Positions 1-64,000 of a stretch of DNA of 64,000 nucleotides are shown one piece after another. The DNA lies in contig DATGJN010000103.1 in assembly GCA_035295165.1 (NCBI GenBank), forward strand, positions 62,001 through 126,000, written 5' to 3'. The notes under the pieces are model-generated. The model saw only the letters and a program-made list of their open reading frames with translations, made no database searches and was not told the origin of the DNA. This stretch comes from a bacterium (GTDB taxonomy: Bacteria > Sysuimicrobiota > Sysuimicrobiia > Sysuimicrobiales > Segetimicrobiaceae). The position numbers and the translations under genes were made by a program. The stretch's first letter is position 1. Every line of letters begins with the position of its first letter.

Positions 1-2127
1 CCCGTCGCGGAAGACCAGCGGAAACATCGCGAGCGTTCGGTATCCGACCTGCCTGACGCCGGCCTGGTCGATCCGGGGATCCTCGAGCACGTCGGGGACG
101 ACTACCGGCTCACGCAGTCGCATCGCAACATTGCCGAGACTGGTCCCCGCCCGCAGCCGTTCCTCGGCGCTGCGCAGGTGGTCATCGGGCACGCCACGGG
201 CATGCGTCTGAATGCTCCCCGTCTCCGATTCGACGAGGGAGATCGCGCAGCGATCGGCACCGAGCACATCGCGGGCGCTCTGCTCGATGAGCGCGAAGAT
301 CGCATCCAGATCGTGTTCGGTGTTGATCCGCTCGGAGATCTGTTCGAGCGCCTTCATCTGTTGCAGCTGGAGCGTGGTCGCGTGCGACAGCCGGGCATTC
401 TCGATCACGATCGCGCCCTCGTTTGCGAGCGTCTGGAGCAACTCGATCTCCTCCGGAGTCCACTCGTGGGCCTCCGTTCGCCCCACGACGACGGTGCCGA
501 CCGGCCGGCCGCGAAACGACATCGGCACGGCGAGGAGCGCGATCGACCGTCCGGCCGGGAACGGCACGGGGGCGTCCGGCAGCCTGCGTCGGTCGGCGAT
601 GACCACCGCCCGCCCGGACTTCAGCGCCTCCGCGGAGACGCGCGTCTGCCAGAGGCCGCCGGGAGCCGCCGTGTTCCAGGCCGCCGTCTCCTCGGCTGTC
701 AGGTTGTGAAACGCCACGCCCGTCAGCACGCGCGTCCCTGGATCGTACAGTGCCACGGCGCCGCGTTGAGCGCCAAGAGTCACGACCGCGGCGTCGACGA
801 TCGTCTGCTCGATCGCGTGCGGCCGGCTGTCGCCGACGGCCGCGCGGGCCACCTGTTGCAACGCGGCCATCCTCACCAGCGTGCGGCGCGACGCTTCATA
901 GAGACGGGCATTGTGGATCGCGAGCGCGGCCTGGGCGGCCAGCGTGGTCACGACCCGCTCGTGGTACGGGGTGAAGTAGCCCGGGATGCGCTTGATCAGG
1001 TGCAGCGTTCCCAGGGCCGTCCCTCCGGCGAGGAGGGGAGCGACGAGCAGCGACCGCACCGCGCTGGCGCCGAAGACCTGCTGCGTGTCGGGCCTCCGGC
1101 GCACGTCCTTGGCGTAGTCGTCAACCGTGACCGCGCGCCGCGAGGCGACCGCGTCGCCCGCGACTCCGACGTCGCCGACCTCGAGCAGCGGCGCGACCGT
1201 CGCCGGGTCCACGCCTCGGGCGAGCGCGAGTCGTTTCGCGCCGCCGGATTCGTACAGGACGACACAGGTGATGTCGGGGGCGGCGAGACGCTGGATCCGA
1301 TCGGCGAGCCTCCCGAGGAGCTCCTGCAGGTCGAGCGTCTGCAGGAGGTCGCTGACCGCGCGGCGGATGTCGGCGGACTCGCTGAGCGCCTGCCGCCGGA
1401 CGCTGTAGACCAGCAGCACGAAACTCGCGATCATGAGCATCATCAGGGACGCCGCCTCGGACCGCGGCAGGCTTCCCGCGGTGACGAGCGAGATCGCCAT
1501 GCCGGAGGCGCCGAGCACGAGGCTGATGGGGACCTGCCACGAGGCGTTTGCGCGCAAGATCGTCGCGACCGGTTCGCGGCGGCTCGCCGAAAGACGCAGC
1601 GTCACCTGCAGCGCGGTGGCCGCAGCGTACACGACCAGGGTCGCCGTCAGCGGGATTAAAATCAGTTGGTTGTCGGCCGCGCTCAGGCTTGGTCGGCCGA
1701 ACTGGAGGTGGCCCGGCGAAAGCCCGGTCCATGCGACTCCGGCGAGCAGCATCGAGACGGCGCGCTGTCCGATGTTGAATACCGTCCGGACGAGGGACCG
1801 GTGCCTCAGCAGGCTGCCGCCGATCGCGGTCCCGACCACAGCTACGATCGTCGCCGGGACGGGGCCCAGGATCGCGATCGCGGGGATCGTGACGAGCGGG
1901 CCGAACGTGGTTGCGCCCCCAAACGCCAGCGTGACCTGGCACCACTCCGCGCCGACGGCGAGCAGGGCGAACAGGGCGAACGTGCTCGTCGGAGGGTATT
2001 CGACCGGGAGGAAGAGGTGGATGAGGAGCAGGGTGATCCCCGCGGCGATCGGGGCGCCAAACGTTGCGGTCCATTCCCAGCGGCGTTGTGTTCGGTCGTC
2101 CACGGTATGCCCCATGTGAGACGGCAT
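1..2127 (-). CDS. Membrane-anchored multi-GAF sensor protein (C-terminus beyond window)
   Basis: I translated this on the minus strand; the frame stays open for 709 codons and runs off the window, so the output domain is missing. Residues 1-235 are hydrophobic with several membrane segments and resemble a membrane-embedded sensory domain. Three GAF-type domains follow, at about 245-410, 419-582 and 595 onward. The first two end in the usual helix carrying the motif N-A-R-L; the third starts with LEQISERINTEHDLDAIF. Such proteins usually end in a histidine kinase, GGDEF or PP2C phosphatase domain, and which one cannot be told here. The start is the ATG at 2127; a second in-frame ATG lies at 2115. 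It is the last visible gene of a minus-strand run after DUF951. Confidence 0.8.
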   Translation of the reverse strand, partial: MPSHMGHTVDDRTQRRWEWTATFGAPIAAGITLLLIHLFLPVEYPPTSTFALFALLAVGAEWCQVTLAFGGATTFGPLVTIPAIAILGPVPATIVAVVGTAIGGSLLRHRSLVRTVFNIGQRAVSMLLAGVAWTGLSPGHLQFGRPSLSAADNQLILIPLTATLVVYAAATALQVTLRLSASRREPVATILRANASWQVPISLVLGASGMAISLVTAGSLPRSEAASLMMLMIASFVLLVYSVRRQALSESADIRRAVSDLLQTLDLQELLGRLADRIQRLAAPDITCVVLYESGGAKRLALARGVDPATVAPLLEVGDVGVAGDAVASRRAVTVDDYAKDVRRRPDTQQVFGASAVRSLLVAPLLAGGTALGTLHLIKRIPGYFTPYHERVVTTLAAQAALAIHNARLYEASRRTLVRMAALQQVARAAVGDSRPHAIEQTIVDAAVVTLGAQRGAVALYDPGTRVLTGVAFHNLTAEETAAWNTAAPGGLWQTRVSAEALKSGRAVVIADRRRLPDAPVPFPAGRSIALLAVPMSFRGRPVGTVVVGRTEAHEWTPEEIELLQTLANEGAIVIENARLSHATTLQLQQMKALEQISERINTEHDLDAIFALIEQSARDVLGADRCAISLVESETGSIQTHARGVPDDHLRSAEERLRAGTSLGNVAMRLREPVVVPDVLEDPRIDQAGVRQVGYRTLAMFPLVFRDG

Positions 2128-2245
2128 TGACGCGAGCCCGCCTGTTGGGGCGGCGTCGAGCGGGGCGCACCGAGAAGACCCGGCGCGGCCAATACAGCCA
2201 TTCTAGCATCTTTCCGTATCGGCGGCCGGGCGCGGAGGGCCGAGG

Positions 2246-2470
2246 TCAGCGCGTGTCGGAGGGCGCGGCCCCGGCGCCGGGGCCGCGTTTCGTAAACGCC
2301 TTGATCCGTCGCTCCAACTTCGTGCGCGGCATCAACACGTGCCGTCCGCAGCCGAGGCAGCGGATCCCGATGTCGGCGCCGAGGCGCACGATCTCCCACC
2401 GGTCGTCCCCGCAGGGATGGGCCTTGCGCGTCTGCACGACATCTCCGATCACGAGCTTGAGCACCGGCAC
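2246..2470 (-). CDS. DUF951 family small protein
   Basis: This short gene of 74 residues encodes the DUF951 pattern: a VGD-type beta strand at the N-terminus, then HPCG, W-E-I-V-R-L-G-A-D-I, RCLGCGR and PRTKLERR. The two cysteine pairs suggest a small zinc- or nucleic-acid-binding fold, but the family function is unknown. I chose the GTG at 2470 because GGAG lies 8 bases upstream. An alternative GTG at 2500 overlaps the stop codon of the spermidine-synthase-like gene and would add ten residues. The tight spacing suggests co-transcription with that gene. DUF951 is typical of Firmicutes-like bacteria, which helps place the organism. Confidence 0.85.
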   Translation of the reverse strand: MPVLKLVIGDVVQTRKAHPCGDDRWEIVRLGADIGIRCLGCGRHVLMPRTKLERRIKAFTKRGPGAGAAPSDTR

Positions 2471-2496
2471 GGCGCGTTCTCCGTCCTCGTCCCGGG

Positions 2497-4020
2497 TCAC
2501 CGGCCGGCGGCGACGAGCACGTCGGTCGGCGCGTAGTCGTCGGTCAGCAATGGGACGTCTCCGGTCTCGATCGGGCCGTCGTAGAGGTCGCCCGCGTCGC
2601 GGACGAACCCGTCGATCCGGATCTGCCCGCGCGCCACCGCGCGCTCCGCGCGGGCGAGCACCTCCGCGCGGGTCTGTTCGGGGCCCGACGTACCGACCAT
2701 GATGATGTTCTCCAACCCCTCGTCCCCGCCCCCGCCGACGGGAAACACGTACACGGCGGGGAACACCGATCGGAACGTCTTGTCGAACGCCCGGAAGAGC
2801 GGGCTCTGCGGCCCGCGGATCGCGCCGATCACGTTGCTCACGACGGCCCCACCCGGGGCGAGGTGGGCCGCAGCGCTCTCGTAGAACTCCCGCGTCGCGA
2901 GGTGAAACGGGATCGTGTCGATCAAGTACGCGTCGAGCACGATGAGATCGTATCGGTCCGCCGTCCGGCGGATCCACAGGCGGCCGTCCTGCACGTGCAC
3001 CGCGAGGCGCGGCCCGTCGGGCAGGTCAAAGTACCGGCGGGCCGTCGCGACGACCGCGGGATCGATCTCGACCACGTCGATCCGGGCCTGCGGATAGTCC
3101 CGATAGAACCGGCTCGGCCCGGTGCCGCCGCCCATGCCGACGAACAGCACCCGCCGCACCGCCGGGACGAACAGCACGCCCAGGTGCAGGTAGTCCGTAT
3201 ACTGGAAGACCGTGTGCTGCGGCGCCCTCCGGTCAACGGCGCTCTGCCAGTAGCGGTCCAGTTTCAGGTACCGATACTCGCCTTCGTCGCTCACGCTGAT
3301 CCGGTGGTAGATGGTATCGCGCGCGTAGATGACGTCCGGACCATCGGGAGGCACCACGCTGCCCGCGGCCACGACCGCCGCGATGATCGCGGCGGTGCCC
3401 GCAGCCGCCGGCACCCGCCGCGTCCACAGGAACCCGAGCAGGGCGAGCGCCATTTCCGTGGCCCCCAGGATCTGGACGATCGACCGGACGCCGAACATGG
3501 AGATCAGCACGAACGCGGCGAGCAGCGTGCCGACGATGCTGCCCAGCGTACTCAGCGCGTACAGGACCCCCGCGACGTTGCCGACCCCTTCCACGGACCT
3601 GGCGCTGAGGCGCACCGCGTAGGGAGAGATCGTGCCGAGCAGCGCGCTGGGGAGGAAGAAGAGCGCCGTCGCCCCCGCGATTGGGTTGGCGCGCGGTCCG
3701 TAGTCGTGCGCCGCGATCGCGCCGAGGATGTCCCCCGCGACGTGCGGGATCGGGTAGATGCACACGCCGGCGGCCAGCACCAATCCGAGAAACGGCCCCC
3801 AGGACGGCCAGCGCGTGGCGATGCGGCCGCCGACGAAGTAACCTAGGCTGAGCGCCGCCAGGAAGACGCCGATGAGACTCCCCCAGACGTAGATGGAGTT
3901 GCCGAAGTAGGGGGCCACGACGCGGCTTGCGACGATCTCGAGCGCGAGCAGGACGCCGCCGCTGACGAACACGATGACTTGAAGGATGGTCGCCCTCCAC
4001 AGGAAGCGGGTGGGCAACAC
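2497..4020 (-). CDS. Membrane-fused spermidine synthase-like protein
   Basis: The 507-residue protein has two parts. Residues 1-230 form about seven membrane helices and carry motifs of the fused-MFS/spermidine synthase family (ALEIVASRVVAPYFG, GYFVGGR, G-T-I-S-P-Y). The C-terminal half is a Rossmann methyltransferase-like domain with GMGGGTGP as the nucleotide loop, VVEIDP with the acidic ribose-binding residue, and YDLIVLDAY. Enzymes of this fold transfer aminopropyl groups from decarboxylated SAM, but membrane-fused members are mostly uncharacterised and the substrate is unknown. The first codon is GTG and abuts a strong hairpin, so the true start could lie a little downstream, for example after GGAGGG near residue 9. 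Confidence 0.85.
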   Translation of the reverse strand: MLPTRFLWRATILQVIVFVSGGVLLALEIVASRVVAPYFGNSIYVWGSLIGVFLAALSLGYFVGGRIATRWPSWGPFLGLVLAAGVCIYPIPHVAGDILGAIAAHDYGPRANPIAGATALFFLPSALLGTISPYAVRLSARSVEGVGNVAGVLYALSTLGSIVGTLLAAFVLISMFGVRSIVQILGATEMALALLGFLWTRRVPAAAGTAAIIAAVVAAGSVVPPDGPDVIYARDTIYHRISVSDEGEYRYLKLDRYWQSAVDRRAPQHTVFQYTDYLHLGVLFVPAVRRVLFVGMGGGTGPSRFYRDYPQARIDVVEIDPAVVATARRYFDLPDGPRLAVHVQDGRLWIRRTADRYDLIVLDAYLIDTIPFHLATREFYESAAAHLAPGGAVVSNVIGAIRGPQSPLFRAFDKTFRSVFPAVYVFPVGGGGDEGLENIIMVGTSGPEQTRAEVLARAERAVARGQIRIDGFVRDAGDLYDGPIETGDVPLLTDDYAPTDVLVAAGR

Positions 4021-4022
4021 TT

Positions 4023-4074
4023 CCCCGCGAGGCGCGCGCCCCCTCCTGCGGGAGGAGGTGCGCGCCTCGCGGGG
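4023..4074 (-). terminator. 15-bp perfect hairpin between clpB and the spermidine-synthase-like gene
   Basis: Positions 4023-4037 and 4060-4074 are perfect inverted repeats of 15 bp, and the loop contains a second short stem (CCTCC/GGAGG). It lies 15 bases past the clpB stop. No T-run follows on the minus strand, so it is either a U-less terminator, a 3' end stabiliser or a structure sheltering the next gene's start. Confidence 0.6.
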
Positions 4075-4088
4075 TGATGCAGGCGCGG

Positions 4089-6698
<2,610 letters not shown>

Positions 6699-6716
6699 CT
6701 GCGTTTCCCTCGTCCC

Positions 6717-7697
6717 CTACGATTTCGCGGCGGGCTGTTCGTGCAGCCGCCGCATCTCTTCGAGCAACTCCCGGTCGCGCGGGGTCAGCGGATCCGGCAG
6801 CGTGAGCCGGACCTTCGCGAGGAGGTCGCCCGCGCCTCCACCGCGCAGGTGGGGCATGCCCTGTCCCCGCAGCCGGAACGTTCGTCCGTCACGGGTCCCG
6901 AGCGGGACCGTCATCATCACCCTCCCGCCGAGCGTCGGGACCTCGATTTCGCCTCCGAGCGCCGCAGTCCACACCGGTACGGCGACCTCGCACATCAGGT
7001 CGTCCTGGTCGCGCGTGAACCCCGGGTGCGGGAGGATCTGCACGACCAAATACAAGTCCGCGCCGTTCGCCTGGCCCGCCGCGCGGATCCGCTGACCGGC
7101 ACGCACCCCCCGCGGGATCTTCACCTCGATCGAGCGGGGAGTCCCGCGGTCGTCGGGGATGGTCACCGTTCGGACGGTACCCGCGTACGCTTCCTCAAGC
7201 GTGATCTCGACGGTCCCCTCGACGTCCTCTCCTCCCGCGCGCCGTCCGGTTCTCGACGACCGGGTCTGCTGCCGGAGCACGTCCTCCACGTCCGGACCGG
7301 CGTCACGCCCCCGGCGCCGCCCGCCCGGCCGAAACGCGTTGCCGAACACCTGCTGAAAGAAGTCGCTGAACTGGCCGAGGCCTTCCGGTCCCATGCCCTC
7401 ACTGAACACGGTGAACGTCCCGTCGCCGCCCGGCGCGGCGCCGCGCCGCAGCGCCTCTTCCCATCCACCGCCGCGCTGCCTGAGCTCGAGGAGCTGATCG
7501 TACTTCCCCCGGCGCTCGGGGTCGTTCAGGACTTGGTATGCCTCGTTGATCTCCTTGAAGCGCGCTTCCGCGTCCTTGGATCCGCGGTTGACGTCGGGAT
7601 GGTGCTGGCGCGCCAGTTTGCGAAACGCCTGGCTGATCGCCTTTTTGTCGGCGGTTCGTTCCACGCCAAGGATCTTGTAGTAGTCTTTGAACTCCAT
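6717..7697 (-). CDS. dnaJ: DnaJ-type co-chaperone without zinc finger (CbpA-like)
   Basis: This Hsp40 stimulates DnaK ATP hydrolysis and delivers substrates. The J domain occupies residues 1-70 with the essential HPD triad (QHHPDVNRG). A Gly/Phe-rich linker follows (GQFSDFFQQVFGNAF), then two C-terminal beta domains. The CxxCxGxG zinc repeats of classical DnaJ are absent, so it is a class B (CbpA/DnaJ2-like) protein of 326 residues. No class A dnaJ is seen in this operon, so this protein is probably the main DnaK partner. It sits between grpE and clpB on the same strand. Confidence 0.95.
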   Translation of the reverse strand: MEFKDYYKILGVERTADKKAISQAFRKLARQHHPDVNRGSKDAEARFKEINEAYQVLNDPERRGKYDQLLELRQRGGGWEEALRRGAAPGGDGTFTVFSEGMGPEGLGQFSDFFQQVFGNAFRPGGRRRGRDAGPDVEDVLRQQTRSSRTGRRAGGEDVEGTVEITLEEAYAGTVRTVTIPDDRGTPRSIEVKIPRGVRAGQRIRAAGQANGADLYLVVQILPHPGFTRDQDDLMCEVAVPVWTAALGGEIEVPTLGGRVMMTVPLGTRDGRTFRLRGQGMPHLRGGGAGDLLAKVRLTLPDPLTPRDRELLEEMRRLHEQPAAKS

Positions 7698-7766
7698 CGC
7701 ACCGTTCCCGAGCGGTTCGCCTCTCCGGACGAACGCGCTTCTCAGTCTAAAGGAGGTGACGCTCGG

Positions 7767-8387
7767 TTAACCCTCACGCGCTCCGTTCTCCCGTTCCGAG
7801 GCCACCGTCACCTTCGCCGGTCGAAGGACCTCGTCGTTGAGTCGATAGCCGCGAAGCACCTCTGCGACGATCGTGCCGGGAGCCTGGCCCCGTCCCTGCG
7901 GCGGGGCGATGCCCACCGCCTCGTGCAGGCGGGGATCGAAGGGCTTGCCGACCGATTCGATCGGCCGAACGCCGATCGCCGCGAGTTGGTCAAGCATCTG
8001 CCGGTGTGCCATGCGCAACCCATCGACCAGCGCCTTGCTCGCGCCATCGTGGTGCCCCGTGCCGAACGCAAGTGCGCGCTCCAGGTTGTCGAGGATGCCC
8101 AGCGCTACCCCGAGCACCTGCCGGCGCGTCCGTTCGACCGCGTCCTGCCGGTCGCGGATCGCGAGCTTCTTGTAGTTCTCCAGATCCGCCGCGGAGTGGA
8201 GAAACTGTTGCCAGTTCCGCTGCGCCTCGGCCCGAGCCTCGCGCACTCGCTCGCGCAGCTCCTCGGGAGACAGCCTGCCGAGATCGTCCGTCTCATCGGG
8301 CTGTCGCGCGGCCCGCGCGGCGCCTTCCCCCGCGGGGCTCGGTGTGCCCTCTGCCTCGGGTCGCCCGTCGGCGTGTTCGGTCGTCAT
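7767..8387 (-). CDS. grpE: Nucleotide exchange factor GrpE
   Basis: GrpE releases ADP from DnaK. The 206-residue protein has a charged disordered N-terminal tail (about 1-45), a long helix predicted to form the dimeric coiled coil (about 50-100, with WQQFLHSAADLENYKKLA), and the conserved C-terminal beta domain including AIGVRPIESVGKPFDPRLHEAV. All of these match the family. It follows dnaK and a GC hairpin and is separated from dnaJ by about 70 bases. Confidence 0.97.
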   Translation of the reverse strand: MTTEHADGRPEAEGTPSPAGEGAARAARQPDETDDLGRLSPEELRERVREARAEAQRNWQQFLHSAADLENYKKLAIRDRQDAVERTRRQVLGVALGILDNLERALAFGTGHHDGASKALVDGLRMAHRQMLDQLAAIGVRPIESVGKPFDPRLHEAVGIAPPQGRGQAPGTIVAEVLRGYRLNDEVLRPAKVTVASERENGAREG

Positions 8388-8423
8388 GCCGCACCTCGAT
8401 CGGTCTGAGCGTTGTCACTCGTG

Positions 8424-8452
8424 GGGCGGGCCGGCGCTACCCCGGCCCGCCC
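8424..8452 (-). terminator. GC-rich hairpin after dnaK
   Basis: Positions 8424-8434 pair perfectly with 8442-8452 (11 bp) around a 7-base loop. The hairpin begins 13 bases beyond the dnaK stop and lies before grpE. There is no T-run, so an attenuating or mRNA-stabilising role is as likely as full termination. Confidence 0.5.
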
Positions 8453-8465
8453 GTTGCGCGACGTG

Positions 8466-10394
8466 TTACGGCTTGTCGGACGGCTTGAACTCGGCGTCGA
8501 TCACGTCGTCGCCGCCCGCGCTCCCTTGATCTCCCGCCTGTGCGCCGGGCCCGCCGGCGCCGGCTCCCGCGGTTGCCCCCGCGGTCGTCCGCTTGTACAT
8601 CTCCTCGCCCAACTTGGAGCTGGCCTGCTGCAGCGCCTCGGTCGCCTGCTTGATGCGCTCGGCGTCGTCCGACTTGATGGCCTCCTTGAGCTCGGCGAGC
8701 GCGGTCTCGACCTTGCCCCGCTCGTCGGCGGAGACTTTGTCGCCGACTTCCTTGAGCATCCGCTCGGTCTGGTACGCGAGGCTGTCGCCGCGGTTCCTGG
8801 CCTCCGCGGCATCGCGCATCCGCTGGTCGTCGGCGGCGTGGGTCTCGGCCTCTCTGACGAGGCGGTCGACCTCCTTCTTGTCGAGGGTCCCGGTCCCGGT
8901 GATCTTGATCGACTGCTCGCGGCCGGTCGCCTTGTCCTTCGCCGACACGTTCAGAATGCCGTTGGCGTCGATGTCGAACGTGACCTCGACCTGCGGCGTC
9001 CCTCGCGGTGCCGGCATGATCCCGTCGAGGAGAAACTTGCCGAGCGTGCGGTTGTCCCGCGCCATCGGGCGTTCGCCCTGCAGCACGTGGATGTCCACCG
9101 CGGTCTGCCCGTCCTCGGCGGTGCTGAACGTCTCGGTCTTGCGCGTCGGGATCGTCGTGTTCCGCGGGATCAGCACCGTGTTGACCCCGCCGAGCGTCTC
9201 GATGCCGAGCGACAGCGGCGTCACGTCGAGCAGCACGACCTCCCGGACCTCGCCGGCGAGCACGCCGGCCTGGATCGCCGCGCCGACGGCCACGACCTCG
9301 TCCGGATGCACTTCCTTGTTCGGTTCCTTCCCGGTGAGGCGCCGGACGAGCTCCTGCACGCTCGGCATCCGCGTCGAGCCGCCCACCAGGATGACCTCGT
9401 CGAGATCCTTCTCGGAGAGCTTCGCGTCCGCGAGCGCCTGCTTGAACGGTCCGATGCACCGTTCCACCAGGTCGGCGGTCAGCTCGTCGAACTTGGCCCG
9501 GCTCAGCACCATGTCCAGATGTTTCGGGCCCGACGCGTCCGCCGTGATGAACGGCAGGTTGATCGACGTCTGCACCACGGTGCTGAGTTCGATCTTCGCC
9601 CGCTCCGAGGCCTCGCGCAACCGCTGCAGCGCCTGCCGGTCCGCCCGCAGGTCGATGCCCTGCTGCTTGCGGAACTCGTCGGCCAGCCAGTTGACGATCC
9701 GCTCGTCGAAGTCGTCGCCGCCGAGGTGGGTGTCCCCGTTCGTCGCCTTGACCTCGTACACCCCCTCGCCGATCTCCAGGACCGAGACATCGAACGTCCC
9801 GCCGCCGAGGTCGAACACGAGAATCGTCTTCGCGTGCTTCTGCTCGAGCTGCCGGCCGTACGCAAGCGCGGACGCGGTGGGCTCGTTGATGATCCGGAGC
9901 ACCTTGAGGCCCGCGATCTCGCCAGCGTTCCGCGTCGCGGTGCGCTGGGCGTCGTTGAAGTAGGCGGGCACGGTGATGACCGCCTGCTCGACCTTCTCGC
10001 CCAGGTACGCCTCGGCGTCGGTCTTGAGCTTCTGCAAGATCATCGCGGAGATTTCCTCGGGTGTGAACGTCTTGCCCGCCGCCGGGATGTTGACCACCGC
10101 GGTGCCGTTCTTCCCCTCCTCGACCTTGTACGGCACGATCTTGCGCTCAGAGGCGACCTCGCCGAAGCGCCGGCCCATGAAGCGTTTGATCGAGTACACG
10201 GTGTTCTCGGGGTTGAGGATCGCCTGCCGCCGGGCCATCTGGCCCACCAAGCGCTCCCCGGTCTTGCTGAACCCGACGACGGAGGGCGTGAGCCGGCTCC
10301 CCTCGGCGTTCGGGATGACCGTGGGCTCGCCCCCAATCATCGCCGCGATCACCGAGTTCGTCGTACCGAGATCGATACCAACAACCTTTGCCAT
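8466..10394 (-). CDS. dnaK: Hsp70 chaperone DnaK
   Basis: DnaK is the central ATP-dependent folding chaperone. At 642 residues it has normal length. The actin-like ATPase domain opens with [10 protein letters not shown] and contains the phosphate-2 motif [16 protein letters not shown] and the adenosine motif [10 protein letters not shown]. The linker [15 protein letters not shown] leads to the substrate-binding domain ([16 protein letters not shown]). The C-terminal tail is Gly/Ala-rich and ends [14 protein letters not shown]. Its gene lies between hsp20 and grpE, with a GC hairpin on each side, which may help set chaperone stoichiometry. Confidence 0.99.
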
Positions 10395-10438
10395 GCCCGT
10401 GCTCCTCCCGGCGGCGCCCCGCGCCGCGTGTAGGTGCC

Positions 10439-10470
10439 GGCCGGCGCCCGGCGCGAGCCGGGCGCCGGCC
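10439..10470 (-). terminator. 14-bp perfect hairpin between hsp20 and dnaK
   Basis: Positions 10439-10452 and 10457-10470 are perfect inverted repeats with a 4-base loop (GCGA). It starts 10 bases after the hsp20 stop. No T-run follows, so it may act as a partial terminator or an RNA stability element that makes hsp20 and dnaK levels differ. Confidence 0.55.
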
Positions 10471-10479
10471 AGAGTGCGC

Positions 10480-10932
10480 CTAGCTGTCGATCTGGACCTT
10501 CACCGACGTCGGCTTCACCCGCTCCGACTTCGGCACGCTGAGCTCGAGGAGGCCGTCCTTGTAGGTCGCCTTGGCCTCCGCGCTCTTTACCTCGGTCGCG
10601 AGCGGCAGCGTCCGCGTGAACGCCCCGTACCGGAGCTCGCGCCGATAGAAGTTGCGGCCCTTCTGCTCTTCCCCGCGCTTCGTCTCACCCTTCAGGGTGA
10701 TCGCGTCGTTGGTGACGGTGACATCGACCGTCTTCGGGTCGACGTTCGGCAGCTCCGCCCGGACGACGACGCTGTCCTGGGTTTCAAACATCTCCACGGC
10801 TGGCTCCCACACGATCGTCCCGGTCGCATTTCGCACCGCCTGCCGCGGTGTGAAGAACTCGTCGAACATCCGCTCCATCGACCGCCGCAGCGTGCCGACT
10901 TCGTCGAACGGATCCCAGCGCATAATGCTCAT
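10480..10932 (-). CDS. Small heat-shock protein Hsp20
   Basis: This 150-residue holdase binds unfolding proteins without ATP. The alpha-crystallin domain spans about 45-140, from [19 protein letters not shown] through A[12 protein letters not shown]. The N-terminus reads MRWDPFDEV, typical of bacterial class A sHSPs; the MRWD Met three codons in is an alternative start. The C-terminal anchor is only a weak I-x-I variant (VKVQI). The ATG at 10932 overlaps the hspR stop by four bases (ATGA), which implies translational coupling to the regulator. Confidence 0.95.
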
Positions 10933-11309
10933 CGTCCTCGCCCTCCTTGCCTCCGTGTTCTATTGGTTTCGGCGTTGCCCATTGCCCGTGTGTCGTCGGG
11001 ATGCCTCCCCTGCGCCTCGGTCTGCGGAAGCCCGCCCTCGAACACCCAGGTCAGCTCCTCGTGGTAGTGCTCCTGAATCTCCAGCAGCAGGCGCACCCCG
11101 GCGAGGTTCAGTCCCCGTTCCTCCGTCAAGAACCGGATCAGCCTGACCCGTTGGATGTCCTGCTCGGAGTACAAACGGATCCGGTGCCGGCGGACGGGCG
11201 TCAACAGCCCCCGCTCTTCATATATCCGCAGCGTCCTCGGGTGGCACCCCGTCAGGTCCGCGGCGATGCTGATCACATAGACCGGCGTATCCGGCGCTCG
11301 ATCCTTCAC
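10929..11309 (-). CDS. hspR: MerR-family heat-shock repressor, HspR-like
   Basis: The 126-residue protein is a MerR-type winged helix: YVISIAADLTGCHPRTLRIYEERGLLTP (helix-turn-helix), RLYSEQDIQRVRLIRFL (wing and second helix) and a dimer helix with GVRLLLEI. HspR proteins repress dnaK operons and are kept active by DnaK itself. Its place as first gene of the chaperone operon supports autoregulation. The start is GTG at 11309, with GAGGGAG four bases upstream. The classical HAIR operator (CTTGAGT-N7-ACTCAAG) is absent; a different inverted repeat overlaps the -35 box (11362-11378). Confidence 0.92.
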   Translation of the reverse strand: MKDRAPDTPVYVISIAADLTGCHPRTLRIYEERGLLTPVRRHRIRLYSEQDIQRVRLIRFLTEERGLNLAGVRLLLEIQEHYHEELTWVFEGGLPQTEAQGRHPDDTRAMGNAETNRTRRQGGRGR

Positions 11310-11338
11310 GTTTCTCCCTCTGTCTTGTCCCAGGCACT

Positions 11339-11367
11339 ACCCTAACACATGCTTCTATAGATGTCAA
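11339..11367 (-). promoter_or_regulatory. Heat-shock operon promoter
   Basis: On the minus strand TTGACA (11362-11367) is followed after exactly 17 bases by TAGGGT (11339-11344). Transcription would begin near 11332, about 23 bases before the hspR GTG. The -35 is consensus and the -10 keeps the three key positions. Confidence 0.6.
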
Positions 11368-11390
11368 TAGATCTGACAACGATAGTGTCA
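11362..11390. promoter_or_regulatory. Candidate HspR operator: three half-sites at 12-bp spacing
   Basis: TGTCA (11362), TGACA (11374) and TGTCA (11386) recur every 12 bp. The first two form the inverted repeat TGTCA-N7-TGACA, which overlaps the -35 box. The geometry (5-7-5) resembles a MerR-type operator but not the published HAIR sequence. Confidence 0.5.
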
Positions 11391-11563
11391 ACCTTGTTGG
11401 ACCCGCCGCCGCTCGCGTGCACCGCGCCGCCGGTGCTGCGGCCAAGGCCTGCGGAGGATCCTGGCCCCGGCCGGGGCGACGTCGGGACTCGAAGACTGGC
11501 GCCCGAGATCGTGTCGGCATCCCCCGGATGCGTCGTCCCTGGCGCGACCGCCCCCAACGGAAA

Positions 11564-11587
11564 GCGGCCACTCCGAGGAGTGGCCGC
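11564..11587 (-). terminator. Rho-independent terminator of trxA
   Basis: An 11-bp perfect stem (11564-11574 with 11577-11587) has a 2-base loop and is followed on the minus strand by TTTCCGTT. It lies 25 bases past the trxA stop. The remaining interval up to the heat-shock promoter holds no gene that I can support. Confidence 0.7.
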
Positions 11588-11612
11588 CCGACACCGCCGT
11601 GCGATTGCGCCG

Positions 11613-11942
11613 CTAGCTGAGCGCCGCGTCGATGCGCTTCTTGAGGGCCTCTTTCGGCATGTAGCCGACGATCCGCTCCACGAGTTCACCCGACCGGAAG
11701 ATGCCGAGCGTTGGGATGCTCATGATGCTGTACCGCGCCGCGATCCCGCTGTTCTCGTCCACGTCGAGCTTCATCACGCGCAGCTTGCCTTCATATTCTC
11801 CCGCAATTTCCTCGACGATCGGGGCGATCATCTTGCATGGGCCACACCACGTGGCCCAAAAATCCACCAGCACCGGCGTGCCCGCCTTCAGCACATCGGT
11901 GTCGAACGTCTTCTCCGTCACGCTCGCAGGCTTCGTTGCCAT
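11613..11942 (-). CDS. trxA: Thioredoxin
   Basis: This 109-residue thioredoxin reduces protein disulfides in the cytoplasm. The active site WCGPC lies in DFWATWCGPCKMIAPI near residues 31-35, and the conserved cis-proline is in SIMSIPTLGIF near 75. No signal peptide is present. The ATG at 11942 is preceded by AAGGAGAGGAG. The gene appears to be monocistronic, ending at a clear terminator. An internal position after the cis-Pro keeps the usual G-E-L-V-E-R-I-V-G-Y end. Confidence 0.97.
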   Translation of the reverse strand: MATKPASVTEKTFDTDVLKAGTPVLVDFWATWCGPCKMIAPIVEEIAGEYEGKLRVMKLDVDENSGIAARYSIMSIPTLGIFRSGELVERIVGYMPKEALKKRIDAALS

Positions 11943-12024
11943 ACCCTGGCTCCTCTCCTTATGGGGTCACCCGATTCCTCACAACCCATCCCGGCCTCCA
12001 TTTATTCCCTTTTCCCGACGCCTG

Positions 12025-12582
12025 TCACCACCGCGGCCAACGTGCCATCGCGACCAGCAGGAGGACGCTCATTCCCCCGGCGCCGAGGCATCCCATCCGG
12101 CCCGATCGCCCGGCGGCGGTGCCCTTCAGCGGGGCGTCCAGGCGGGAGCCTCTGGCCCCCGACCGGAGGGAGAGCCTCGTGGCAGTCTTGAACTCCCGCA
12201 CCGCGTCGCCGACGCGGCCCTGCTGCTTGTACACGATCCCGAGATTCTGGTGGGCGATCCAGTAGTCCGGATCCATCGCGATCGCTTTTTGATAGCACGC
12301 CACCGCTTCGTCCAGCCGGCCGCGCTCGCGATAGACGTTCCCGAGGTTGCTGTGCGCTGGCGCGTATCGCGGGTCGAGTTGGACCGCCTTTGAGAACGAC
12401 GCGTGCGCGTCATCCCACTGGCGCTTGTGGACGTAGGCGACCCCCAGTTTGCTGTGGGCAAGCGCCGACGACGGCGCGGCAGCGATGGCTTTCTGAAATG
12501 CCGCAACCGCACCGTCCCAATCCTCGACGGCCAGCCGCTCTTCTCCCTCAGCCAGAAACGGAGACGGACCTTGAGCGCTCAT
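12025..12582 (-). CDS. TPR-repeat protein with C-terminal membrane segment
   Basis: The 185-residue protein contains about four tetratricopeptide repeats between residues 10 and 140, with typical A-x-x-x-Y/L-G-x-x-Y and YxxALxLDP-like blocks (KAVQLDPRYAPAHSNLGNVY, KAIAMDPDYWIAHQNLG). The last 20 residues are hydrophobic and may form a single tail anchor. TPRs mediate protein-protein contacts; the partner is unknown. I use the ATG at 12582; a TTG nine bases upstream is possible. It lies 82 bases upstream of trxA on the same strand. Confidence 0.85.
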   Translation of the reverse strand: MSAQGPSPFLAEGEERLAVEDWDGAVAAFQKAIAAAPSSALAHSKLGVAYVHKRQWDDAHASFSKAVQLDPRYAPAHSNLGNVYRERGRLDEAVACYQKAIAMDPDYWIAHQNLGIVYKQQGRVGDAVREFKTATRLSLRSGARGSRLDAPLKGTAAGRSGRMGCLGAGGMSVLLLVAMARWPRW

Positions 12583-12728
12583 CTTCTCCAACGGTCACGC
12601 CGCCCGGGCGGATGCGGCGGTCACGGGACGCCCGGCGCGGCGTTGCTGCTAGGGTCTTCGCAAAGGGATTGTGGGGTTCCTTCGGTATCTCGGGGCGCGG
12701 AACGCGTGCGGGATGCGCGCCCGACGTA

Positions 12729-13217
12729 CTATGCCGTCGAGCGTTCGAGAGGCGGCTGCGCCGCCCACAGGGGGAGATCTTCGACGGTGTCGTCCGTATC
12801 GTGTTCTCTCGCGGCCGCGGCCACGGCGGCCGCCTCATGCCCCCATGCGGTCGCGTCCGCTTTGACCCGGGCCGCGCGATATGCGTGCAGCAACGCGCGG
12901 ATCTCCAGATACGGACCGACGTACGCCGGGTCGACGTCGCGGGTCCCGTTGATCTGCTCAACCACTTCGGGCGTGTCGCTGTGCACGACGACCCATCGCG
13001 ATCCGAGGCGCCGGGAGTTCCACAGGGCGTAGAGGATGCCGCGGAACGCGGCAAGATCCCGGTTCTGAACCCCCTGGAGCGTGCGTCCGATGCGGCGCAG
13101 AATGCGCCCCTGCGCATCCACGAAGACCACGCCCATGCCGGCCCGGCCGTCGACTGGCGGTGCGGCGGCAACGTACACGTGGATCGTCTTTGTCGCGCTC
13201 ACCCTACCCGTCGTCAT
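12729..13217 (-). CDS. RNase H-fold protein with degenerate catalytic residues
   Basis: The 162-residue protein reads like an RNase HI/RVT_3 domain: a first strand (IHVYVAAAPP), the RDLAAFRGILYALW helix where active enzymes have an E, a strand ending in VVVHSDTPEVVEQING, and WGHEAAAVAAAA in place of the usual H-N-x-x-A-D. The first-strand aspartate and the helix glutamate appear replaced, so nuclease activity is doubtful. The ATG at 13217 overlaps the stop of the upstream small gene (ATGA), which puts it in the lexA operon. A role in SOS or nucleic-acid binding is inference from context. Confidence 0.75.
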   Translation of the reverse strand: MTTGRVSATKTIHVYVAAAPPVDGRAGMGVVFVDAQGRILRRIGRTLQGVQNRDLAAFRGILYALWNSRRLGSRWVVVHSDTPEVVEQINGTRDVDPAYVGPYLEIRALLHAYRAARVKADATAWGHEAAAVAAAAREHDTDDTVEDLPLWAAQPPLERSTA

Positions 13218-13504
13218 CGCTGCACCATCCGTTCGAGCACGGCCGTTGCAATGACCAGTCCCGCCAGGAGCAGCAGCTTGACCCGTACGAGCCTGCGATC
13301 GTCCGCGAAGAGGCGGCACAGTTGCGCGACCGTCATCCGCGGCGCGGCCTCCGCCGGCACCCACGTCGCGTGGTGGAGTGTGGGATACGCGTGCCGCCGC
13401 GGCGACGATAGCGGTGCTCGCCTTACCGTTCGCCGCACGACCCGCCACCCCTGTGTCGACTCGGGGGCGGTCATGCCCATTCGGCGCGCCGTGCTTACGA
13501 CCAT
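13214..13504 (-). CDS. Small hypothetical protein with C-terminal membrane helix, in lexA operon
   Basis: I do not recognise this 96-residue protein. Its N-terminal two thirds are basic and rich in Arg and Pro; residues about 72-90 (VRVKLLLLAGLVIATAVLE) form one likely membrane helix, followed by a short basic end. The ATG at 13504 lies inside the last codons of lexA and its stop overlaps the start of the RNase H-like gene, so both ends are translationally coupled. In Firmicutes the gene beside lexA is often a small membrane division inhibitor (YneA/SosA); this protein has a different layout, and the parallel is inference only. Confidence 0.55.
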   Translation of the reverse strand: MVVSTARRMGMTAPESTQGWRVVRRTVRRAPLSSPRRHAYPTLHHATWVPAEAAPRMTVAQLCRLFADDRRLVRVKLLLLAGLVIATAVLERMVQR

Positions 13505-14130
13505 CCGTGCACCCCCTGGTAGGCTCGGATGAGCCCGATGACCCGCCCGACGATTTGAAATTCCTCGCGGATGGGTCGGTACGCAGGGTTTGCGGGCATG
13601 AGCAGGGGCCGGCCTTCATCGAGTGCCAGCGTCTTCACCGTTGCTTCGTCCCCCAGGAGAGCGACCACGATCTCTCCCGGTGCGGCGACCGACTGTTTCC
13701 TGACGATGACCAGGTCGCCGGAGATGATCCCGGCCCCATTCATGCTATCCCCACGTACGCGCAGCAAGAAACATCCTCGAGCGTCACCGAGGAGGTGACG
13801 CGGTACTTCGACGTGCTCTTCGACATGTTCGTCGGCCAGAATTGGCGCCCCGGCCGACACGCGGCCGATGAGCGGGAGGGGGACGCTGTCACCGGTCTGG
13901 ATGAGTGCCTTGTCGACTACTTCCAGGGCGCGCATCCGCTCGCCGTGGCGCCTGATACACCCCTTCTGTTCAAGGGCCACGAGGTGTTGGTGGACGGTGG
14001 ACGGTGACTTCAGGCCGAGCGCATCACCGATCTCCCGAACAGACGGCGCATATCCCTTGTCCTGGACCTCTCTGACGAGGTAGTCCAGGATCTGCTGCTG
14101 CCGATCCGTGAGGCCCTGCCTTCTTCCCAT
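13495..14130 (-). CDS. lexA: SOS repressor LexA
   Basis: LexA represses SOS genes and self-cleaves when RecA is activated. The 211-residue protein has the winged helix (LTDRQQQILDYLVREV, YAPSVREIGDALGL, SPSTVHQHL) and the S24 protease domain. The scissile Ala-Gly is in RVSAGAPIL, the catalytic Ser in GDSMNGAGI and the Lys in ATVKTLAL. I chose the ATG at 14130 because GGGAGGT lies 8 bases upstream; an in-frame start further out (14169) overlaps the promoter -10. The gene leads an operon with two small overlapping genes and is preceded by two SOS boxes. Confidence 0.97.
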   Translation of the reverse strand: MGRRQGLTDRQQQILDYLVREVQDKGYAPSVREIGDALGLKSPSTVHQHLVALEQKGCIRRHGERMRALEVVDKALIQTGDSVPLPLIGRVSAGAPILADEHVEEHVEVPRHLLGDARGCFLLRVRGDSMNGAGIISGDLVIVRKQSVAAPGEIVVALLGDEATVKTLALDEGRPLLMPANPAYRPIREEFQIVGRVIGLIRAYQGVHGWS

Positions 14131-14167
14131 GGATCCTGACCTCCCCCGCTGGTCCCTCGTCAATGTC

Positions 14168-14197
14168 ATTATAGCGAACTAATGTACGGTATATCAA
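14168..14197 (-). promoter_or_regulatory. lexA promoter
   Basis: On the minus strand TTGATA (14192-14197) and a consensus TATAAT (14168-14173) are 18 bases apart. The first SOS box lies entirely within the spacer, so LexA binding would block RNA polymerase. Confidence 0.75.
14175..14188. promoter_or_regulatory. SOS box 1 (LexA operator)
   Basis: The site reads CGAACTAATGTACG, an imperfect palindrome of the Gram-positive LexA box type (CGAAC-N4-GTTCG). It sits between the -35 and -10 of lexA. Confidence 0.75.
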
Positions 14198-14209
14198 TGT
14201 CAGATAATA

Positions 14210-14223
14210 CGAACGTATGTACG
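14210..14223. promoter_or_regulatory. SOS box 2 (LexA operator)
   Basis: The site reads CGAACGTATGTACG and shares CGAAC-N4-GTACG with box 1. It is 35 bp upstream, about three and a third helical turns. It could help repress lexA or control a divergent transcript towards 14447. Confidence 0.7.
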
Positions 14224-14446
14224 AAACTATGGCGAAATCACCGTCATTCGGATCGAGATCTCCCAATGGCGACCTTGCTCGCTCGCGCGCCTGGTTTCTC
14301 GGATTCCCTCGTGGTTCTTGGCCTCATCGAGATGGTTCTTCGGACGGCGGTGGCGAGGTGCGATTCGGCGGGCCGACGAAAGTGAGGGATGCCTGGCCGT
14401 GGTGGGCGCCGAGGCGGCAGGACCGAATGCGGGGGAGGTCAGCGTG

Positions 14447-15220
14447 ATGCGGTTGGCCGATCGTGTGGCATTGATCACCGGTGCCGGTTCCGGTATCGGC
14501 CGGGCCACGGCGCTCCTGTTTGCCCGGGAGGGTTCCCGCGTCGCCGTCGTAGACGTGGACGAGGCGGGCGGTCGGGAGACGGTCCGTGCGATCGAGGACG
14601 CGGGGGGATCGGCGATGTGGGCGCGGGCCGATGTGGCCGCACCAGAGGACGCGAAACGCGCGGCCGATGCGGTCGCCGCGTGGTACGGTCGGCTCGACGT
14701 CCTCTTTAACAACGCCGGCATCAGCCACGTCGGCGTGCTCCACGAAGTCCCGGAAGCCGAGTGGGACCACGTCATCGCCGTAAACGTCCGGGGTGTGTAC
14801 CTGATGGCGAAGTACGTGGTCCCGCACATGCTCGTGCAGGGCCACGGGTGCATCATCAACATGTCGTCTGGCGCAGCGCTGTTCGGCCTCGAGCGGCGGG
14901 CGGCGTACTCGGCGTCGAAGGGGGCGGTGCTGGCGCTGACGCGCGCGATGGCCGTGGATTATGCGCCGCACCGCATCCGCGTGAACGCGCTCTGTCCGGG
15001 GACGGTCTACACCCCGTTTGTGGAGCGCTACCTTCACGCGTCGTACGCGGACCCGGCGGCGGCGCTCGAGCGACTCAACGAACGGCAACTCGCCGGTCGC
15101 CTGGGCCGCCCCGAGGAGATTGCGGCCGCGGCGCTGTACCTCGCGTCCGACGATGCCGAGTTTGTCACGGGGTCGCCGCTCATCATCGACGGCGGCATGA
15201 CCGGCGGACGGCGCGCCTGA
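14447..15220 (+). CDS. SDR-family NAD(P)-dependent oxidoreductase
   Basis: This 257-residue classical short-chain dehydrogenase has the cofactor loop TGAGSGIGRA near residue 12, the acidic VVDVDEA after strand two (NAD preference likely), NNAGI, and the catalytic S-Y-K set (MSSGAAL and YSASK). The C-terminal IIDGGMTGG motif is typical of the 3-oxoacyl-ACP reductase/glucose dehydrogenase branch. The substrate cannot be read from sequence. The ATG at 14447 follows GGGGGAGGT by eight bases. It heads a plus-strand run of metabolic genes. Confidence 0.92.
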   Translation: MRLADRVALITGAGSGIGRATALLFAREGSRVAVVDVDEAGGRETVRAIEDAGGSAMWARADVAAPEDAKRAADAVAAWYGRLDVLFNNAGISHVGVLHEVPEAEWDHVIAVNVRGVYLMAKYVVPHMLVQGHGCIINMSSGAALFGLERRAAYSASKGAVLALTRAMAVDYAPHRIRVNALCPGTVYTPFVERYLHASYADPAAALERLNERQLAGRLGRPEEIAAAALYLASDDAEFVTGSPLIIDGGMTGGRRA

Positions 15221-15321
15221 GGGGAGCATCGACGCGCAGGATTTGCACCGCCACGCGACGGAAGGAACGCAGCACGCCGCGACAGCGAGACACGGGCACG
15301 CGGCGGAAGGGAGCGGCGACG

Positions 15322-15978
15322 ATGAAGATCACATATCTCGGCCATGCCACGTTTCTGTTGGAGAGCGATGCGGCCAGCGTCCTGATCGATCCGTACGACG
15401 AGAAGGTCGGATATCCCGTCCCGACCGTTCGCGTGGACGCCGTCCTGGTCAGCCACGATCATGGGGACCACACGAACGTGGCGATGGCGAAGGGGCAGCC
15501 CCGCGTGATTCGTGGTCTCGCCGACGGCCAATGGCGCACGGTGCACGAACAGGTCGATGGGATCAAGATCTCGTCGGTGCCGACCTATCACGATGACGTC
15601 CAGGGGGCGAAGCGAGGCCGGAACACGATCTTCATCTTCGACACCGAGGGCCTTCGCGTGGTGCACCTCGCGGATCTGGGCCACGGGCTGAGCCAGGAGG
15701 CGGCCAAGACGATCGGGCGCCCCGACGTGTTGATGATCCCGATCGGCGGACACTACACGATCGACGCCAGCCAGGCGCACGACGTCGTTGCGCAGCTCCG
15801 GCCGGGTATCGTCATCCCCATGCACTACAAGACCGAGGTGAACCCCGGGTCCCCGCTGAGCACCGTCGACGGGTTCACGGCGGGCGCGAAGACGTCGAAG
15901 CAGGTCGGCCACACCGTGACGGTCGAGAAGCGGTTGATCCCGAAGGAGTCAGAGGTTTGGGTCATGACGTGGAACTGA
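15322..15978 (+). CDS. UPF0173 metallo-beta-lactamase-fold hydrolase
   Basis: The 218-residue protein starts MKITYLGHATFLLE and carries the metal-binding motif S-H-D-H-G-D-H near residue 50, with later ligands in HLADLGH and PMHYKTE. It matches the UPF0173/YtkL-like metal-dependent hydrolases, which bind two metals; the physiological substrate is unknown. The ATG at 15322 follows a weak GGGAG. It lies 100 bases after the SDR gene and 25 before the LLM oxidoreductase. Confidence 0.92.
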   Translation: MKITYLGHATFLLESDAASVLIDPYDEKVGYPVPTVRVDAVLVSHDHGDHTNVAMAKGQPRVIRGLADGQWRTVHEQVDGIKISSVPTYHDDVQGAKRGRNTIFIFDTEGLRVVHLADLGHGLSQEAAKTIGRPDVLMIPIGGHYTIDASQAHDVVAQLRPGIVIPMHYKTEVNPGSPLSTVDGFTAGAKTSKQVGHTVTVEKRLIPKESEVWVMTWN

Positions 15979-16003
15979 CCGTCCCCCCAGCCGGAGGACG
16001 ACG

Positions 16004-17023
16004 GTGAAGCTCGATTGCGCGTTGGCCATGGACGCGCTAGAAGATGCGCCCGCCGTCGCCCGCGCGGCGGAGGAGATTGGGTTCCAGGGTCTGTGGGCCA
16101 ACGACACCAAGCACAACCCGTTCGTCGCCCTCGCTCTGGCGGCACAGGTCACCAGCCGTCTGGAGCTGGGCACGGGGATCGCCGTCGCGTTCTCGCGGAG
16201 CCCGATGGTGACCGCGCAGACGGCGTGGGACCTCGGCCGGCTCTCGGGTGGCCGGTTCCTCCTCGGGCTCGGCACACAGGTCAAGGCCCATATCGAGCGG
16301 CGGTTCGGGATGCCGTGGGATCCGCCGGTCCCCAAGCTGCGTGAGTACATCCACGCCGTCCGGGCGGTCTGGCGCACGTGGCAGGACGGAGCACCGCTGC
16401 GGGTCCAGGGGACGTTCTACAACCTCAATCTTATGGGGCCGTTCTTCAACCCCGGCCCGAACCCTCGCCCGCACATCCCGATCCTGATCGCGGGCGTCAA
16501 CGAGGGGCTGTGCCGGCTCGCGGGGGAGGCGGCCGATGGGTTCATCGTGCACCCGATGCACTCGGTACCGTACCTCCGAGAGTTCGTGCTGCCGCATGTC
16601 GGGGAGGGGTTGGCGAAGGCCGGGCGAACGCGCAAGGACCTCGAGATCTACGCCCCGGTGATGATCGCGGCGGGAGAGACGCCCGACGAGCTCGCCGCCG
16701 CGGTGGCCCGGGCTCGTGCCCGCATCGCGTTCTACGGATCGACGCCGACATACCGGTTGCTGCTCGAGGTGCTCGGGCACGCGGACCTGGCGGACCGGCT
16801 CCGGCAGATGGTGGCGGCGAGGCGAGTGGATGACCTCGCCGCGCAGGTGCCGGACGCTGTCCTCGACGCGATTGTCGTCTGCGGTTCGTACGCCGAGATC
16901 GGCCGCCAGTTGAAGGCCCGGTACGCGGGACTCGCGGACCGCGTCGCGTCCTACTGGCCGTTCACCCCCGCCGACCGGGCGGGGTGGACGCGGATGGTCG
17001 AGGCCTTCCACGGAGCGAGGTGA
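16004..17023 (+). CDS. LLM-class flavin/F420-dependent oxidoreductase
   Basis: The 339-residue protein has the luciferase-like TIM barrel pattern: AEEIGFQGLWANDTKHNPF, LELGTGIAVAFSRSPM, DLGRLSGGRFLLGLGTQV and IPILIAGVNEGL. These resemble the F420-dependent TIGR03617-type subfamily. Which flavin (FMN or F420) and substrate it uses is not visible. It ends three bases before pheA and probably shares its transcript. Confidence 0.9.
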   Translation: MKLDCALAMDALEDAPAVARAAEEIGFQGLWANDTKHNPFVALALAAQVTSRLELGTGIAVAFSRSPMVTAQTAWDLGRLSGGRFLLGLGTQVKAHIERRFGMPWDPPVPKLREYIHAVRAVWRTWQDGAPLRVQGTFYNLNLMGPFFNPGPNPRPHIPILIAGVNEGLCRLAGEAADGFIVHPMHSVPYLREFVLPHVGEGLAKAGRTRKDLEIYAPVMIAAGETPDELAAAVARARARIAFYGSTPTYRLLLEVLGHADLADRLRQMVAARRVDDLAAQVPDAVLDAIVVCGSYAEIGRQLKARYAGLADRVASYWPFTPADRAGWTRMVEAFHGAR

Positions 17024-17026
17024 GGC

Positions 17027-17851
17027 ATGCGTGTCGCATATCAGGGGGAGCCCGGCGCGTACGGCGAGGAGGCCGTTCATCGGCTGTTCGGCGCGGTCCC
17101 GACCGTCCAGTGCACGTCGTTCGCGGGCGTGTTTGAGGCCGTGCAACGCGGTGACGCCGATCGGGGTGTGGTCCCGGTCGAGAACTCGCTTGCGGGAAGC
17201 ATCAACGAGACGTACGATCTGCTCCTCGCGCACGAGCTGGTGATTACGGGTGAGCTGGATCTTCGCGTGAGCCACTGTCTGATGGGGCTGCCGGGACAGA
17301 CGCTCGGCCAGATCAAGAAGGTGTACTCGCATCCGCAGGCGCTTGCGCAGGCGGACGCGTATTTGAAGCGGCTCGGGGCGGAGCTGGTGCCATACTACAA
17401 CACCGCGGGTAGCGCGAAGATGATCCGCGAGCAGGGGCTGGAAGGGTGCGCGGCCGTGGCTAGCCGGCGCGCCGCCAGCCTCTACGGGCTCGAGATCCTT
17501 GCGGAGGCGATTGAGACCACGCCAAGCAACTACACCCGCTTTTTCGAACTGAGCACGACGCCGGCCGAGCGCGTGGAGCCGAGCAAGACCTCCATCGTGT
17601 TCATCGTGCGCAACACAGTCGGCACACTGTACGCTGCGCTCGGTGCGCTCGCGACCCGCCGCGTCAATCTCATCAAGATCGAGTCGCGGCCGGCGCGCCA
17701 GCGGCCCTGGGAGTACACGTTCTACGTAGACGTGGACGGACACGCTGACGTGGAGCCCCTGCGCGCGGCGCTCGTCGAACTCCGGCAGCACACGACGTTT
17801 CTGCGCGTGCTCGGATCGTACCCGAAGGCGTTGCCGCCAGACGCGACATAG
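17027..17851 (+). CDS. pheA: Prephenate dehydratase
   Basis: PheA converts prephenate to phenylpyruvate in phenylalanine synthesis. The 274-residue protein lacks a chorismate mutase domain. It has AYQGEPGAYGEEAV at the start, the catalytic-loop region VVPVENSLAGSINETYDLL, and TTPSNYTRFFEL where the conserved T-R-F lies. Residues about 195-270 form the ACT regulatory domain with ESRPARQRPWEYTFYVD, the phenylalanine-binding ESRP motif. GAGGTGAGG precedes the ATG at 17027. Confidence 0.96.
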   Translation: MRVAYQGEPGAYGEEAVHRLFGAVPTVQCTSFAGVFEAVQRGDADRGVVPVENSLAGSINETYDLLLAHELVITGELDLRVSHCLMGLPGQTLGQIKKVYSHPQALAQADAYLKRLGAELVPYYNTAGSAKMIREQGLEGCAAVASRRAASLYGLEILAEAIETTPSNYTRFFELSTTPAERVEPSKTSIVFIVRNTVGTLYAALGALATRRVNLIKIESRPARQRPWEYTFYVDVDGHADVEPLRAALVELRQHTTFLRVLGSYPKALPPDAT

Positions 17852-18000
17852 CGGTCGAAGCCGGGGCCCGCCCGGACCCGGCACCGTCCTGACGTCCCAT
17901 CGGATTCCGGGCTCCGAAGGCCGGTGCGGGGGATGCGGAGAATCTCCCTCCGACCTGCGAATGCGCGCGGACCCGTGTGCACGGCAGGAGGAGGCCGCAG

Positions 18001-20628
18001 ATGGCCGCCCCGCGGTCCGGGACAACCACCGTACTCTTCAGCGACATCGAAGGGTCCACGGACCTGATCCAGCGCATCGGGGACGTGCGCTATTCGGACG
18101 TGCTCGCTGAACATCGTCGCGTGCTCCGCGCCGCGTTCACCGGCGGGGGCGGCACGGAGATCAGGACGGAAGGAGACGCGTGCTTTGCCGCGTTCCGCCG
18201 CGCCGGGGACGCGGTCGCCTCGGCGATCGCCGCGCAGCGGGCGCTCGCCGCACACCCCTGGGCTACGGACGTCACGCTGCGCGTGCGCATGGGGCTGCAC
18301 ACCGGGGAACCCGTCAACGTCGCGAGCGACTATGTGGGCCTGGACGTCCATCGCGCCGCCCGCATCTGCGCCGCGGGGCACGGGGGACAGATCCTCCTCT
18401 CGATCTCGACCGCCCTCCTTGTCGCGGACACGCTCCCGGCGGGGGCGAGCCTGCGCGATCTCGGACTGCATCGTCTCAAGGACGTGCGGGAGCCGGAGAG
18501 GATCTTCCAGGTTGTGCACCCCGTGCTCCCGTCCGAGTTTCCCGCGCTCCGGTCCCTCGATACGGTCGCGCACAACCTCCCCCGACAGCTCGATAGCTTC
18601 GTCGGCCGGGCGCGCGAGCTTGCCGAGGTGAAGCGCCTGCTCTCCACGACAGGTCTCCTCACGTTGACGGGGGCCGGCGGTTGCGGCAAGACGCGGCTCG
18701 CGCTGCAGTTGGCCAGGGACGTGCTTGCGGATCACGCGGATGGTGTCTGGCTGGTGGAACTCGCCGCGCTGACGGAGCCTGAGCTGGTGCCGCACGCCGT
18801 CGCGCACGTGCTCGGCGTGCGGGAGGATTCGGATCGGCCGCTGATCGACACCCTCGTCGACCACCTCCGCGCCAGACGTCTCCTGCTGATCTTGGACAAC
18901 TGCGAGCACTTGATCGCCGCGTGCGCGGTCGTGGCCGAGCAGTTGCTCCGGGCGTGCCGATCGCTGACTGTCCTGGCCACGAGCCGCGAGCCGCTCCGCA
19001 TCCCGGGGGAGATCGTGTGGAAAGTGCCCTCGCTGTCGTTTCCCGAGCACCAGCCGCTGCCGTCATCGGACACCCTGACCGAGTACGAGGCGATCCGGCT
19101 GTTCGTCGACCGTGCCACGGCCGCGCGCCCGGCGTTTGCGTTGACTCCGCAGAACGCGGCGCCGGTCGCCACGATCTGCCGGCGCCTCGATGGAATTCCC
19201 CTGGCGATCGAGCTCGCGGCGGCGCGCACGCAAGTGCTCTCCGTGGAGCAGATTGCGGCGCGGTTGAACGACCGGTTTCGGCTGCTCGGGGGCGCGAACC
19301 GGACGACCTTGCCGCGGCACCAGACGCTGCAGGGGGCGATGGACTGGAGCTACGCGCTTCTGCTGGAGGGCGAGCGCGTGATGCTGCGCCGGCTGTCGGT
19401 CTTCGCGGGCGGGTGGACCGTGGAAGCGGCACAGGCGGTCTGCACCGACGACGGCGACCCGAGTGACGTTCTCGATCTGCTGACGGGTCTGGTCTTGAAA
19501 TCCCTGGTACTCGTGGGCGAGCAGGGGGGGCAGGCCCGGTATCGGTTCCTGGACACGGTCCGGCAGTATGCTTGGGAGCGATTGGTCGAGTCGGGCGAGG
19601 GGGACCTCTTTCGGGCGCGCCACCTCGCTTGGAGCGTGCGCCTCGCCGAGACGGCGGAGCCGGAGTTGGTCGGCGCCGGACAAGTGGAGTGGCTCAACCG
19701 TTTGGAGGCGGAGCACGACAACCTTCGGGTCGCGCTGGACTGGTCGTTGGACAGCAACGCGAGCGAAGAGGGGATGCGGCTGGCGAGCGCTGCGCGCCGG
19801 TTCTGGTACAGTCGGGGCTACCTCGCCGAGGGGCGGCGGTGGCTCGCGGCGCTGTTGGACGGAAGCCGCGGGGGCGCTCCTGTCCTGCGCGCCAAGGCGC
19901 TCAGAGCCGTCGGCGAACTTGCGTTTCTGCAGGCCGACTATGCCTATTGCCGCAGGGTGTATGAGGAGGGTCTGGCCCTATGGCGCCAGCAGGGCGACGC
20001 GCAGGGGATCGCGACCTTGCTGAGCGACCTGGCCGCTCTGGCCTTCAGCCAGGAGGACTTTCGGGCGGCGCACGACCTCTATCAAGAGAGTTTGGGGTTG
20101 CGGCGGGAGATGGGTGACACCTCAGGCGTCGCGGTCTCTTTGCACAACCTCGGACGCGTCGTCCACCGCGAGGGGAATCTCACGGCGGCACGCGAGCTGA
20201 TGGAGGAGGCCCTCGCGCTGTCGCGGCAGCTTGGGGACAAGCAAAACGTCGCGGGGGCACTCACGAACCTGGGATTCATCGCGTTCAGCCGGCACGACTA
20301 CGCTGCGGCTCGGTCACTCTTTGAGGAAGGCCTGACCATGCAGGAGGAGCTTGGAGACAGGCGAAGGATCGCCTATTCGCTCATGGGGTTCGCGTTTCTG
20401 GCCGCCGCCCAAGGACACGCCCGCCGGGCAGCGAGGCTCTTCGGAACAGAGGACGCCCTGCGCGAAGCCATCGGTGCTCCCCTCCCGCGCGTCGATCGAG
20501 CCGACTACGAGCGCATCGTGGCGTTGACACGCTCCGAATTGGGCGAGGAGGAGTTTGCCGCGGGGTGGACGGAAGGGCGCGCCACGACGCTGCGGTCGGC
20601 TATTGACGACGCGAAGAGGACCGATTGA
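18001..20628 (+). CDS. Class III nucleotide cyclase-STAND ATPase-TPR regulator
   Basis: The 875-residue protein joins three modules. Residues 8-175 form a class III adenylate/guanylate cyclase domain with LFSDIEGSTDL (metal-binding D15), EGDACFAAF (D59) and GLDVHRAARI. Near 222-230 GAGGCGKTR is the P-loop of a STAND/AfsR-type ATPase with LILDNCEHL as Walker B. From about 600 onward are TPR repeats. There is no LuxR or BTAD DNA-binding domain, so it may be an enzyme gated by the ATPase. The ATG at 18001 follows GGAGGAGG; an upstream in-frame start at 17977 lacks a site. In the usual transition-state Asn position there is His, common in this subfamily. Confidence 0.88.
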   Translation: MAAPRSGTTTVLFSDIEGSTDLIQRIGDVRYSDVLAEHRRVLRAAFTGGGGTEIRTEGDACFAAFRRAGDAVASAIAAQRALAAHPWATDVTLRVRMGLHTGEPVNVASDYVGLDVHRAARICAAGHGGQILLSISTALLVADTLPAGASLRDLGLHRLKDVREPERIFQVVHPVLPSEFPALRSLDTVAHNLPRQLDSFVGRARELAEVKRLLSTTGLLTLTGAGGCGKTRLALQLARDVLADHADGVWLVELAALTEPELVPHAVAHVLGVREDSDRPLIDTLVDHLRARRLLLILDNCEHLIAACAVVAEQLLRACRSLTVLATSREPLRIPGEIVWKVPSLSFPEHQPLPSSDTLTEYEAIRLFVDRATAARPAFALTPQNAAPVATICRRLDGIPLAIELAAARTQVLSVEQIAARLNDRFRLLGGANRTTLPRHQTLQGAMDWSYALLLEGERVMLRRLSVFAGGWTVEAAQAVCTDDGDPSDVLDLLTGLVLKSLVLVGEQGGQARYRFLDTVRQYAWERLVESGEGDLFRARHLAWSVRLAETAEPELVGAGQVEWLNRLEAEHDNLRVALDWSLDSNASEEGMRLASAARRFWYSRGYLAEGRRWLAALLDGSRGGAPVLRAKALRAVGELAFLQADYAYCRRVYEEGLALWRQQGDAQGIATLLSDLAALAFSQEDFRAAHDLYQESLGLRREMGDTSGVAVSLHNLGRVVHREGNLTAARELMEEALALSRQLGDKQNVAGALTNLGFIAFSRHDYAAARSLFEEGLTMQEELGDRRRIAYSLMGFAFLAAAQGHARRAARLFGTEDALREAIGAPLPRVDRADYERIVALTRSELGEEEFAAGWTEGRATTLRSAIDDAKRTD

Positions 20629-20773
20629 GCGGGGCGCAGAACGAGCGACTGGTCGTCACGTTGGGGTCGCGCATCGCGGGCCGGAATGTCGGGAACCCAC
20701 ACAGCCGCCCCGTGAAGATGTGCCTGGGCAACCCCGTTGCGTTGCGCCCCTGTCGTTCCATGGAGGTGCCGAA

Positions 20774-21184
20774 GTGGGTTGCAACTTCGATCTGATTGTC
20801 GGGTACAAATTCAAGATCGCGAAGTACCTGTGCTGTGAACGGCTGCCGGCCGCCCAGACCGTTCATGCGGCGAGAGCGGAAATGCAGCGTGCGATCAACG
20901 CGTTAGAGGGCCCGGGGGGCGCGCATTTTCGGGTCGTCCGAGGCGTCGGGAACCCCTGCCACGGCATGCCGGGCGGCGGGATCGTCGACGACCTCGCCGA
21001 AGCGGCGGTGCAAAAGGCCTTCGGAACGGACGCGGCTCAGACATCGCAGCGGATCGTCGCCCTCGCGCTCGAGATCGCCGTGCGGAGCATCGCGAGCTCC
21101 GGGGCCACGCTGGAAGAGATCAAACGGGCGGGACGAGCGGTCTGCGATCTGCTGCGTGCCGCGTCCGTGCCGCTCGGTCCCTAG
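20774..21184 (+). CDS. Hypothetical protein, cysteine-bearing, 136 aa
   Basis: I do not recognise this protein. The GTG at 20774 has GGAGGT six bases upstream, which fixes the start. The N-terminus is VGCNFDLIVGYKFKIAKYLC, followed immediately by a second Cys and E, so Cys occur at 3, 20 and 21. A Gly-rich stretch (GNPCHGMPGGGIVDD) leads to two amphipathic helices (ALALEIAVRSI, LEEIKRAGRAVCDLL). No signal peptide is visible. It follows the cyclase gene by 145 bases on the same strand and converges on the EamA gene. Confidence 0.6.
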   Translation: MGCNFDLIVGYKFKIAKYLCCERLPAAQTVHAARAEMQRAINALEGPGGAHFRVVRGVGNPCHGMPGGGIVDDLAEAAVQKAFGTDAAQTSQRIVALALEIAVRSIASSGATLEEIKRAGRAVCDLLRAASVPLGP

Positions 21185-21198
21185 GCCGGTCGCGCCGC

Positions 21199-22041
21199 CT
21201 ATCCCGCGATCAGCGGGAGCGATGCGACCGCGGCGACGATCCCGGCCGTCTGCGTGCGTGTCAGATGCTCGCGGAGCACCGCGCGCGCAAGCAGCGCGGT
21301 GAACGCCGGGTAGAGCGATCCGAGCACGGCGGCGACGTCCACGCGCCCCGCGTGCGCCGCGAGCACGAAACATGCGTTTCCGCCGGCGTCGAGCACCCCC
21401 GCGAGAAGCGAGATGCCGATGACGCCGCGGGGGACGCGTAATGTCTGGTGGCTCGCCACGGCGAGCCCGACCATGACCACGAGCGACGTGCCCGTCGAGA
21501 CGGCCAGCGGCCAGAATACCGACGGCCCGTGCACCTGCGAGATCAGAAGGTAGAAACCTCCGAACGCAACCCCGGCCAGCGCGGCGAGGCCAAGACCGTG
21601 CGGCCGGCCCGCCCGCCCCACCGGACGGGAGAGGCACCAGACGCCGCCGAGCGCCAGGGCAAACCCGCCGAGGCGCACCGCCGGTGGCATCCCCTGGAAC
21701 AGTGCGGCGAACAGCACCGGAAACGACGCGGCGAGCACCGCGGTGAGCGGGGAGTTGACGCCCATCTTGCCGACCGCCAGCGATCGGTAGAGCGCGACGA
21801 GCCCGATCGACCCGGACACGCCGGCGGCGACCGCCCAGGCCACCGCCGCCGACGACGGCGCGTGTTCCCGGAAAATGAGCGCGAGCGTGATCTGGGCCGC
21901 GATCCCCGTCACGCGGGAGAGGGGCGCCACGCTCAACACGTTCGCGCGGCGGGCCGAGAAGCCCCCGCTGAAGTCGCCGCCGCCCCACGACACCGCCGAC
22001 GCGAGGCCGAACGTCGCGGCCGCCAGATGCGGTTCGCTCAT
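21199..22041 (-). CDS. EamA/DMT-family transporter
   Basis: The 280-residue membrane protein contains about ten hydrophobic helices in two EamA repeats (roughly 1-135 and 145-280). Typical DMT signatures include WGGGDFSGGF near the start, and SPLTAVLAASFPVLFA and LYPAFTALLARAVLREHLT at the ends of the two halves. Such carriers export or import metabolites such as amino acids; the substrate is unknown. It lies 27 bases downstream of gcvPB and could share its transcript. Confidence 0.9.
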   Translation of the reverse strand: MSEPHLAAATFGLASAVSWGGGDFSGGFSARRANVLSVAPLSRVTGIAAQITLALIFREHAPSSAAVAWAVAAGVSGSIGLVALYRSLAVGKMGVNSPLTAVLAASFPVLFAALFQGMPPAVRLGGFALALGGVWCLSRPVGRAGRPHGLGLAALAGVAFGGFYLLISQVHGPSVFWPLAVSTGTSLVVMVGLAVASHQTLRVPRGVIGISLLAGVLDAGGNACFVLAAHAGRVDVAAVLGSLYPAFTALLARAVLREHLTRTQTAGIVAAVASLPLIAG

Positions 22042-22068
22042 GAGCGCGTGGATCCGCGGGAGCCGCCG

Positions 22069-23568
22069 CTACTCTTCAGGTCGCCAGCGTAGATTTGGCT
22101 TTCTCGCGGCCGTGACCTCGTCCAGCCGCGTGACGGCCGCCTCGTGGGGCGCCGTGCGCACCATCTCCGCGTCGGTTTCGGCCTCGTGCGCGATCGCCAC
22201 CATCGCATCGACAAACGCGTCGAGCGTCTGCAGGCTCTCGGTCTCCGTCGGCTCGATCATGATCGCCTCCTCGACGATCAGCGGGAAGTAGATCGTCGGC
22301 GCGTGGAACCCGTAGTCCAGCAGGCGCTTCGCCATGTCCCGCGTGGTGACGTGGTGCAGATCGCGCTGCCACCGCCCCGAGAGCACGAACTCGTGCTTGC
22401 ACACCCGGTCGTACGGGACCTCGAAATGGTCCCGGAGTCGGGCGAAGAGGTAGTTGGCGTTGAGCACCGCCATTTCCGAGGCCTCCCGCAACCCGGCCGC
22501 ACCCATCGTGCGGATGTAGGTGTACGCGCGGACGAGGTTGCCGAAGTTACCATAGAATGCGCGCATCTTGCCGATCGTCTTCGGCCGGTCGTGGTCGAGT
22601 GTGAACCGCTGTCCGTCCCGCTCGACCGTCGGCGCCGGCAGAAACGGCACAAGGTGCGCCCGCACGCCGACCGCGCCCGCGCCCGGCCCGCCGCCGCCGT
22701 GCGGCGTCGTAAACGTCTTGTGCAGGTTCAGGTGCATGACATCGAACCCCTGATCGCCCGGCCGTGTGATCCCGAGGATCGCGTTGAAGTTGGCGCCGTC
22801 GAGGTACAGCTGCGCGCCGACGTTGTGGACCGCGCGCGCCACCTCGAGGATCTGCTCCTCGAACAGCCCGAGGGTGTTCGGGTTCGTGAACATCAGGGCG
22901 GCGACGTCGGGGTTCAGCGCGGCCCTGAGCGCGTCCAGATCGATGTTGCCCCGGTGGTCGCTCTTGACCTCGACCACCTTGTAGCCTGCGAAGGTCGCGG
23001 ACGCCGGGTTCGTCCCGTGCGCCGAGTCGGGCACGATGATCGTGCCCCGGCGCTCGCCCTTCTCCTGGTAATAGCGGCCGATCATCAGGAGCGAGGTCAG
23101 CTCGCCGTGAGCGCCTGCGGCGGGCTGGAACGTGACGCGGTCCATCCCGGTGATCTCCGCCATGGCGTGCTCGAGCTCCCACAGCAGTTCCAGCGCGCCT
23201 TGGGCCAGGTCTTCTGGCGCGTAGGGGTGCAGCCGCGCGAACCCGGCTTGGCGGGCGGCGTCCTCGTTGATCTTCGGGTTGTACTTCATGGTGCACGAGC
23301 CGAGCGGATAGAACCCCTCGTCGATCGAGAAGTTGCGGTGGCTCAGTGCCGTGTAGTGGCGCACCACGTCGAGCTCGCTGACCTCCGGGAGCGCCGCCGG
23401 CCGCGAGCGGCGGTGCGCCGCGGGCACGACCGTGTCGAGCGGGACGTCGGGAACGTCGCTCTCAGGCAGGCTGTAACCCACGCGGCCGGGGGTGCCCCGT
23501 TCGAAGATCACGGGAACCGGTCGCTTCCGAAGCGAGGGCTTGCGCGTTGGGGCTTCCGATGTGCTCAT
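22069..23568 (-). CDS. gcvPB: Glycine dehydrogenase (decarboxylating) subunit 2
   Basis: This is the PLP-bearing half of the split P-protein, which decarboxylates glycine and passes the aminomethyl group to lipoyl-GcvH. The 499-residue length is normal. The PLP lysine is in [17 protein letters not shown], preceded by the glycine-rich QPAAGAHGE. The ATG at 23568 overlaps the gcvPA stop by four bases, so the two subunits are translationally coupled. The N-terminal 20 residues are basic and variable. Confidence 0.97.
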
Positions 23569-24908
23569 CGCACGGTCTCCAGGTGGTCCACGAGATGGTC
23601 GATCTCCTGCCGCGAGCGCTGCTCCGTGACGCAGAGGAGCCAGCAGTCATCGTACTCCGGGTAGAATCGGCCGAGCGGGAGCCCGCCGAGAATTCCATGG
23701 GCCAGCAGCCGGCGGTTGATCTCTGCGGGCGGTACCGGGCACCGCACCACGAACTCGTTGAACGTCGGCGCGGCGAACGGAAGCGAGTAGCCGGGCAGCG
23801 CCGCGATGCGTTCACGGGCGTAGTGCGCCTTCCGCGCGCACAACTCCGCGACGCGCGCCATGCCTTGGCGGCCGAGCGTCGCGAGATACACCGCGGCGAC
23901 GAGCGCGTTCAGCGACTCGTTCGTGCAGATGTTGCTCGTGGCTTTGGCGCGGCGGATGTGCTGCTCGCGCGTCTGCAGCGTGAGCACGTAGCCGGGCCGG
24001 CCGGCGGTGTCGACCGTCCGTCCGACCAGGCGCCCGGGAATCCGGCGGACGAACGCTTCGCGGGTGGCGATCATGCCGAGGTAGGGGCCGCCGAAGTTGA
24101 GCGCGTTCCCCAGCGCTTGACCTTCCCCCGTGACGATGTCGGCGCCGTACGCTCCCGGCGGCCGCAACATCCCCAGGCTGATCGGCTCGGCGATCGCGAC
24201 CACGAGGAGCGCGCCTTTGCCGTGGGCGACCTTGGCGAGCGCTTCGCCCTCCTCGATGGCGCCGAAGAAATTCGGCGACTGCACAATGAGCGCCGCGGTG
24301 GCGTCCGTGACCGCGACCCGCGCCGCCTCGACGGAAGTGACGCCGTCGAGGGCCGGAAGTTCTCGCACGGTGATCGGCAGGTGACTGGTGTAGGTCCGCA
24401 GGACTTGCCGGTACTCTGGGTGCACAGCGGTGCTGATCAGCACCTCGGTGCGCTTCGTGAGATCCGCGGCCATGTTCGCCGCCTCGCCGGTCGCGCTGGC
24501 CCCGTCGTACATCGACGCGTTGGCGACATCCATCCCGGTCAGCTCGCACATCATGCTCTGGTACTCGTAGATCGCCTGGAGCTCGCCCTGCATGATCTCC
24601 GCCTGGTACGGGGTGTAGGCCGTCAGGAACTCGGGGCGCAGCGCGAGATGCGGTACCGTGCTGGGCACGAAGTGGTCGTAGGCGCCGGCGCCGAGGAAGC
24701 ACGCGAGCCGATCGCAGTCCGTGTTGCGCTCCGCGAGCGCGCGGAGGTGTGCGAGCAGGGTGGGGTCGGGCACCGCGGGGGGGAGGTCCAACGGCCGCTT
24801 GAGGCGGGCCTCCTCCGGGATGTCCACAAAGAGATCCTCCACGGCGCGGACGCCCACCGCGGCGAGCATGCGCTCGCGTTCAGCCGCGGTCGCGGGAATG
24901 TACTTCAT
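23565..24908 (-). CDS. gcvPA: Glycine dehydrogenase (decarboxylating) subunit 1
   Basis: The 447-residue subunit 1 pairs with GcvPB. It shows [15 protein letters not shown] at the N-terminus, [15 protein letters not shown], and [10 protein letters not shown]-type and [17 protein letters not shown] motifs typical of GcvPA. The catalytic PLP lysine is not in this subunit. I chose the ATG at 24908, which overlaps the gcvH stop (ATGA); longer open-frame versions start inside gcvH and have no support. Confidence 0.97.
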
Positions 24909-25291
24909 GACGGACTTTCGCCGACGTGGGCCGTGTACGCGTCGGCGTCGAGGAGCTGGTCGAGCTCCGCGGGGTTGCTCGGCTCCACGACCACCATCCA
25001 CGCCGCGTTGTACGGGTCGGAGTTCAGGACTTCCGGTTTCTCGACGAGCGCCGTGTTGATCTCAACCACCTTACCGGAGACCGGCGCATACAGGTCGCTG
25101 ACGGCTTTGACGGACTCCACGACCCCGAAGGGCTCCATGAATTTGAGCTCGGTGCCCACACTCGGCAGCTCAACATAGACGACGTCGGAAAGACGGTCCG
25201 CGGCAAACTTCGTGATCCCGATCCGCACGCGCTTGCCCTCGATCTTCGCCCACTCATGCTCCTTCGAGTACCGCAGTTCCTTGGGATACAC
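24905..25291 (-). CDS. gcvH: Glycine cleavage system H protein
   Basis: GcvH carries the lipoyl arm of the glycine cleavage system. The 128-residue protein has the lipoylation lysine in VVESVKAVSDLYAP near residue 63 and starts MYPKELRYSKEHEWAKIEG, a family hallmark. It lies 79 bases after gcvT and overlaps gcvPA by four bases. Confidence 0.98.
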   Translation of the reverse strand: MYPKELRYSKEHEWAKIEGKRVRIGITKFAADRLSDVVYVELPSVGTELKFMEPFGVVESVKAVSDLYAPVSGKVVEINTALVEKPEVLNSDPYNAAWMVVVEPSNPAELDQLLDADAYTAHVGESPS

Positions 25292-25370
25292 GCGCCCCTC
25301 CCCCGAACCAGAATCTCACGCCGCGCCGCGCCCGGAGCTTCCCCCGGCCCCCGGCATCGCCGCGGATGGC

Positions 25371-26483
25371 TCAGCCGGCGATGTGGCGGTCCCGGCTATA
25401 GAATGGAAGCTTCGTGACCGTGCCCGGAACGGCGCGTCCGCGGATCTCAACGGCCAACGCCTGCCCGGGTGTGGCGTGCGCGGGGGGCACGAAGCCCAGC
25501 CCGATGCTCTTCTCCACGGTCGGGCCAAAACTCCCGCTGGTCACGTGGCCGACGGCCGCGCCGTCGAGCTGGATCGGGAACCCGTGGCGCGCGATCGCGC
25601 GCCCCTCCAGGATGAACCCCGCGAGGCGGCGGACCAGCCCCGCCGCCTTCTGCCGTCTGAGCGCGCTGGCGCCGACGAACTCGCCCTTCTGCAGCTTGAC
25701 CGTCCACGCAAGTCCGGCTTCGAGCGGGCTGATCGTCTTGTCCATGTCGTTGCCGTGCAGCAACAAGCCCGCTTCTAACCGCAGGGTGTCGCGCGCGCCG
25801 AGCCCGGCGGGCATCACCCCATCGCGGCTGCCGGCATCCAGGATGGCGTCCCAGAGGTGCGTCGCGTCCTCGGCCGCCGTGTACAGCTCGAACCCGTCCT
25901 CTCCCGTGTAGCCGGTGCGGGACAAGATCACCGGTCTGCCCGCAACCTGGACATCGGGACGGAACCAGTAGTACTTGATCTCGCCGAGCGGGACCGCCGT
26001 CAGGCGTTGGAGGATTTCCGGCGCACGGGGCCCTTGAAACGCGAGCAGCGCAATTTCCGCCGACCGGTCGGTCACGCGGACGTCCGCCCGTGCATGATCG
26101 CGAATCCACCCGAGGTCCTCCGCCGTGTTCGCGGCGTTGACGACGAGCATCAGGTCGGTCTCGCTCATCCGGTAGACGAGCAAATCGTCGATCACCCCGC
26201 CCTCCGGCGTGCACATCGGCGTGTACATCGCCTGGCTGACGGCGAGTTTGGCGAGATCGTTCGTCACGAGTCCTTGCACAAATGGAATCGCCCCGGGGCC
26301 GACCACGTCCACCTCGCCCATGTGGCACACGTCGAACAAACCCGCCCGCGTCCGTACCGCGCGGTGCTCCTCGATGATGCCGACGTATTGCACCGGCATC
26401 TCCCAACCGCCAAACGGCACCATGCGTGCGCCGGCCCGAACGTGCGCCTGGTAAAGCGGTGTGCGTTTCAGCGTCTCGTCCAT
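25371..26483 (-). CDS. gcvT: Aminomethyltransferase (glycine cleavage T protein)
   Basis: GcvT moves the aminomethyl carbon to tetrahydrofolate and releases ammonia. The 370-residue protein shows HVRAGARMVPFGGWEMPVQY at the N-terminus, GLFDVCHMGEVDV, and LSRTGYTGEDGFELY, all conserved in folate-binding GcvT. The C-terminal barrel contains GHVTSGSFGPTVEKSIGLGFV. It starts three bases after the phosphoribosyltransferase gene ends, so the two belong to one operon. Confidence 0.98.
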   Translation of the reverse strand: MDETLKRTPLYQAHVRAGARMVPFGGWEMPVQYVGIIEEHRAVRTRAGLFDVCHMGEVDVVGPGAIPFVQGLVTNDLAKLAVSQAMYTPMCTPEGGVIDDLLVYRMSETDLMLVVNAANTAEDLGWIRDHARADVRVTDRSAEIALLAFQGPRAPEILQRLTAVPLGEIKYYWFRPDVQVAGRPVILSRTGYTGEDGFELYTAAEDATHLWDAILDAGSRDGVMPAGLGARDTLRLEAGLLLHGNDMDKTISPLEAGLAWTVKLQKGEFVGASALRRQKAAGLVRRLAGFILEGRAIARHGFPIQLDGAAVGHVTSGSFGPTVEKSIGLGFVPPAHATPGQALAVEIRGRAVPGTVTKLPFYSRDRHIAG

Positions 26484-26486
26484 CGT

Positions 26487-27137
26487 CTACAGCACCTTCC
26501 GCTCCCAGGCGCGCGCGAGGCAGGCGGTCACCTCGTCGTCGGTGGTCTGGGTGAAGTCTTCGTAGAACCCGCCGACCGCGGTAAACTCGGTCGGGTGCAG
26601 CACGCAGATCACGCGGTCGGCTTCCTGCTCGATCCGGCGCAGCGCATCCGGGGGCCCGACCGGAACCGCGACGACCACTTCTTGCGCGAGCCCGTGGCGC
26701 AACACGCGCACGGCCGCGATCGCGGTCGCGCCGGTCGCGAGGCCGTCGTCCACGAGTATCGCCGTCCGCCCTCGCGCGTCGAACGGTGCCCGGCCGCCGC
26801 GGTAACGCTCCTCCTGGCGCGCGATCTCCGCGATCTGCGCCGCGATCTCCCCTCGCAGGTAGGCGTCGTCCACCCGCAGCGCGCGTGCGAGCCTCGCGTC
26901 CAGGTACACCGTGCCGTCGCCCGCCACAGCGCCGAACGCCAGCTCGGGGTTCCCGGGCGCCCGGAGCTTGCGCGGGACGGTGAAGTCCAGCGGCCACCCG
27001 CACCGCCGGGCGATTTCATCGGCCACAATCACGCCGCCCCGCGGGATCGCGACGACGACGCCCGAACCGCAGATCCGGAGCTCCGCTAACGCGGAGGCGA
27101 GCTGGTCGCCGGCGTCACGCCGATCTCGAAATCGCAT
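26487..27137 (-). CDS. Phosphoribosyltransferase-family protein
   Basis: The 216-residue protein carries the PRPP-binding loop AILVDDGLATGATAIAAV near residue 125 and an N-terminal MRFRDRRDAGDQLASAL segment typical of stand-alone putative phosphoribosyltransferases (Pribosyltran family). Base specificity is not visible. Why it precedes gcvT is unclear; serine/glycine-derived one-carbon units feed purine synthesis, so a link is plausible but inferred. Confidence 0.9.
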   Translation of the reverse strand: MRFRDRRDAGDQLASALAELRICGSGVVVAIPRGGVIVADEIARRCGWPLDFTVPRKLRAPGNPELAFGAVAGDGTVYLDARLARALRVDDAYLRGEIAAQIAEIARQEERYRGGRAPFDARGRTAILVDDGLATGATAIAAVRVLRHGLAQEVVVAVPVGPPDALRRIEQEADRVICVLHPTEFTAVGGFYEDFTQTTDDEVTACLARAWERKVL

Positions 27138-27200
27138 CGCGCCTCGCTCACGCTGCGTCGCTCCGGCCGGTCACGGACCGGGCCGGCCGGGCGAGCACGG

Positions 27201-27677
27201 TCATCGCACACCCTCTTGGCGTGGTCCGCGCGCGGCGGCAAGTGCCTCCAACTCCTCGGACGAGAGCGGGTGATTCGACCGACCGGCCTCGATCGGCTTG
27301 CCGTACACGCGGGCGCTGTCCCGATTGTTGAGCACGCTCACCACCACCCCGTTCGCCTGACCGTCGAGCAGCGCGAGGCTGAAGCTCATATTGCCGCCCA
27401 TGTCGGGAAACGGATTGTAGCGGACCACGCCGACACCCTGAATCGCCTTCGGCAGATGGTTCGTGATCTGCGCCACGCTGTGCTCGAGCGTCTCGAGACG
27501 GCGCCGGACCTCCACCAGTTCACCGCGCATGCTTTCGTCCATCGGGGGGAGTATCCGGGGCGTGCTGGGTCGCCGGCGGCGGAGCAGGTGCCCGATGACA
27601 AGCACGATGAGGATTCCGCAGACCGCGGCGAGAACGATGAGAATCTCTTCCGGGTGCGCCTCGAAGGCGTTCGGCAC
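27201..27677 (-). CDS. DUF4446 family membrane protein
   Basis: This 158-residue protein has one N-terminal membrane helix (ILIVLAAVCGILIVLVIGHLL), a short coiled coil (RGELVEVRRRLETLEHSVAQI) and the conserved DUF4446 core: VVRYNPFPDMGGNMSFSLALL and NGVVVSVLNNRDSARVYGKPI. The function is unknown; in Firmicutes it is often found near chromosome partition genes. The GTG start at 27677 follows GGAGGGAGG. It is transcribed divergently from the Tad operon and may lead into the phosphoribosyltransferase/gcv genes 63 bases downstream. Confidence 0.92.
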   Translation of the reverse strand: MPNAFEAHPEEILIVLAAVCGILIVLVIGHLLRRRRPSTPRILPPMDESMRGELVEVRRRLETLEHSVAQITNHLPKAIQGVGVVRYNPFPDMGGNMSFSLALLDGQANGVVVSVLNNRDSARVYGKPIEAGRSNHPLSSEELEALAAARGPRQEGVR

Positions 27678-27813
27678 CGCATCCTCCCTCCGAGGGAATC
27701 AACATTGTGCAGTTCGCTGGCGGTGGAACCTTTCCCTTCGGTATCCGCCTGTGACGTGTTTCTTCCGCGGGCGCGGTTGCGATCGCGCGGCGCGCGCAGA
27801 CGCACGTTCGGGA

Positions 27814-27842
27814 TTGACGGAAGCTGCAGTGATGTCTATAAG
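27814..27842 (+). promoter_or_regulatory. Tad operon promoter
   Basis: TTGACG (27814-27819) and TATAAG (27837-27842) are 17 bases apart. The -10 lies in the palindrome TCTATA-AG-TATAGA (27835-27848), a possible operator. Predicted initiation falls at about 27848-27850, exactly where an in-frame ATG occurs, so a leaderless transcript is possible. Confidence 0.65.
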
Positions 27843-27883
27843 TATAGATGTTCACATACTTCGACCACACAGGCGTTACGGCG

Positions 27884-29740
27884 ATGGCGGCAGGAATTTC
27901 TCACAGCGCGCGCGCTCATCGGGGTGTGTGCGGAACGCTGGTGGCGGCGCTGGCCGCCGCAGCGGTTTGGGGCGCGCCGCCCGACGTGGATCGGGCGCGC
28001 GCGGCCGGGCCCGCGCTTGGCGGCGTGGTGATCGAGCCTGACGGCGAGGGCGCCCGCATTCGGATTGCCGTCGGCGCCCCGGTGCGCTATGCGGTCTCCA
28101 CGAGCCCCGGCCGTGTGCTGATCGCGCTCGAGGGCGTGGCCGTGGAACCGGCGTCGTACCGGTTGGCGGTGGGACCGGTGGTTGGGATCTTCGTGCGTCC
28201 GATCGGCGGCGCCGGTTCGCGGTCGGAGATCGAGATCGCGACGCGCATCGCGATGCATGCGACGGCGAGGCTCGTGGACGGGCGCGTACTTGTGGTGGTC
28301 GTGGCACCCCCCACGCGGTTGCCCGTTCCCGACACGCCGTCGGCACACCCGGGAAGCTCGCGGACCACGACGCGCGGGGCCGCCACACCGCCCCCGGTCG
28401 GATCGGGCGCTCCGCAGGCGATGACGCTCCAGGAGGGTAGCGGGCGCCTGCTGTCCATTGCGGGACTGGTGCGCGTTGCGGTCGCGGACCCGCGGGTGCT
28501 CAGCGTCGTTCCCGTGACCGATCGCGAGTTGCTGGTCACGGCCCGCGCGGCCGGGCGCACGACGATGTACGTGTGGGACGGTGCGGGGCGGGTCTCGGTC
28601 TACGCTGTGGAGGTGGCCTCGGCACCGGACCGTCTGGCCGCGCTGCGGCACCTGCTTTCGACGATGTTCCCCGGCGCGGCCCTCGTTGTGACCGAGATCC
28701 CCTCGGGCGGCGCTGCGACGAACGGCCCGGCGGCGCCCCCTGCCGGTACATCGGGCGGAGTGCCCGCGCCCGGCAGCGCGGCGGGTCCCAGGGCCGGCCT
28801 CGACGTGGCGGTCCCTCCATCGCAACCCACGCTGGTGGCCGTGCCGGGGGGCACCGGCGCTTCGACGCCACGTCCCGGCGCCCCGGTTGCCCGTCAGCCT
28901 TCCTCTGCGACGTCCTCCGGTGTCGTGTTGAGCGGTTCCGTCGAGACCCAGATGGATCGTCAGCGGATCGAGGAGATCGCCCGGGCGTTCGTCCCGCTTG
29001 TGGTCAATCTGCTGAACGTCCGGCGGCCGGTGCAGATCAAGCTCCAGGTGGAGGTGGTTGAGCTCGACCGCAGCGCGGCGCGCGCCCTCGGGGTGACATG
29101 GGGCGGTGGCCAGGCCGCGCCGGGCGCCGCGCCGTCGCTGAACGGCGGCGTGTACAACCTGCAGCTGACGACGAATCCGGGAGCTGGGGCGGCCGGTCTG
29201 GATCTCCTGATCGCCCAGCTTCAGGGGCTGGTCCAGGACGGCCGCGCGAGGCTGCTCGCCGAGCCCAGCTTGATGGTGATGGCCGGGACCCCGGCGTCCA
29301 TGCTGCTCGGCGGACAAGTCCCGATTCCGATCGCCGGCCCGAACGGGTCGGTTACCGTTGAGTACAAGGATTTCGGGGTCATTCTCACCGCGCGCCCCGA
29401 CTATCAGGACGACGGTCGCGTATTCATGCAGGTTGCGCCCGAGGTGAGCACGCTTGACTTCACGGATGCCATCAAGGTCAACGGGTTTACGATCCCGGCG
29501 CTTCGCGTCCGGCGCGCGCAGACCGCCGTATCGATGCTCCCAAACCAGACGCTGGTGCTTGGCGGGCTCCTGCAGCGGCAGGACAGCGAATCGGTCCAAA
29601 AGATCCCCGTGCTCGGCGATCTGCCGGTGATCGGCGCGCTGTTCCGCTCCACGCAGTTCCAGCACGACGAGACCGAGCTCGTGATCTTCGTCACTCCGAT
29701 GCTCGTCGACCCGAGCGACGTGCCGGCGCCCCGGCCGTGA
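27884..29740 (+). CDS. Tad pilus secretin with AMIN domain (RcpA/CpaC-type)
   Basis: The protein forms the outer-membrane channel for Flp pili. A signal peptide spans about residues 1-40 (basic start, then TLVAALAAAAVWG). An AMIN-like beta domain follows (VVIEPDGEGARIRIAVG), then a pilus-secretin N-terminal domain (LSIAGLVRVAVADPRVLSVVP), a Pro/Gly/Ala-rich linker, and the secretin core (VQIKLQVEVVELDRSAARALGV, LLAEPSLMVMAGTPASMLLGGQVPIPI, VLGDLPVIGALFRSTQFQHDETELVIFVTPMLVDP). I use the ATG at 27884 for the best signal peptide; an in-frame ATG at 27848 could start a leaderless version. Confidence 0.92.
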   Translation: MAAGISHSARAHRGVCGTLVAALAAAAVWGAPPDVDRARAAGPALGGVVIEPDGEGARIRIAVGAPVRYAVSTSPGRVLIALEGVAVEPASYRLAVGPVVGIFVRPIGGAGSRSEIEIATRIAMHATARLVDGRVLVVVVAPPTRLPVPDTPSAHPGSSRTTTRGAATPPPVGSGAPQAMTLQEGSGRLLSIAGLVRVAVADPRVLSVVPVTDRELLVTARAAGRTTMYVWDGAGRVSVYAVEVASAPDRLAALRHLLSTMFPGAALVVTEIPSGGAATNGPAAPPAGTSGGVPAPGSAAGPRAGLDVAVPPSQPTLVAVPGGTGASTPRPGAPVARQPSSATSSGVVLSGSVETQMDRQRIEEIARAFVPLVVNLLNVRRPVQIKLQVEVVELDRSAARALGVTWGGGQAAPGAAPSLNGGVYNLQLTTNPGAGAAGLDLLIAQLQGLVQDGRARLLAEPSLMVMAGTPASMLLGGQVPIPIAGPNGSVTVEYKDFGVILTARPDYQDDGRVFMQVAPEVSTLDFTDAIKVNGFTIPALRVRRAQTAVSMLPNQTLVLGGLLQRQDSESVQKIPVLGDLPVIGALFRSTQFQHDETELVIFVTPMLVDPSDVPAPRP

Positions 29741-29754
29741 GAGGAGGATCCCGC

Positions 29755-29997
29755 ATGCAAACGACGTGGTGGTGCGCCCGCCGCCGAGGCGGCGGCCAGG
29801 TGAGGCGCTCCGTGCCTCCGGCGGCCCAGGCGGCGTCGCCCCGGCGGAGATGGGCCGGCCAGGCCGGCCAGGGGATGATCGAGTACGCGCTCATCGGCGG
29901 CATTCTGATCGTGGGCGCGGTGGCCGTGTTGACGGCGCTCTCCAAGAGCCTGAACGACCTGTTTTCGGCGATCTCCTCGACGCTCTCGCAATACTGA
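29755..29997 (+). CDS. flp: Flp-type (type IVb) pilin
   Basis: The 80-residue prepilin has a long basic leader ending AGQAGQG, then the mature start M-I-E-Y-A-L-I-G-G with the conserved Glu at position 2 expected for cleavage by a TadV/CpaA peptidase after Gly. The hydrophobic helix IGGILIVGAVAVLTALS follows and a short polar tail ends in Y. The start ATG at 29755 has GAGGAGG eight bases upstream. No prepilin peptidase gene is in this window, so it must lie elsewhere. Confidence 0.93.
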   Translation: MQTTWWCARRRGGGQVRRSVPPAAQAASPRRRWAGQAGQGMIEYALIGGILIVGAVAVLTALSKSLNDLFSAISSTLSQY

Positions 29998-30011
29998 GGA
30001 CACGTGGGCCG

Positions 30012-30734
30012 ATGCGGCGGGATCGCGCACAGGATCGCGGCGCGCGCGGCCAGGCGCTCATCGAGCTCGTGCTTGTGCTGCCGATCCTGCTGGCGGTCGC
30101 GAGCGCGGTGATCGACGGGGGATGGGCGGTGCACGAAGCCGGTATGGTCGCGGCGGCCGCTCAGGCCGCCGGTCGTGCGGTCGCCATCCAGGAGGCGGGC
30201 ACCGGCCACTGCGACGGCGCCCCGCCGGCGTCCGACCAGGCCACCGCGTCTGCCGCCGCCCGCGGAGCGGCGCCGCGTCTCGACCCGGCGGTGATGGACG
30301 TCGCGCTCGAGTATCTCGAACCGGCCTGCGCCGGGAGGATGCGCACCATCGTGGTGTCGGTGGCATATCCGATCACGTCGCTGACGCCCTGGTTCGCGCC
30401 CCTGCTCAACGGGCGGCGACTCACTGCGGAGGCAGCCGGCACGATCGAGGAACTGCCGCCGCCGTGGTGGGGGCAGGCGGACGAGGTCGCAGCGCAGCAA
30501 ACGCAGATCGCGACCCTCCAGGCTCAGGTGGCGTCGCTCACCTCCGCCTACCAGGCAGAGGCCGGGCAGGTGCAGGGGCAGCAGTCCGAGATCGCCGCAT
30601 TGACCGCCGCGGATCAGCAGGCCGGCGCCCAGGCCGCCTACTGGTCGCAGACTGCGAGTTACTACTACTCCCTGTGGCAGGCGCTTCTTCAGCAGCAACC
30701 AAACGGGGGTGGAAACGGTGGCGACCGGAACTAA
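30012..30734 (+). CDS. TadE-like pseudopilin with coiled-coil tail
   Basis: The 240-residue protein begins with RGARGQALIELVLVLPILLAVASAVIDGG, the TadE/TadG-type pseudopilin signal (G-Q-A-L-I-E-x5-P). The domain to about residue 150 contains a Cys pair (C67 and C104 region). Beyond it, residues about 155-230 are Gln/Ala-rich heptads (TQIATLQAQVASL, QQSEIAALTAADQQ) likely to form a coiled coil, which is unusual for TadE. It follows the pilin by 14 bases. Confidence 0.82.
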   Translation: MRRDRAQDRGARGQALIELVLVLPILLAVASAVIDGGWAVHEAGMVAAAAQAAGRAVAIQEAGTGHCDGAPPASDQATASAAARGAAPRLDPAVMDVALEYLEPACAGRMRTIVVSVAYPITSLTPWFAPLLNGRRLTAEAAGTIEELPPPWWGQADEVAAQQTQIATLQAQVASLTSAYQAEAGQVQGQQSEIAALTAADQQAGAQAAYWSQTASYYYSLWQALLQQQPNGGGNGGDRN

Positions 30735-31761
30735 CGGACGGGTCATGGCCCTCGGGCCGCTCGCGCTCCAGTTCCTCGCCCGGCGTCGGCGGTGGCTTCG
30801 CTCGACCGCCGTGGCGGTGCTGTTGCTGGTGATCGCGTCTGCGGTCGCGCACGTTCACCGGCGCCCTCTCACGCGGACCGCCGCGGTGCCCACGTTCGTG
30901 GCGCGGCGTCTTCTTCGACCCGGGCACGTGCTCAGGGCGAGCGATCTCCGCGCCGTTCCCCAGTCGTTCGGAACCGCCGAGTCGGGCGCCCGACCCGCGC
31001 AAGTGACGGATCTGGTCAGGCACGTGGTCGTCCGCGAGATCGCCCGCGGAGAAGCGGTCACAGGCCGCGACGTGGTCCCCGCGCTCCGCTACTACGGCAT
31101 CGGGGCGCGCGTGCCGCCCGGCATGCGCGCGCTGACCCTCGTCGTGCCCCCGGCGGCGACGTTCGGCGGCGAACTCGTCCCCGGCAGTCGCGTCGACCTG
31201 ATCGGTGCCTTCGATCCGGAGCGGGGGGAGGGCTTCGTGACGCCGCTGACCACGGGCATCGTGCTGCGGGTCGCCGCCGCCCGGGACCATGCCGCGCCTG
31301 GGCCCGAGCGCCTCGCCGTCGCGGTACCGGTCGGACAGGGGAGCGCATCGGTGGACGTCGAGATCGCCGTGCCCCGCGATCGCGAGCGAGAGATTGTGCT
31401 CGCGCAGGCGTTCGGACGCATCTTTGTCGCCGCGCACCCGGCGCCGGCCGACGCCCCGGGCGAAGCCGTTCCCGGGACGCTGCGCCTGTTTCCGTACCTC
31501 GGCGCGTCGCGCGGCGGTACCAGCGGGCCGCCGGTGCCCACCTTCGTCGGGACGGCGCCGGCCCGCGGCGCCGCGGTTCGCCACCGCGGGCCGGCGGCAG
31601 CTTCTGCCACAGCGCCGCCGCGCCCGCAGGGGGTGAGCGCGCCCGTCTGGGTCGTGGATGTGATCGAAGGTGACGTGCGCATCGGCGAACCCGTACCCCG
31701 TGCGGGCGATGGGGGGCGCCCCGCGGGAGGCGTCCCCGCGTGGGACGGAGGTGCGCCATGA
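30709..31761 (+). CDS. cpaB: Flp pilus assembly protein CpaB/RcpC
   Basis: CpaB/RcpC acts in the periplasm with the secretin. The 350-residue protein has one N-terminal membrane helix (TAVAVLLLVIASAVAHV), an SAF domain (VPTFVARRLLRPGHVLRASDLRAVP, IARGEAVTGRDVV) and the RcpC core (GMRALTLVVPPAATFGGELVPGSRVDLIG). The C-terminal 80 residues are low-complexity. The GTG at 30709 overlaps the upstream gene; GTG 30718 or ATG 30745 are alternatives. It overlaps the next gene by four bases. Confidence 0.9.
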   Translation: METVATGTNGRVMALGPLALQFLARRRRWLRSTAVAVLLLVIASAVAHVHRRPLTRTAAVPTFVARRLLRPGHVLRASDLRAVPQSFGTAESGARPAQVTDLVRHVVVREIARGEAVTGRDVVPALRYYGIGARVPPGMRALTLVVPPAATFGGELVPGSRVDLIGAFDPERGEGFVTPLTTGIVLRVAAARDHAAPGPERLAVAVPVGQGSASVDVEIAVPRDREREIVLAQAFGRIFVAAHPAPADAPGEAVPGTLRLFPYLGASRGGTSGPPVPTFVGTAPARGAAVRHRGPAAASATAPPRPQGVSAPVWVVDVIEGDVRIGEPVPRAGDGGRPAGGVPAWDGGAP

Positions 31762-32705
31762 GCGCGACCGGGCGCTTGCGATCGCATCCGGCGCGGCCGC
31801 GCGGGCGTTGTGATGCAGGCGAGCACGGCGGTGTGCTGCTTCTCGTGGCGACGCTGTTGCCGGTGCTGTTGAGTTTCACCGGCGCCGCGGTGGACGTGCG
31901 CAACGGGTACGTCGTACGGTCCATGCTGCAGCACTCGCTCGACGATGGTGTCCTCTCGGCGCAGCGATGGAGCGCACAGACGGACGATACCTCGGGTGCT
32001 GCCCCCGGCGGAATTGAGCAGGGTGCCATTGCCGAAGCACTCGTGGTCGCACGCCAAGAGCTCGCCTCCGAGGGGCTCTCGCGAGCCACCGTCACGACCG
32101 CCATGCCGTCCGGCGGTCGGCTCACGATGACCGCGGAGACACCGGTGCCGACCTTCTTTCTCGGAGCCCTGGGCATTCGCTCGTGGACGGTCGTGGCCCG
32201 TGCAGACATCGCGCTGTGGAGCGGGCGGACCATCGCGCCCACCGCCGGCGCGCCGATCGGGTCAGAGGTGAACGGCCCCGCGCCCGCGTTCTTCACCGGC
32301 TGGGGCGCGGGCTCCGCGGGTGCCCTTCCGCCTGCGCGGTCCGCTGGCGGCGACCGCGGCACCGCGCCTGGGACGGCATCGACCCCAGCGGGTCCCTCCA
32401 CGCAGTCGGACGCGAGCGCCGGCATCGGGGCGGTCGACGCCCCCGCCGCATGCAACTGCGACGCGATCGTGGCCGGTGATGCGGCCTCGGCGGCGGCCGC
32501 ACTCGACCGCATGGGCGTCACGCCGGCCGACCCTGGGCCGTACGCTGGCGACTTCACGGCGGGGCTGGGACTGGGGGAGATGCAATCGCAACAGCAGGCG
32601 GACGCAGGAGCATCCGCCGCGTCGGACGGCAATCCGGGTGACGGTGGGGGAGATTCCTCTGGCGCGGGTTCGGACGACGGCTCGGGCGACGGCGGAGCGT
32701 GGTGA
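31758..32705 (+). CDS. TadG-like pilus-associated protein
   Basis: The 315-residue protein has a single N-terminal membrane helix (GGVLLLVATLLPVLLSFTGAAVDV) like the Flp/TadG N-terminal domain, then a VRNGYVVRSMLQHSLDDGVLSAQR segment that matches TadG-like proteins. There is no VWA domain or MIDAS motif as in full-length TadG. The rest is Ala/Gly/Ser/Asp-rich with one CNC motif near residue 233, so it is probably an extracytoplasmic surface or tip component. ATGA coupling to cpaB fixes the start. Confidence 0.78.
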   Translation: MSATGRLRSHPARPRGRCDAGEHGGVLLLVATLLPVLLSFTGAAVDVRNGYVVRSMLQHSLDDGVLSAQRWSAQTDDTSGAAPGGIEQGAIAEALVVARQELASEGLSRATVTTAMPSGGRLTMTAETPVPTFFLGALGIRSWTVVARADIALWSGRTIAPTAGAPIGSEVNGPAPAFFTGWGAGSAGALPPARSAGGDRGTAPGTASTPAGPSTQSDASAGIGAVDAPAACNCDAIVAGDAASAAAALDRMGVTPADPGPYAGDFTAGLGLGEMQSQQQADAGASAASDGNPGDGGGDSSGAGSDDGSGDGGAW

Positions 32706-32708
32706 CGG

Positions 32709-33887
32709 ATGACGAATGGGGCGATCCCGCGGTCCATCGTGGTGCACCACAGGGATCCCGCGGGGAGGGAGGCTCTCGCGCGAAGCCTGGCGGACGTGGG
32801 CCGCGTCGAGCACGCGGGGTCGCTTCCGCACGCGCTCGAGCTCGTGGCGTTGAACGCCGCGGCGTGTCTTCTCGTGGACCTGCCCGAACCGCGGCGTGAG
32901 CGTATCGCGCTCGCTCAGATCGCGGCCGCCTATCCGCAGACTCGGGTGTTCGTGTTCGCCGCGACGCTGCCGTTCGACGCCGTGCGCGAGCTTGTTCGCG
33001 CCGGGGTGCGGGATGTGCTTCCGCTCCCGCTCGACGCGGAGGCGTGCGCGGACGCGGTGCGCGAAGCGCTGGTGGAAGAAACCGGCGTCTCCGGTCGACT
33101 TCGGGGCATGTCCATCGCGGTGGCGTCGGGAAAAGGCGGCGCGGGGTGCACCGTCCTCACGCTGAACCTCGCCGCGGCGCTTTCGACGCACGGTGCGGTG
33201 ATGGCGGTGGACGCCGACGCCCCTCCGTGCGGCACGTTGGGCGTCGCCGGTGACCTCGACCCCGGCGGGACCGTCACCTGGCTGGTACGCCAGCGGCTTC
33301 CGATCGAACCGCGCGTCCTGCGTCACTCCGCCACGCCGCACGCCGCGGGGTTCTCCGTGCTCACGTTGTGGGCCGATCCGGAGGATCCGGCGGAGATGGA
33401 GGGCGTCGTCCCGGCCGTGCTCGACGCGTGCACGGCGATCTCGTCGTTCGTGGTCGTGGACGTGGGCCGGCCCGTGCTGCCCGCGCAGCGGTTGCTGCTG
33501 CGCCGGGCAGCGCTCACGTTGGCGGTGACGACGCTCGACTTGCCCGCGTTACGCAACCTTCGCCGGCTCGCCGACATGCTGGCGGCCGAGGGAGGAGGCG
33601 GCGCGCCTCCGACGCTGGTGCTCAACCGTTTGGGCCGCGACGCGTCGTACGGAGCCGACCAAGCGGCGGGCGCGTTGGGCCGGCCGTTTGCCGCGGTGCT
33701 GCCGTACGCGGAGCCCATGCGTGCGCGTCTCGATCGCGGAGAGCTCGTCCTCGTGACGGATCCGCAACATCCGTGGTGCGCGGCGGTCCGCCGACTGGCG
33801 CAGGTGATCGTCGCGCGGCGCCGCGACAGCCTCAGGAACGCGCTGGGCGACGGCGGCGTGGCGGCGGGCGGGCCGGGCGATGGCTAG
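32709..33887 (+). CDS. tadZ: TadZ/CpaE-type pilus localisation ATPase with altered P-loop
   Basis: The 392-residue protein has a receiver-like N-terminal domain (about 1-130, lacking a clear phosphorylation site) and a MinD/ParA domain. The deviant Walker A reads SGKGGAGCT: the signature lysine is kept but the P-loop lysine is replaced by Cys. Switch I/II equivalents are VDADAPPCGTLG and VVVDVGRP. TadZ/CpaE place the pilus machine at a cell pole. It overlaps tadA by eight bases. Confidence 0.88.
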   Translation: MTNGAIPRSIVVHHRDPAGREALARSLADVGRVEHAGSLPHALELVALNAAACLLVDLPEPRRERIALAQIAAAYPQTRVFVFAATLPFDAVRELVRAGVRDVLPLPLDAEACADAVREALVEETGVSGRLRGMSIAVASGKGGAGCTVLTLNLAAALSTHGAVMAVDADAPPCGTLGVAGDLDPGGTVTWLVRQRLPIEPRVLRHSATPHAAGFSVLTLWADPEDPAEMEGVVPAVLDACTAISSFVVVDVGRPVLPAQRLLLRRAALTLAVTTLDLPALRNLRRLADMLAAEGGGGAPPTLVLNRLGRDASYGADQAAGALGRPFAAVLPYAEPMRARLDRGELVLVTDPQHPWCAAVRRLAQVIVARRRDSLRNALGDGGVAAGGPGDG

Positions 33888-35154
33888 TCCGGCGGAGCGC
33901 CATGCACGCGGCGGGGAGATTCGTGCGGCGCTGCACGACCGACTGCTCGCGGACGTGGAGAAGCACGCACTGGCCGGGCAGGACCGGGCGGTGGTGCGGG
34001 GCTACCTCGAGGAGACGCTCGCCGGCTACCTTCGGGACTATCCGCTCCTCGGGGAGGCCGAGACCGCACGGATCGTGGCCGAGCTCTGCGACGATATCGT
34101 CGGATTCGGGCCTCTGGAGCCGCTGCTGCGCGATCCGCACATCACGGATATCATGGTCAACCGGTACGACCTCGTCTACGTGCAGCGTCATGGAATCAAG
34201 ACGGAGAGCCCGATCCGCTTCCGAGACGAGGCGCACCTGTGCTATATCATCGCCCGCATCGCGGACCTCGCGGGGCGCCGGGTTGATGCCACGACCCCGA
34301 TGGTGGACGCCCGCATGCCGCAGGGGTTTCGGACCCACGCTGCGCTGCCGCCGGTTGCGGTGAGCGGGCCGTGTCTTGCGATCCGGTTGTTCCCGGCGTC
34401 GCCGATCACGCTGGACATGCTCATCGATGCGGCCACGTTGAGTGCGCCGATGGCCGGCTACCTCATCACCGCGGTGCGCCACCGCGCGAATCTGTTGTTC
34501 ACGGGCGGCACCGGCGCGGGCAAGACGAGCATGATGAACGCGTGCGCGGCGTCGATTCCCGCCGCAGAACGGGTGCTGACGATCGAGGAGGCCGCCGAGC
34601 TCCGCCTGCCGGTTGTGAACTGGATTCGGTGGGAAACGCGCCCGGCCAACGTGGAGGGCAAGGGCGAGATCACGCAGACCCACCTGCTCCGCAACGCGCT
34701 CAGGCAAAACCCCGATCGGATCATCGTGGGCGAAGTGCGCGGCGGGGAAGCGCTCGACATGCTGCAGGCGATGAGCACCGGACACGCCGGGAGCATGAGC
34801 ACGCTCCACGCGAGCAGCCCGGTGCAGGCTTTGGACCGCCTCGAGGTGCTGGCGCGATGGAGCTCCGGTCTCCCGGGCGACATCGTGCGCCGGTTGACCT
34901 CCGCGGCGGTCGAGGTGATCGTGCACCTGGAGCGCCTCCCGGACGGGCGGCGCGTCGTGGCCGAGATCGCCGAGGTGGTCGGGTTGGGCGGCGACGCCGT
35001 GCAGACGCAGACGCTCTTCCGCTTCGACCGCGCCCAGGCGGCGTTTGCGTGGATGGGGATCCCTTCGCGTCTCTGCGAGCGGCTCCGGCGCGCCGGCGTT
35101 CCGGTGCCGGGATTCTCCGCGGCTCCACCGCTCGCGCGGCCGGGCGTCCCGTGA
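33880..35154 (+). CDS. tadA: Tad pilus secretion ATPase TadA/CpaF
   Basis: The cytoplasmic hexameric motor for Flp pilus assembly. The 424-residue protein shows LEPLLRDPHITDIMVNRYDLVYVQRHG, Walker A FTGGTGAGKTSMMN near 205, the Asp box region TIEEAAELRL, Walker B RIIVGEVRGGEALDML and the His box GSMSTLHASSP. All ATPase motifs are intact. It overlaps tadZ (8 bases) and tadB (GTGA). Confidence 0.97.
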   Translation: MASPAERHARGGEIRAALHDRLLADVEKHALAGQDRAVVRGYLEETLAGYLRDYPLLGEAETARIVAELCDDIVGFGPLEPLLRDPHITDIMVNRYDLVYVQRHGIKTESPIRFRDEAHLCYIIARIADLAGRRVDATTPMVDARMPQGFRTHAALPPVAVSGPCLAIRLFPASPITLDMLIDAATLSAPMAGYLITAVRHRANLLFTGGTGAGKTSMMNACAASIPAAERVLTIEEAAELRLPVVNWIRWETRPANVEGKGEITQTHLLRNALRQNPDRIIVGEVRGGEALDMLQAMSTGHAGSMSTLHASSPVQALDRLEVLARWSSGLPGDIVRRLTSAAVEVIVHLERLPDGRRVVAEIAEVVGLGGDAVQTQTLFRFDRAQAAFAWMGIPSRLCERLRRAGVPVPGFSAAPPLARPGVP

Positions 35155-36071
35155 CCGCGCTCGCGGTCGCGGCGGCCGTGGCGTTGATCGTGTGCGAGGT
35201 GACGGCGCGGCGCGGGGCCTCCGTGGCGGCATGCCGGCTCGAGCGCCACGTCGCGCGCCGACCGGTCCGATCGCGCCGGGCAGGCGGCGTCCTGCGGCGG
35301 GTCGACCGTCGGCTCGTTCGGATCCAGATCGGGGCGCTCATTGAGCAGCGTCTGCGCGAAGCCGGGGTGCCGTTTTCGGTGTCGGAAGCGCTGCTCGCCG
35401 CGGCCGCCGGTACCGCGGCCGCGGGCGGAGCCGCCGCGGCGTTCGGCGGCCCCGGGGCCTGCGCCGCGGCGTTCGTGCTCTGTCCCGGCATCACGTGGCT
35501 CGCGCTCGGTGCGGCGCGCGACCGGCGATGTCGTCGCCTCGACCTGCAGCTCCCCGCCGCGCTGGATCTCCTGGTGGGCCAGTTGCGCGGCCACCGATCG
35601 GCGGCGGAGGGCGTCGCGGAGATCGCGCGGCGGCTGCCGGCTCCCCTGCGGACGGAATGCGCCAGGGTGTCGGAGGAGATCGCGCTCGGGGCTTCACTGT
35701 CCGAGGCGCTCGCGAGGCTGCGGCGACGCGTGCCCAGTCCGTCGCTCGGCGCGGTCGTCACGGCGATTCTCGTGGCCGACCGCAGCGGCGGGAACTTGGC
35801 CGAGTGCCTGTCCCGGCAGTCCCAGGCCGTGCGCGAGCAACTGGCGTTTCTTCAGGAAGTTCGCGCCGTCACCGCGCACGCACGGGGCACCGCGACCGTT
35901 CTGACGCTGTTTCCCTTCGGCGTGGCCGCCGCGATGATGCTGCTGGACCCCGCGGCGATGGACGGGCTCTTCGCCTCCCGCGCCGGCCGAGCTCTGCTGG
36001 CGCTGGCGGCGGCGCTGCAGCTCGTCGGCTGGTACACCATTCGGGCGATGATCCGGGGTGCGACGCGGTGA
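35151..36071 (+). CDS. tadB: Tad inner-membrane platform protein TadB
   Basis: The 306-residue protein matches TadB: two N-terminal membrane segments, a T2SSF domain (LQLPAALDLLVGQLRGHRSAAEGVAEIARRLPAPL, LGASLSEALARLRRRVPSP, ILVADRSGGNLAECL) and two C-terminal helices. The GTG at 35151 overlaps the tadA stop. A longer in-frame reading upstream is out of phase with tadA and unsupported. Confidence 0.9.
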   Translation: MTALAVAAAVALIVCEVTARRGASVAACRLERHVARRPVRSRRAGGVLRRVDRRLVRIQIGALIEQRLREAGVPFSVSEALLAAAAGTAAAGGAAAAFGGPGACAAAFVLCPGITWLALGAARDRRCRRLDLQLPAALDLLVGQLRGHRSAAEGVAEIARRLPAPLRTECARVSEEIALGASLSEALARLRRRVPSPSLGAVVTAILVADRSGGNLAECLSRQSQAVREQLAFLQEVRAVTAHARGTATVLTLFPFGVAAAMMLLDPAAMDGLFASRAGRALLALAAALQLVGWYTIRAMIRGATR

Positions 36072-36973
36072 CCGGCTGGTGGGACGTCTGGGGCCTTGGG
36101 GCCCTGGATGCGCTGCTCTGGGCGGCGGCCCGCGGGGAGGAGCCGTCCTCGCCAGCCCTCCGGCGTCTGCGACGCTACCTGTCTGACAGGCGGCCGACGG
36201 AGCGTCGCGCTCCGTCCCTGTGGCGCAGGGTTGGACAGCCCGCCGGCACACGAGCCGTCCTGGCGCTTCGGCGTTTGACCTCTCAGGCGCGCCGGCGGCG
36301 CGCGGCGGACTATTTGGCGCGGGCCGCGCTCGAATGGGCGCCGGAGACCCTCGTCGCGCTCGCGCTGGCCTCGGGGGCGGCCCTGGCGCTCGCCGCGCCG
36401 GCGATCGTCCACCTGAGCGGCGCGCCGGGTCCAGATTGGGCGTGGGGCGCGTTCGGGTGGGGGATCGGCTATCTTCAACCCGGCCTGTGGGTGCGGCGGC
36501 GAGGCGCCTTCCGGATCCGCGAGTTCGAGCGCGAGCTGCCGGGCGCGCTGGATATGCTGGTCATCGGGCTGCGCGCGGGCCTGAGCCTGCCGGCCGCGGT
36601 CGCCGAGTACGCGGGGAGCGGACGGGGCGTTGCGACTACGGCGTTCCACGCGTACCTCACCGACCTGGCGCTGGGCCGAACGCCGGAGGAGGGGATGGCC
36701 GAGATGGTGCGGCGCTATCCCGGCGACGCGCTCGCGGTGGTGGCGGCGACCCTGGCGCAGAGCGTGCGTCTGGGCTCTCCGCTCGCCGACGCCCTGGAGG
36801 CGCAGGCGTCGCACCTGCGGCGGCTGATGCTCCGGCGGGCGGAAGAATCGGCGCGCGGTCTCGCCGTGAGGCTCGTGGTCCCGCTCGTGGTCTGCGTGTT
36901 CCCCCAGGTGTTCATCGTCGGACTCGGACCGGTCGCGCTCAAGCTGCTCGGCCCCGGCGGGGTTCTCCACTGA
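36068..36973 (+). CDS. tadC: Tad inner-membrane platform protein TadC
   Basis: TadC pairs with TadB as a pilus assembly platform. The 301-residue protein has an N-terminal basic region, two hydrophobic helices (about 95-140), the T2SSF domain (ELPGALDMLVIGLRAGLSLPAAVAEYA, LALGRTPEEGMAEMVRRYPGDAL, LAQSVRLGSPLADALEAQA) and two C-terminal helices. The GTG start at 36068 overlaps the tadB stop. Confidence 0.92.
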   Translation: MTGWWDVWGLGALDALLWAAARGEEPSSPALRRLRRYLSDRRPTERRAPSLWRRVGQPAGTRAVLALRRLTSQARRRRAADYLARAALEWAPETLVALALASGAALALAAPAIVHLSGAPGPDWAWGAFGWGIGYLQPGLWVRRRGAFRIREFERELPGALDMLVIGLRAGLSLPAAVAEYAGSGRGVATTAFHAYLTDLALGRTPEEGMAEMVRRYPGDALAVVAATLAQSVRLGSPLADALEAQASHLRRLMLRRAEESARGLAVRLVVPLVVCVFPQVFIVGLGPVALKLLGPGGVLH

Positions 36974-37431
36974 TGCGCCACCGGCTTCACGCGGCCGGAT
37001 CACGGCCGGTCGGCCCGCGACGCGCTGCGGTCGCGCATCGAGAGTCCGGTCGAACGCTCGCCGGCCGGTGTGACGTGGCGAGCACCTGCTGGAGTCGGGT
37101 CCGCGGATGGATCGGCCGGCGCGCCGCCGCGGGCGATGCGCTCTGGCTTGTTCCGTGCGCGTGGGTGCACACCGTCGGCATGCGATGCACGATCGACGTG
37201 GTGTTCTGTGCGCGCGACGGGACCGTCGTGCGGGTGGTCACCGACGTGCGGCCGGGTCGAGTGGTGCGGGCCGCCGGCGCGGCCGTGACGTGTGAGCTGC
37301 CGGCGGGCGGCGCCGCCGGAGTGCGCCCGGGTGATCATTTGCATCTCGTTCACGGAGCGATCTCGGGGTCTCCCGGTTGGTGTCGCACCGATCGCTCGCC
37401 GGAGAAAAGGGGTGGGCGCGAGGCAGTTTGA
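36973..37431 (+). CDS. DUF192 family protein
   Basis: The 152-residue protein contains the DUF192 core: WLVPCAWVHTVGMRCTIDVVF, ARDGTVVRVVTDVRPGRVV and AAVTCELPAGGAAGVRPGD. The family folds as a small beta barrel of unknown function and is often next to secretion or Tad genes. There is no clear signal peptide. The ATG overlaps the tadC stop (TGATG), so it is the last cistron of the Tad operon. The C-terminal 25 residues are basic and variable. Confidence 0.88.
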   Translation: MRHRLHAAGSRPVGPRRAAVAHRESGRTLAGRCDVASTCWSRVRGWIGRRAAAGDALWLVPCAWVHTVGMRCTIDVVFCARDGTVVRVVTDVRPGRVVRAAGAAVTCELPAGGAAGVRPGDHLHLVHGAISGSPGWCRTDRSPEKRGGREAV

Positions 37432-37474
37432 ACCAACCGGCGATACCCAACCCGGTTGTGTGAAGGAGGCTGCG

Positions 37475-38785
37475 ATGCCCAAGCGGATAGCGGTGACGGC
37501 CACCGGCGATTCACTCATCACGCGGCGGATGCCGGTCTACGACGATCCGCCGTTTGCCGATATGCTCCGTCTCATCCAATCCGCCGATGCGAGATTCACC
37601 AACATGGAGATGGTCTTGAGCGGGTATCGGGGAACGCCGGTCGTCGAGAGCGGGGGAATGAACCTGTCCGCGACGCCCGACGTGGCCCGGGACCTGATGC
37701 GCATGGGGTTCAACCTGACTGCGTTCGCCAACAACCACACGCTCAACTACGGCGAGGAGGGGTGCCTGCGGACCGTCGAGGCGCTGCGGCAGATGGACTT
37801 CGTCTGCGCCGGCGCCGGGCGGAACCTGGCGGAGGCGAGGATGCCCGCGTTCCTCGAGACGCCGAGGGGTCGGATCGGGCTGGTCGCCTGCGCATCCACC
37901 TTTGCGCCTGGACAGCGCGGCGGGGCGCAGCGCCCGGACGCTCCGGGCCGCCCCGGGCTCAACCCGCAGCGCTTCGATACCCTGTACGTCGTCGATCAGG
38001 CGCACATGGACGCCATCCAGCGCATCGCCGAGCGGACGGGAGTCGAGCGGCAGCGACAATGGCGCATCTGGATGGGGTTTGGACACCCGCCGAAGCGCGA
38101 GGGCGAGTTCTCGTTCGCGGACCGCTCGTTCATCGTGGGCGAGGAATTTGGCGTGCGCACGGAGCCGCACGAGGGCGATCTCCTCGGCAACACGCGCTCG
38201 GTACAGGCGGCGACCGAGGTCTCGGATTTGACACTGGTCAGCATCCACGCGCACGAGGAGGGGACCGAACGCTGGCTGCCGGCGCAGTTCATCACGACGT
38301 TTGCCCGCGCCTGCGTCGACGCCGGGGCTGACATGGTGCTCGGTCACGGTCCGCACCTGCTACGCGGGCTGGAGCTCTATAAAGGAAAGCCGATCTTCTA
38401 TTCCCTCGGCAACTTCATCTTCCAGCACGAATACCTCGAGCGGATCCCCGCCGACGACTACGAGACGCTCCGGGTGGATCCGAGTCGGTCCGCGCCGGAG
38501 CTGTTCCGCGAGTTGTCCAAGGACGGCTCGCAGAGTTTCGCCGCGGACCGCCGGTACTGGGAAGCCGTGCTCCCCCTGTGCGTGTTCGAGGACCGCGTGC
38601 TGCGGCAGATTCGTCTCCATCCGGTGTCCCTCGGCTTTGGCATGCGCTGGCCGGACCGCGGCACCCCGCGGTTGGCCTCCGCAGCGCTCGCCGGGGAGAT
38701 CCTGGATCGGTTCGCGGCGCTCTCGCACGCCTTCGGGACCGAGATCACGGTCGACGGGCAGGTAGGCGATGTGCGCATTGCGTGA
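37475..38785 (+). CDS. CapA/PGA-type metallophosphatase-like protein
   Basis: The 436-residue protein matches CapA-family proteins (poly-gamma-glutamate synthesis), which have a calcineurin-like fold. Seen motifs are TGDSLITRRMP, FTNMEMVLSG, AFANNHTLNYGEEG, VSIHAHEEGTERWL and LGHGPHLLRGLELYKGKPIFYSLGNF. No signal peptide is present, unlike many CapA proteins, so a cytoplasmic phosphoesterase role is possible. The ATG at 37475 follows AAGGAGG. It may be transcribed from the Tad operon or independently. Confidence 0.88.
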   Translation: MPKRIAVTATGDSLITRRMPVYDDPPFADMLRLIQSADARFTNMEMVLSGYRGTPVVESGGMNLSATPDVARDLMRMGFNLTAFANNHTLNYGEEGCLRTVEALRQMDFVCAGAGRNLAEARMPAFLETPRGRIGLVACASTFAPGQRGGAQRPDAPGRPGLNPQRFDTLYVVDQAHMDAIQRIAERTGVERQRQWRIWMGFGHPPKREGEFSFADRSFIVGEEFGVRTEPHEGDLLGNTRSVQAATEVSDLTLVSIHAHEEGTERWLPAQFITTFARACVDAGADMVLGHGPHLLRGLELYKGKPIFYSLGNFIFQHEYLERIPADDYETLRVDPSRSAPELFRELSKDGSQSFAADRRYWEAVLPLCVFEDRVLRQIRLHPVSLGFGMRWPDRGTPRLASAALAGEILDRFAALSHAFGTEITVDGQVGDVRIA

Positions 38786-38796
38786 TCCGATGCGGC

Positions 38797-38818
38797 ATGA
38801 CGCGCGCGCCGGCGTCAT
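38797..38818 (+). terminator. Hairpin after the CapA-like gene
   Basis: ATGACGC (38797-38803) pairs with GCGTCAT (38812-38818) 12 bases after the stop codon. No T-run follows (CTTGACC), so termination is only suggested. Confidence 0.35.
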
Positions 38819-39018
38819 CTTGACCTGACCTGACCCTGCGCGCGCTCCCTCGCGGTGCGCTGGTCGGGGAGGTTGTTGGCGCAGACCACCGGACCGCGGT
38901 TCTGTCAGATGAGGTGTGTGCAGGTCGGCGTTCGAACGCTGAGCCGTGCGCTCGCCGCCGCGATGCCGATCCGAGAAGGGGGTAGTGCACGGAACGTCGT
39001 CATCGTCCGATCGCGCTC

Positions 39019-39111
39019 TCCCGTCGACAACTCCTCGGATCGGCAACGGCCGCCGCGGCGGCGGTGACGGCCGGCGCAGCACTCGCACCGGCCGGCGCCG
39101 TCGGGGGCGCC
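39019..39111 (+). pseudogene. Out-of-frame twin-arginine signal peptide before the serine hydrolase
   Basis: Within the 339-base gap 38786-39124, reading frame 1 encodes SRRQLLGSATAAAAAVTAGA followed by a further Ala/Gly run, a classical Tat signal. It lies directly upstream of the serine hydrolase but one frame off, and no start codon precedes it in frame (TAG stop at 38983). It looks like the true N-terminus separated by an indel. The rest of the gap holds nothing that I recognise. Confidence 0.55.
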
Positions 39112-39124
39112 GCCCCTCGACGCT

Positions 39125-40591
39125 GTGTTGAAAGAGTTCGAGACCTACGCCGAGCGGGCGCGTGTCCAGTGGAGTGTACCGGGCATGGCGATCGCGGTCG
39201 TGCACGACGACGCGGTCGTGTACGCTAAGGGATTCGGTGTGAAACAGCTCGGGGCGTCGGTGCCGGTGCACACGCACACGCTGTTTCAAATCGGATCCAC
39301 GTCCAAGGCGTTCACGTCGACGCTCGTGGCGATGCTCGTCGACCAGGGGAAGCTCAAGTGGACCGACCGCGTGATCGACCACGACCCGGAGTTTGCGATG
39401 TACGATGCGTGGGTCACGCGGGAGTTCATGATCCAGGACCTCATGGTGCAGCACAGCGGGATGGCGCCGTATGCCGGCGATCTCATGGCGCTCATCGGAT
39501 TCGACGCGGCCTACATCCGCAGGCAGATCCGCGAGATGCGCCCGGTTTCGAGCTTCCGCAGCGAGTTCGGCTACGTGAACAACCTGTTCCTCGTCGCGAG
39601 CGCGATCATCGAGCGGCTGACCGGCACGAGCTGGGAGGAGAACGTGCGCCGCCGCATCTTCACGCCCCTTGGAATGGCCGCCAGTTCGACTGGGCTCGGT
39701 CCGTTTCAACAGGCCGCGGACGCGACGCACGGTCACCGGGTTCTCGACGGCCAGGTGCGTCCGCTGGCGATGGACTATCCGTTCCTCGGCTGGGTGTACA
39801 CGTACGCGCCGGCGGGCGGCGTCAACTCGACCGTATTGGACATGGCGAACTGGGTGCGCCTCCACCTCGCGCGCGGACGGTTCGGACAGACGCGGTTGGT
39901 CGGCGAGGCGAACATGGACGTCGTCCACGCCCCGCGGACGGCGCTTCCGCCGTCGACCGACGCGGCCGGCACCTCGATGTCGGAGGCCAAGTCGTTCTAC
40001 CGCGAAGGGTGGCTGTTCACCAGCGCGCGCCCGCTGCCGATCGTCTGGCACAACGGGGACACGAACTTCATGCGCGCCGCGGTCGGGCTCAACCACGGCG
40101 GCGACCTCGGGGTCGTCATTTTGACCAATCGCGGCGAGGTGCCGCTGGCCGAGGCGCTGGTGTTCGAGCTGCACGACCTCTACTTCGGCAACCCGCGAAG
40201 CGACTGGAGTGCGCTCATGTATCGCAAGTACGAACAGGGGGTCGAGGCCCGCCGCAAGGCTGTGGGTGCACGGCCGCAACCGCCGGCCCCGCCGCTCTCG
40301 CTCGAGCAGTATGCGGGGACGTTCCGCAACACCGTGTACGGACGCGCCACGGTGGCCACGAGCGGCAGCGGGCTCTCGTTCTCCGTCGGGCCGAGGCCCG
40401 CCCGTATGCTCCTGGCGCCCTGGGACCGCGACGCCTTTCTCGTGTCCTGGCCGCTCGTCGATGCGTTCGCCGGTGACTCAGGATTCGCGCGGTTCGTGTT
40501 CGGCCAGGACGGCAAGGTGATGGGGGTCATGATGGACGCGTTCTCGGACGTGGACAACGGGCTGTTCGAGCGCGTCGCCGCCAAATCGTAG
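39125..40591 (+). CDS. Class C beta-lactamase-like serine hydrolase
   Basis: The 488-residue protein belongs to the penicillin-binding/beta-lactamase-related serine hydrolases. The Ser-x-x-Lys nucleophile motif is STSK in FQIGSTSKAFTSTL; the Y-x-N motif is YVNN. A C-terminal DUF3471-like beta domain begins near residue 385. Such enzymes are esterases, peptidases or amidases; true lactamase activity cannot be assumed. The frame opens with GTG at 39125 and lacks a signal, but a Tat signal sits just upstream in another frame, so the annotated N-terminus is probably incomplete. Confidence 0.85.
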   Translation: MLKEFETYAERARVQWSVPGMAIAVVHDDAVVYAKGFGVKQLGASVPVHTHTLFQIGSTSKAFTSTLVAMLVDQGKLKWTDRVIDHDPEFAMYDAWVTREFMIQDLMVQHSGMAPYAGDLMALIGFDAAYIRRQIREMRPVSSFRSEFGYVNNLFLVASAIIERLTGTSWEENVRRRIFTPLGMAASSTGLGPFQQAADATHGHRVLDGQVRPLAMDYPFLGWVYTYAPAGGVNSTVLDMANWVRLHLARGRFGQTRLVGEANMDVVHAPRTALPPSTDAAGTSMSEAKSFYREGWLFTSARPLPIVWHNGDTNFMRAAVGLNHGGDLGVVILTNRGEVPLAEALVFELHDLYFGNPRSDWSALMYRKYEQGVEARRKAVGARPQPPAPPLSLEQYAGTFRNTVYGRATVATSGSGLSFSVGPRPARMLLAPWDRDAFLVSWPLVDAFAGDSGFARFVFGQDGKVMGVMMDAFSDVDNGLFERVAAKS

Positions 40592-40772
40592 GCCGGCGGT
40601 GCCCCTCCGCCTCTGCGCGCTCCTGACAGCGACGCCCGCCGGTTCATCGGGTCCTGGCCGGCGGGGGGACGGACCCCGCCCCCGGCCCCGCGATCGAGTC
40701 GCACAGGGTCGCGGCGGCGCGAGACGCCGTCTATCAGCCCGCGACGATCACAGGGTGGAGTCCCGCCTACTA

Positions 40773-41189
40773 TTAGAAGTAGAATCCCGACCCCGGCAGC
40801 GCTTGCCCGAGCCCCTTCGCGAGGAGCTTGGCCCAGTACTTCGCAAGGTCGACCGTCCCCATGCCCGTGTCCTGGGCATCGGCCGGCATGACGGTGAACA
40901 CGAGAACGTCCCCCACCGAGATCGTGGCGGCGGCGCCGGCCTGGCGGACGACGACGTTGCCGCCCTGCCGGAACCGCGGGGCGCTCAGGACCTCCGTGAT
41001 GCGCTGGTTGATCTGAGTGGCGCGCTCGTACGACGTGTATCCTGGGGCGTCGTGCGTGATTCGACAAATGAAGATGCCGCCGACCGAGATGTCCCGCGCG
41101 TCGGCGAGCGCGGGCAAGGCCGCTCCCAGCATCACCGCGACGGCAAGCAAGACGGCGGGAACCCCGGCGCTCCTGCGGATCGACTGCAT
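40773..41189 (-). CDS. Small secreted hypothetical protein
   Basis: I do not recognise a named family. The 138-residue protein has a signal peptide (SAGVPAVLLAVAVMLGAALPALA, cleavage near residue 32) and then DISVGGIFICRIT and YTSYERATQINQRITEVLSAPRF. The body reads like a periplasmic domain that precedes ion-channel or sensor proteins in some bacteria. I chose the ATG at 41189 for the signal peptide; a longer version starts at 41216. It converges with the serine hydrolase gene. Confidence 0.7.
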   Translation of the reverse strand: MQSIRRSAGVPAVLLAVAVMLGAALPALADARDISVGGIFICRITHDAPGYTSYERATQINQRITEVLSAPRFRQGGNVVVRQAGAAATISVGDVLVFTVMPADAQDTGMGTVDLAKYWAKLLAKGLGQALPGSGFYF

Positions 41190-41343
41190 CGACTCGTCCC
41201 CCCTTTGGCACCGCACCGCGGTGCTGTCTTAGCTGCTGGCCCACCCTAAGAATTCGCTCAAACGATGCGAATCCTTGGTCCCCTCACGCAATGTTCCACG
41301 AGGGATCCGCGGGCACCGCGGTCCTTGCGCGCCGCAGGTGCCG

Positions 41344-43284
41344 TCACGATACGGGTGATCCGCTCGGGACGTCGCCGTCCACGCCCAGCAGCACGACGCG
41401 GCCGTCGTGGCTCGCGGCGAGAAGCATGCCCTGCGACTCGACCCCGCGGACGCGCCGCGGTTCGAGGTTGGCGACGACGACGATCTTGCGGCCGACCAGG
41501 GCCTCGGGCGCGTAGTGCTGGGCGATCCCCGCAGCGAGGGAGCGCGTCTCGTCGCCGATCTTGATGCGCAGCTCGAGGATCTTGTCGGCGCCGGCCACCC
41601 GCTTCGCTTCCAAGACCTCGGCGACCCGCAGCTCGACCTTCTTGAACTCGTCGATCGAGATCGTTCCCACCGGTGTGCCTCCTTTGGCCGTCCGCGCCGC
41701 GCCCCGGCTCCCGGGCGCCGGACGGGTTTCGATCCGCGGAAAGATCGGCCTGCCCGGGCGGGTCCGCGTGCCGACGGGCAGTCCGCCCCAGCGTACCGCG
41801 TCCGGCAGCCGCTGCGAAGAAAGCGGCGCATCAAGGCCGAGCTGCTCCCACGCCCGCGCGGCCGCGGTCGGGAGCCACGGCGAGAGGAGCACGGTCGCGA
41901 CGCGCACGGCTTCCAGCGTATTGTACAAGACCGTCCCCGCGCGATCCAACCGGCCCGCCTGGATCGACCGCCACGGCGCTTCCTCGTCAAGGTATTTGTT
42001 CCCCGCCGACAGGATTCGCCAGATCTCTTCGAGCGCATTCCGGAAGTCGAGGCGATCGATCGCCGGTTCCACCGCGGTCGCGACCGCGGCGGCGACCTCG
42101 CGCAGCGCCGCGTCCCCGCCTTCCTCGGGACCGCGCGGCGGCACGCGCCCCTCGAAGTGCCGCTCGAGGATGGGCAGCGACCGGTTCAGCAGGTTGCCGT
42201 AGTCGTTGGCGAGATCCGCATTGAACCGGTGGATCAGCGCCGGCTTGCTGAAGTCGCCGTCGGCGCCGAACGGGATCTCCCGCAGGAGGAAGTATCGCAG
42301 CGCGTCCACCGCAACCCCGAACTCCGCGCCGGATTCCTCGGCGATCTCGCGGGACAGGGCCGCCGGGTCGATCACGGTGCCGAGCGACTTGCTGAACTTC
42401 TTGCCGCCGAGCGTCAGCCAGCCGTTGGCGAACGTTTGCTTCGGCACGGCGATCCCCGCGGCGTGCAGGACGATCGGCCAGATCACGGCATGGAAGCGCA
42501 CGATCTCCTTGCCCACGAGATGGACGTCCGCGGGCCAGTAGCGACGGAATCGCTCCGGGTCGTCGAGCACCCCGGCGGCGGTGATGTAGTTCGTCAGCGC
42601 GTCGATCCAGACGTAGACGACGTGCTTCGGATCAAACGGCACGGGGATGCCCCACGTAAACGTGGTGCGGCTCACGGCGATGTCCTTGAGTCCCGCGCGG
42701 AGCAGCGCGAGCACTTCGTTCCGCGAGCTGTCCGGGGCGACGGCGTGGGGATGGGTCTCGATGTGTTGGAGCAACCAGTCCCGGTACGTCGACAGGCGGA
42801 GCAGATACGATTCCTCGGCGGTCCACTCGAGCGTGAGACCGGTATGCACCGGACACGTATGGTCCGGCCCCAGCTCGTTCTCCGGGTAGAAGCTCTCGCA
42901 GGAGGGGCAGTACCAGCCCTCGTAGGTGCCGAGATAGATATCGCCCTGTTTGAAGAGGCGTTCGAAGATGTGCTGGACGACCTTGCGGTGGCGGGGCTCG
43001 GTCGTCCGGATGAAATCGTCGTTCGAGATGTTGAGCACCTGCCACAGGCGCCGGAACTCGTCCGCGATCCGGTCGGCCCACGCCTGCGGGGACACCCCGT
43101 TCCGCTCGGCGACTCGGGCGATGTTGATGCCGTGCTCATCGGTGCCGGTCAGGAAGAACACGTCGTAGCCGCTCAGGCGCTTGAAGCGTGCCGCAACGTC
43201 GGCCGCGATCGTCGTGTAGGCGTGCCCGATGTGCGGGTCGCCGTTCACGTAGTAGATCGGCGTCGTGATGTAGTAGGTCTTCAT
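41344..43284 (-). CDS. metG: Methionyl-tRNA synthetase
   Basis: MetRS charges tRNA-Met. The 646-residue protein has HIGH at 18-21, the metal knuckle (YCPSCESF and TCPVH), the KMSKS variant KKFSKSLG, an anticodon-binding helical domain and a C-terminal EMAP/Trbp111 tRNA-binding domain (about 540-646, KVELRVAEVLEAKRVAGADKI) typical of the Bacillus/Thermus type. The ATG at 43284 (MKTYYITTPIYY) is the true start; any upstream in-frame codons lie in the T-box leader. Confidence 0.98.
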   Translation of the reverse strand: MKTYYITTPIYYVNGDPHIGHAYTTIAADVAARFKRLSGYDVFFLTGTDEHGINIARVAERNGVSPQAWADRIADEFRRLWQVLNISNDDFIRTTEPRHRKVVQHIFERLFKQGDIYLGTYEGWYCPSCESFYPENELGPDHTCPVHTGLTLEWTAEESYLLRLSTYRDWLLQHIETHPHAVAPDSSRNEVLALLRAGLKDIAVSRTTFTWGIPVPFDPKHVVYVWIDALTNYITAAGVLDDPERFRRYWPADVHLVGKEIVRFHAVIWPIVLHAAGIAVPKQTFANGWLTLGGKKFSKSLGTVIDPAALSREIAEESGAEFGVAVDALRYFLLREIPFGADGDFSKPALIHRFNADLANDYGNLLNRSLPILERHFEGRVPPRGPEEGGDAALREVAAAVATAVEPAIDRLDFRNALEEIWRILSAGNKYLDEEAPWRSIQAGRLDRAGTVLYNTLEAVRVATVLLSPWLPTAAARAWEQLGLDAPLSSQRLPDAVRWGGLPVGTRTRPGRPIFPRIETRPAPGSRGAARTAKGGTPVGTISIDEFKKVELRVAEVLEAKRVAGADKILELRIKIGDETRSLAAGIAQHYAPEALVGRKIVVVANLEPRRVRGVESQGMLLAASHDGRVVLLGVDGDVPSGSPVS

Positions 43285-43303
43285 CGTTCTCGCCTCGCTC
43301 CCC

Positions 43304-43339
43304 CAAAATAACATGCCTCCCGTCCTTGGGACGAGAGGC
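43304..43339 (-). terminator. T-box intrinsic terminator
   Basis: GCCTCTCGTCC and GGACGGGAGGC (43339-43329 and 43325-43315, one mismatch) form an 11-bp stem with a 3-base loop followed by ATGTTATTTT. It lies just after the T-box motif, as expected for the alternative structure. Confidence 0.85.
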
Positions 43340-43597
43340 ACACGCCTCCGTGATACCACCCACGTTCGCCCGCCCGAGCGGGCCTGACCGCTTCGCGATT
43401 CGAAGGGTCGCCTGGTTACGCGGGCGCCGCGGCGTCGCCTACTGCGCGGTGGCCTCTCGGCATCCGCGGTTGGTCGCGCAGCTCCGGAGCCATGTTCCGC
43501 CCGCCGCTCCCGCCGGCTCGCACCTCATCCGGCTCTCTCGGGCCGCATTCGCGGCTTCGGGCCGGCGGCGGACGTACTCCCGCTCCCTCATCGCTTT
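43304..43597 (-). ncRNA. T-box leader (methionine) upstream of metG
   Basis: On the minus strand the leader contains the stem I apical signature AGAGAGCCGG (rc of 43529-43538), the AGTA-type stem base, a specifier ATG at 43493-43491 in the context GAACATGGC, the T-box motif GGGTGGTATCACGG (43361-43348) and a terminator. T-boxes bind uncharged tRNA and antiterminate; an AUG specifier matches metG. Confidence 0.9.
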
Positions 43598-43603
43598 GAG
43601 CCC

Positions 43604-43632
43604 ATGCTACGGGGCGCCGGGAGGGTTGTCAA
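43604..43632 (-). promoter_or_regulatory. metG/T-box promoter
   Basis: TTGACA (43627-43632) and TAGCAT (43604-43609) lie 17 bases apart on the minus strand, so transcription should begin near 43597, just before stem I. Confidence 0.75.
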
Positions 43633-43904
43633 GAACGCGATGCGGTGGTGGCGTGGCGGGGTCGAGGAGCCCCCCCACCGGAGCGGAGCCGACCCCGAGG
43701 AGGCGCCTCCCGGCGCCGCCGGAGGGTCGGTCCGCGGCGGAGCCGTGTGCATCGCCGTGGATCTCCCCTTGCGCTAGCCCTTGTCTCCCAAGCGTTTCCG
43801 GTGCCTAGCGGTAGACGGGTAGCTCGGTGGTGGCATCCGGTGCCGGGCCTCCGTAAGCGCTCATCGCCGACGTATGGTCCGGGTGGCGCCGCCAGAGGTT
43901 TCCC

Positions 43905-44159
43905 CTAATTGTCCGCCTGGCGGCTTCGCGGCGACTGCCCCTGTGCGGAGGCCACCCCTGCAAAACCCTCGGGGCACTCCTCTGTGCCCCACCTGTTTCC
44001 TAACTCCCTGCCGATGGTGAGGCTCTCTCCGAAAAGTGCCGCCGCCCGCCCATAGTCGCCCCGACGGAGCGCCAGATTGCCTAAGCCGCGAAGAGCATGG
44101 GCAAGTGGAGTCGTTGATGACGAGGCACCGAGACGGAGGACGGTTGTCGAGCAAGCCAC
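43905..44159 (-). pseudogene. TPR-domain remnant of a cyclase/ATPase-type regulator
   Basis: This short frame encodes LAHALRGLGNLALRRGDYGR followed by AAALFGESLTIGRELGN, a TPR pair closely like those at the C-terminus of the regulator at 18001-20628. It has no proper start and ends abruptly. It looks like a piece of a decayed STAND/TPR gene. The surrounding bases 43633-44294 show no complete gene. Confidence 0.55.
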
Positions 44160-44294
44160 TTTGTCCGCTTGGCAACTGCTGTTTTCGCAACCCGCTTCCT
44201 CGGCCGACGACCCATTCGTCAGCCTCCCGGACCAGGATCGCCGTCAACGTTGGACATTGCGGTTCGGCAGATGGAGACTGCGGTCCTTTCCGGT

Positions 44295-44441
44295 CTATTC
44301 AGTCGGGATCTGGAGGCTAGTTTCAGGGACGACTCCGATGCGCAATCCACGTCCCATCAACCCTTCCTCGTCGGAGGTGACGTCAAACCCAGCGGCCCGA
44401 AACGCCGCCAGATATTCTTCGTGAGAGAGGGGTTTCTCAAC
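44295..44441 (-). pseudogene. C-terminal fragment of an unidentified protein
   Basis: About 48 codons are open from 44441 to a TAG at 44295 and read KPLSHEEYLAAFRAAGFDVT, then GLMGRGLRIGVVPETSL. The composition is protein-like and resembles an enzyme C-terminus, perhaps a SAM-dependent methyltransferase, but a stop directly upstream and no start make it a relic. I do not assign a family. Confidence 0.35.
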
Positions 44442-44531
44442 CTAGCCGGGAATGAGCCTCCGCGATTCCGGGTGATCGACACGCGCAGGTTCGGGGGAGG
44501 CCGTGCTCCCCGAGGGGGTGGATCACCCATT

Positions 44532-44858
44532 TTGAAGCTGATCCTCGCGATCGTCCAGGAGAAGGACTCCCGGCGTCTGATCGACGCGCTAATGGACGCG
44601 CAGTTCCAGACCACGATGCTTGCCAGCACCGGCGGGTTCCTCCGCGAGGGTAACACGACGATCATCATCGGCACCGACGAGGGCCGCGTCGACGATGCCC
44701 TTGCCGTCATCCAGAAGATCTGTTGTGTGCGGGAGAAGCTGATCAGTCCGGTGCCGCCGGTGGTGGACCCCGTATCCTACATCGTGGAACCCGTCAAGGT
44801 AAAGGTCGGAGGCGCGATCGTGTCCGTACTAAATGTGGACCGGTCGGTCAAGATCTGA
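44532..44858 (+). CDS. darA: Cyclic-di-AMP receptor (PII-like, DarA family)
   Basis: The 108-residue protein starts MKLILAIVQEKDSRRLIDAL and has the signature ASTGGFLREGNTTIIIGTDE and the C-terminal GGAIVSVLNVDR. DarA trimers bind c-di-AMP via the Gly-rich loop and sense cell-wall or osmotic status. I chose TTG at 44532, the codon at which conserved homology begins; the longer open frame upstream is not protein-like. A G-rich GAGGGGGTGG lies ahead. It is a lone gene. Confidence 0.9.
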   Translation: MKLILAIVQEKDSRRLIDALMDAQFQTTMLASTGGFLREGNTTIIIGTDEGRVDDALAVIQKICCVREKLISPVPPVVDPVSYIVEPVKVKVGGAIVSVLNVDRSVKI

Positions 44859-44873
44859 TCGCGTCAATAGGAC

Positions 44874-45107
44874 TTACAGCCCCTGTCGTGTCAGGTAGTC
44901 GCGCCCGCGGTTGGTAATCGTCGCGAGCCCTGTCCGGTCCTTCTTCTTTTCCCAGGTCGCGAGCGCGTAGTCGGTGCAGTATAGGAGGTGGCGTTCGACC
45001 GCATCCAGCGGTAGGCCGAGCATCTCGCCCAATTCTGAGCTCCGGACACCTTGGGGGTGATCCCGAAGAGCGACCAAAACCTGGTTCCGATCGTTGTTGA
45101 TTGGCAT
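44874..45107 (-). CDS. Small winged-helix DNA-binding protein
   Basis: The 77-residue protein reads RNQVLVALRDHPQGVRSSELGEMLGLPLDAVERHLLYCTDYALATW, a helix-turn-helix, then a short wing (GLATITNRGRDYL). It resembles small MarR/ArsR-like regulators but has no effector domain. The ATG at 45107 follows GGGGGC. The end converges with darA after 15 bases. Function is inferred only. Confidence 0.65.
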   Translation of the reverse strand: MPINNDRNQVLVALRDHPQGVRSSELGEMLGLPLDAVERHLLYCTDYALATWEKKKDRTGLATITNRGRDYLTRQGL

Positions 45108-45425
45108 GCCGTTGCCCCCGGGAGTGGCGTTCCCTCTCACACAACGAGAATAGCGTGGCGGTGGTTCCAGGGCCCCGCGCCGCGCAAATCGGTACTCTTA
45201 CCCATTCAGCAGCGTAAACTGTCATTCAGGTTCTTGAGATCCTCCCACCATCGCGCGTGCGGCACCACCGTCCCTTGCCGGATGCGCGCGCGATAAGGTA
45301 CGGACAGGCCACCTCGTGCGGATTGGTGTCAACAGGGCACAAATGTAGCGCCGGCAGGAGCTGGAGTTTGGGCGGACGAACATGTTGGCCCGCAAGTTGG
45401 TCTGTCCGGTGACTTGGGAGGCGCC
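45108..45425. other. 318-base intergenic region
   Basis: I see no gene here. It separates the winged-helix gene (minus) from the 7TM receptor (plus) and should contain both promoters, but no convincing -35/-10 pair stands out. Confidence 0.5.
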
Positions 45426-47312
45426 GTGCGTCACGCTTCCAACGTTATGGATCGCCCTCGCGAATTGTCACGTTTCGGCAAGATCCTCCTGCTACTGCTC
45501 GTGGCGTACGTTACAACGCTCATCTTGCCCGATACACTGCGCCCGAGTGCGCTGTATCAACAACTCTATTCGTTTGTAGGATTAGATTCGCATCACCAAC
45601 CAACGGCCGGCTGGTACCCTTTGGGGGTCGTCTGCTTTGATGCTGACAATAACGGCAAGGTCACGTCCGTCCACGGCTGCGCTCCCGCGCGGGGCCACTT
45701 GCAAGAAGGCGATCAGATCGACCTCCGCGCAACAGCGATGACTGATCGTCGCGCGATAATAGAAGGCGGCGGGCGGGTCGCGCACGATCGGCCCGTGGTC
45801 TTACAAATCATCCATGCCAACCGTGCTCGGGAGACAGTAGAGTTGATGCCGAGGCCAGAAGACCTCCGATTCTTTGGTACGAAATGGCCAAATACGTGGA
45901 CCCTCATGCTCGATCAACTGGCTGGCCTTTTCTTCATCGGACTGGCTGCGCTCTGCGTTTGGCGGGCGCCATCGCCCGTTACTTGGGGGTTCTTCGTGTA
46001 CGCCCTGTATTTCAATTCCGGCGATCTCGAGGTGTGGTGGGCAAACCTTCCGGCCGAGGCAGTTCGCTGGCTCGGCTGGTCGCTGGCAGTGATCGCCAGT
46101 GCGGGTCTCGCCGGTATTCTGATGTTCGCTCTGTACTTCCCGCGTCATTCGGTTAGAAATTGGCGGCGCGCGGTTGTGTGGCTGTTCTTCCCGTTCGCGA
46201 CGCTGGCTGCACTGAACCTCTGGTCGTTTCGCAACTACACTGAAGGGATCTCAACTGAAGCTGTCTACGATGCCTACTACTATTTGTTTCTCGCCACTTA
46301 CCTTGCGGTCTTCGCTTTGTTCTTTCGCACGTACGTCACTCAACCTGCGGATCGACCGAGGATACGCTGGGTCATCTTAGGCGCACTGTCCGGCCTCTTG
46401 TGCTTCATCCTTGCCGAAGTCTACACTCAAACCTCGATGCTCAATAATTTGCCCCTGACGATTCATCAATGGCAATGGCAAACGCTTTACGCAGTGAATG
46501 TATTGTTCCCAATAGCCGTCACTTATGCGATATTACGTCACCGGGTGATCAATGTCCGATTGGTACTCAATCGCTCGGGCGTCGCGGCATTCGGATTCAT
46601 CGTAGTGCTTGTAGCGTACGAGTTACTCTACCTCACATTTCACAGGAGAGTAGAGCGTTGGCCCTGGATCGCGCTTGCCGTAGGACTAATCTCCATACTC
46701 GCTCATGAACGCCTGCGAAAGATTAAGGACTTTATGAATTGGCTGTTCTACCGTAAGTGGTACATTGCTGAGCGCGACTTGAAGAAGGCAGCGGAAGGCC
46801 TAACTCGAGTCACCCAGGTTGAGGCAGTCAATCACGCGCTTATCGACGTGCCAGCGAACGACCTTGATCTCACTCTCGCAGGGCTATTTGAACGCAAAAC
46901 GGATGAGGCCTTCTACCGTGTTCATGCGACCCCATCGTGGCCCGGAACTCTCTTGCAGGTGATTCCCGCGCACGACTCATTGCTTGCTTCGCTCCAAGCC
47001 CGTCCTCTAGTGCTTTCAGACGGCTATTGGAAGGGAAAGCTACCGGCGCCCCAGCCATACCCCGTTCAGATGCCCATTCTCGCGGTGCCTATCGCGATCG
47101 GACGAGTGCTGAGCAGACTTGCGCTTTTCGGCCCGCACGCTAACGGCGAGACATTTGATCGCGATGAGGTTGACATCATTGACAAGCTGGCGCAATCTGC
47201 GGGCCTTGCTTACACTACGTTGCAAGCCGAAGAAGTGGAGACTCTGCGTAGTCAGATTCGAGACTTGCAGGTACCGTTGAAAGAAACGCCAGGGCTTCAC
47301 CTCAAGGACTAG
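45426..47312 (+). CDS. Multi-pass membrane sensor with PDZ-like and GAF-like regions
   Basis: The 628-residue protein has an N-terminal helix (KILLLLLVAYVTTLIL), an extracytoplasmic PDZ-like stretch (about 45-135, VTSVHGCAPARGHLQEGDQIDL), then about seven membrane helices from 150 to 430 and a cytosolic C-terminus (430-628) with a GAF-like fold (VPIAIGRVLSRLALFGPH) ending in a short coiled coil. There is no kinase, cyclase or HTH output, so it may signal through a partner. Base composition is far lower in GC than neighbours (27 of 60 G/C in 46501-46560). The start is uncertain: TTG 45414, GTG 45426 or ATG 45447. Confidence 0.7.
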   Translation: MRHASNVMDRPRELSRFGKILLLLLVAYVTTLILPDTLRPSALYQQLYSFVGLDSHHQPTAGWYPLGVVCFDADNNGKVTSVHGCAPARGHLQEGDQIDLRATAMTDRRAIIEGGGRVAHDRPVVLQIIHANRARETVELMPRPEDLRFFGTKWPNTWTLMLDQLAGLFFIGLAALCVWRAPSPVTWGFFVYALYFNSGDLEVWWANLPAEAVRWLGWSLAVIASAGLAGILMFALYFPRHSVRNWRRAVVWLFFPFATLAALNLWSFRNYTEGISTEAVYDAYYYLFLATYLAVFALFFRTYVTQPADRPRIRWVILGALSGLLCFILAEVYTQTSMLNNLPLTIHQWQWQTLYAVNVLFPIAVTYAILRHRVINVRLVLNRSGVAAFGFIVVLVAYELLYLTFHRRVERWPWIALAVGLISILAHERLRKIKDFMNWLFYRKWYIAERDLKKAAEGLTRVTQVEAVNHALIDVPANDLDLTLAGLFERKTDEAFYRVHATPSWPGTLLQVIPAHDSLLASLQARPLVLSDGYWKGKLPAPQPYPVQMPILAVPIAIGRVLSRLALFGPHANGETFDRDEVDIIDKLAQSAGLAYTTLQAEEVETLRSQIRDLQVPLKETPGLHLKD

Positions 47313-47582
47313 CCGGCCCCCCGAGGTGCCCCAGCAGCGATCGCCGAGGTGCCGTGCCGTTGGCACCACTCCCGGAGAACATCGGGCTCTGGAAGATCTG
47401 GCTCGTACACGGTGCGTGTTCGATCCGCCAATCCAGTCCGAGCGTCGTCCGGCGCTTGGCACAGCCGCCGCGGTCCCGCCGAGGCGCCGGCGGCCGCCGC
47501 GCTGCTACGGGCCCGAGGTTGCGGCGCTCCTCACCCGGTCCGGTGGCGTTGAGAACCAAACGAGGGGTATGTGCCGAGCAGC

Positions 47583-48374
47583 TCACATAGGTGGCATGTT
47601 GGCCGGCTTTCCCAACCACGACGCGGTCAATGTGGCCATGCCAAAAAGGACAAGGCCGAGGCCGGCCACCCGGCCGATGAGCGGGCCGTGGCGGAAGATC
47701 TTCTCGGCGAAGATGACGGCCGCCAATAGCACCATCCAACCCAGATTCATCAATCCTACCGCGAACAGTACGACCATGAGACCCCAGCAGCAACCCACGC
47801 AGTAGGCGCCGTGCCGAAACCCCATGGTAAACGCGCCGCCATAGCCGTCGCGCCAGGACTGGAGCAGGAAGCCCAAGGGTGAGCGGCAATGCTGCAGGCA
47901 AACCCCTTTCAAGGGGCTCCATTGGTATAGGCCGGCCAGAACGAGCACAATGCCTGCGACCGTCGGACTGTACGCCCGGAGACCGGGTGCCGTCATGCTC
48001 ACAGCCGGCACCGCCAGTGACAGGAGATAGGCGCCAAGGCCAAAGAGACTCCAGATCGCTAAATAGCCGGCCAGGAACACCCAAGTCGGCACCGCCGACC
48101 TGGCGGTGATGCGTTGGTTGCGCCCGACGGTGGAAAAGAGCGACACCATGGGCGCCACTGACGGGAACATCATCGCCACCATCATGCTGACCCAGACCGG
48201 CAAGAAGAGCGTGACCGGAGTCGGTCCCATTGCCATGTTCCGCATATCGGCGATGTTCCCCATGCCCTGGGCCTGGATCACCGTGATCGTCCAGCCGATC
48301 GCGGCGAGCAGCAGCAAGGCCAGCCAGAGCCAGATCCGCGGCCGCTTGGATATCCCGAGGGGTGGGGTTGCCAT
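47583..48374 (-). CDS. DUF2182 integral membrane protein
   Basis: The 263-residue protein has about six membrane helices and DUF2182 motifs: WVSMMVAMMFPSVAPMVSLF near residue 60, YQWSPLKGVCLQHCRSPLGF near 165 and FRHGAYCVGCCWGLMVV near 200. Conserved Met and Cys clusters suggest metal handling, for example copper, but the function is not established. It lies downstream of a DUF1326 gene; the two families commonly occur together. Confidence 0.9.
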   Translation of the reverse strand: MATPPLGISKRPRIWLWLALLLLAAIGWTITVIQAQGMGNIADMRNMAMGPTPVTLFLPVWVSMMVAMMFPSVAPMVSLFSTVGRNQRITARSAVPTWVFLAGYLAIWSLFGLGAYLLSLAVPAVSMTAPGLRAYSPTVAGIVLVLAGLYQWSPLKGVCLQHCRSPLGFLLQSWRDGYGGAFTMGFRHGAYCVGCCWGLMVVLFAVGLMNLGWMVLLAAVIFAEKIFRHGPLIGRVAGLGLVLFGMATLTASWLGKPANMPPM

Positions 48375-48439
48375 CGTGCCTCAGGCCGCGCAGGGTAGTC
48401 GCGGCCCCGTCACGTGCTGGACATACGGAGCCTCAACGA

Positions 48440-49048
48440 TCATGCGGCCCAAGAGAACGGAGCAGAGTGGCCATTCTTCCCGTCGTTCGAGAACTCCAAC
48501 CCGAAGGCTTTCACTCGCGCCTTTGTCGCTTTGGCGATCGTGAGCGTCGAGTTCGCTGGATGAAACGCCCCTGTGATTTTGGATACCTCTCCCGTCGGAC
48601 TCCCTGGTGGCACGAAGTCCTCGATCTCAATCTCGGCGGCGTCGCCGATCTTCACTCGGTGCCGGCGCCCGTCGTCCTTGTACTCAATGGGCACCACTTC
48701 CATCCCCAACATCTCTCCGATGAGCGGTGCAAGGCCTGCCATTGGTCCACCGAGTTTCCCGGAGAAGACGGCACCAAGTTTTTCCTGTTGCTTCGGGGAG
48801 GCAGCCGCATCCATGAACACGCCGACCCGCCACTTGCCTTCGAGCATCTGGCGCGGCGTGTCAGCCAGCACGGCGATGGTACGGTTGCTGACATCCACCC
48901 CTTCGATCTCGCCTGAGGCCACATGGAATACGAGCACGACCCGGCACCGCTCGTTGTCCGCGGGCATGGTCAGGCCAGAGGTGCTGCAGGGGCAGACCAT
49001 GTTGCAGTTACAGTTTTCAAAGTACGTACCGTTAAGGCGCCACGCCAT
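48440..49048 (-). CDS. DUF1326 family protein
   Basis: The 202-residue protein begins MAWRLNGTYFENCNCNMVCPCSTSGLT; the CNC-x3-CPC cysteine cluster is the DUF1326 hallmark. The ATG at 49048 has AAAGGAGG nine bases upstream; an earlier in-frame ATG lacks a site. The rest is a beta-rich domain (VGVFMDAAASPKQQEKLGAVFSG). No signal peptide is present. Function is unknown; the pairing with DUF2182 suggests a shared metal or redox role. Confidence 0.9.
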   Translation of the reverse strand: MAWRLNGTYFENCNCNMVCPCSTSGLTMPADNERCRVVLVFHVASGEIEGVDVSNRTIAVLADTPRQMLEGKWRVGVFMDAAASPKQQEKLGAVFSGKLGGPMAGLAPLIGEMLGMEVVPIEYKDDGRRHRVKIGDAAEIEIEDFVPPGSPTGEVSKITGAFHPANSTLTIAKATKARVKAFGLEFSNDGKNGHSAPFSWAA

Positions 49049-49756
49049 AGCGCTTCGCCTCCTTTGTCTTAGACGGTCAGGGACTTCCGTTTTGGTGCCT
49101 GAATCCCTCCCATTGAAACGCACCCAACCTTACGGACCCTGAGGCACGAATGGTGCACACCCAACTGACACTTTCCCTGCAAAGGCCCCCATGCGCAAAC
49201 CCGTATAGGACAAGGATTGGCGCGCGATGAATCGACTCCTCAGGTGTCGGGTTGCGGCGAGCGGTGAAGGACCGCCGCAGCACGCCGCACCGAAAGCGAC
49301 AGGCGCTCAGGTTCGGTGCCGAGTTTACCGGATCGCGCGCTGCGCCATACATGGCAAGGTGCCCGGCGCGTGCTTTCGCAGGATGAAGTGCGGGGGCGCT
49401 TGGCATGCGTGGCGATCGGGCCCGGGTGCTGGCCCGGCGCTTCTCGGATGCCTAGCGGCAGCCAAAGACCGAGCACGGCATCGCCCCGTGCGCTAGGTAT
49501 TGAAAACCATGGTTTTCTGCGTCTCGGAAATACGGAGGGAGACTTCAGTGCTGGGGGTGGTGCGCGGGGGCTCGAGGTGCCGGCGCGGCCGCTCCGGGCA
49601 TCTTCACGAGCTGTGCCACCCGGCGGGCGCGCCTTGGCCCGAGTGCCACCTCGGGGGAACGGGCTCGAGGGCCGGGAAGGCCGGGCGGGTACCTTTGGGG
49701 AGGGGTTCAGGCGTAAAAATGGAAATGTGTGCTAACTCGTCGCCGAAGGGTCCGAC
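49049..49756. other. About 700 bases without a recognisable gene
   Basis: Several short frames exist on both strands but none has a ribosome site plus family-like sequence. The minus-strand promoter for DUF1326 should lie at its left edge and a promoter for the acetyltransferase at its right. Confidence 0.5.
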
Positions 49757-50362
49757 ATGGCGCGCGCGGAGCTGGTTAGGGCAAAGAGAGCCACGACGCG
49801 ATTCTCGATCCGGGAGCTTGGGCCACGGACGTGGCGCGACTTCGCGCAAATCGTTGGGAAGCACAACGGTGTGTGGGGCGGCTGCTGGTGCGTCACTTTC
49901 CACCGCAGGCCCGGTGAGCGCTACGGAACGCCGGCGCACAACGCGGCGCTCAAGGAGAGACTTGTTCTCGCGGGTCGATCCCACGCGGCTCTCGTCTACG
50001 ATGGGACCCAGATAGTGGGATGGTGTCAGTTCGGACCCCCCGCCGAACTCCCGGGCCGGATGACTGGGTACGGCAAGTTGGGCCTCGACCTGCCCGACTG
50101 GCGAATACCGTGCTTCTTCGTCGACCGCGACCGGAGGCGGGATGGAGTCGCCAAGGCCGCGCTGCGAGGGGCGCTGCGCATCATCGCGGCCAAAGGTGGG
50201 GGGACGGTCGACGGATATCCAATTTCCGTCCGCGGGAAATCGTACTCGAGTTCGTTCCTATGGGGCGGAACCGAATCGATGTTCGCCGAGGTTGGATTCA
50301 GTCTCGTCGGCCGCTTGGGCACGAGCAAAGTGGTGATGCGAAAAGTCGTTCGTAGTCGGTAA
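49757..50362 (+). CDS. GNAT-family N-acetyltransferase
   Basis: The 201-residue protein resembles GNAT acetyltransferases: IVGWCQFGPPAELPG forms the central strand, and the acetyl-CoA loop is CFFVDRDRRRDGVAKAALRGAL, a degenerate RxxGxA pattern typical of this subgroup. A conserved start NGVWGGCWCVTFH is also found in related proteins. The substrate is unknown. The ATG at 49757 lies after a weak AGGGTCC. Confidence 0.82.
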   Translation: MARAELVRAKRATTRFSIRELGPRTWRDFAQIVGKHNGVWGGCWCVTFHRRPGERYGTPAHNAALKERLVLAGRSHAALVYDGTQIVGWCQFGPPAELPGRMTGYGKLGLDLPDWRIPCFFVDRDRRRDGVAKAALRGALRIIAAKGGGTVDGYPISVRGKSYSSSFLWGGTESMFAEVGFSLVGRLGTSKVVMRKVVRSR

Positions 50363-51098
50363 CAAATACCAACCAGCATCCTGCGACGTGCACTTGCACT
50401 CGTGTCTGCGATTCCCCAGCGTCCGGCTTAACGCGTGCAATTTGTAAGCATTATCGTTACGCGTGCACACAGGTATGCGTGGATGTGTGCACGGCGAGGC
50501 GCACCCGAGTGCATAGCGCGCCCCGCCCGAAACGACGCAGAACACGCGCCAACAATTGCACCTCGAGTGTCTACCCCAGCGACCCAGCGCGAGCCCATGA
50601 CTGAGCGTGTTCTCTACCGCCTCAACAGTAACACCGGCCCAGCACCTACGGGCGGGGTCCGCCGTGTCGATGAACAGACCAAGACGAACCGCACTCATGG
50701 CGCGGGGCGGGACGGAGCGGGGCGCGCTCGAGGACCGCGTCAAGAACGCGATGGGATCTGTGCGCCGTGGCTCCAACACGCGTAACCGCTCAGCACAGAG
50801 TCTCCTTATGGCTCCGGGCGACATACGCTTCCGACTTGGTTTGCTCCGCAAGGATTTGTCCGAGCGACGGCAAGGCCGATCTGTCCACGTGGGTCATCGG
50901 GTCCCACAAGTGGGACCGCATCAGGGCTTTACCACCCGCCATCATCCCACACCCTCCCAGCGCGACACGGGCCGCGAAACCGATGAGTGCGCCCCCGGGG
51001 CACCCCGTGACGGATCCCCCGCGCATGCGTCACCGCGCCCCATTGAGCCCCCGCAGGTTCGGCAATCGATCCCATACGGCCTCACAATGCGAATTGAA
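50363..51098. other. About 735 bases without a supported gene
   Basis: No complete gene is visible. A minus-strand stretch near 50790-51026 contains LWDPMTHVDRSALPSLGQIL, reminiscent of FMN-binding PPOX-type proteins, but it is short and has no credible start. The middle portion is notably richer in A/T and in GTGTGC-like repeats. Confidence 0.45.
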
Positions 51099-52091
51099 TT
51101 AGACCGAGAGTGGCGTTTCTTGACGCAATCTTGCGATGTCCTTGGTCGGCGCACTGCCGAACACCCGACCGTAGTCTCTAGTGAACTGCGAAGCGCTTAA
51201 ATATCCAACGAGGCGGCTCGCAGTGCCGGCGTCCATCATGTTGGACAACATCAGGCGCCTCGCCTCTTGGAGGCGCAGTCGCTTTTGATAGTGCAGCGGG
51301 CTCATCGAGGTGACTGACTTAAAGTGCTCGTGGAACGAGGAGACACTCATGTGTACCAGCCCCGCCAAGTCTTCGACCCTCATGGGTTGGGAGAAGTTGG
51401 CGCGGAGCCAAGAAATCGCCTCCGCAACTCGGTGCACGCCAGACTCTGCAAAGCCCATTTGAGCCACGCGAACACCAAGAGGGCTGCGTAGCAGCCAGAT
51501 CAAGATCTCATCCACCACGAGCGGGGCGAGTAGTTCAGCGTCCCCGGGCTGCGCGAGACTCTCCACTAACCGCGTCGCGGCGTTGACGATACTCACGTCG
51601 ACCGGAGTGACGTACACGGCGCGCCTCTCTTGAACCGGAGCCAGACCGTTCGGATACACCTTCAACACCAGCTCCGCAATCTTTTCGGGGTAGAGGTCCA
51701 GTCTTAGAGCGAGGTACGGCTCGGAATGGCTGGCTCGCGTGATCTGGGCAGCAACCGGTAAGGCTACCGAGAACACAAGCATACGCGACGCGTCGTACTC
51801 GTAGGCCTCCTGACCCACGATCACGGATTTCGCTCCTTGTGCGATGATGCACAAGGAGGGCAGCTGGACGGCATGCACACAGTCCGTGTGCGTTCGTGAA
51901 AAACGACTGGCGTGCAAACCGGGGATGTGAAGGTCGAACACGCCGTCGTGAGGGGCATAGGCGCAGATCAGGCGTGCGAGGTTGGTCACATCTCGTTCAC
52001 GTGGGCCGTCGACGTCGCGGTGGAGACGCATTTTTGTCAGATGATCTTCAAGATCTTGAGAACGGTTCCTTTGCAGTGATGACGACGCCAT
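51099..52091 (-). CDS. AraC-family transcriptional regulator
   Basis: The 330-residue protein has an N-terminal AraC_N (AraC-type regulator N-terminal) domain with [32 protein letters not shown] and a C-terminal pair of HTHs ([21 protein letters not shown] and [23 protein letters not shown]). I use the ATG at 52091, 11 bases after GGAGG; TTG 52142 is a longer option. It sits upstream of a redox gene cluster on the same strand and is the obvious candidate regulator; in other bacteria this type often controls adjacent aldo-keto reductases. Confidence 0.92.
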
Positions 52092-52175
52092 CTGCGTCAC
52101 CGCCTCCTCGACGGGCCGCTTTCGCTCGTGCCTCGTGGGCAACGTCTCACTGGATAAACGCGATGTTCTCGTGAA

Positions 52176-52562
52176 CTAAGAGCTTGTCGAGCGCGGCACG
52201 AGTTTGATCGTCGCGGATCGTGCCATAGCGCTAACGATGTGGCTGACGATGCTTGCGGCGTACCGGCGGTATTTTGCGCGGTACGCGGCGTCGATCTGAT
52301 CGTTAATCTCGGGGTCGGCGTCCACGAAGGTGACGTCCTTGCCGATGCCGCCAGCCTGGATGTGTCCTTCGTGGCGCGCCCGGGTGCCACGGAACCAGGC
52401 GCCGCTGCGCCCGTTGACGGCTCTGACGTAGAGGTCGTCGCCGTGGCGGACGACCCAAATCGTCACCGGGTGTCGTAGCGTGCCGTCGCGTCGGAGTGAC
52501 GCGATCTCCAACTCTTCTGCCGCCCCGATCTTGGCGAGCTCGTCGTTCGTCCAAGTCGTCAT
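52176..52562 (-). CDS. DUF2255 family protein
   Basis: The 128-residue protein matches DUF2255: MTTWTNDELAKIGAAEELEI at the N-terminus, TIWVVRHGDDLYVRAVNG and WFRGTRARHEGHI. The fold resembles a flavin-binding split barrel as in deazaflavin nitroreductases; no cofactor is proven. The ATG at 52562 follows GAAGGAGA. It lies between the AraC regulator and the alcohol dehydrogenase. Confidence 0.9.
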   Translation of the reverse strand: MTTWTNDELAKIGAAEELEIASLRRDGTLRHPVTIWVVRHGDDLYVRAVNGRSGAWFRGTRARHEGHIQAGGIGKDVTFVDADPEINDQIDAAYRAKYRRYAASIVSHIVSAMARSATIKLVPRSTSS

Positions 52563-52628
52563 CGGCGTGTCTCCTTCTATGATAGCTCTGGGTGGTCTGA
52601 GCAATGGCGCGTGTTCAGAGCCGGTGCT

Positions 52629-53663
52629 TCAGAACTCGATCAGGACCTTGATCGCCTCCCGTTCGTTCATCGCCCGGTAGCCGTCAGGCACCTCGTCGAG
52701 ACGCACGACCCGATCGAAGACTCTGCCCGGTTCGATCCTGCCTTCGAGGACGTCCGGTAGGAGTTCCTTGATGTACGCGCGGGCCGGGGCGGGGCCGCCG
52801 CCCACGGTGACGTTGTTGTAGAATGCCGGCCGCGACGCGGGCATCGTCTCGTCCTGGGGAACACCGACGCGGCCGACTGCGCCACCCGGGCGGGCGATGC
52901 TGAGCGCCGTGAGCATCGACTGCTCCAGGCCGACGCACTCAAGGACAGAATGGACGCCAAAGCCGCCGGTCAGTTCGCGCACGCGCTCGACCGCCTCGTC
53001 GCCTCGCTCGCTCACGACGTCGGTCGCGCCGAACGCTCTCGCCAGCGCGATCCGGTTGGGATGACGGCCCAAGAGGATGATCCGCTCGGCGCCGAGGCGC
53101 CGTGCGGCGATCACACCGCACAAGCCGACGGCACCATCGCCGACGATAGCCACGGTCTTCCCAGGGCCGACCTTAGCGGCAAGGGCAGCGTGATGGCCCG
53201 TTCCCATCACGTCTGAAAGCGTGAGCAGCGACGGCATCAACGCGTCGTCTGCGCCGACCGGTAGGACGACGAGCGTTCCGTCGGCCTGGGGGACACGCAC
53301 CGCTTCGGCCTGTGCTCCGCCGACGTCACCCGTGCCGAAGAACCCTCCGTGGATGCACGACGTCTGAAGTCCCTCGTGGCAGAAGATGCAGGTGCCGTCC
53401 GAGTATGCGAAGGGCATGATGACGACATCGCCGGCTTTAAGGGTGCGGACGTCGGCGCCGACGGCTTCGACGACGCCGATGGCCTCATGTCCCATCCGGC
53501 GGCCGGTCTGGCTGTGTTCCATCGTCTTGTACGGCCAGAGATCGCTGCCGCAGATGGCGGCACGGGTGACGGCTACGAGGGCGTCGGTGGGTTCGATCAG
53601 GCGAGCGTCGGGGACGGTCTCAATACGGACGTCGCCGGCGCCGAACATGACAGTTGCGCGCAT
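52629..53663 (-). CDS. Zinc-dependent alcohol dehydrogenase
   Basis: The 344-residue MDR-family enzyme has the catalytic zinc ligands in AICGSDLW and MGHEAIGVVEAVG, a structural zinc loop (CIFCHEGLQTSC), and the NAD-binding loop VAIVGDGAVGLCGV. It matches threonine/glutathione-type alcohol dehydrogenases; substrate unknown. The ATG at 53663 follows GAGGTGAG. It is 66 bases upstream of DUF2255 in the same direction. Confidence 0.94.
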   Translation of the reverse strand: MRATVMFGAGDVRIETVPDARLIEPTDALVAVTRAAICGSDLWPYKTMEHSQTGRRMGHEAIGVVEAVGADVRTLKAGDVVIMPFAYSDGTCIFCHEGLQTSCIHGGFFGTGDVGGAQAEAVRVPQADGTLVVLPVGADDALMPSLLTLSDVMGTGHHAALAAKVGPGKTVAIVGDGAVGLCGVIAARRLGAERIILLGRHPNRIALARAFGATDVVSERGDEAVERVRELTGGFGVHSVLECVGLEQSMLTALSIARPGGAVGRVGVPQDETMPASRPAFYNNVTVGGGPAPARAYIKELLPDVLEGRIEPGRVFDRVVRLDEVPDGYRAMNEREAIKVLIEF

Positions 53664-53798
53664 AGGGGCTCACCTCCGACTACGGTAACGGTGTTGCGGC
53701 CAGTGGCGATGATCGCGTTTCCCGGCGGCAAGGGCGGCCTTGGCGACACTTGCGCCCACTCCGCGGCCCACGCCGATGACACACCGGAGTTTCCTCAT
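53664..53798 (-). pseudogene. N-terminal remnant of an SDR oxidoreductase
   Basis: From an ATG at 53798 one frame reads CVIGVGRGVGASVAKAALAAG and an adjacent frame continues GNAIIATGRNTVTVV. Together they form the Rossmann start of a short-chain dehydrogenase (G-x-G-R-G-x-G ... ATGRN) with a frameshift and a missing C-terminal 200 residues. It is a decayed gene left between the cupin and alcohol dehydrogenase genes. Confidence 0.6.
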
Positions 53799-53811
53799 GA
53801 TTGCTGCCGTG

Positions 53812-55357
<1,546 letters not shown>

Positions 55358-55555
55358 TCACGTCACTTACAAGCATAGGGCGCTGACCCTTTGGGCTGTT
55401 GCCTAATTCGCCAAAGTTCTTGCCAGATTCTCCGAGATTCCACCGGGTAAGACCGAAGGTGGGTAGGTGGACGGTCGTGCTGAACGACACAGATCGAAGG
55501 AAGCGCCGGAGAAGATCCCGCGGGGCGGGCATTGCCGCGAGGTCCAGAAGATACC

Positions 55556-56548
55556 CTAGTAAGAACGCGAGGCGGTGGTGACGTAGTGGCATGCGACGGC
55601 GTGTCCCTGGCCGATGTCGCGGGCAGGCGGGTCGATCTCGTGGCACGGTTCGAACGCGTGGGGGCACCGTCCGCGAAACGGGCATCCCGTGGCCGGCAGG
55701 GACGCGGACAGGTCGGCGTTCAGCTCTCCCGCGCCGACTAGCCATCCGGGCTCGAGGCGCGAGCGAGACGCCAGCAGCGCCTGCGTGTACGGGTGGCGGG
55801 CGCTCTCGAGCGGAATCCCCGGGGGCAGTATCTCCACGATCCGCCCACCGAACATGACGGCGATTCTCGGGGCGATGTACCGGACCACGTGCAGGTCGTG
55901 GCTGATGAAGATCATGCTCAGGCCGAGCTGCGTGCGCAGATCGGCGAGCAGGTTGAGGATCTGCGCCTGAATCGACACGTCGAGCGCGCTGACCGGTTCA
56001 TCCGCGATCAGCACCTCCGGCTCGGCGGCAAGCGCCCGGGCGATGCAGATCCGCTGGCGCTGCCCGCCGGAGAAGTCCGATGGGTACCGGTCGACGGCGC
56101 GGGCCGGAAGGCCTACTTGGTCCAGGAGCTCCTCCACGCGTCGGGCGATCCGGTCGCGCGCCACCAGGCGGTGCACGAGCAGTACCTCTCGGAGCGTTGA
56201 TCCGACCGTCAGTCGCGGGTTCAGGGACGAGTATGGATCCTGAAACACCACCTGGATGCGCCGCCGCGACCTTCGGAGGGGGCCCGTGCCGAGACCGGTG
56301 AGATCGGTTCCGTCGAGCACCACCCGCCCGGAGTCCGGCCGCTCCAGCAGCGCGAGGCAGCGCGCAAACGTCGATTTTCCCGATCCGCTCTCCCCGACGA
56401 TGCCGATCGATTCGCCGCGCTCGAGCGAAAGCGAGGCATCCGCGAGGGCGGGACGCACCGCGTCGTGGACGCGCCGGCCGGCCGCCGCAGGGACCCATCC
56501 CCGGCGGTGCGCATAGGTTTTCGTCAGGTGTTCTGCGATCAATAACAT
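55556..56548 (-). CDS. Oligopeptide/dipeptide ABC transporter ATPase (DppF-type)
   Basis: The 330-residue ATPase has Walker A GESGSGKST near 55, signature FSGGQRQR near 157, Walker B VLIADEPVSALD and the C-terminal oligopeptide-type zinc-like domain (CPFRGRCPHAFEPC). It starts one base after the partner ATPase stop, so it is the last of the five-gene operon. Confidence 0.94.
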   Translation of the reverse strand: MLLIAEHLTKTYAHRRGWVPAAAGRRVHDAVRPALADASLSLERGESIGIVGESGSGKSTFARCLALLERPDSGRVVLDGTDLTGLGTGPLRRSRRRIQVVFQDPYSSLNPRLTVGSTLREVLLVHRLVARDRIARRVEELLDQVGLPARAVDRYPSDFSGGQRQRICIARALAAEPEVLIADEPVSALDVSIQAQILNLLADLRTQLGLSMIFISHDLHVVRYIAPRIAVMFGGRIVEILPPGIPLESARHPYTQALLASRSRLEPGWLVGAGELNADLSASLPATGCPFRGRCPHAFEPCHEIDPPARDIGQGHAVACHYVTTASRSY

Positions 56549-57556
56549 CTAGACGCAGGCCGAGTCCGCCGCGGCGAGGCCGCGGCGCATATCGTCCAGC
56601 CGGTCGATCCGGATGCAGCGTGACCAATGTCCAGGTGCCGTCTGCGACAACGCGATCGGCGCCGCGCTGCACGCGTCGACCGCCAACTCGCAGCGAGAGG
56701 CAAACGCGCACCCCGGAGGAAGGCGCCCCGGATCCGGCGGCACCCCCGGGATCGCCCGCAGCCGCTCGCCGGTCACGGCCTCGGGCAGGCTGTTCATCAG
56801 CCCGATGGTATAAGGGTGCTCGGGCCGCTGGAGGACGGTGCGGGTTGGGCCGAGCTCGACGAGTTCGCCAGCGTACATCACCGCCACCCGGTCGCACACG
56901 CCGGCGACAACGCGGAAGTCGTGTGAGACGAGCAGCAGGCTCATGCCCTGCTCGCGCCGCAAGTCGTCGAGCAGGCGCAGGATCTCAGCCTGCACGATGA
57001 CGTCGAGCGCGGTGGTGGGTTCGTCGGCCAGCAGCAGCGTCGGCCGCGCCGCAAGCGCCATCGCGATGTGGATGCGCTGACGCATCCCGCCGCTGAACTC
57101 ATGAGGATAGGCGGCCGCGCGGCGCGCCGCGTCGCGGATCCCGACGCGCTCCATCATCTCGATCGCGCGCGTCCGCGCGGCGCGCGCGCCGAGTCCCTCG
57201 TGGGACCGGATCACCTGCGCGATCGCGTCGCCGACGCGCAGCACGGGGTTGAGGGCGGTCATTGGGTCTTGAAAGATCATGGCGATCGTGGATCCTCGGA
57301 GCGTCTGCATCTCTGCGTCGCCAAGCTCCAGGAGCGAGCGGGCTCCGTACGTCACTCGGCCTGCGGCACTGGCTCCGCGCGGCAGCAATCTCAGGATGGC
57401 GCGGCAGGTCAGGCTCTTGCCGGATCCGCTCTCCCCCACCAGGCCGAACGCCTCGCCCGCGGCGATCTCGAACGAGACGCCCCGGACGACCGCATGGCCG
57501 CTACTCCGGAACGTGACCGTCAGCGTCTCGACGCGAAGGGCGTCCTTAGGGCGCAT
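56549..57556 (-). CDS. Oligopeptide/dipeptide ABC transporter ATPase (DppD-type)
   Basis: The 335-residue protein shows Walker A GESGSGKSL near 40, signature FSGGMRQR near 150, Walker B LLADEPTTALD and the C-terminal oligo_HPY pattern (PPGCAFASRCELAVDAC). It overlaps the upstream permease by 11 bases. Together with DppF it forms the heterodimeric motor. Confidence 0.94.
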   Translation of the reverse strand: MRPKDALRVETLTVTFRSSGHAVVRGVSFEIAAGEAFGLVGESGSGKSLTCRAILRLLPRGASAAGRVTYGARSLLELGDAEMQTLRGSTIAMIFQDPMTALNPVLRVGDAIAQVIRSHEGLGARAARTRAIEMMERVGIRDAARRAAAYPHEFSGGMRQRIHIAMALAARPTLLLADEPTTALDVIVQAEILRLLDDLRREQGMSLLLVSHDFRVVAGVCDRVAVMYAGELVELGPTRTVLQRPEHPYTIGLMNSLPEAVTGERLRAIPGVPPDPGRLPPGCAFASRCELAVDACSAAPIALSQTAPGHWSRCIRIDRLDDMRRGLAAADSACV

Positions 57557-58409
57557 GGACCCGCCGCACGATGTCGGAGACGCTGTCGCCGATGAGGCTC
57601 ACGAAGAAGCTCGTGACCACGATCGCGACCCCGGGGAAGATCACGACCCAGGGGGCGGTGATGATGAAGTTCCTGCCCTCGGCAATCATCACGCCCCACT
57701 CCGGTGTCGGCGGTTGCACGCCGAGGCCGAAGAACCCGAGCGACGCGCCGGCCAGGATGTCCAGCACGAAGTCGCTCATGCCGAAGACGAGTGCTGGGAC
57801 GATCACGTTCGGCAGGAGGTGGCGGAACACGATGCGCGCGTCGCTGTACCCGAGGCTTCTCGCGGCCAAGATGTACCCGCGGCCTCGGACGCTCAGCGCC
57901 TCGCCGCGCACGATGCGCGCGTAGGCTACCCAGCTCACGAGCGAGATTGCGATGTAGAAGTTCCTGAGACCCGGGCCGAGCATGGCCACGATCGCGAGCA
58001 CGAGCACGAGGAACGGGAACGCCGTGACCACGTCGATCACCCGGCCGAGGATCGCATCCGGCCAGCCCGCGTAGTAGCCTGCGAACAGCCCGATCACGAC
58101 GCCCATGATCAGCGGGATGATGACGCCGATCGTGCCGATCTGCAGGTCGATCCTGGCAGCATAGAGCACCCGCGTCAGGATATCCCTCCCGAGCTGGTCG
58201 GTGCCGAACCAGTGCGCGGCGCTCGGCGGCTGAAGTCCGCTGGCGAGCCCGAGCGCCGTCGGATCGTACGGCGCGATCAGCGGCGCGAACGTCGCGAGCG
58301 TGCCGACCGTGAGGATCCCGGTAAGCCCGAAGCGGAGCGTCCAGCTCGCCGTTGCGCCCCGACGGCGCTGCGCGGGTCCTGTCGCCGCGACCGGCGAGAC
58401 GGCGCTCAT
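57546..58409 (-). CDS. Peptide ABC transporter permease (DppC-type)
   Basis: The 287-residue permease has six membrane segments, the N-terminal region PLIAPYDPTALG and the EAA loop ARIVRGEALSVRGRGYILAARSLGYSDARI that contacts the ATPases. The ATG overlaps the upstream dppB stop by four bases. Confidence 0.94.
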   Translation of the reverse strand: MSAVSPVAATGPAQRRRGATASWTLRFGLTGILTVGTLATFAPLIAPYDPTALGLASGLQPPSAAHWFGTDQLGRDILTRVLYAARIDLQIGTIGVIIPLIMGVVIGLFAGYYAGWPDAILGRVIDVVTAFPFLVLVLAIVAMLGPGLRNFYIAISLVSWVAYARIVRGEALSVRGRGYILAARSLGYSDARIVFRHLLPNVIVPALVFGMSDFVLDILAGASLGFFGLGVQPPTPEWGVMIAEGRNFIITAPWVVIFPGVAIVVTSFFVSLIGDSVSDIVRRVHAP

Positions 58410-59344
58410 TGCTGGAACGATACCCGCGGATCAAGGACGGCGTAGGCGAGATCGGTGAGCAGGTTCACGAGAATGACGAGGAACGCGAGCACGAGCGTCA
58501 CGAACTGCACGATCGAGTAGTCCCGCGTAAGGATCGACGTGATCAGCAGCGACCCCACGCCCGGGACCCCGAAGACCTGCTCGATGATGATCGTGCCGCC
58601 GATCAACCACCCGATGTTGAGGCCCAGGACCGAGATAAACGGGGTCAGCCCGTTGCGCAACAGATAGCTGACCAGCAGCGTGAGCGGGCGGAGCCCCATC
58701 GCGAGCCCGGTCGTGACGTAATCCGAATTCAGGACCTCGATCAGGCTGCTGCGGAGCGCGCGGACGAGGATCGGCGAGATGTGCAGCGCGATGGTCAGTG
58801 CCGGCAGCGTCAGGTGCCATGCCGTGTCGAACCCGCCGGCGCCAATGCCCCCGAGCGGAAACAACCGGACTTTGACGCTGAGCAGCAGCGCGAGCACGAT
58901 GCCCAGCCAGAACGACGGGATCCCGATCGTGCCGGTGAACACGAGCCGGATCGCGTGATCGACCGGGGTCTCGCGCCGGACCGCGGCGAGGGTGGCGAAC
59001 GGGACCGAGATCAGGAGCCCAATCAGCGCCGCATAGCCGATCAGCATCAGCGTGACCGGAATGCGCTCCATCGTGAGCGTCGAGACGTTCTCCTGGTAGA
59101 AGAACGACAAGCCGAAGTCGCCGCGCGACGCGTTCCCGAGAAAGTGCAGGTACTGGCGCCAGATCGGGAGGTTCAGCCCGAGCTGGTTCTGCACGCGCGC
59201 AATCAGCTCGGGGGTCGCGTGCTCCCCCAGGATCGCGATCGCCGGGTTGCCCGGGATGAGGCGGATCAGCATGAACACCACGATGCTGACGCCAAACAGC
59301 ACGGGCAGGATCAGCAGCAGCCGCCCCGCGATGTAGCGAATCAT
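58406..59344 (-). CDS. Peptide ABC transporter permease (DppB-type)
   Basis: The 312-residue permease begins MIRYIAGRLLLILPVLFGVSIVVF and has six membrane segments and the EAA loop RSSLIEVLNSDYVTTGLAMGL. Its ATG lies 71 bases after the binding-protein stop. It pairs with the DppC-type permease. Confidence 0.94.
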   Translation of the reverse strand: MIRYIAGRLLLILPVLFGVSIVVFMLIRLIPGNPAIAILGEHATPELIARVQNQLGLNLPIWRQYLHFLGNASRGDFGLSFFYQENVSTLTMERIPVTLMLIGYAALIGLLISVPFATLAAVRRETPVDHAIRLVFTGTIGIPSFWLGIVLALLLSVKVRLFPLGGIGAGGFDTAWHLTLPALTIALHISPILVRALRSSLIEVLNSDYVTTGLAMGLRPLTLLVSYLLRNGLTPFISVLGLNIGWLIGGTIIIEQVFGVPGVGSLLITSILTRDYSIVQFVTLVLAFLVILVNLLTDLAYAVLDPRVSFQQ

Positions 59345-59415
59345 CCGGCGATCGCGATGCCCGGGATCTCAGCGCCCGCCGTTACCCGTCGACCTCCGGG
59401 GCGGACGCAGCGCCG

Positions 59416-60975
59416 TCACCGCTTGCTCACGTTCTCGAAGCCGTACTTGCCCTGCGAGTTCGGTGCGAACCCCACGACGCTCGGAGAGCTCGCGTACAGC
59501 CGCGGCACGTCCACGACGTAGATCTGCGGCGCGTCGCGATTTTCGATCCGCTGCAGCTGGGTGTAGAGCGCCTGACGCTTCTTCGGATCCAGCTCGCGCC
59601 GGGCCTGGGCGACCAACTGCTGGGCCTGCGCGTTGTTGTAGAACGTGTGCGCGGCGTGCTGCGACTTGAAGTCCATCGCCACACCCATCAGCTCGTCGGG
59701 GTCCGGCGTGTCGTTCGTCCACGCCGCGTTGAACACGCTGTAGTGCTCGGCGTTCCGGAGCTGGATCAGCGTCGTGGTCTCGACCTGCTCGATCTTCAAC
59801 GTGACGCCGATCTGCTTGAGGCCGTTCCCCCAAATCGTCGCCGCGTCGAGCAGGGTCTGGTTGCCCGCGGGGAGCTGGACCGTCAAGGTGAAGCCGCCGG
59901 GGACCGAACTCTTCGCGAGGAACGCCTTCGCCTTGGCCAGGTCGTACGTCATCGGATCCGCGTTCGGATCATAGTAGAGCGTCGTCGCCGGCAGCAGCGA
60001 CTTCGCGACCGTGGCGAGGCCGAAATATACGTTCTTCGCCACGGCCTCCCGGTCGATTGCGTGCGCCAGGGCGGCCCGCACGTTCACCTCGTCGAGCGGC
60101 TTGATGGTCTCGTTCAGGGTGTAGCGCAGGACGGCGGTGCCGTCCACGGCGTAGACCTTCTGGCCCACCCCTCGGATCTGCTTGACCTGGTTCGGCGGTA
60201 CGAAGTCGATGAGGTCGACCTGGCCGGACTGCAGCTGCAGCACCCGGGTGTTGTCGTCGCCGACGACCCGCATGACGATCCGATCGATCGTGGGCTTCCC
60301 CGGCTGCCAGTAGTTCTGGTTCTTGACGAGCGTGAGCTGGGAGCCTTTCTGCCAGCTCTCCAGCGCGAACGCGCCGGTCCCGAGCGGGTGCTGGGTCATG
60401 GCCTGCCCGTACTTATCGTAGTTCGCCTTGGAGTAGATGCTCGCGGCGAACGTCGAGAGCGCGGCCAGCAGCGGCGCGAACGGCTCCGACATGTGCAGCG
60501 CGATCGTCCTGTCGTCGACCTTGGTGACGGACTTTACCGGGGAGAAGAGGAAGCCCCATTCGCTCTTTTGGTCGATTGCTCGCGTGAGCGACAGCACGAC
60601 ATCGTCTGCCGTGAGCGGCGTCCCGTCGGAGAACTTCACGCCCTGTCGCAGCGTGAACGTCGCGGTGAGCCCGTCGGGGGACATCTTCCAGGACGTCGCG
60701 AGCTCCGGCTGCACGTCCCTGTTCGAGGGCGCGAGTTTCACGAGGCGGTCGTACACGACCATCTGCGTGAAGATCGAGGGATCATCCCCGGTCGGGTACG
60801 GGTCCCAGGTCAGCATGTCCGCGTTTCGCGCCATCGTGAGTGTCGCCACCGGAGCGCCGGCCGACGGCCGCGGGAGCAACATGGTGACCGGGACCAGCAG
60901 TGCCATCGTCACGAGCAAGCTGACCGCGCGCAGTGCCGTCAAGCGAATCCGCGTTCTCGGCCGACTTCCGACCAT
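59416..60975 (-). CDS. Extracellular peptide/nickel-type solute-binding protein (SBP_bac_5)
   Basis: The 519-residue secreted receptor has a signal peptide (TALRAVSLLVTMALLVPVTML, cleavage near SAGA) with no lipobox, and SBP_bac_5 motifs: LTMARNADMLTWDPYPTGDDP, RLVKLAPSNRDVQPELATSW, FTLRQGVKFSDGTPLTADDVVLS and HPLGTGAFALESWQ. Ligand unknown; dipeptides, oligopeptides or nickel are possible. It is the first gene of the operon. A GC-rich palindrome lies in its leader near 60993-61015. Confidence 0.93.
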   Translation of the reverse strand: MVGSRPRTRIRLTALRAVSLLVTMALLVPVTMLLPRPSAGAPVATLTMARNADMLTWDPYPTGDDPSIFTQMVVYDRLVKLAPSNRDVQPELATSWKMSPDGLTATFTLRQGVKFSDGTPLTADDVVLSLTRAIDQKSEWGFLFSPVKSVTKVDDRTIALHMSEPFAPLLAALSTFAASIYSKANYDKYGQAMTQHPLGTGAFALESWQKGSQLTLVKNQNYWQPGKPTIDRIVMRVVGDDNTRVLQLQSGQVDLIDFVPPNQVKQIRGVGQKVYAVDGTAVLRYTLNETIKPLDEVNVRAALAHAIDREAVAKNVYFGLATVAKSLLPATTLYYDPNADPMTYDLAKAKAFLAKSSVPGGFTLTVQLPAGNQTLLDAATIWGNGLKQIGVTLKIEQVETTTLIQLRNAEHYSVFNAAWTNDTPDPDELMGVAMDFKSQHAAHTFYNNAQAQQLVAQARRELDPKKRQALYTQLQRIENRDAPQIYVVDVPRLYASSPSVVGFAPNSQGKYGFENVSKR

Positions 60976-61157
60976 CGAATCTCCCCTCCCTCTGGTCGGC
61001 CCCGGGCCGGGGCCGCGTCCGTGTGGCTGTTCCCACTGATTAGGTCATACCGGGGCAAGTCCTGCTCGAGATCCGGCAATTGCGCGTCCAGCTGTCCGGC
61101 GGCGATGTAACGGGGATCGCAGCGCCGTGCGGTTTGGGTGGAACGGGCCCGACGGGC

Positions 61158-62372
61158 TTACTCCCGCTCCAGTTCGAACTCCTGGTGCAGCGCCTGGACG
61201 GCCCGCTCGACGTCCGCGGCCCGGATTACGCAGGACACCTTGATCTCCGAGGTGGCGATGAGCTCGATGTTGATGCCGGCGGCGGCGAGCGCGCCGAACA
61301 TCCGCGCCGCGACGCCCGGGTTGCTGATCATGCCGGCGCCGACGGCGCTGACCATGGCCACCTGGTCGTCCGCCAGCACCTCCGCGGCGCCGACCTCGGC
61401 GGCCACGGCGCGCACGGCCTCGACCGCGGCGATCATGTCGGATGCGCCGACCGTGAACGAGATGTCGGCCCGCTCACTCCGCGGCACGCTCTGGATGATC
61501 ATGTTCACGTTGACGTGGCGCGCGGCGACGGCGCGGAAGATCGTATGCGCGGCCCCGGGCCGGTCGCCGACGCCGGTTGCGGTGATCTTCGCGACCTTCC
61601 GATCGTGCGTGATGCCCGTGACCACTCGGCGGCGTTCCATCGAGCCGTCCGTCACCATGGTTCCCTCCCGATCCACGAAACTGCTGCGCACCTCGAGCGG
61701 CACCCGATACTGTTTTGCCAGCTCCGCCGCCCGCGTCTGGAGAACCAGTGCTCCGGAGCTGGCCATCTCGAGCATCTCGTCGTACGAGATCTCCCGAAGC
61801 TTTCGCGCGTCCGGGACGACACGCGGGTCGGCCGTGAACACGCCCTCGACGTCCGTGTAGATCTGGCACAGGTCCGCGCCGAGCGCCGACGCGAGCGCGA
61901 CGGCGGTCGTGTCGGAGCCGCCCCGTCCGAGCGTCGTGATCTCCGCGTCGTCCGTGATCCCCTGAAACCCCGCCACGATGACGATTCGGTCCGCGGCCAG
62001 CTCCTGGTCGATGCGGCGGCGGTCTACGTCGACGATGCGCGCGCGCGTGTGCACCCGCTCGGTGCGGATGCGCGCCTGCCCTCCCGTCAAGGAGATCGCC
62101 TCCCGACCCTGGGCGTGAATGGCCATGGCGAGCAGGGCGATGGACACTTGCTCTCCCGTTGCCAGGAGCATGTCCATCTCGCGGGCCGGCGGGCGGTCGG
62201 TGATCCGGCGCGCCATCTCGACGAGGTCGTCGGTCATGTCCCCGGGCGCCGAGACGACCACCACCACGCGATGTCCCGCCGCCTGGGTCGCCACGACCCG
62301 TCGCGCCACGTGGTTTACGCGGTCCGCGTCCGCGACGGAGGTGCCGCCGAATTTCTGGACGATCAACCCCAC
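61158..62372 (-). CDS. lysC: Aspartate kinase
   Basis: LysC catalyses the first step of lysine, threonine and methionine synthesis. The 404-residue protein has VQKFGGTSVADADRV at the N-terminus, the VVVSAPGDMTDDLV and GRGGSDTTAVALA kinase motifs and two C-terminal ACT domains (ITATGVGDRPGAAHTIF; MVSAVGAGMISNPGVAARMF) for feedback control. The start is GTG at 62372 with GGGGGA upstream. It lies 81 bases after thrB on the same strand. Confidence 0.97.
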   Translation of the reverse strand: MGLIVQKFGGTSVADADRVNHVARRVVATQAAGHRVVVVVSAPGDMTDDLVEMARRITDRPPAREMDMLLATGEQVSIALLAMAIHAQGREAISLTGGQARIRTERVHTRARIVDVDRRRIDQELAADRIVIVAGFQGITDDAEITTLGRGGSDTTAVALASALGADLCQIYTDVEGVFTADPRVVPDARKLREISYDEMLEMASSGALVLQTRAAELAKQYRVPLEVRSSFVDREGTMVTDGSMERRRVVTGITHDRKVAKITATGVGDRPGAAHTIFRAVAARHVNVNMIIQSVPRSERADISFTVGASDMIAAVEAVRAVAAEVGAAEVLADDQVAMVSAVGAGMISNPGVAARMFGALAAAGINIELIATSEIKVSCVIRAADVERAVQALHQEFELERE

Positions 62373-62453
62373 CTGGATCCCCCCGCCCGTACGTCCGCCG
62401 GCCGGTCGCCGGCCCTGCGCGGTCCCGCCTCGCCTCGTTCCCGACGCACACGC

Positions 62454-63359
62454 CTACGCCCGCGTTTCAACGACGGCGCCCTCGGTGTCGATTTGAAGAT
62501 CCAGCGTTCGGCACCGTACGCCCGCGGCCCCGAACGCCTCGGCCATGGCCGGGCCGACGCCCGGCGGCCCGCCAAACGCAAGGACCGTCGGTCCCGACCC
62601 GCTCAAGGCCACCCCGTTCGCGCCGGCCCGGCGTGCCGCGGCGAACACTTCCGTCAGCCCCGGGATGAGGGCCGCGCGGTAGGGTTGGTGCAGCCGGTCC
62701 TCCGTCGCGTCGCCGAGCAGATCGGGCCGCCCGCCGCTCAGCGCCGCGACCAGCAGGGCCGTTCTCGTGACGTTGAACACGGCGTCGTCGAACGGCACGC
62801 GCGACGGCAGCAGGCGTCGCGCTTCGCCGGTCGAGACCGCAAAGTCGGGCACCGCCGCGACGACGGACAGCGGCGGCGGGGCGAGACGCATCGCGCGCAC
62901 GCCGGACGGGGTCCCGGCGCAGACCACGAGGCCTCCGAGCAGCGCCGCCGCCACGTTGTCCGGGTGTCCCTCGATCTCCGTCGCGAGATCGAGCAGCGCC
63001 TGCCGGTCCAGCGGGTCGCCGAGCAGCGCGTTGGCCGCCAGGGCACCGCCGACGATCGCCGCGGCGCTGCTTCCCAACCCCCGGGCCAGGGGGATCCGGT
63101 TGTGCTGGCGGATGCCGAACGCCCGGGGCGCCGTCGTTCCACGCGCGCGTCCGGCGCGATCCACGACGGCGGTCGCCGCGCGGTGCGCGAGGTGCGACGC
63201 GTTCCGCGGAAGCGTCTCTCGGCCTTCGCCCTCCACGTCGATCAAGGGCGCGTCGGCAGCCCACAGCTCCAGCGTGTTGTGGAGGCGCAGGGCGAGCCCG
63301 ACCGCGTCGAAACCAGGACCGAGGTTCGCGGAGGTCGCCGGCACGCGGACCGTAATCAT
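62454..63359 (-). CDS. thrB: Homoserine kinase
   Basis: The GHMP kinase phosphorylates homoserine for threonine synthesis. The 301-residue protein starts [21 protein letters not shown] and has the ATP-binding Gly loop [16 protein letters not shown] and the C-terminal [12 protein letters not shown]. The ATG at 63359 overlaps the thrC stop by four bases; longer open-frame versions extend into thrC and are not real. Confidence 0.97.
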
Positions 63360-64000
63360 CGCGCGGCGAGCGCCGCCTCGACGAGGTGCTCGAGGGCCTC
63401 CATCGTGGCCGGCACCGGCTCGGGGCGGCGCTCGGTGCGCAGCACGGCCTCCGGGTCCTTGAGGCCGTGGCCGGTCAGGACGCTGACGATGACGAGGCCG
63501 GCGGGCAGGCGCCCCTGGCGCGCGCGCTTCAGCAGCCCCGCGATCGGGGCTGCGGACGACGGCTCGACGAAGAGGCCTTCCTCGCGCGCGAGCAGCGTGC
63601 GCGCGGTGAGCAGTTCCTCGTCGGTCACCGCCTCGAAGGCGCCGCCGGACTCGCGGACGGCCGTCTTGGCGCCGTCCCACGACGCGGGACGCCCGATCCG
63701 AATCGCGGAGGCGACCGTCTCCGGATGCTCGACCGGGCGGCCCAGTACGAACGGTGCCGCGCCGGCGGCCTGGAATCCCCACATGCGCGGCCGCGACGCG
63801 ATCCGGCCGGCGCCGTGATACTCCGTGAACCCGCGCCAGTACGCAGTGATGTTGCCCGCGTTCCCCACGGGAATCGCGAGCACGTCGGGCGCGCGGCCCA
63901 GCGCGTCGCAGACCTCGAACGCGCCGGTCTTCTGGCCCTCGATCCGGTACGGGTTCACCGAATTGACCAGCGTGAGCCGGAACCGCGGCGCCCCCTCGCG
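63356..64000 (-). CDS. thrC: Threonine synthase (N-terminus beyond window)
   Basis: ThrC turns O-phosphohomoserine into threonine using PLP. The visible 214 residues are the C-terminal part: [40 protein letters not shown] (phosphate-binding loop), [20 protein letters not shown] and [13 protein letters not shown]. The PLP-lysine region lies upstream of 64000 and is not seen. ATGA coupling to thrB shows an operon thrC-thrB-lysC. Confidence 0.95.

Follow-up and report, generated by a model that had tools for sequence, protein, structure and literature searches.

The single-helix SOS division inhibitors of Gram-positive bacteria commonly adjoin lexA and are divergent in sequence (PMC6851548). YneA, ChiZ (Rv2719c) and SosA have an N-terminal transmembrane helix followed by an extracellular C-terminal part, with LysM in YneA and ChiZ, and the activity of YneA requires its extracellular LysM domain (PMC13396833). 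The minimal forms of damage-induced, single-helix membrane proteins are SidA of Caulobacter, which has 29 aa and acts on FtsW (PMC4211646), and DidA, with 71 aa. As for the replication machinery, ImuB is an SOS-controlled protein with a catalytically dead enzyme fold, and its beta-clamp motif has been proven in mycobacteria and corresponds to 352-QLPLWG-357 (PMC10421592).

The locus described here lies in a stretch of 64,000 nucleotides (hereafter, the window) of a bacterial genome of 4.8 Mb in 121 contigs (G000), and it places two further genes directly behind lexA: one encodes a small membrane protein, TM, and the other a protein with an RNase H fold, RH. TM is comparable to SosA, YneA, DivS and ChiZ: it is small, with one predicted helix, LexA-controlled by its promoter boxes, adjacent to lexA, and divergent in sequence between clades. 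There are some differences: the helix of TM is C-terminal, and its gene is co-directional with lexA and translationally coupled to it, whereas sosA is divergent from lexA.

The lexA operon and its SOS boxes

On the minus strand of the window, lexA, the TM gene and the RH gene overlap end to end (Table 1): lexA (ending at 13495) and TM share 10 nt at the TM ATG, and TM and RH share 4 nt where the TM stop meets the RH ATG, which matches exactly the overlaps at 13495-13504 and 13214-13217 given in the original prediction. The TPR protein gene follows RH after a gap of about 140 bp and is treated here as a neighbor by synteny rather than as a member of the SOS unit; together with a thioredoxin gene (11613-12591 for the two) it trails RH, and the order RH, TPR, thioredoxin is kept in a distant family (L047) though lexA and TM are gone.

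Table 1. Features of the lexA operon, with positions in the window
Feature	Position	Strand	Basis or remark
SOS box 1, CGTACATACGTTCG	14210-14223 (G000:C103:76210-76223)	-	pattern match in genome
SOS box 2, CGTACATTAGTTCG	14175-14188	-	between -35 and -10 hexamers
Putative sigma-70-type promoter, TTGATA-18-TATAAT	14168-14197	-	11 of 12 positions agree; expected number 0.5 per 3 kb
lexA, 211 aa from likely ATG 14130; open frame to 14169	13495-14130	-	Pfam, TIGR00498
TM gene, 96-aa predicted C-tail-anchored single-helix membrane protein	13214-13504	-	conservation, predicted helix
RH gene, 162-aa RNase HI-fold protein, C-terminal tail presumably disordered	12730-13217	-	PF13456, 3hst, AF2 model
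TPR protein gene, C-terminal hydrophobic segment	12025-12591	-	syntenic neighbor of RH

Regarding LexA, a profile search identified the DNA-binding domain (Pfam LexA_DNA_bind, 5.6e-25) and the autopeptidase domain (Peptidase_S24, 3.6e-31), along with TIGR00498 (3.2e-61); the Ala-Gly of the cleavage site, the Ser (GDSM) and the Lys (ATVKTL) are all present. The longest frame begins at ATG 14169, but this codon overlaps the -10 hexamer, so that ATG 14130, preceded by a GGGGGAGG-like ribosome site, is most likely the start. The search for lexA covered 61 genomes; a second paralogue (G000:C22:20567-21196, L038), 47% identical, occurs in most genomes of the phylum and is not accompanied by a TM gene.

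The pattern CGWACAWNNGTTCG has five matches in the whole source genome versus none for the reversed control; two of them are the boxes before lexA, and the others are located at imuA-imuB-dnaE2 (L039), L041 and L042. The dinB promoter (L040) carries CGAACGTGCGTTCG, and the recA promoter has CGAACATATGTTTG between its TTGACA and TACAGT hexamers. Across the phylum, at least one upstream box with zero mismatch is present at 32 of 35 lexA loci, and at the other three with a single mismatch, while the coding control windows gave no SOS boxes; most orthologues have paired boxes, with a spacing mostly of 33-36 bp. At the level of sequence, SOS control of lexA, TM and RH is well supported, through a box common to the recA, dinB and imuA-imuB-dnaE2 promoters, and this agrees with the SOS operon proposed originally.

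A conserved membrane protein behind lexA

The phylum sample consisted of 43 genomes from one order and seven families, and 36 of them have a lexA of the window type (lexA1). TM is found behind this lexA in all 36 genomes, spanning six families, and overlaps its end in 35 (by 4-10 nt); in the exception, G017, at a contig edge, TM begins 84 nt past the apparent lexA stop. RH follows TM at 30 of the 36 lexA loci, so that both genes are conserved beside lexA; the six loci devoid of RH belong to family f6, and RH is therefore not obligatory for TM.

The TM orthologues have 42 to 118 aa and a common C-terminal core, corresponding to residues 66-91 in the window protein, FADDRRLVRVKLLLLAGLVIATAVLE. 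Alignment of 30 members gave the consensus [FL]-x-D-D-R-x-[LA]-[VI]-x-x-K-[LIV]-x-[LM]-[LM]-x(8)-A-x-x-[LA]-E, in which D69 and K76 never vary and D68 and E91 hardly ever do. For the core, most pairs of sufficient divergence give a dN/dS of about 0.2-0.4, pointing to purifying selection; constraint is looser in the N-terminal part, which is rich in arginine (about 0.3-0.95). The original prediction had allowed for a chance ORF, to be recognized by a lack of conservation or of homologues beside lexA; phylum-wide conservation and purifying selection rule this out and, on these grounds, the TM frame is a real gene.

As for its anatomy, 30 of 30 members have one hydrophobic segment, at the C-terminus, and K/R residues number 3-21 on its N-terminal side and 0-2 on its C-terminal side; AlphaFold predicts a single continuous helix for residues 59-95 of the window protein. 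By the positive-inside rule, TM would be a C-tail anchor with its N-terminus in, leaving only about 2-7 residues outside the membrane; the conserved charged residues flank the helix, with DDR and K before it and E after it. This agrees with the single C-terminal membrane helix of the original prediction, and the seat of TM beside lexA matches that of the Gram-positive SOS division inhibitors. However, TM does not belong to the YneA/ChiZ family, typified by an N-terminal helix and LysM: its helix is at the other end, no LysM match was found, and the lack of an extracellular LysM domain rules out membership. TM resembles SidA and DidA in being a minimal single-helix protein, the shortest TM having 42 aa, and the literature found on these two proteins describes neither a lexA operon nor an RNase H partner.

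Searches with TM gave no match in Pfam (30 members queried), PDB, PHROGs or PADLOC, and in NCBIfam only a TraX score far below cutoff. Nine lexA loci outside the phylum have unrelated neighbors and no such TM gene; among 386 genomes (343 outside the phylum), the single outside match was weak and had an internal stop, in a search that scored 14 candidates per genome and that a distant relative could escape. For RH, Pfam, NCBIfam, PHROGs, PADLOC and PDB returned the generic RNase H fold only, and scores outside the phylum were at the ordinary RNase H level, with few candidates per genome scored. A search of genome contigs with a single protein as the query produced only three matches, in Centralia MAGs labeled Bacillota, and no publication on the two genes was found in a literature search that covered mainly openly available papers. 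TM and RH appear to be new families, neither being recognized in the 343 genomes outside the phylum.

An RNase H fold with a conserved tail

RH matches Pfam RVT_3 (PF13456, 1.8e-9) and PDB 3hst (E 3e-14), and its AF2 model (pLDDT 85) is similar by Foldseek to 4e19 and 3hst (TM-score 0.73-0.74); profile and predicted structure together establish the RNase H fold proposed for the third protein of the operon. The resemblance to the RNase HI domain of Rv2228c (3hst) and to Halobacterium RNase H1 (4e19) extends over about 130 residues, with 23-24% identity. Unlike these enzymes, RH is devoid of at least three of the four RNase H (DEDD) carboxylates, because the first Asp, the Glu and the last Asp are replaced in the aligned family, and the third Asp (TDS-type) is kept in some members only; the NN.AE hybrid-binding motif is gone as well, and a tail with LPL[WF], presumably disordered, is added. 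The loss of the catalytic residues rules out an active RNase H and, with the NN.AE motif missing as well, RH is unlikely to function as an enzyme on nucleic acids. The RNase H-like fold suggested originally stands, and the role of nucleic-acid-binding partner suggested with it is revised. The protein is nevertheless under strong constraint, as indicated by dN/dS values between 0.08 and 0.24, apart from a single, very close pair at 0.37.

The motif L-P-L-[WF] near the C-terminus occurs in 25 of 25 aligned members and in 27 of the 30 lexA-linked RH; in the window protein it reads EDLPLWAAQ, in a region of low AF2 confidence, and the C-termini of RH are often acidic. This tail would be a protein-binding-like feature. 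In family f3 it becomes QLPLW (L046), identical to the clamp motif of ImuB, while elsewhere the first position is D, S, V, F, M, P, T or G. The first Gln is important for clamp binding, and DnaE3 polymerases vary at this position too (PMC12309361). Compared with the clamp pentapeptide QxxLF or QL[SD]LF, RH has the Gln in f3 only; given this variation among families, clamp binding is taken as a lead and not as membership of the class.

RH is like ImuB in being SOS-controlled, in having a catalytically dead enzyme fold and in its short linear motif containing LPLW; the differences are that the ImuB fold is of the Y-family, that the genome encodes a separate ImuB, and that the two proteins do not co-occur. 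ImuB was detected in 16 of the 43 genomes, and in most f2 genomes and in genus g2 RH is present and ImuB absent, so that RH as an obligate part of the ImuB mutasome is unsupported.

TM-RH pairs away from lexA occur at seven loci: G000:C62, G006:C26, G011:C137, and four genomes of genus g17 in f4, where the pair is kept behind a threonine-dehydratase-like gene and the window-type lexA is absent. These pairs suggest that TM and RH probably work together and that, besides their link to lexA, the two genes are linked with one another. Three of them, at L050 (G000:C62), L051 (G006:C26, beside phoU/pst) and L071 (G011:C137), have no detectable SOS box; since pairs survive where boxes are absent, the job of TM and RH would not be exclusively SOS. 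Regarding the tail, it is lost in most RH copies away from lexA (g17, G000:C62, G004, G007), with LPLW becoming L[ED]LV-like in g17; it is kept in G006 and G011. TM occurs without RH at one locus in addition to the six lexA loci of f6, and in G015, which has neither TM nor the window-type lexA, RH persists and leads into the TPR and thioredoxin genes that also come after it in the window.

A possible SOS checkpoint and its alternatives

The reading that we prefer, at a probability of roughly 45%, is that of an SOS checkpoint in which TM is a lexA-linked, single-helix effector of the functional class of SidA, YneA and SosA, and RH is a non-catalytic adaptor. It draws on what the sequences display, namely the operon and its SOS boxes, conservation and purifying selection, the RH fold with its catalytic loss, the tail motif and the TM-RH pairing. 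LexA would repress its own operon, and its cleavage, triggered by RecA-ssDNA, would yield TM and RH from the same transcript by coupled translation. TM would then insert as a C-tail anchor, with its N-terminus in, and would use the helix and the juxtamembrane W-x2-[FL]-x-DDR...K motif to engage a membrane partner, most likely in the divisome (FtsW/FtsI-type), delaying division in the manner of SidA, YneA and SosA. RH, with its nuclease-dead RNase HI fold, would act as the cytoplasmic adaptor of TM, and its tail may bind a further protein, the beta clamp being one candidate.

TM fits the functional class of SOS division inhibitors because its position, regulation and anatomy match, and by analogy this role is plausible; for RH, the simplest view is that of an adaptor with no catalytic role, produced together with TM. 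Some points speak against the checkpoint: YneA needs its LysM domain, yet TM would have almost no extracellular part; RH is missing at the six f6 loci; pairs occur without SOS boxes; and the clamp Gln is not conserved. If the reading holds, TM would be a candidate family of SOS division inhibitors for a whole phylum where no described one was found, with forms small enough, down to 42 aa, for peptide-scale genetics; as for the dead RNase H partner, none is described in the SOS literature found. An extended version, in which the tail-anchored microprotein stops division and the dead RNase H protein senses or holds the replication clamp, as a phylum-specific two-component checkpoint, would link the state of the replisome to septation, and we regard it as improbable.

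The roles may also be inverted, with RH as the main effector, an SOS-induced clamp-binding adaptor that alters the traffic of the replisome or of translesion polymerases, and TM merely its membrane tether. The conserved tail, its identity with the ImuB motif in f3, its loss in most copies away from lexA and the persistence of RH without TM in G015 all agree with this proposal, which we nonetheless hold to be unlikely: position 1 has no conserved Gln, the distribution of RH is not that of ImuB, and TM does without RH at six lexA loci.

That TM and RH are housekeeping genes, placed on the lexA transcript by chance and only incidentally induced, would explain the pairs beside phoU/pst in G006 and behind the threonine-dehydratase-like gene in g17, where no SOS box was detected; it is improbable in view of the linkage to the window-type lexA in 36 of 36 genomes, with overlap in 35 and across six families, and of the loss of TM in the genomes outside g17 that lack this lexA (G015, G024, G027). 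Finally, a TisB-like toxin or dormancy factor that depolarizes the membrane under SOS control and is restrained by RH would suit the small, hydrophobic TM and its 4-nt overlap with a cytosolic gene in several lineages, but it is improbable too, because TM occurs without RH at seven loci in all and its conserved charges lie at the ends of the helix and not along one amphipathic face.

Two further genes deserve mention. A perfect SOS box, CGTACATATGTTCG, lies at L041:3665-3678 (G000:C49:108164-108177), upstream of a peroxiredoxin (AhpC/TSA) and a peptidase-like gene, and the peroxiredoxin is possibly an SOS-controlled oxidative-stress gene. The SOS-controlled DnaE2 (L039:4972-8883, G000:C117) contains an intein (PF14890, 9.9e-14) inserted between GEYGFPQ and SHAASFA, and hence it would need protein splicing.
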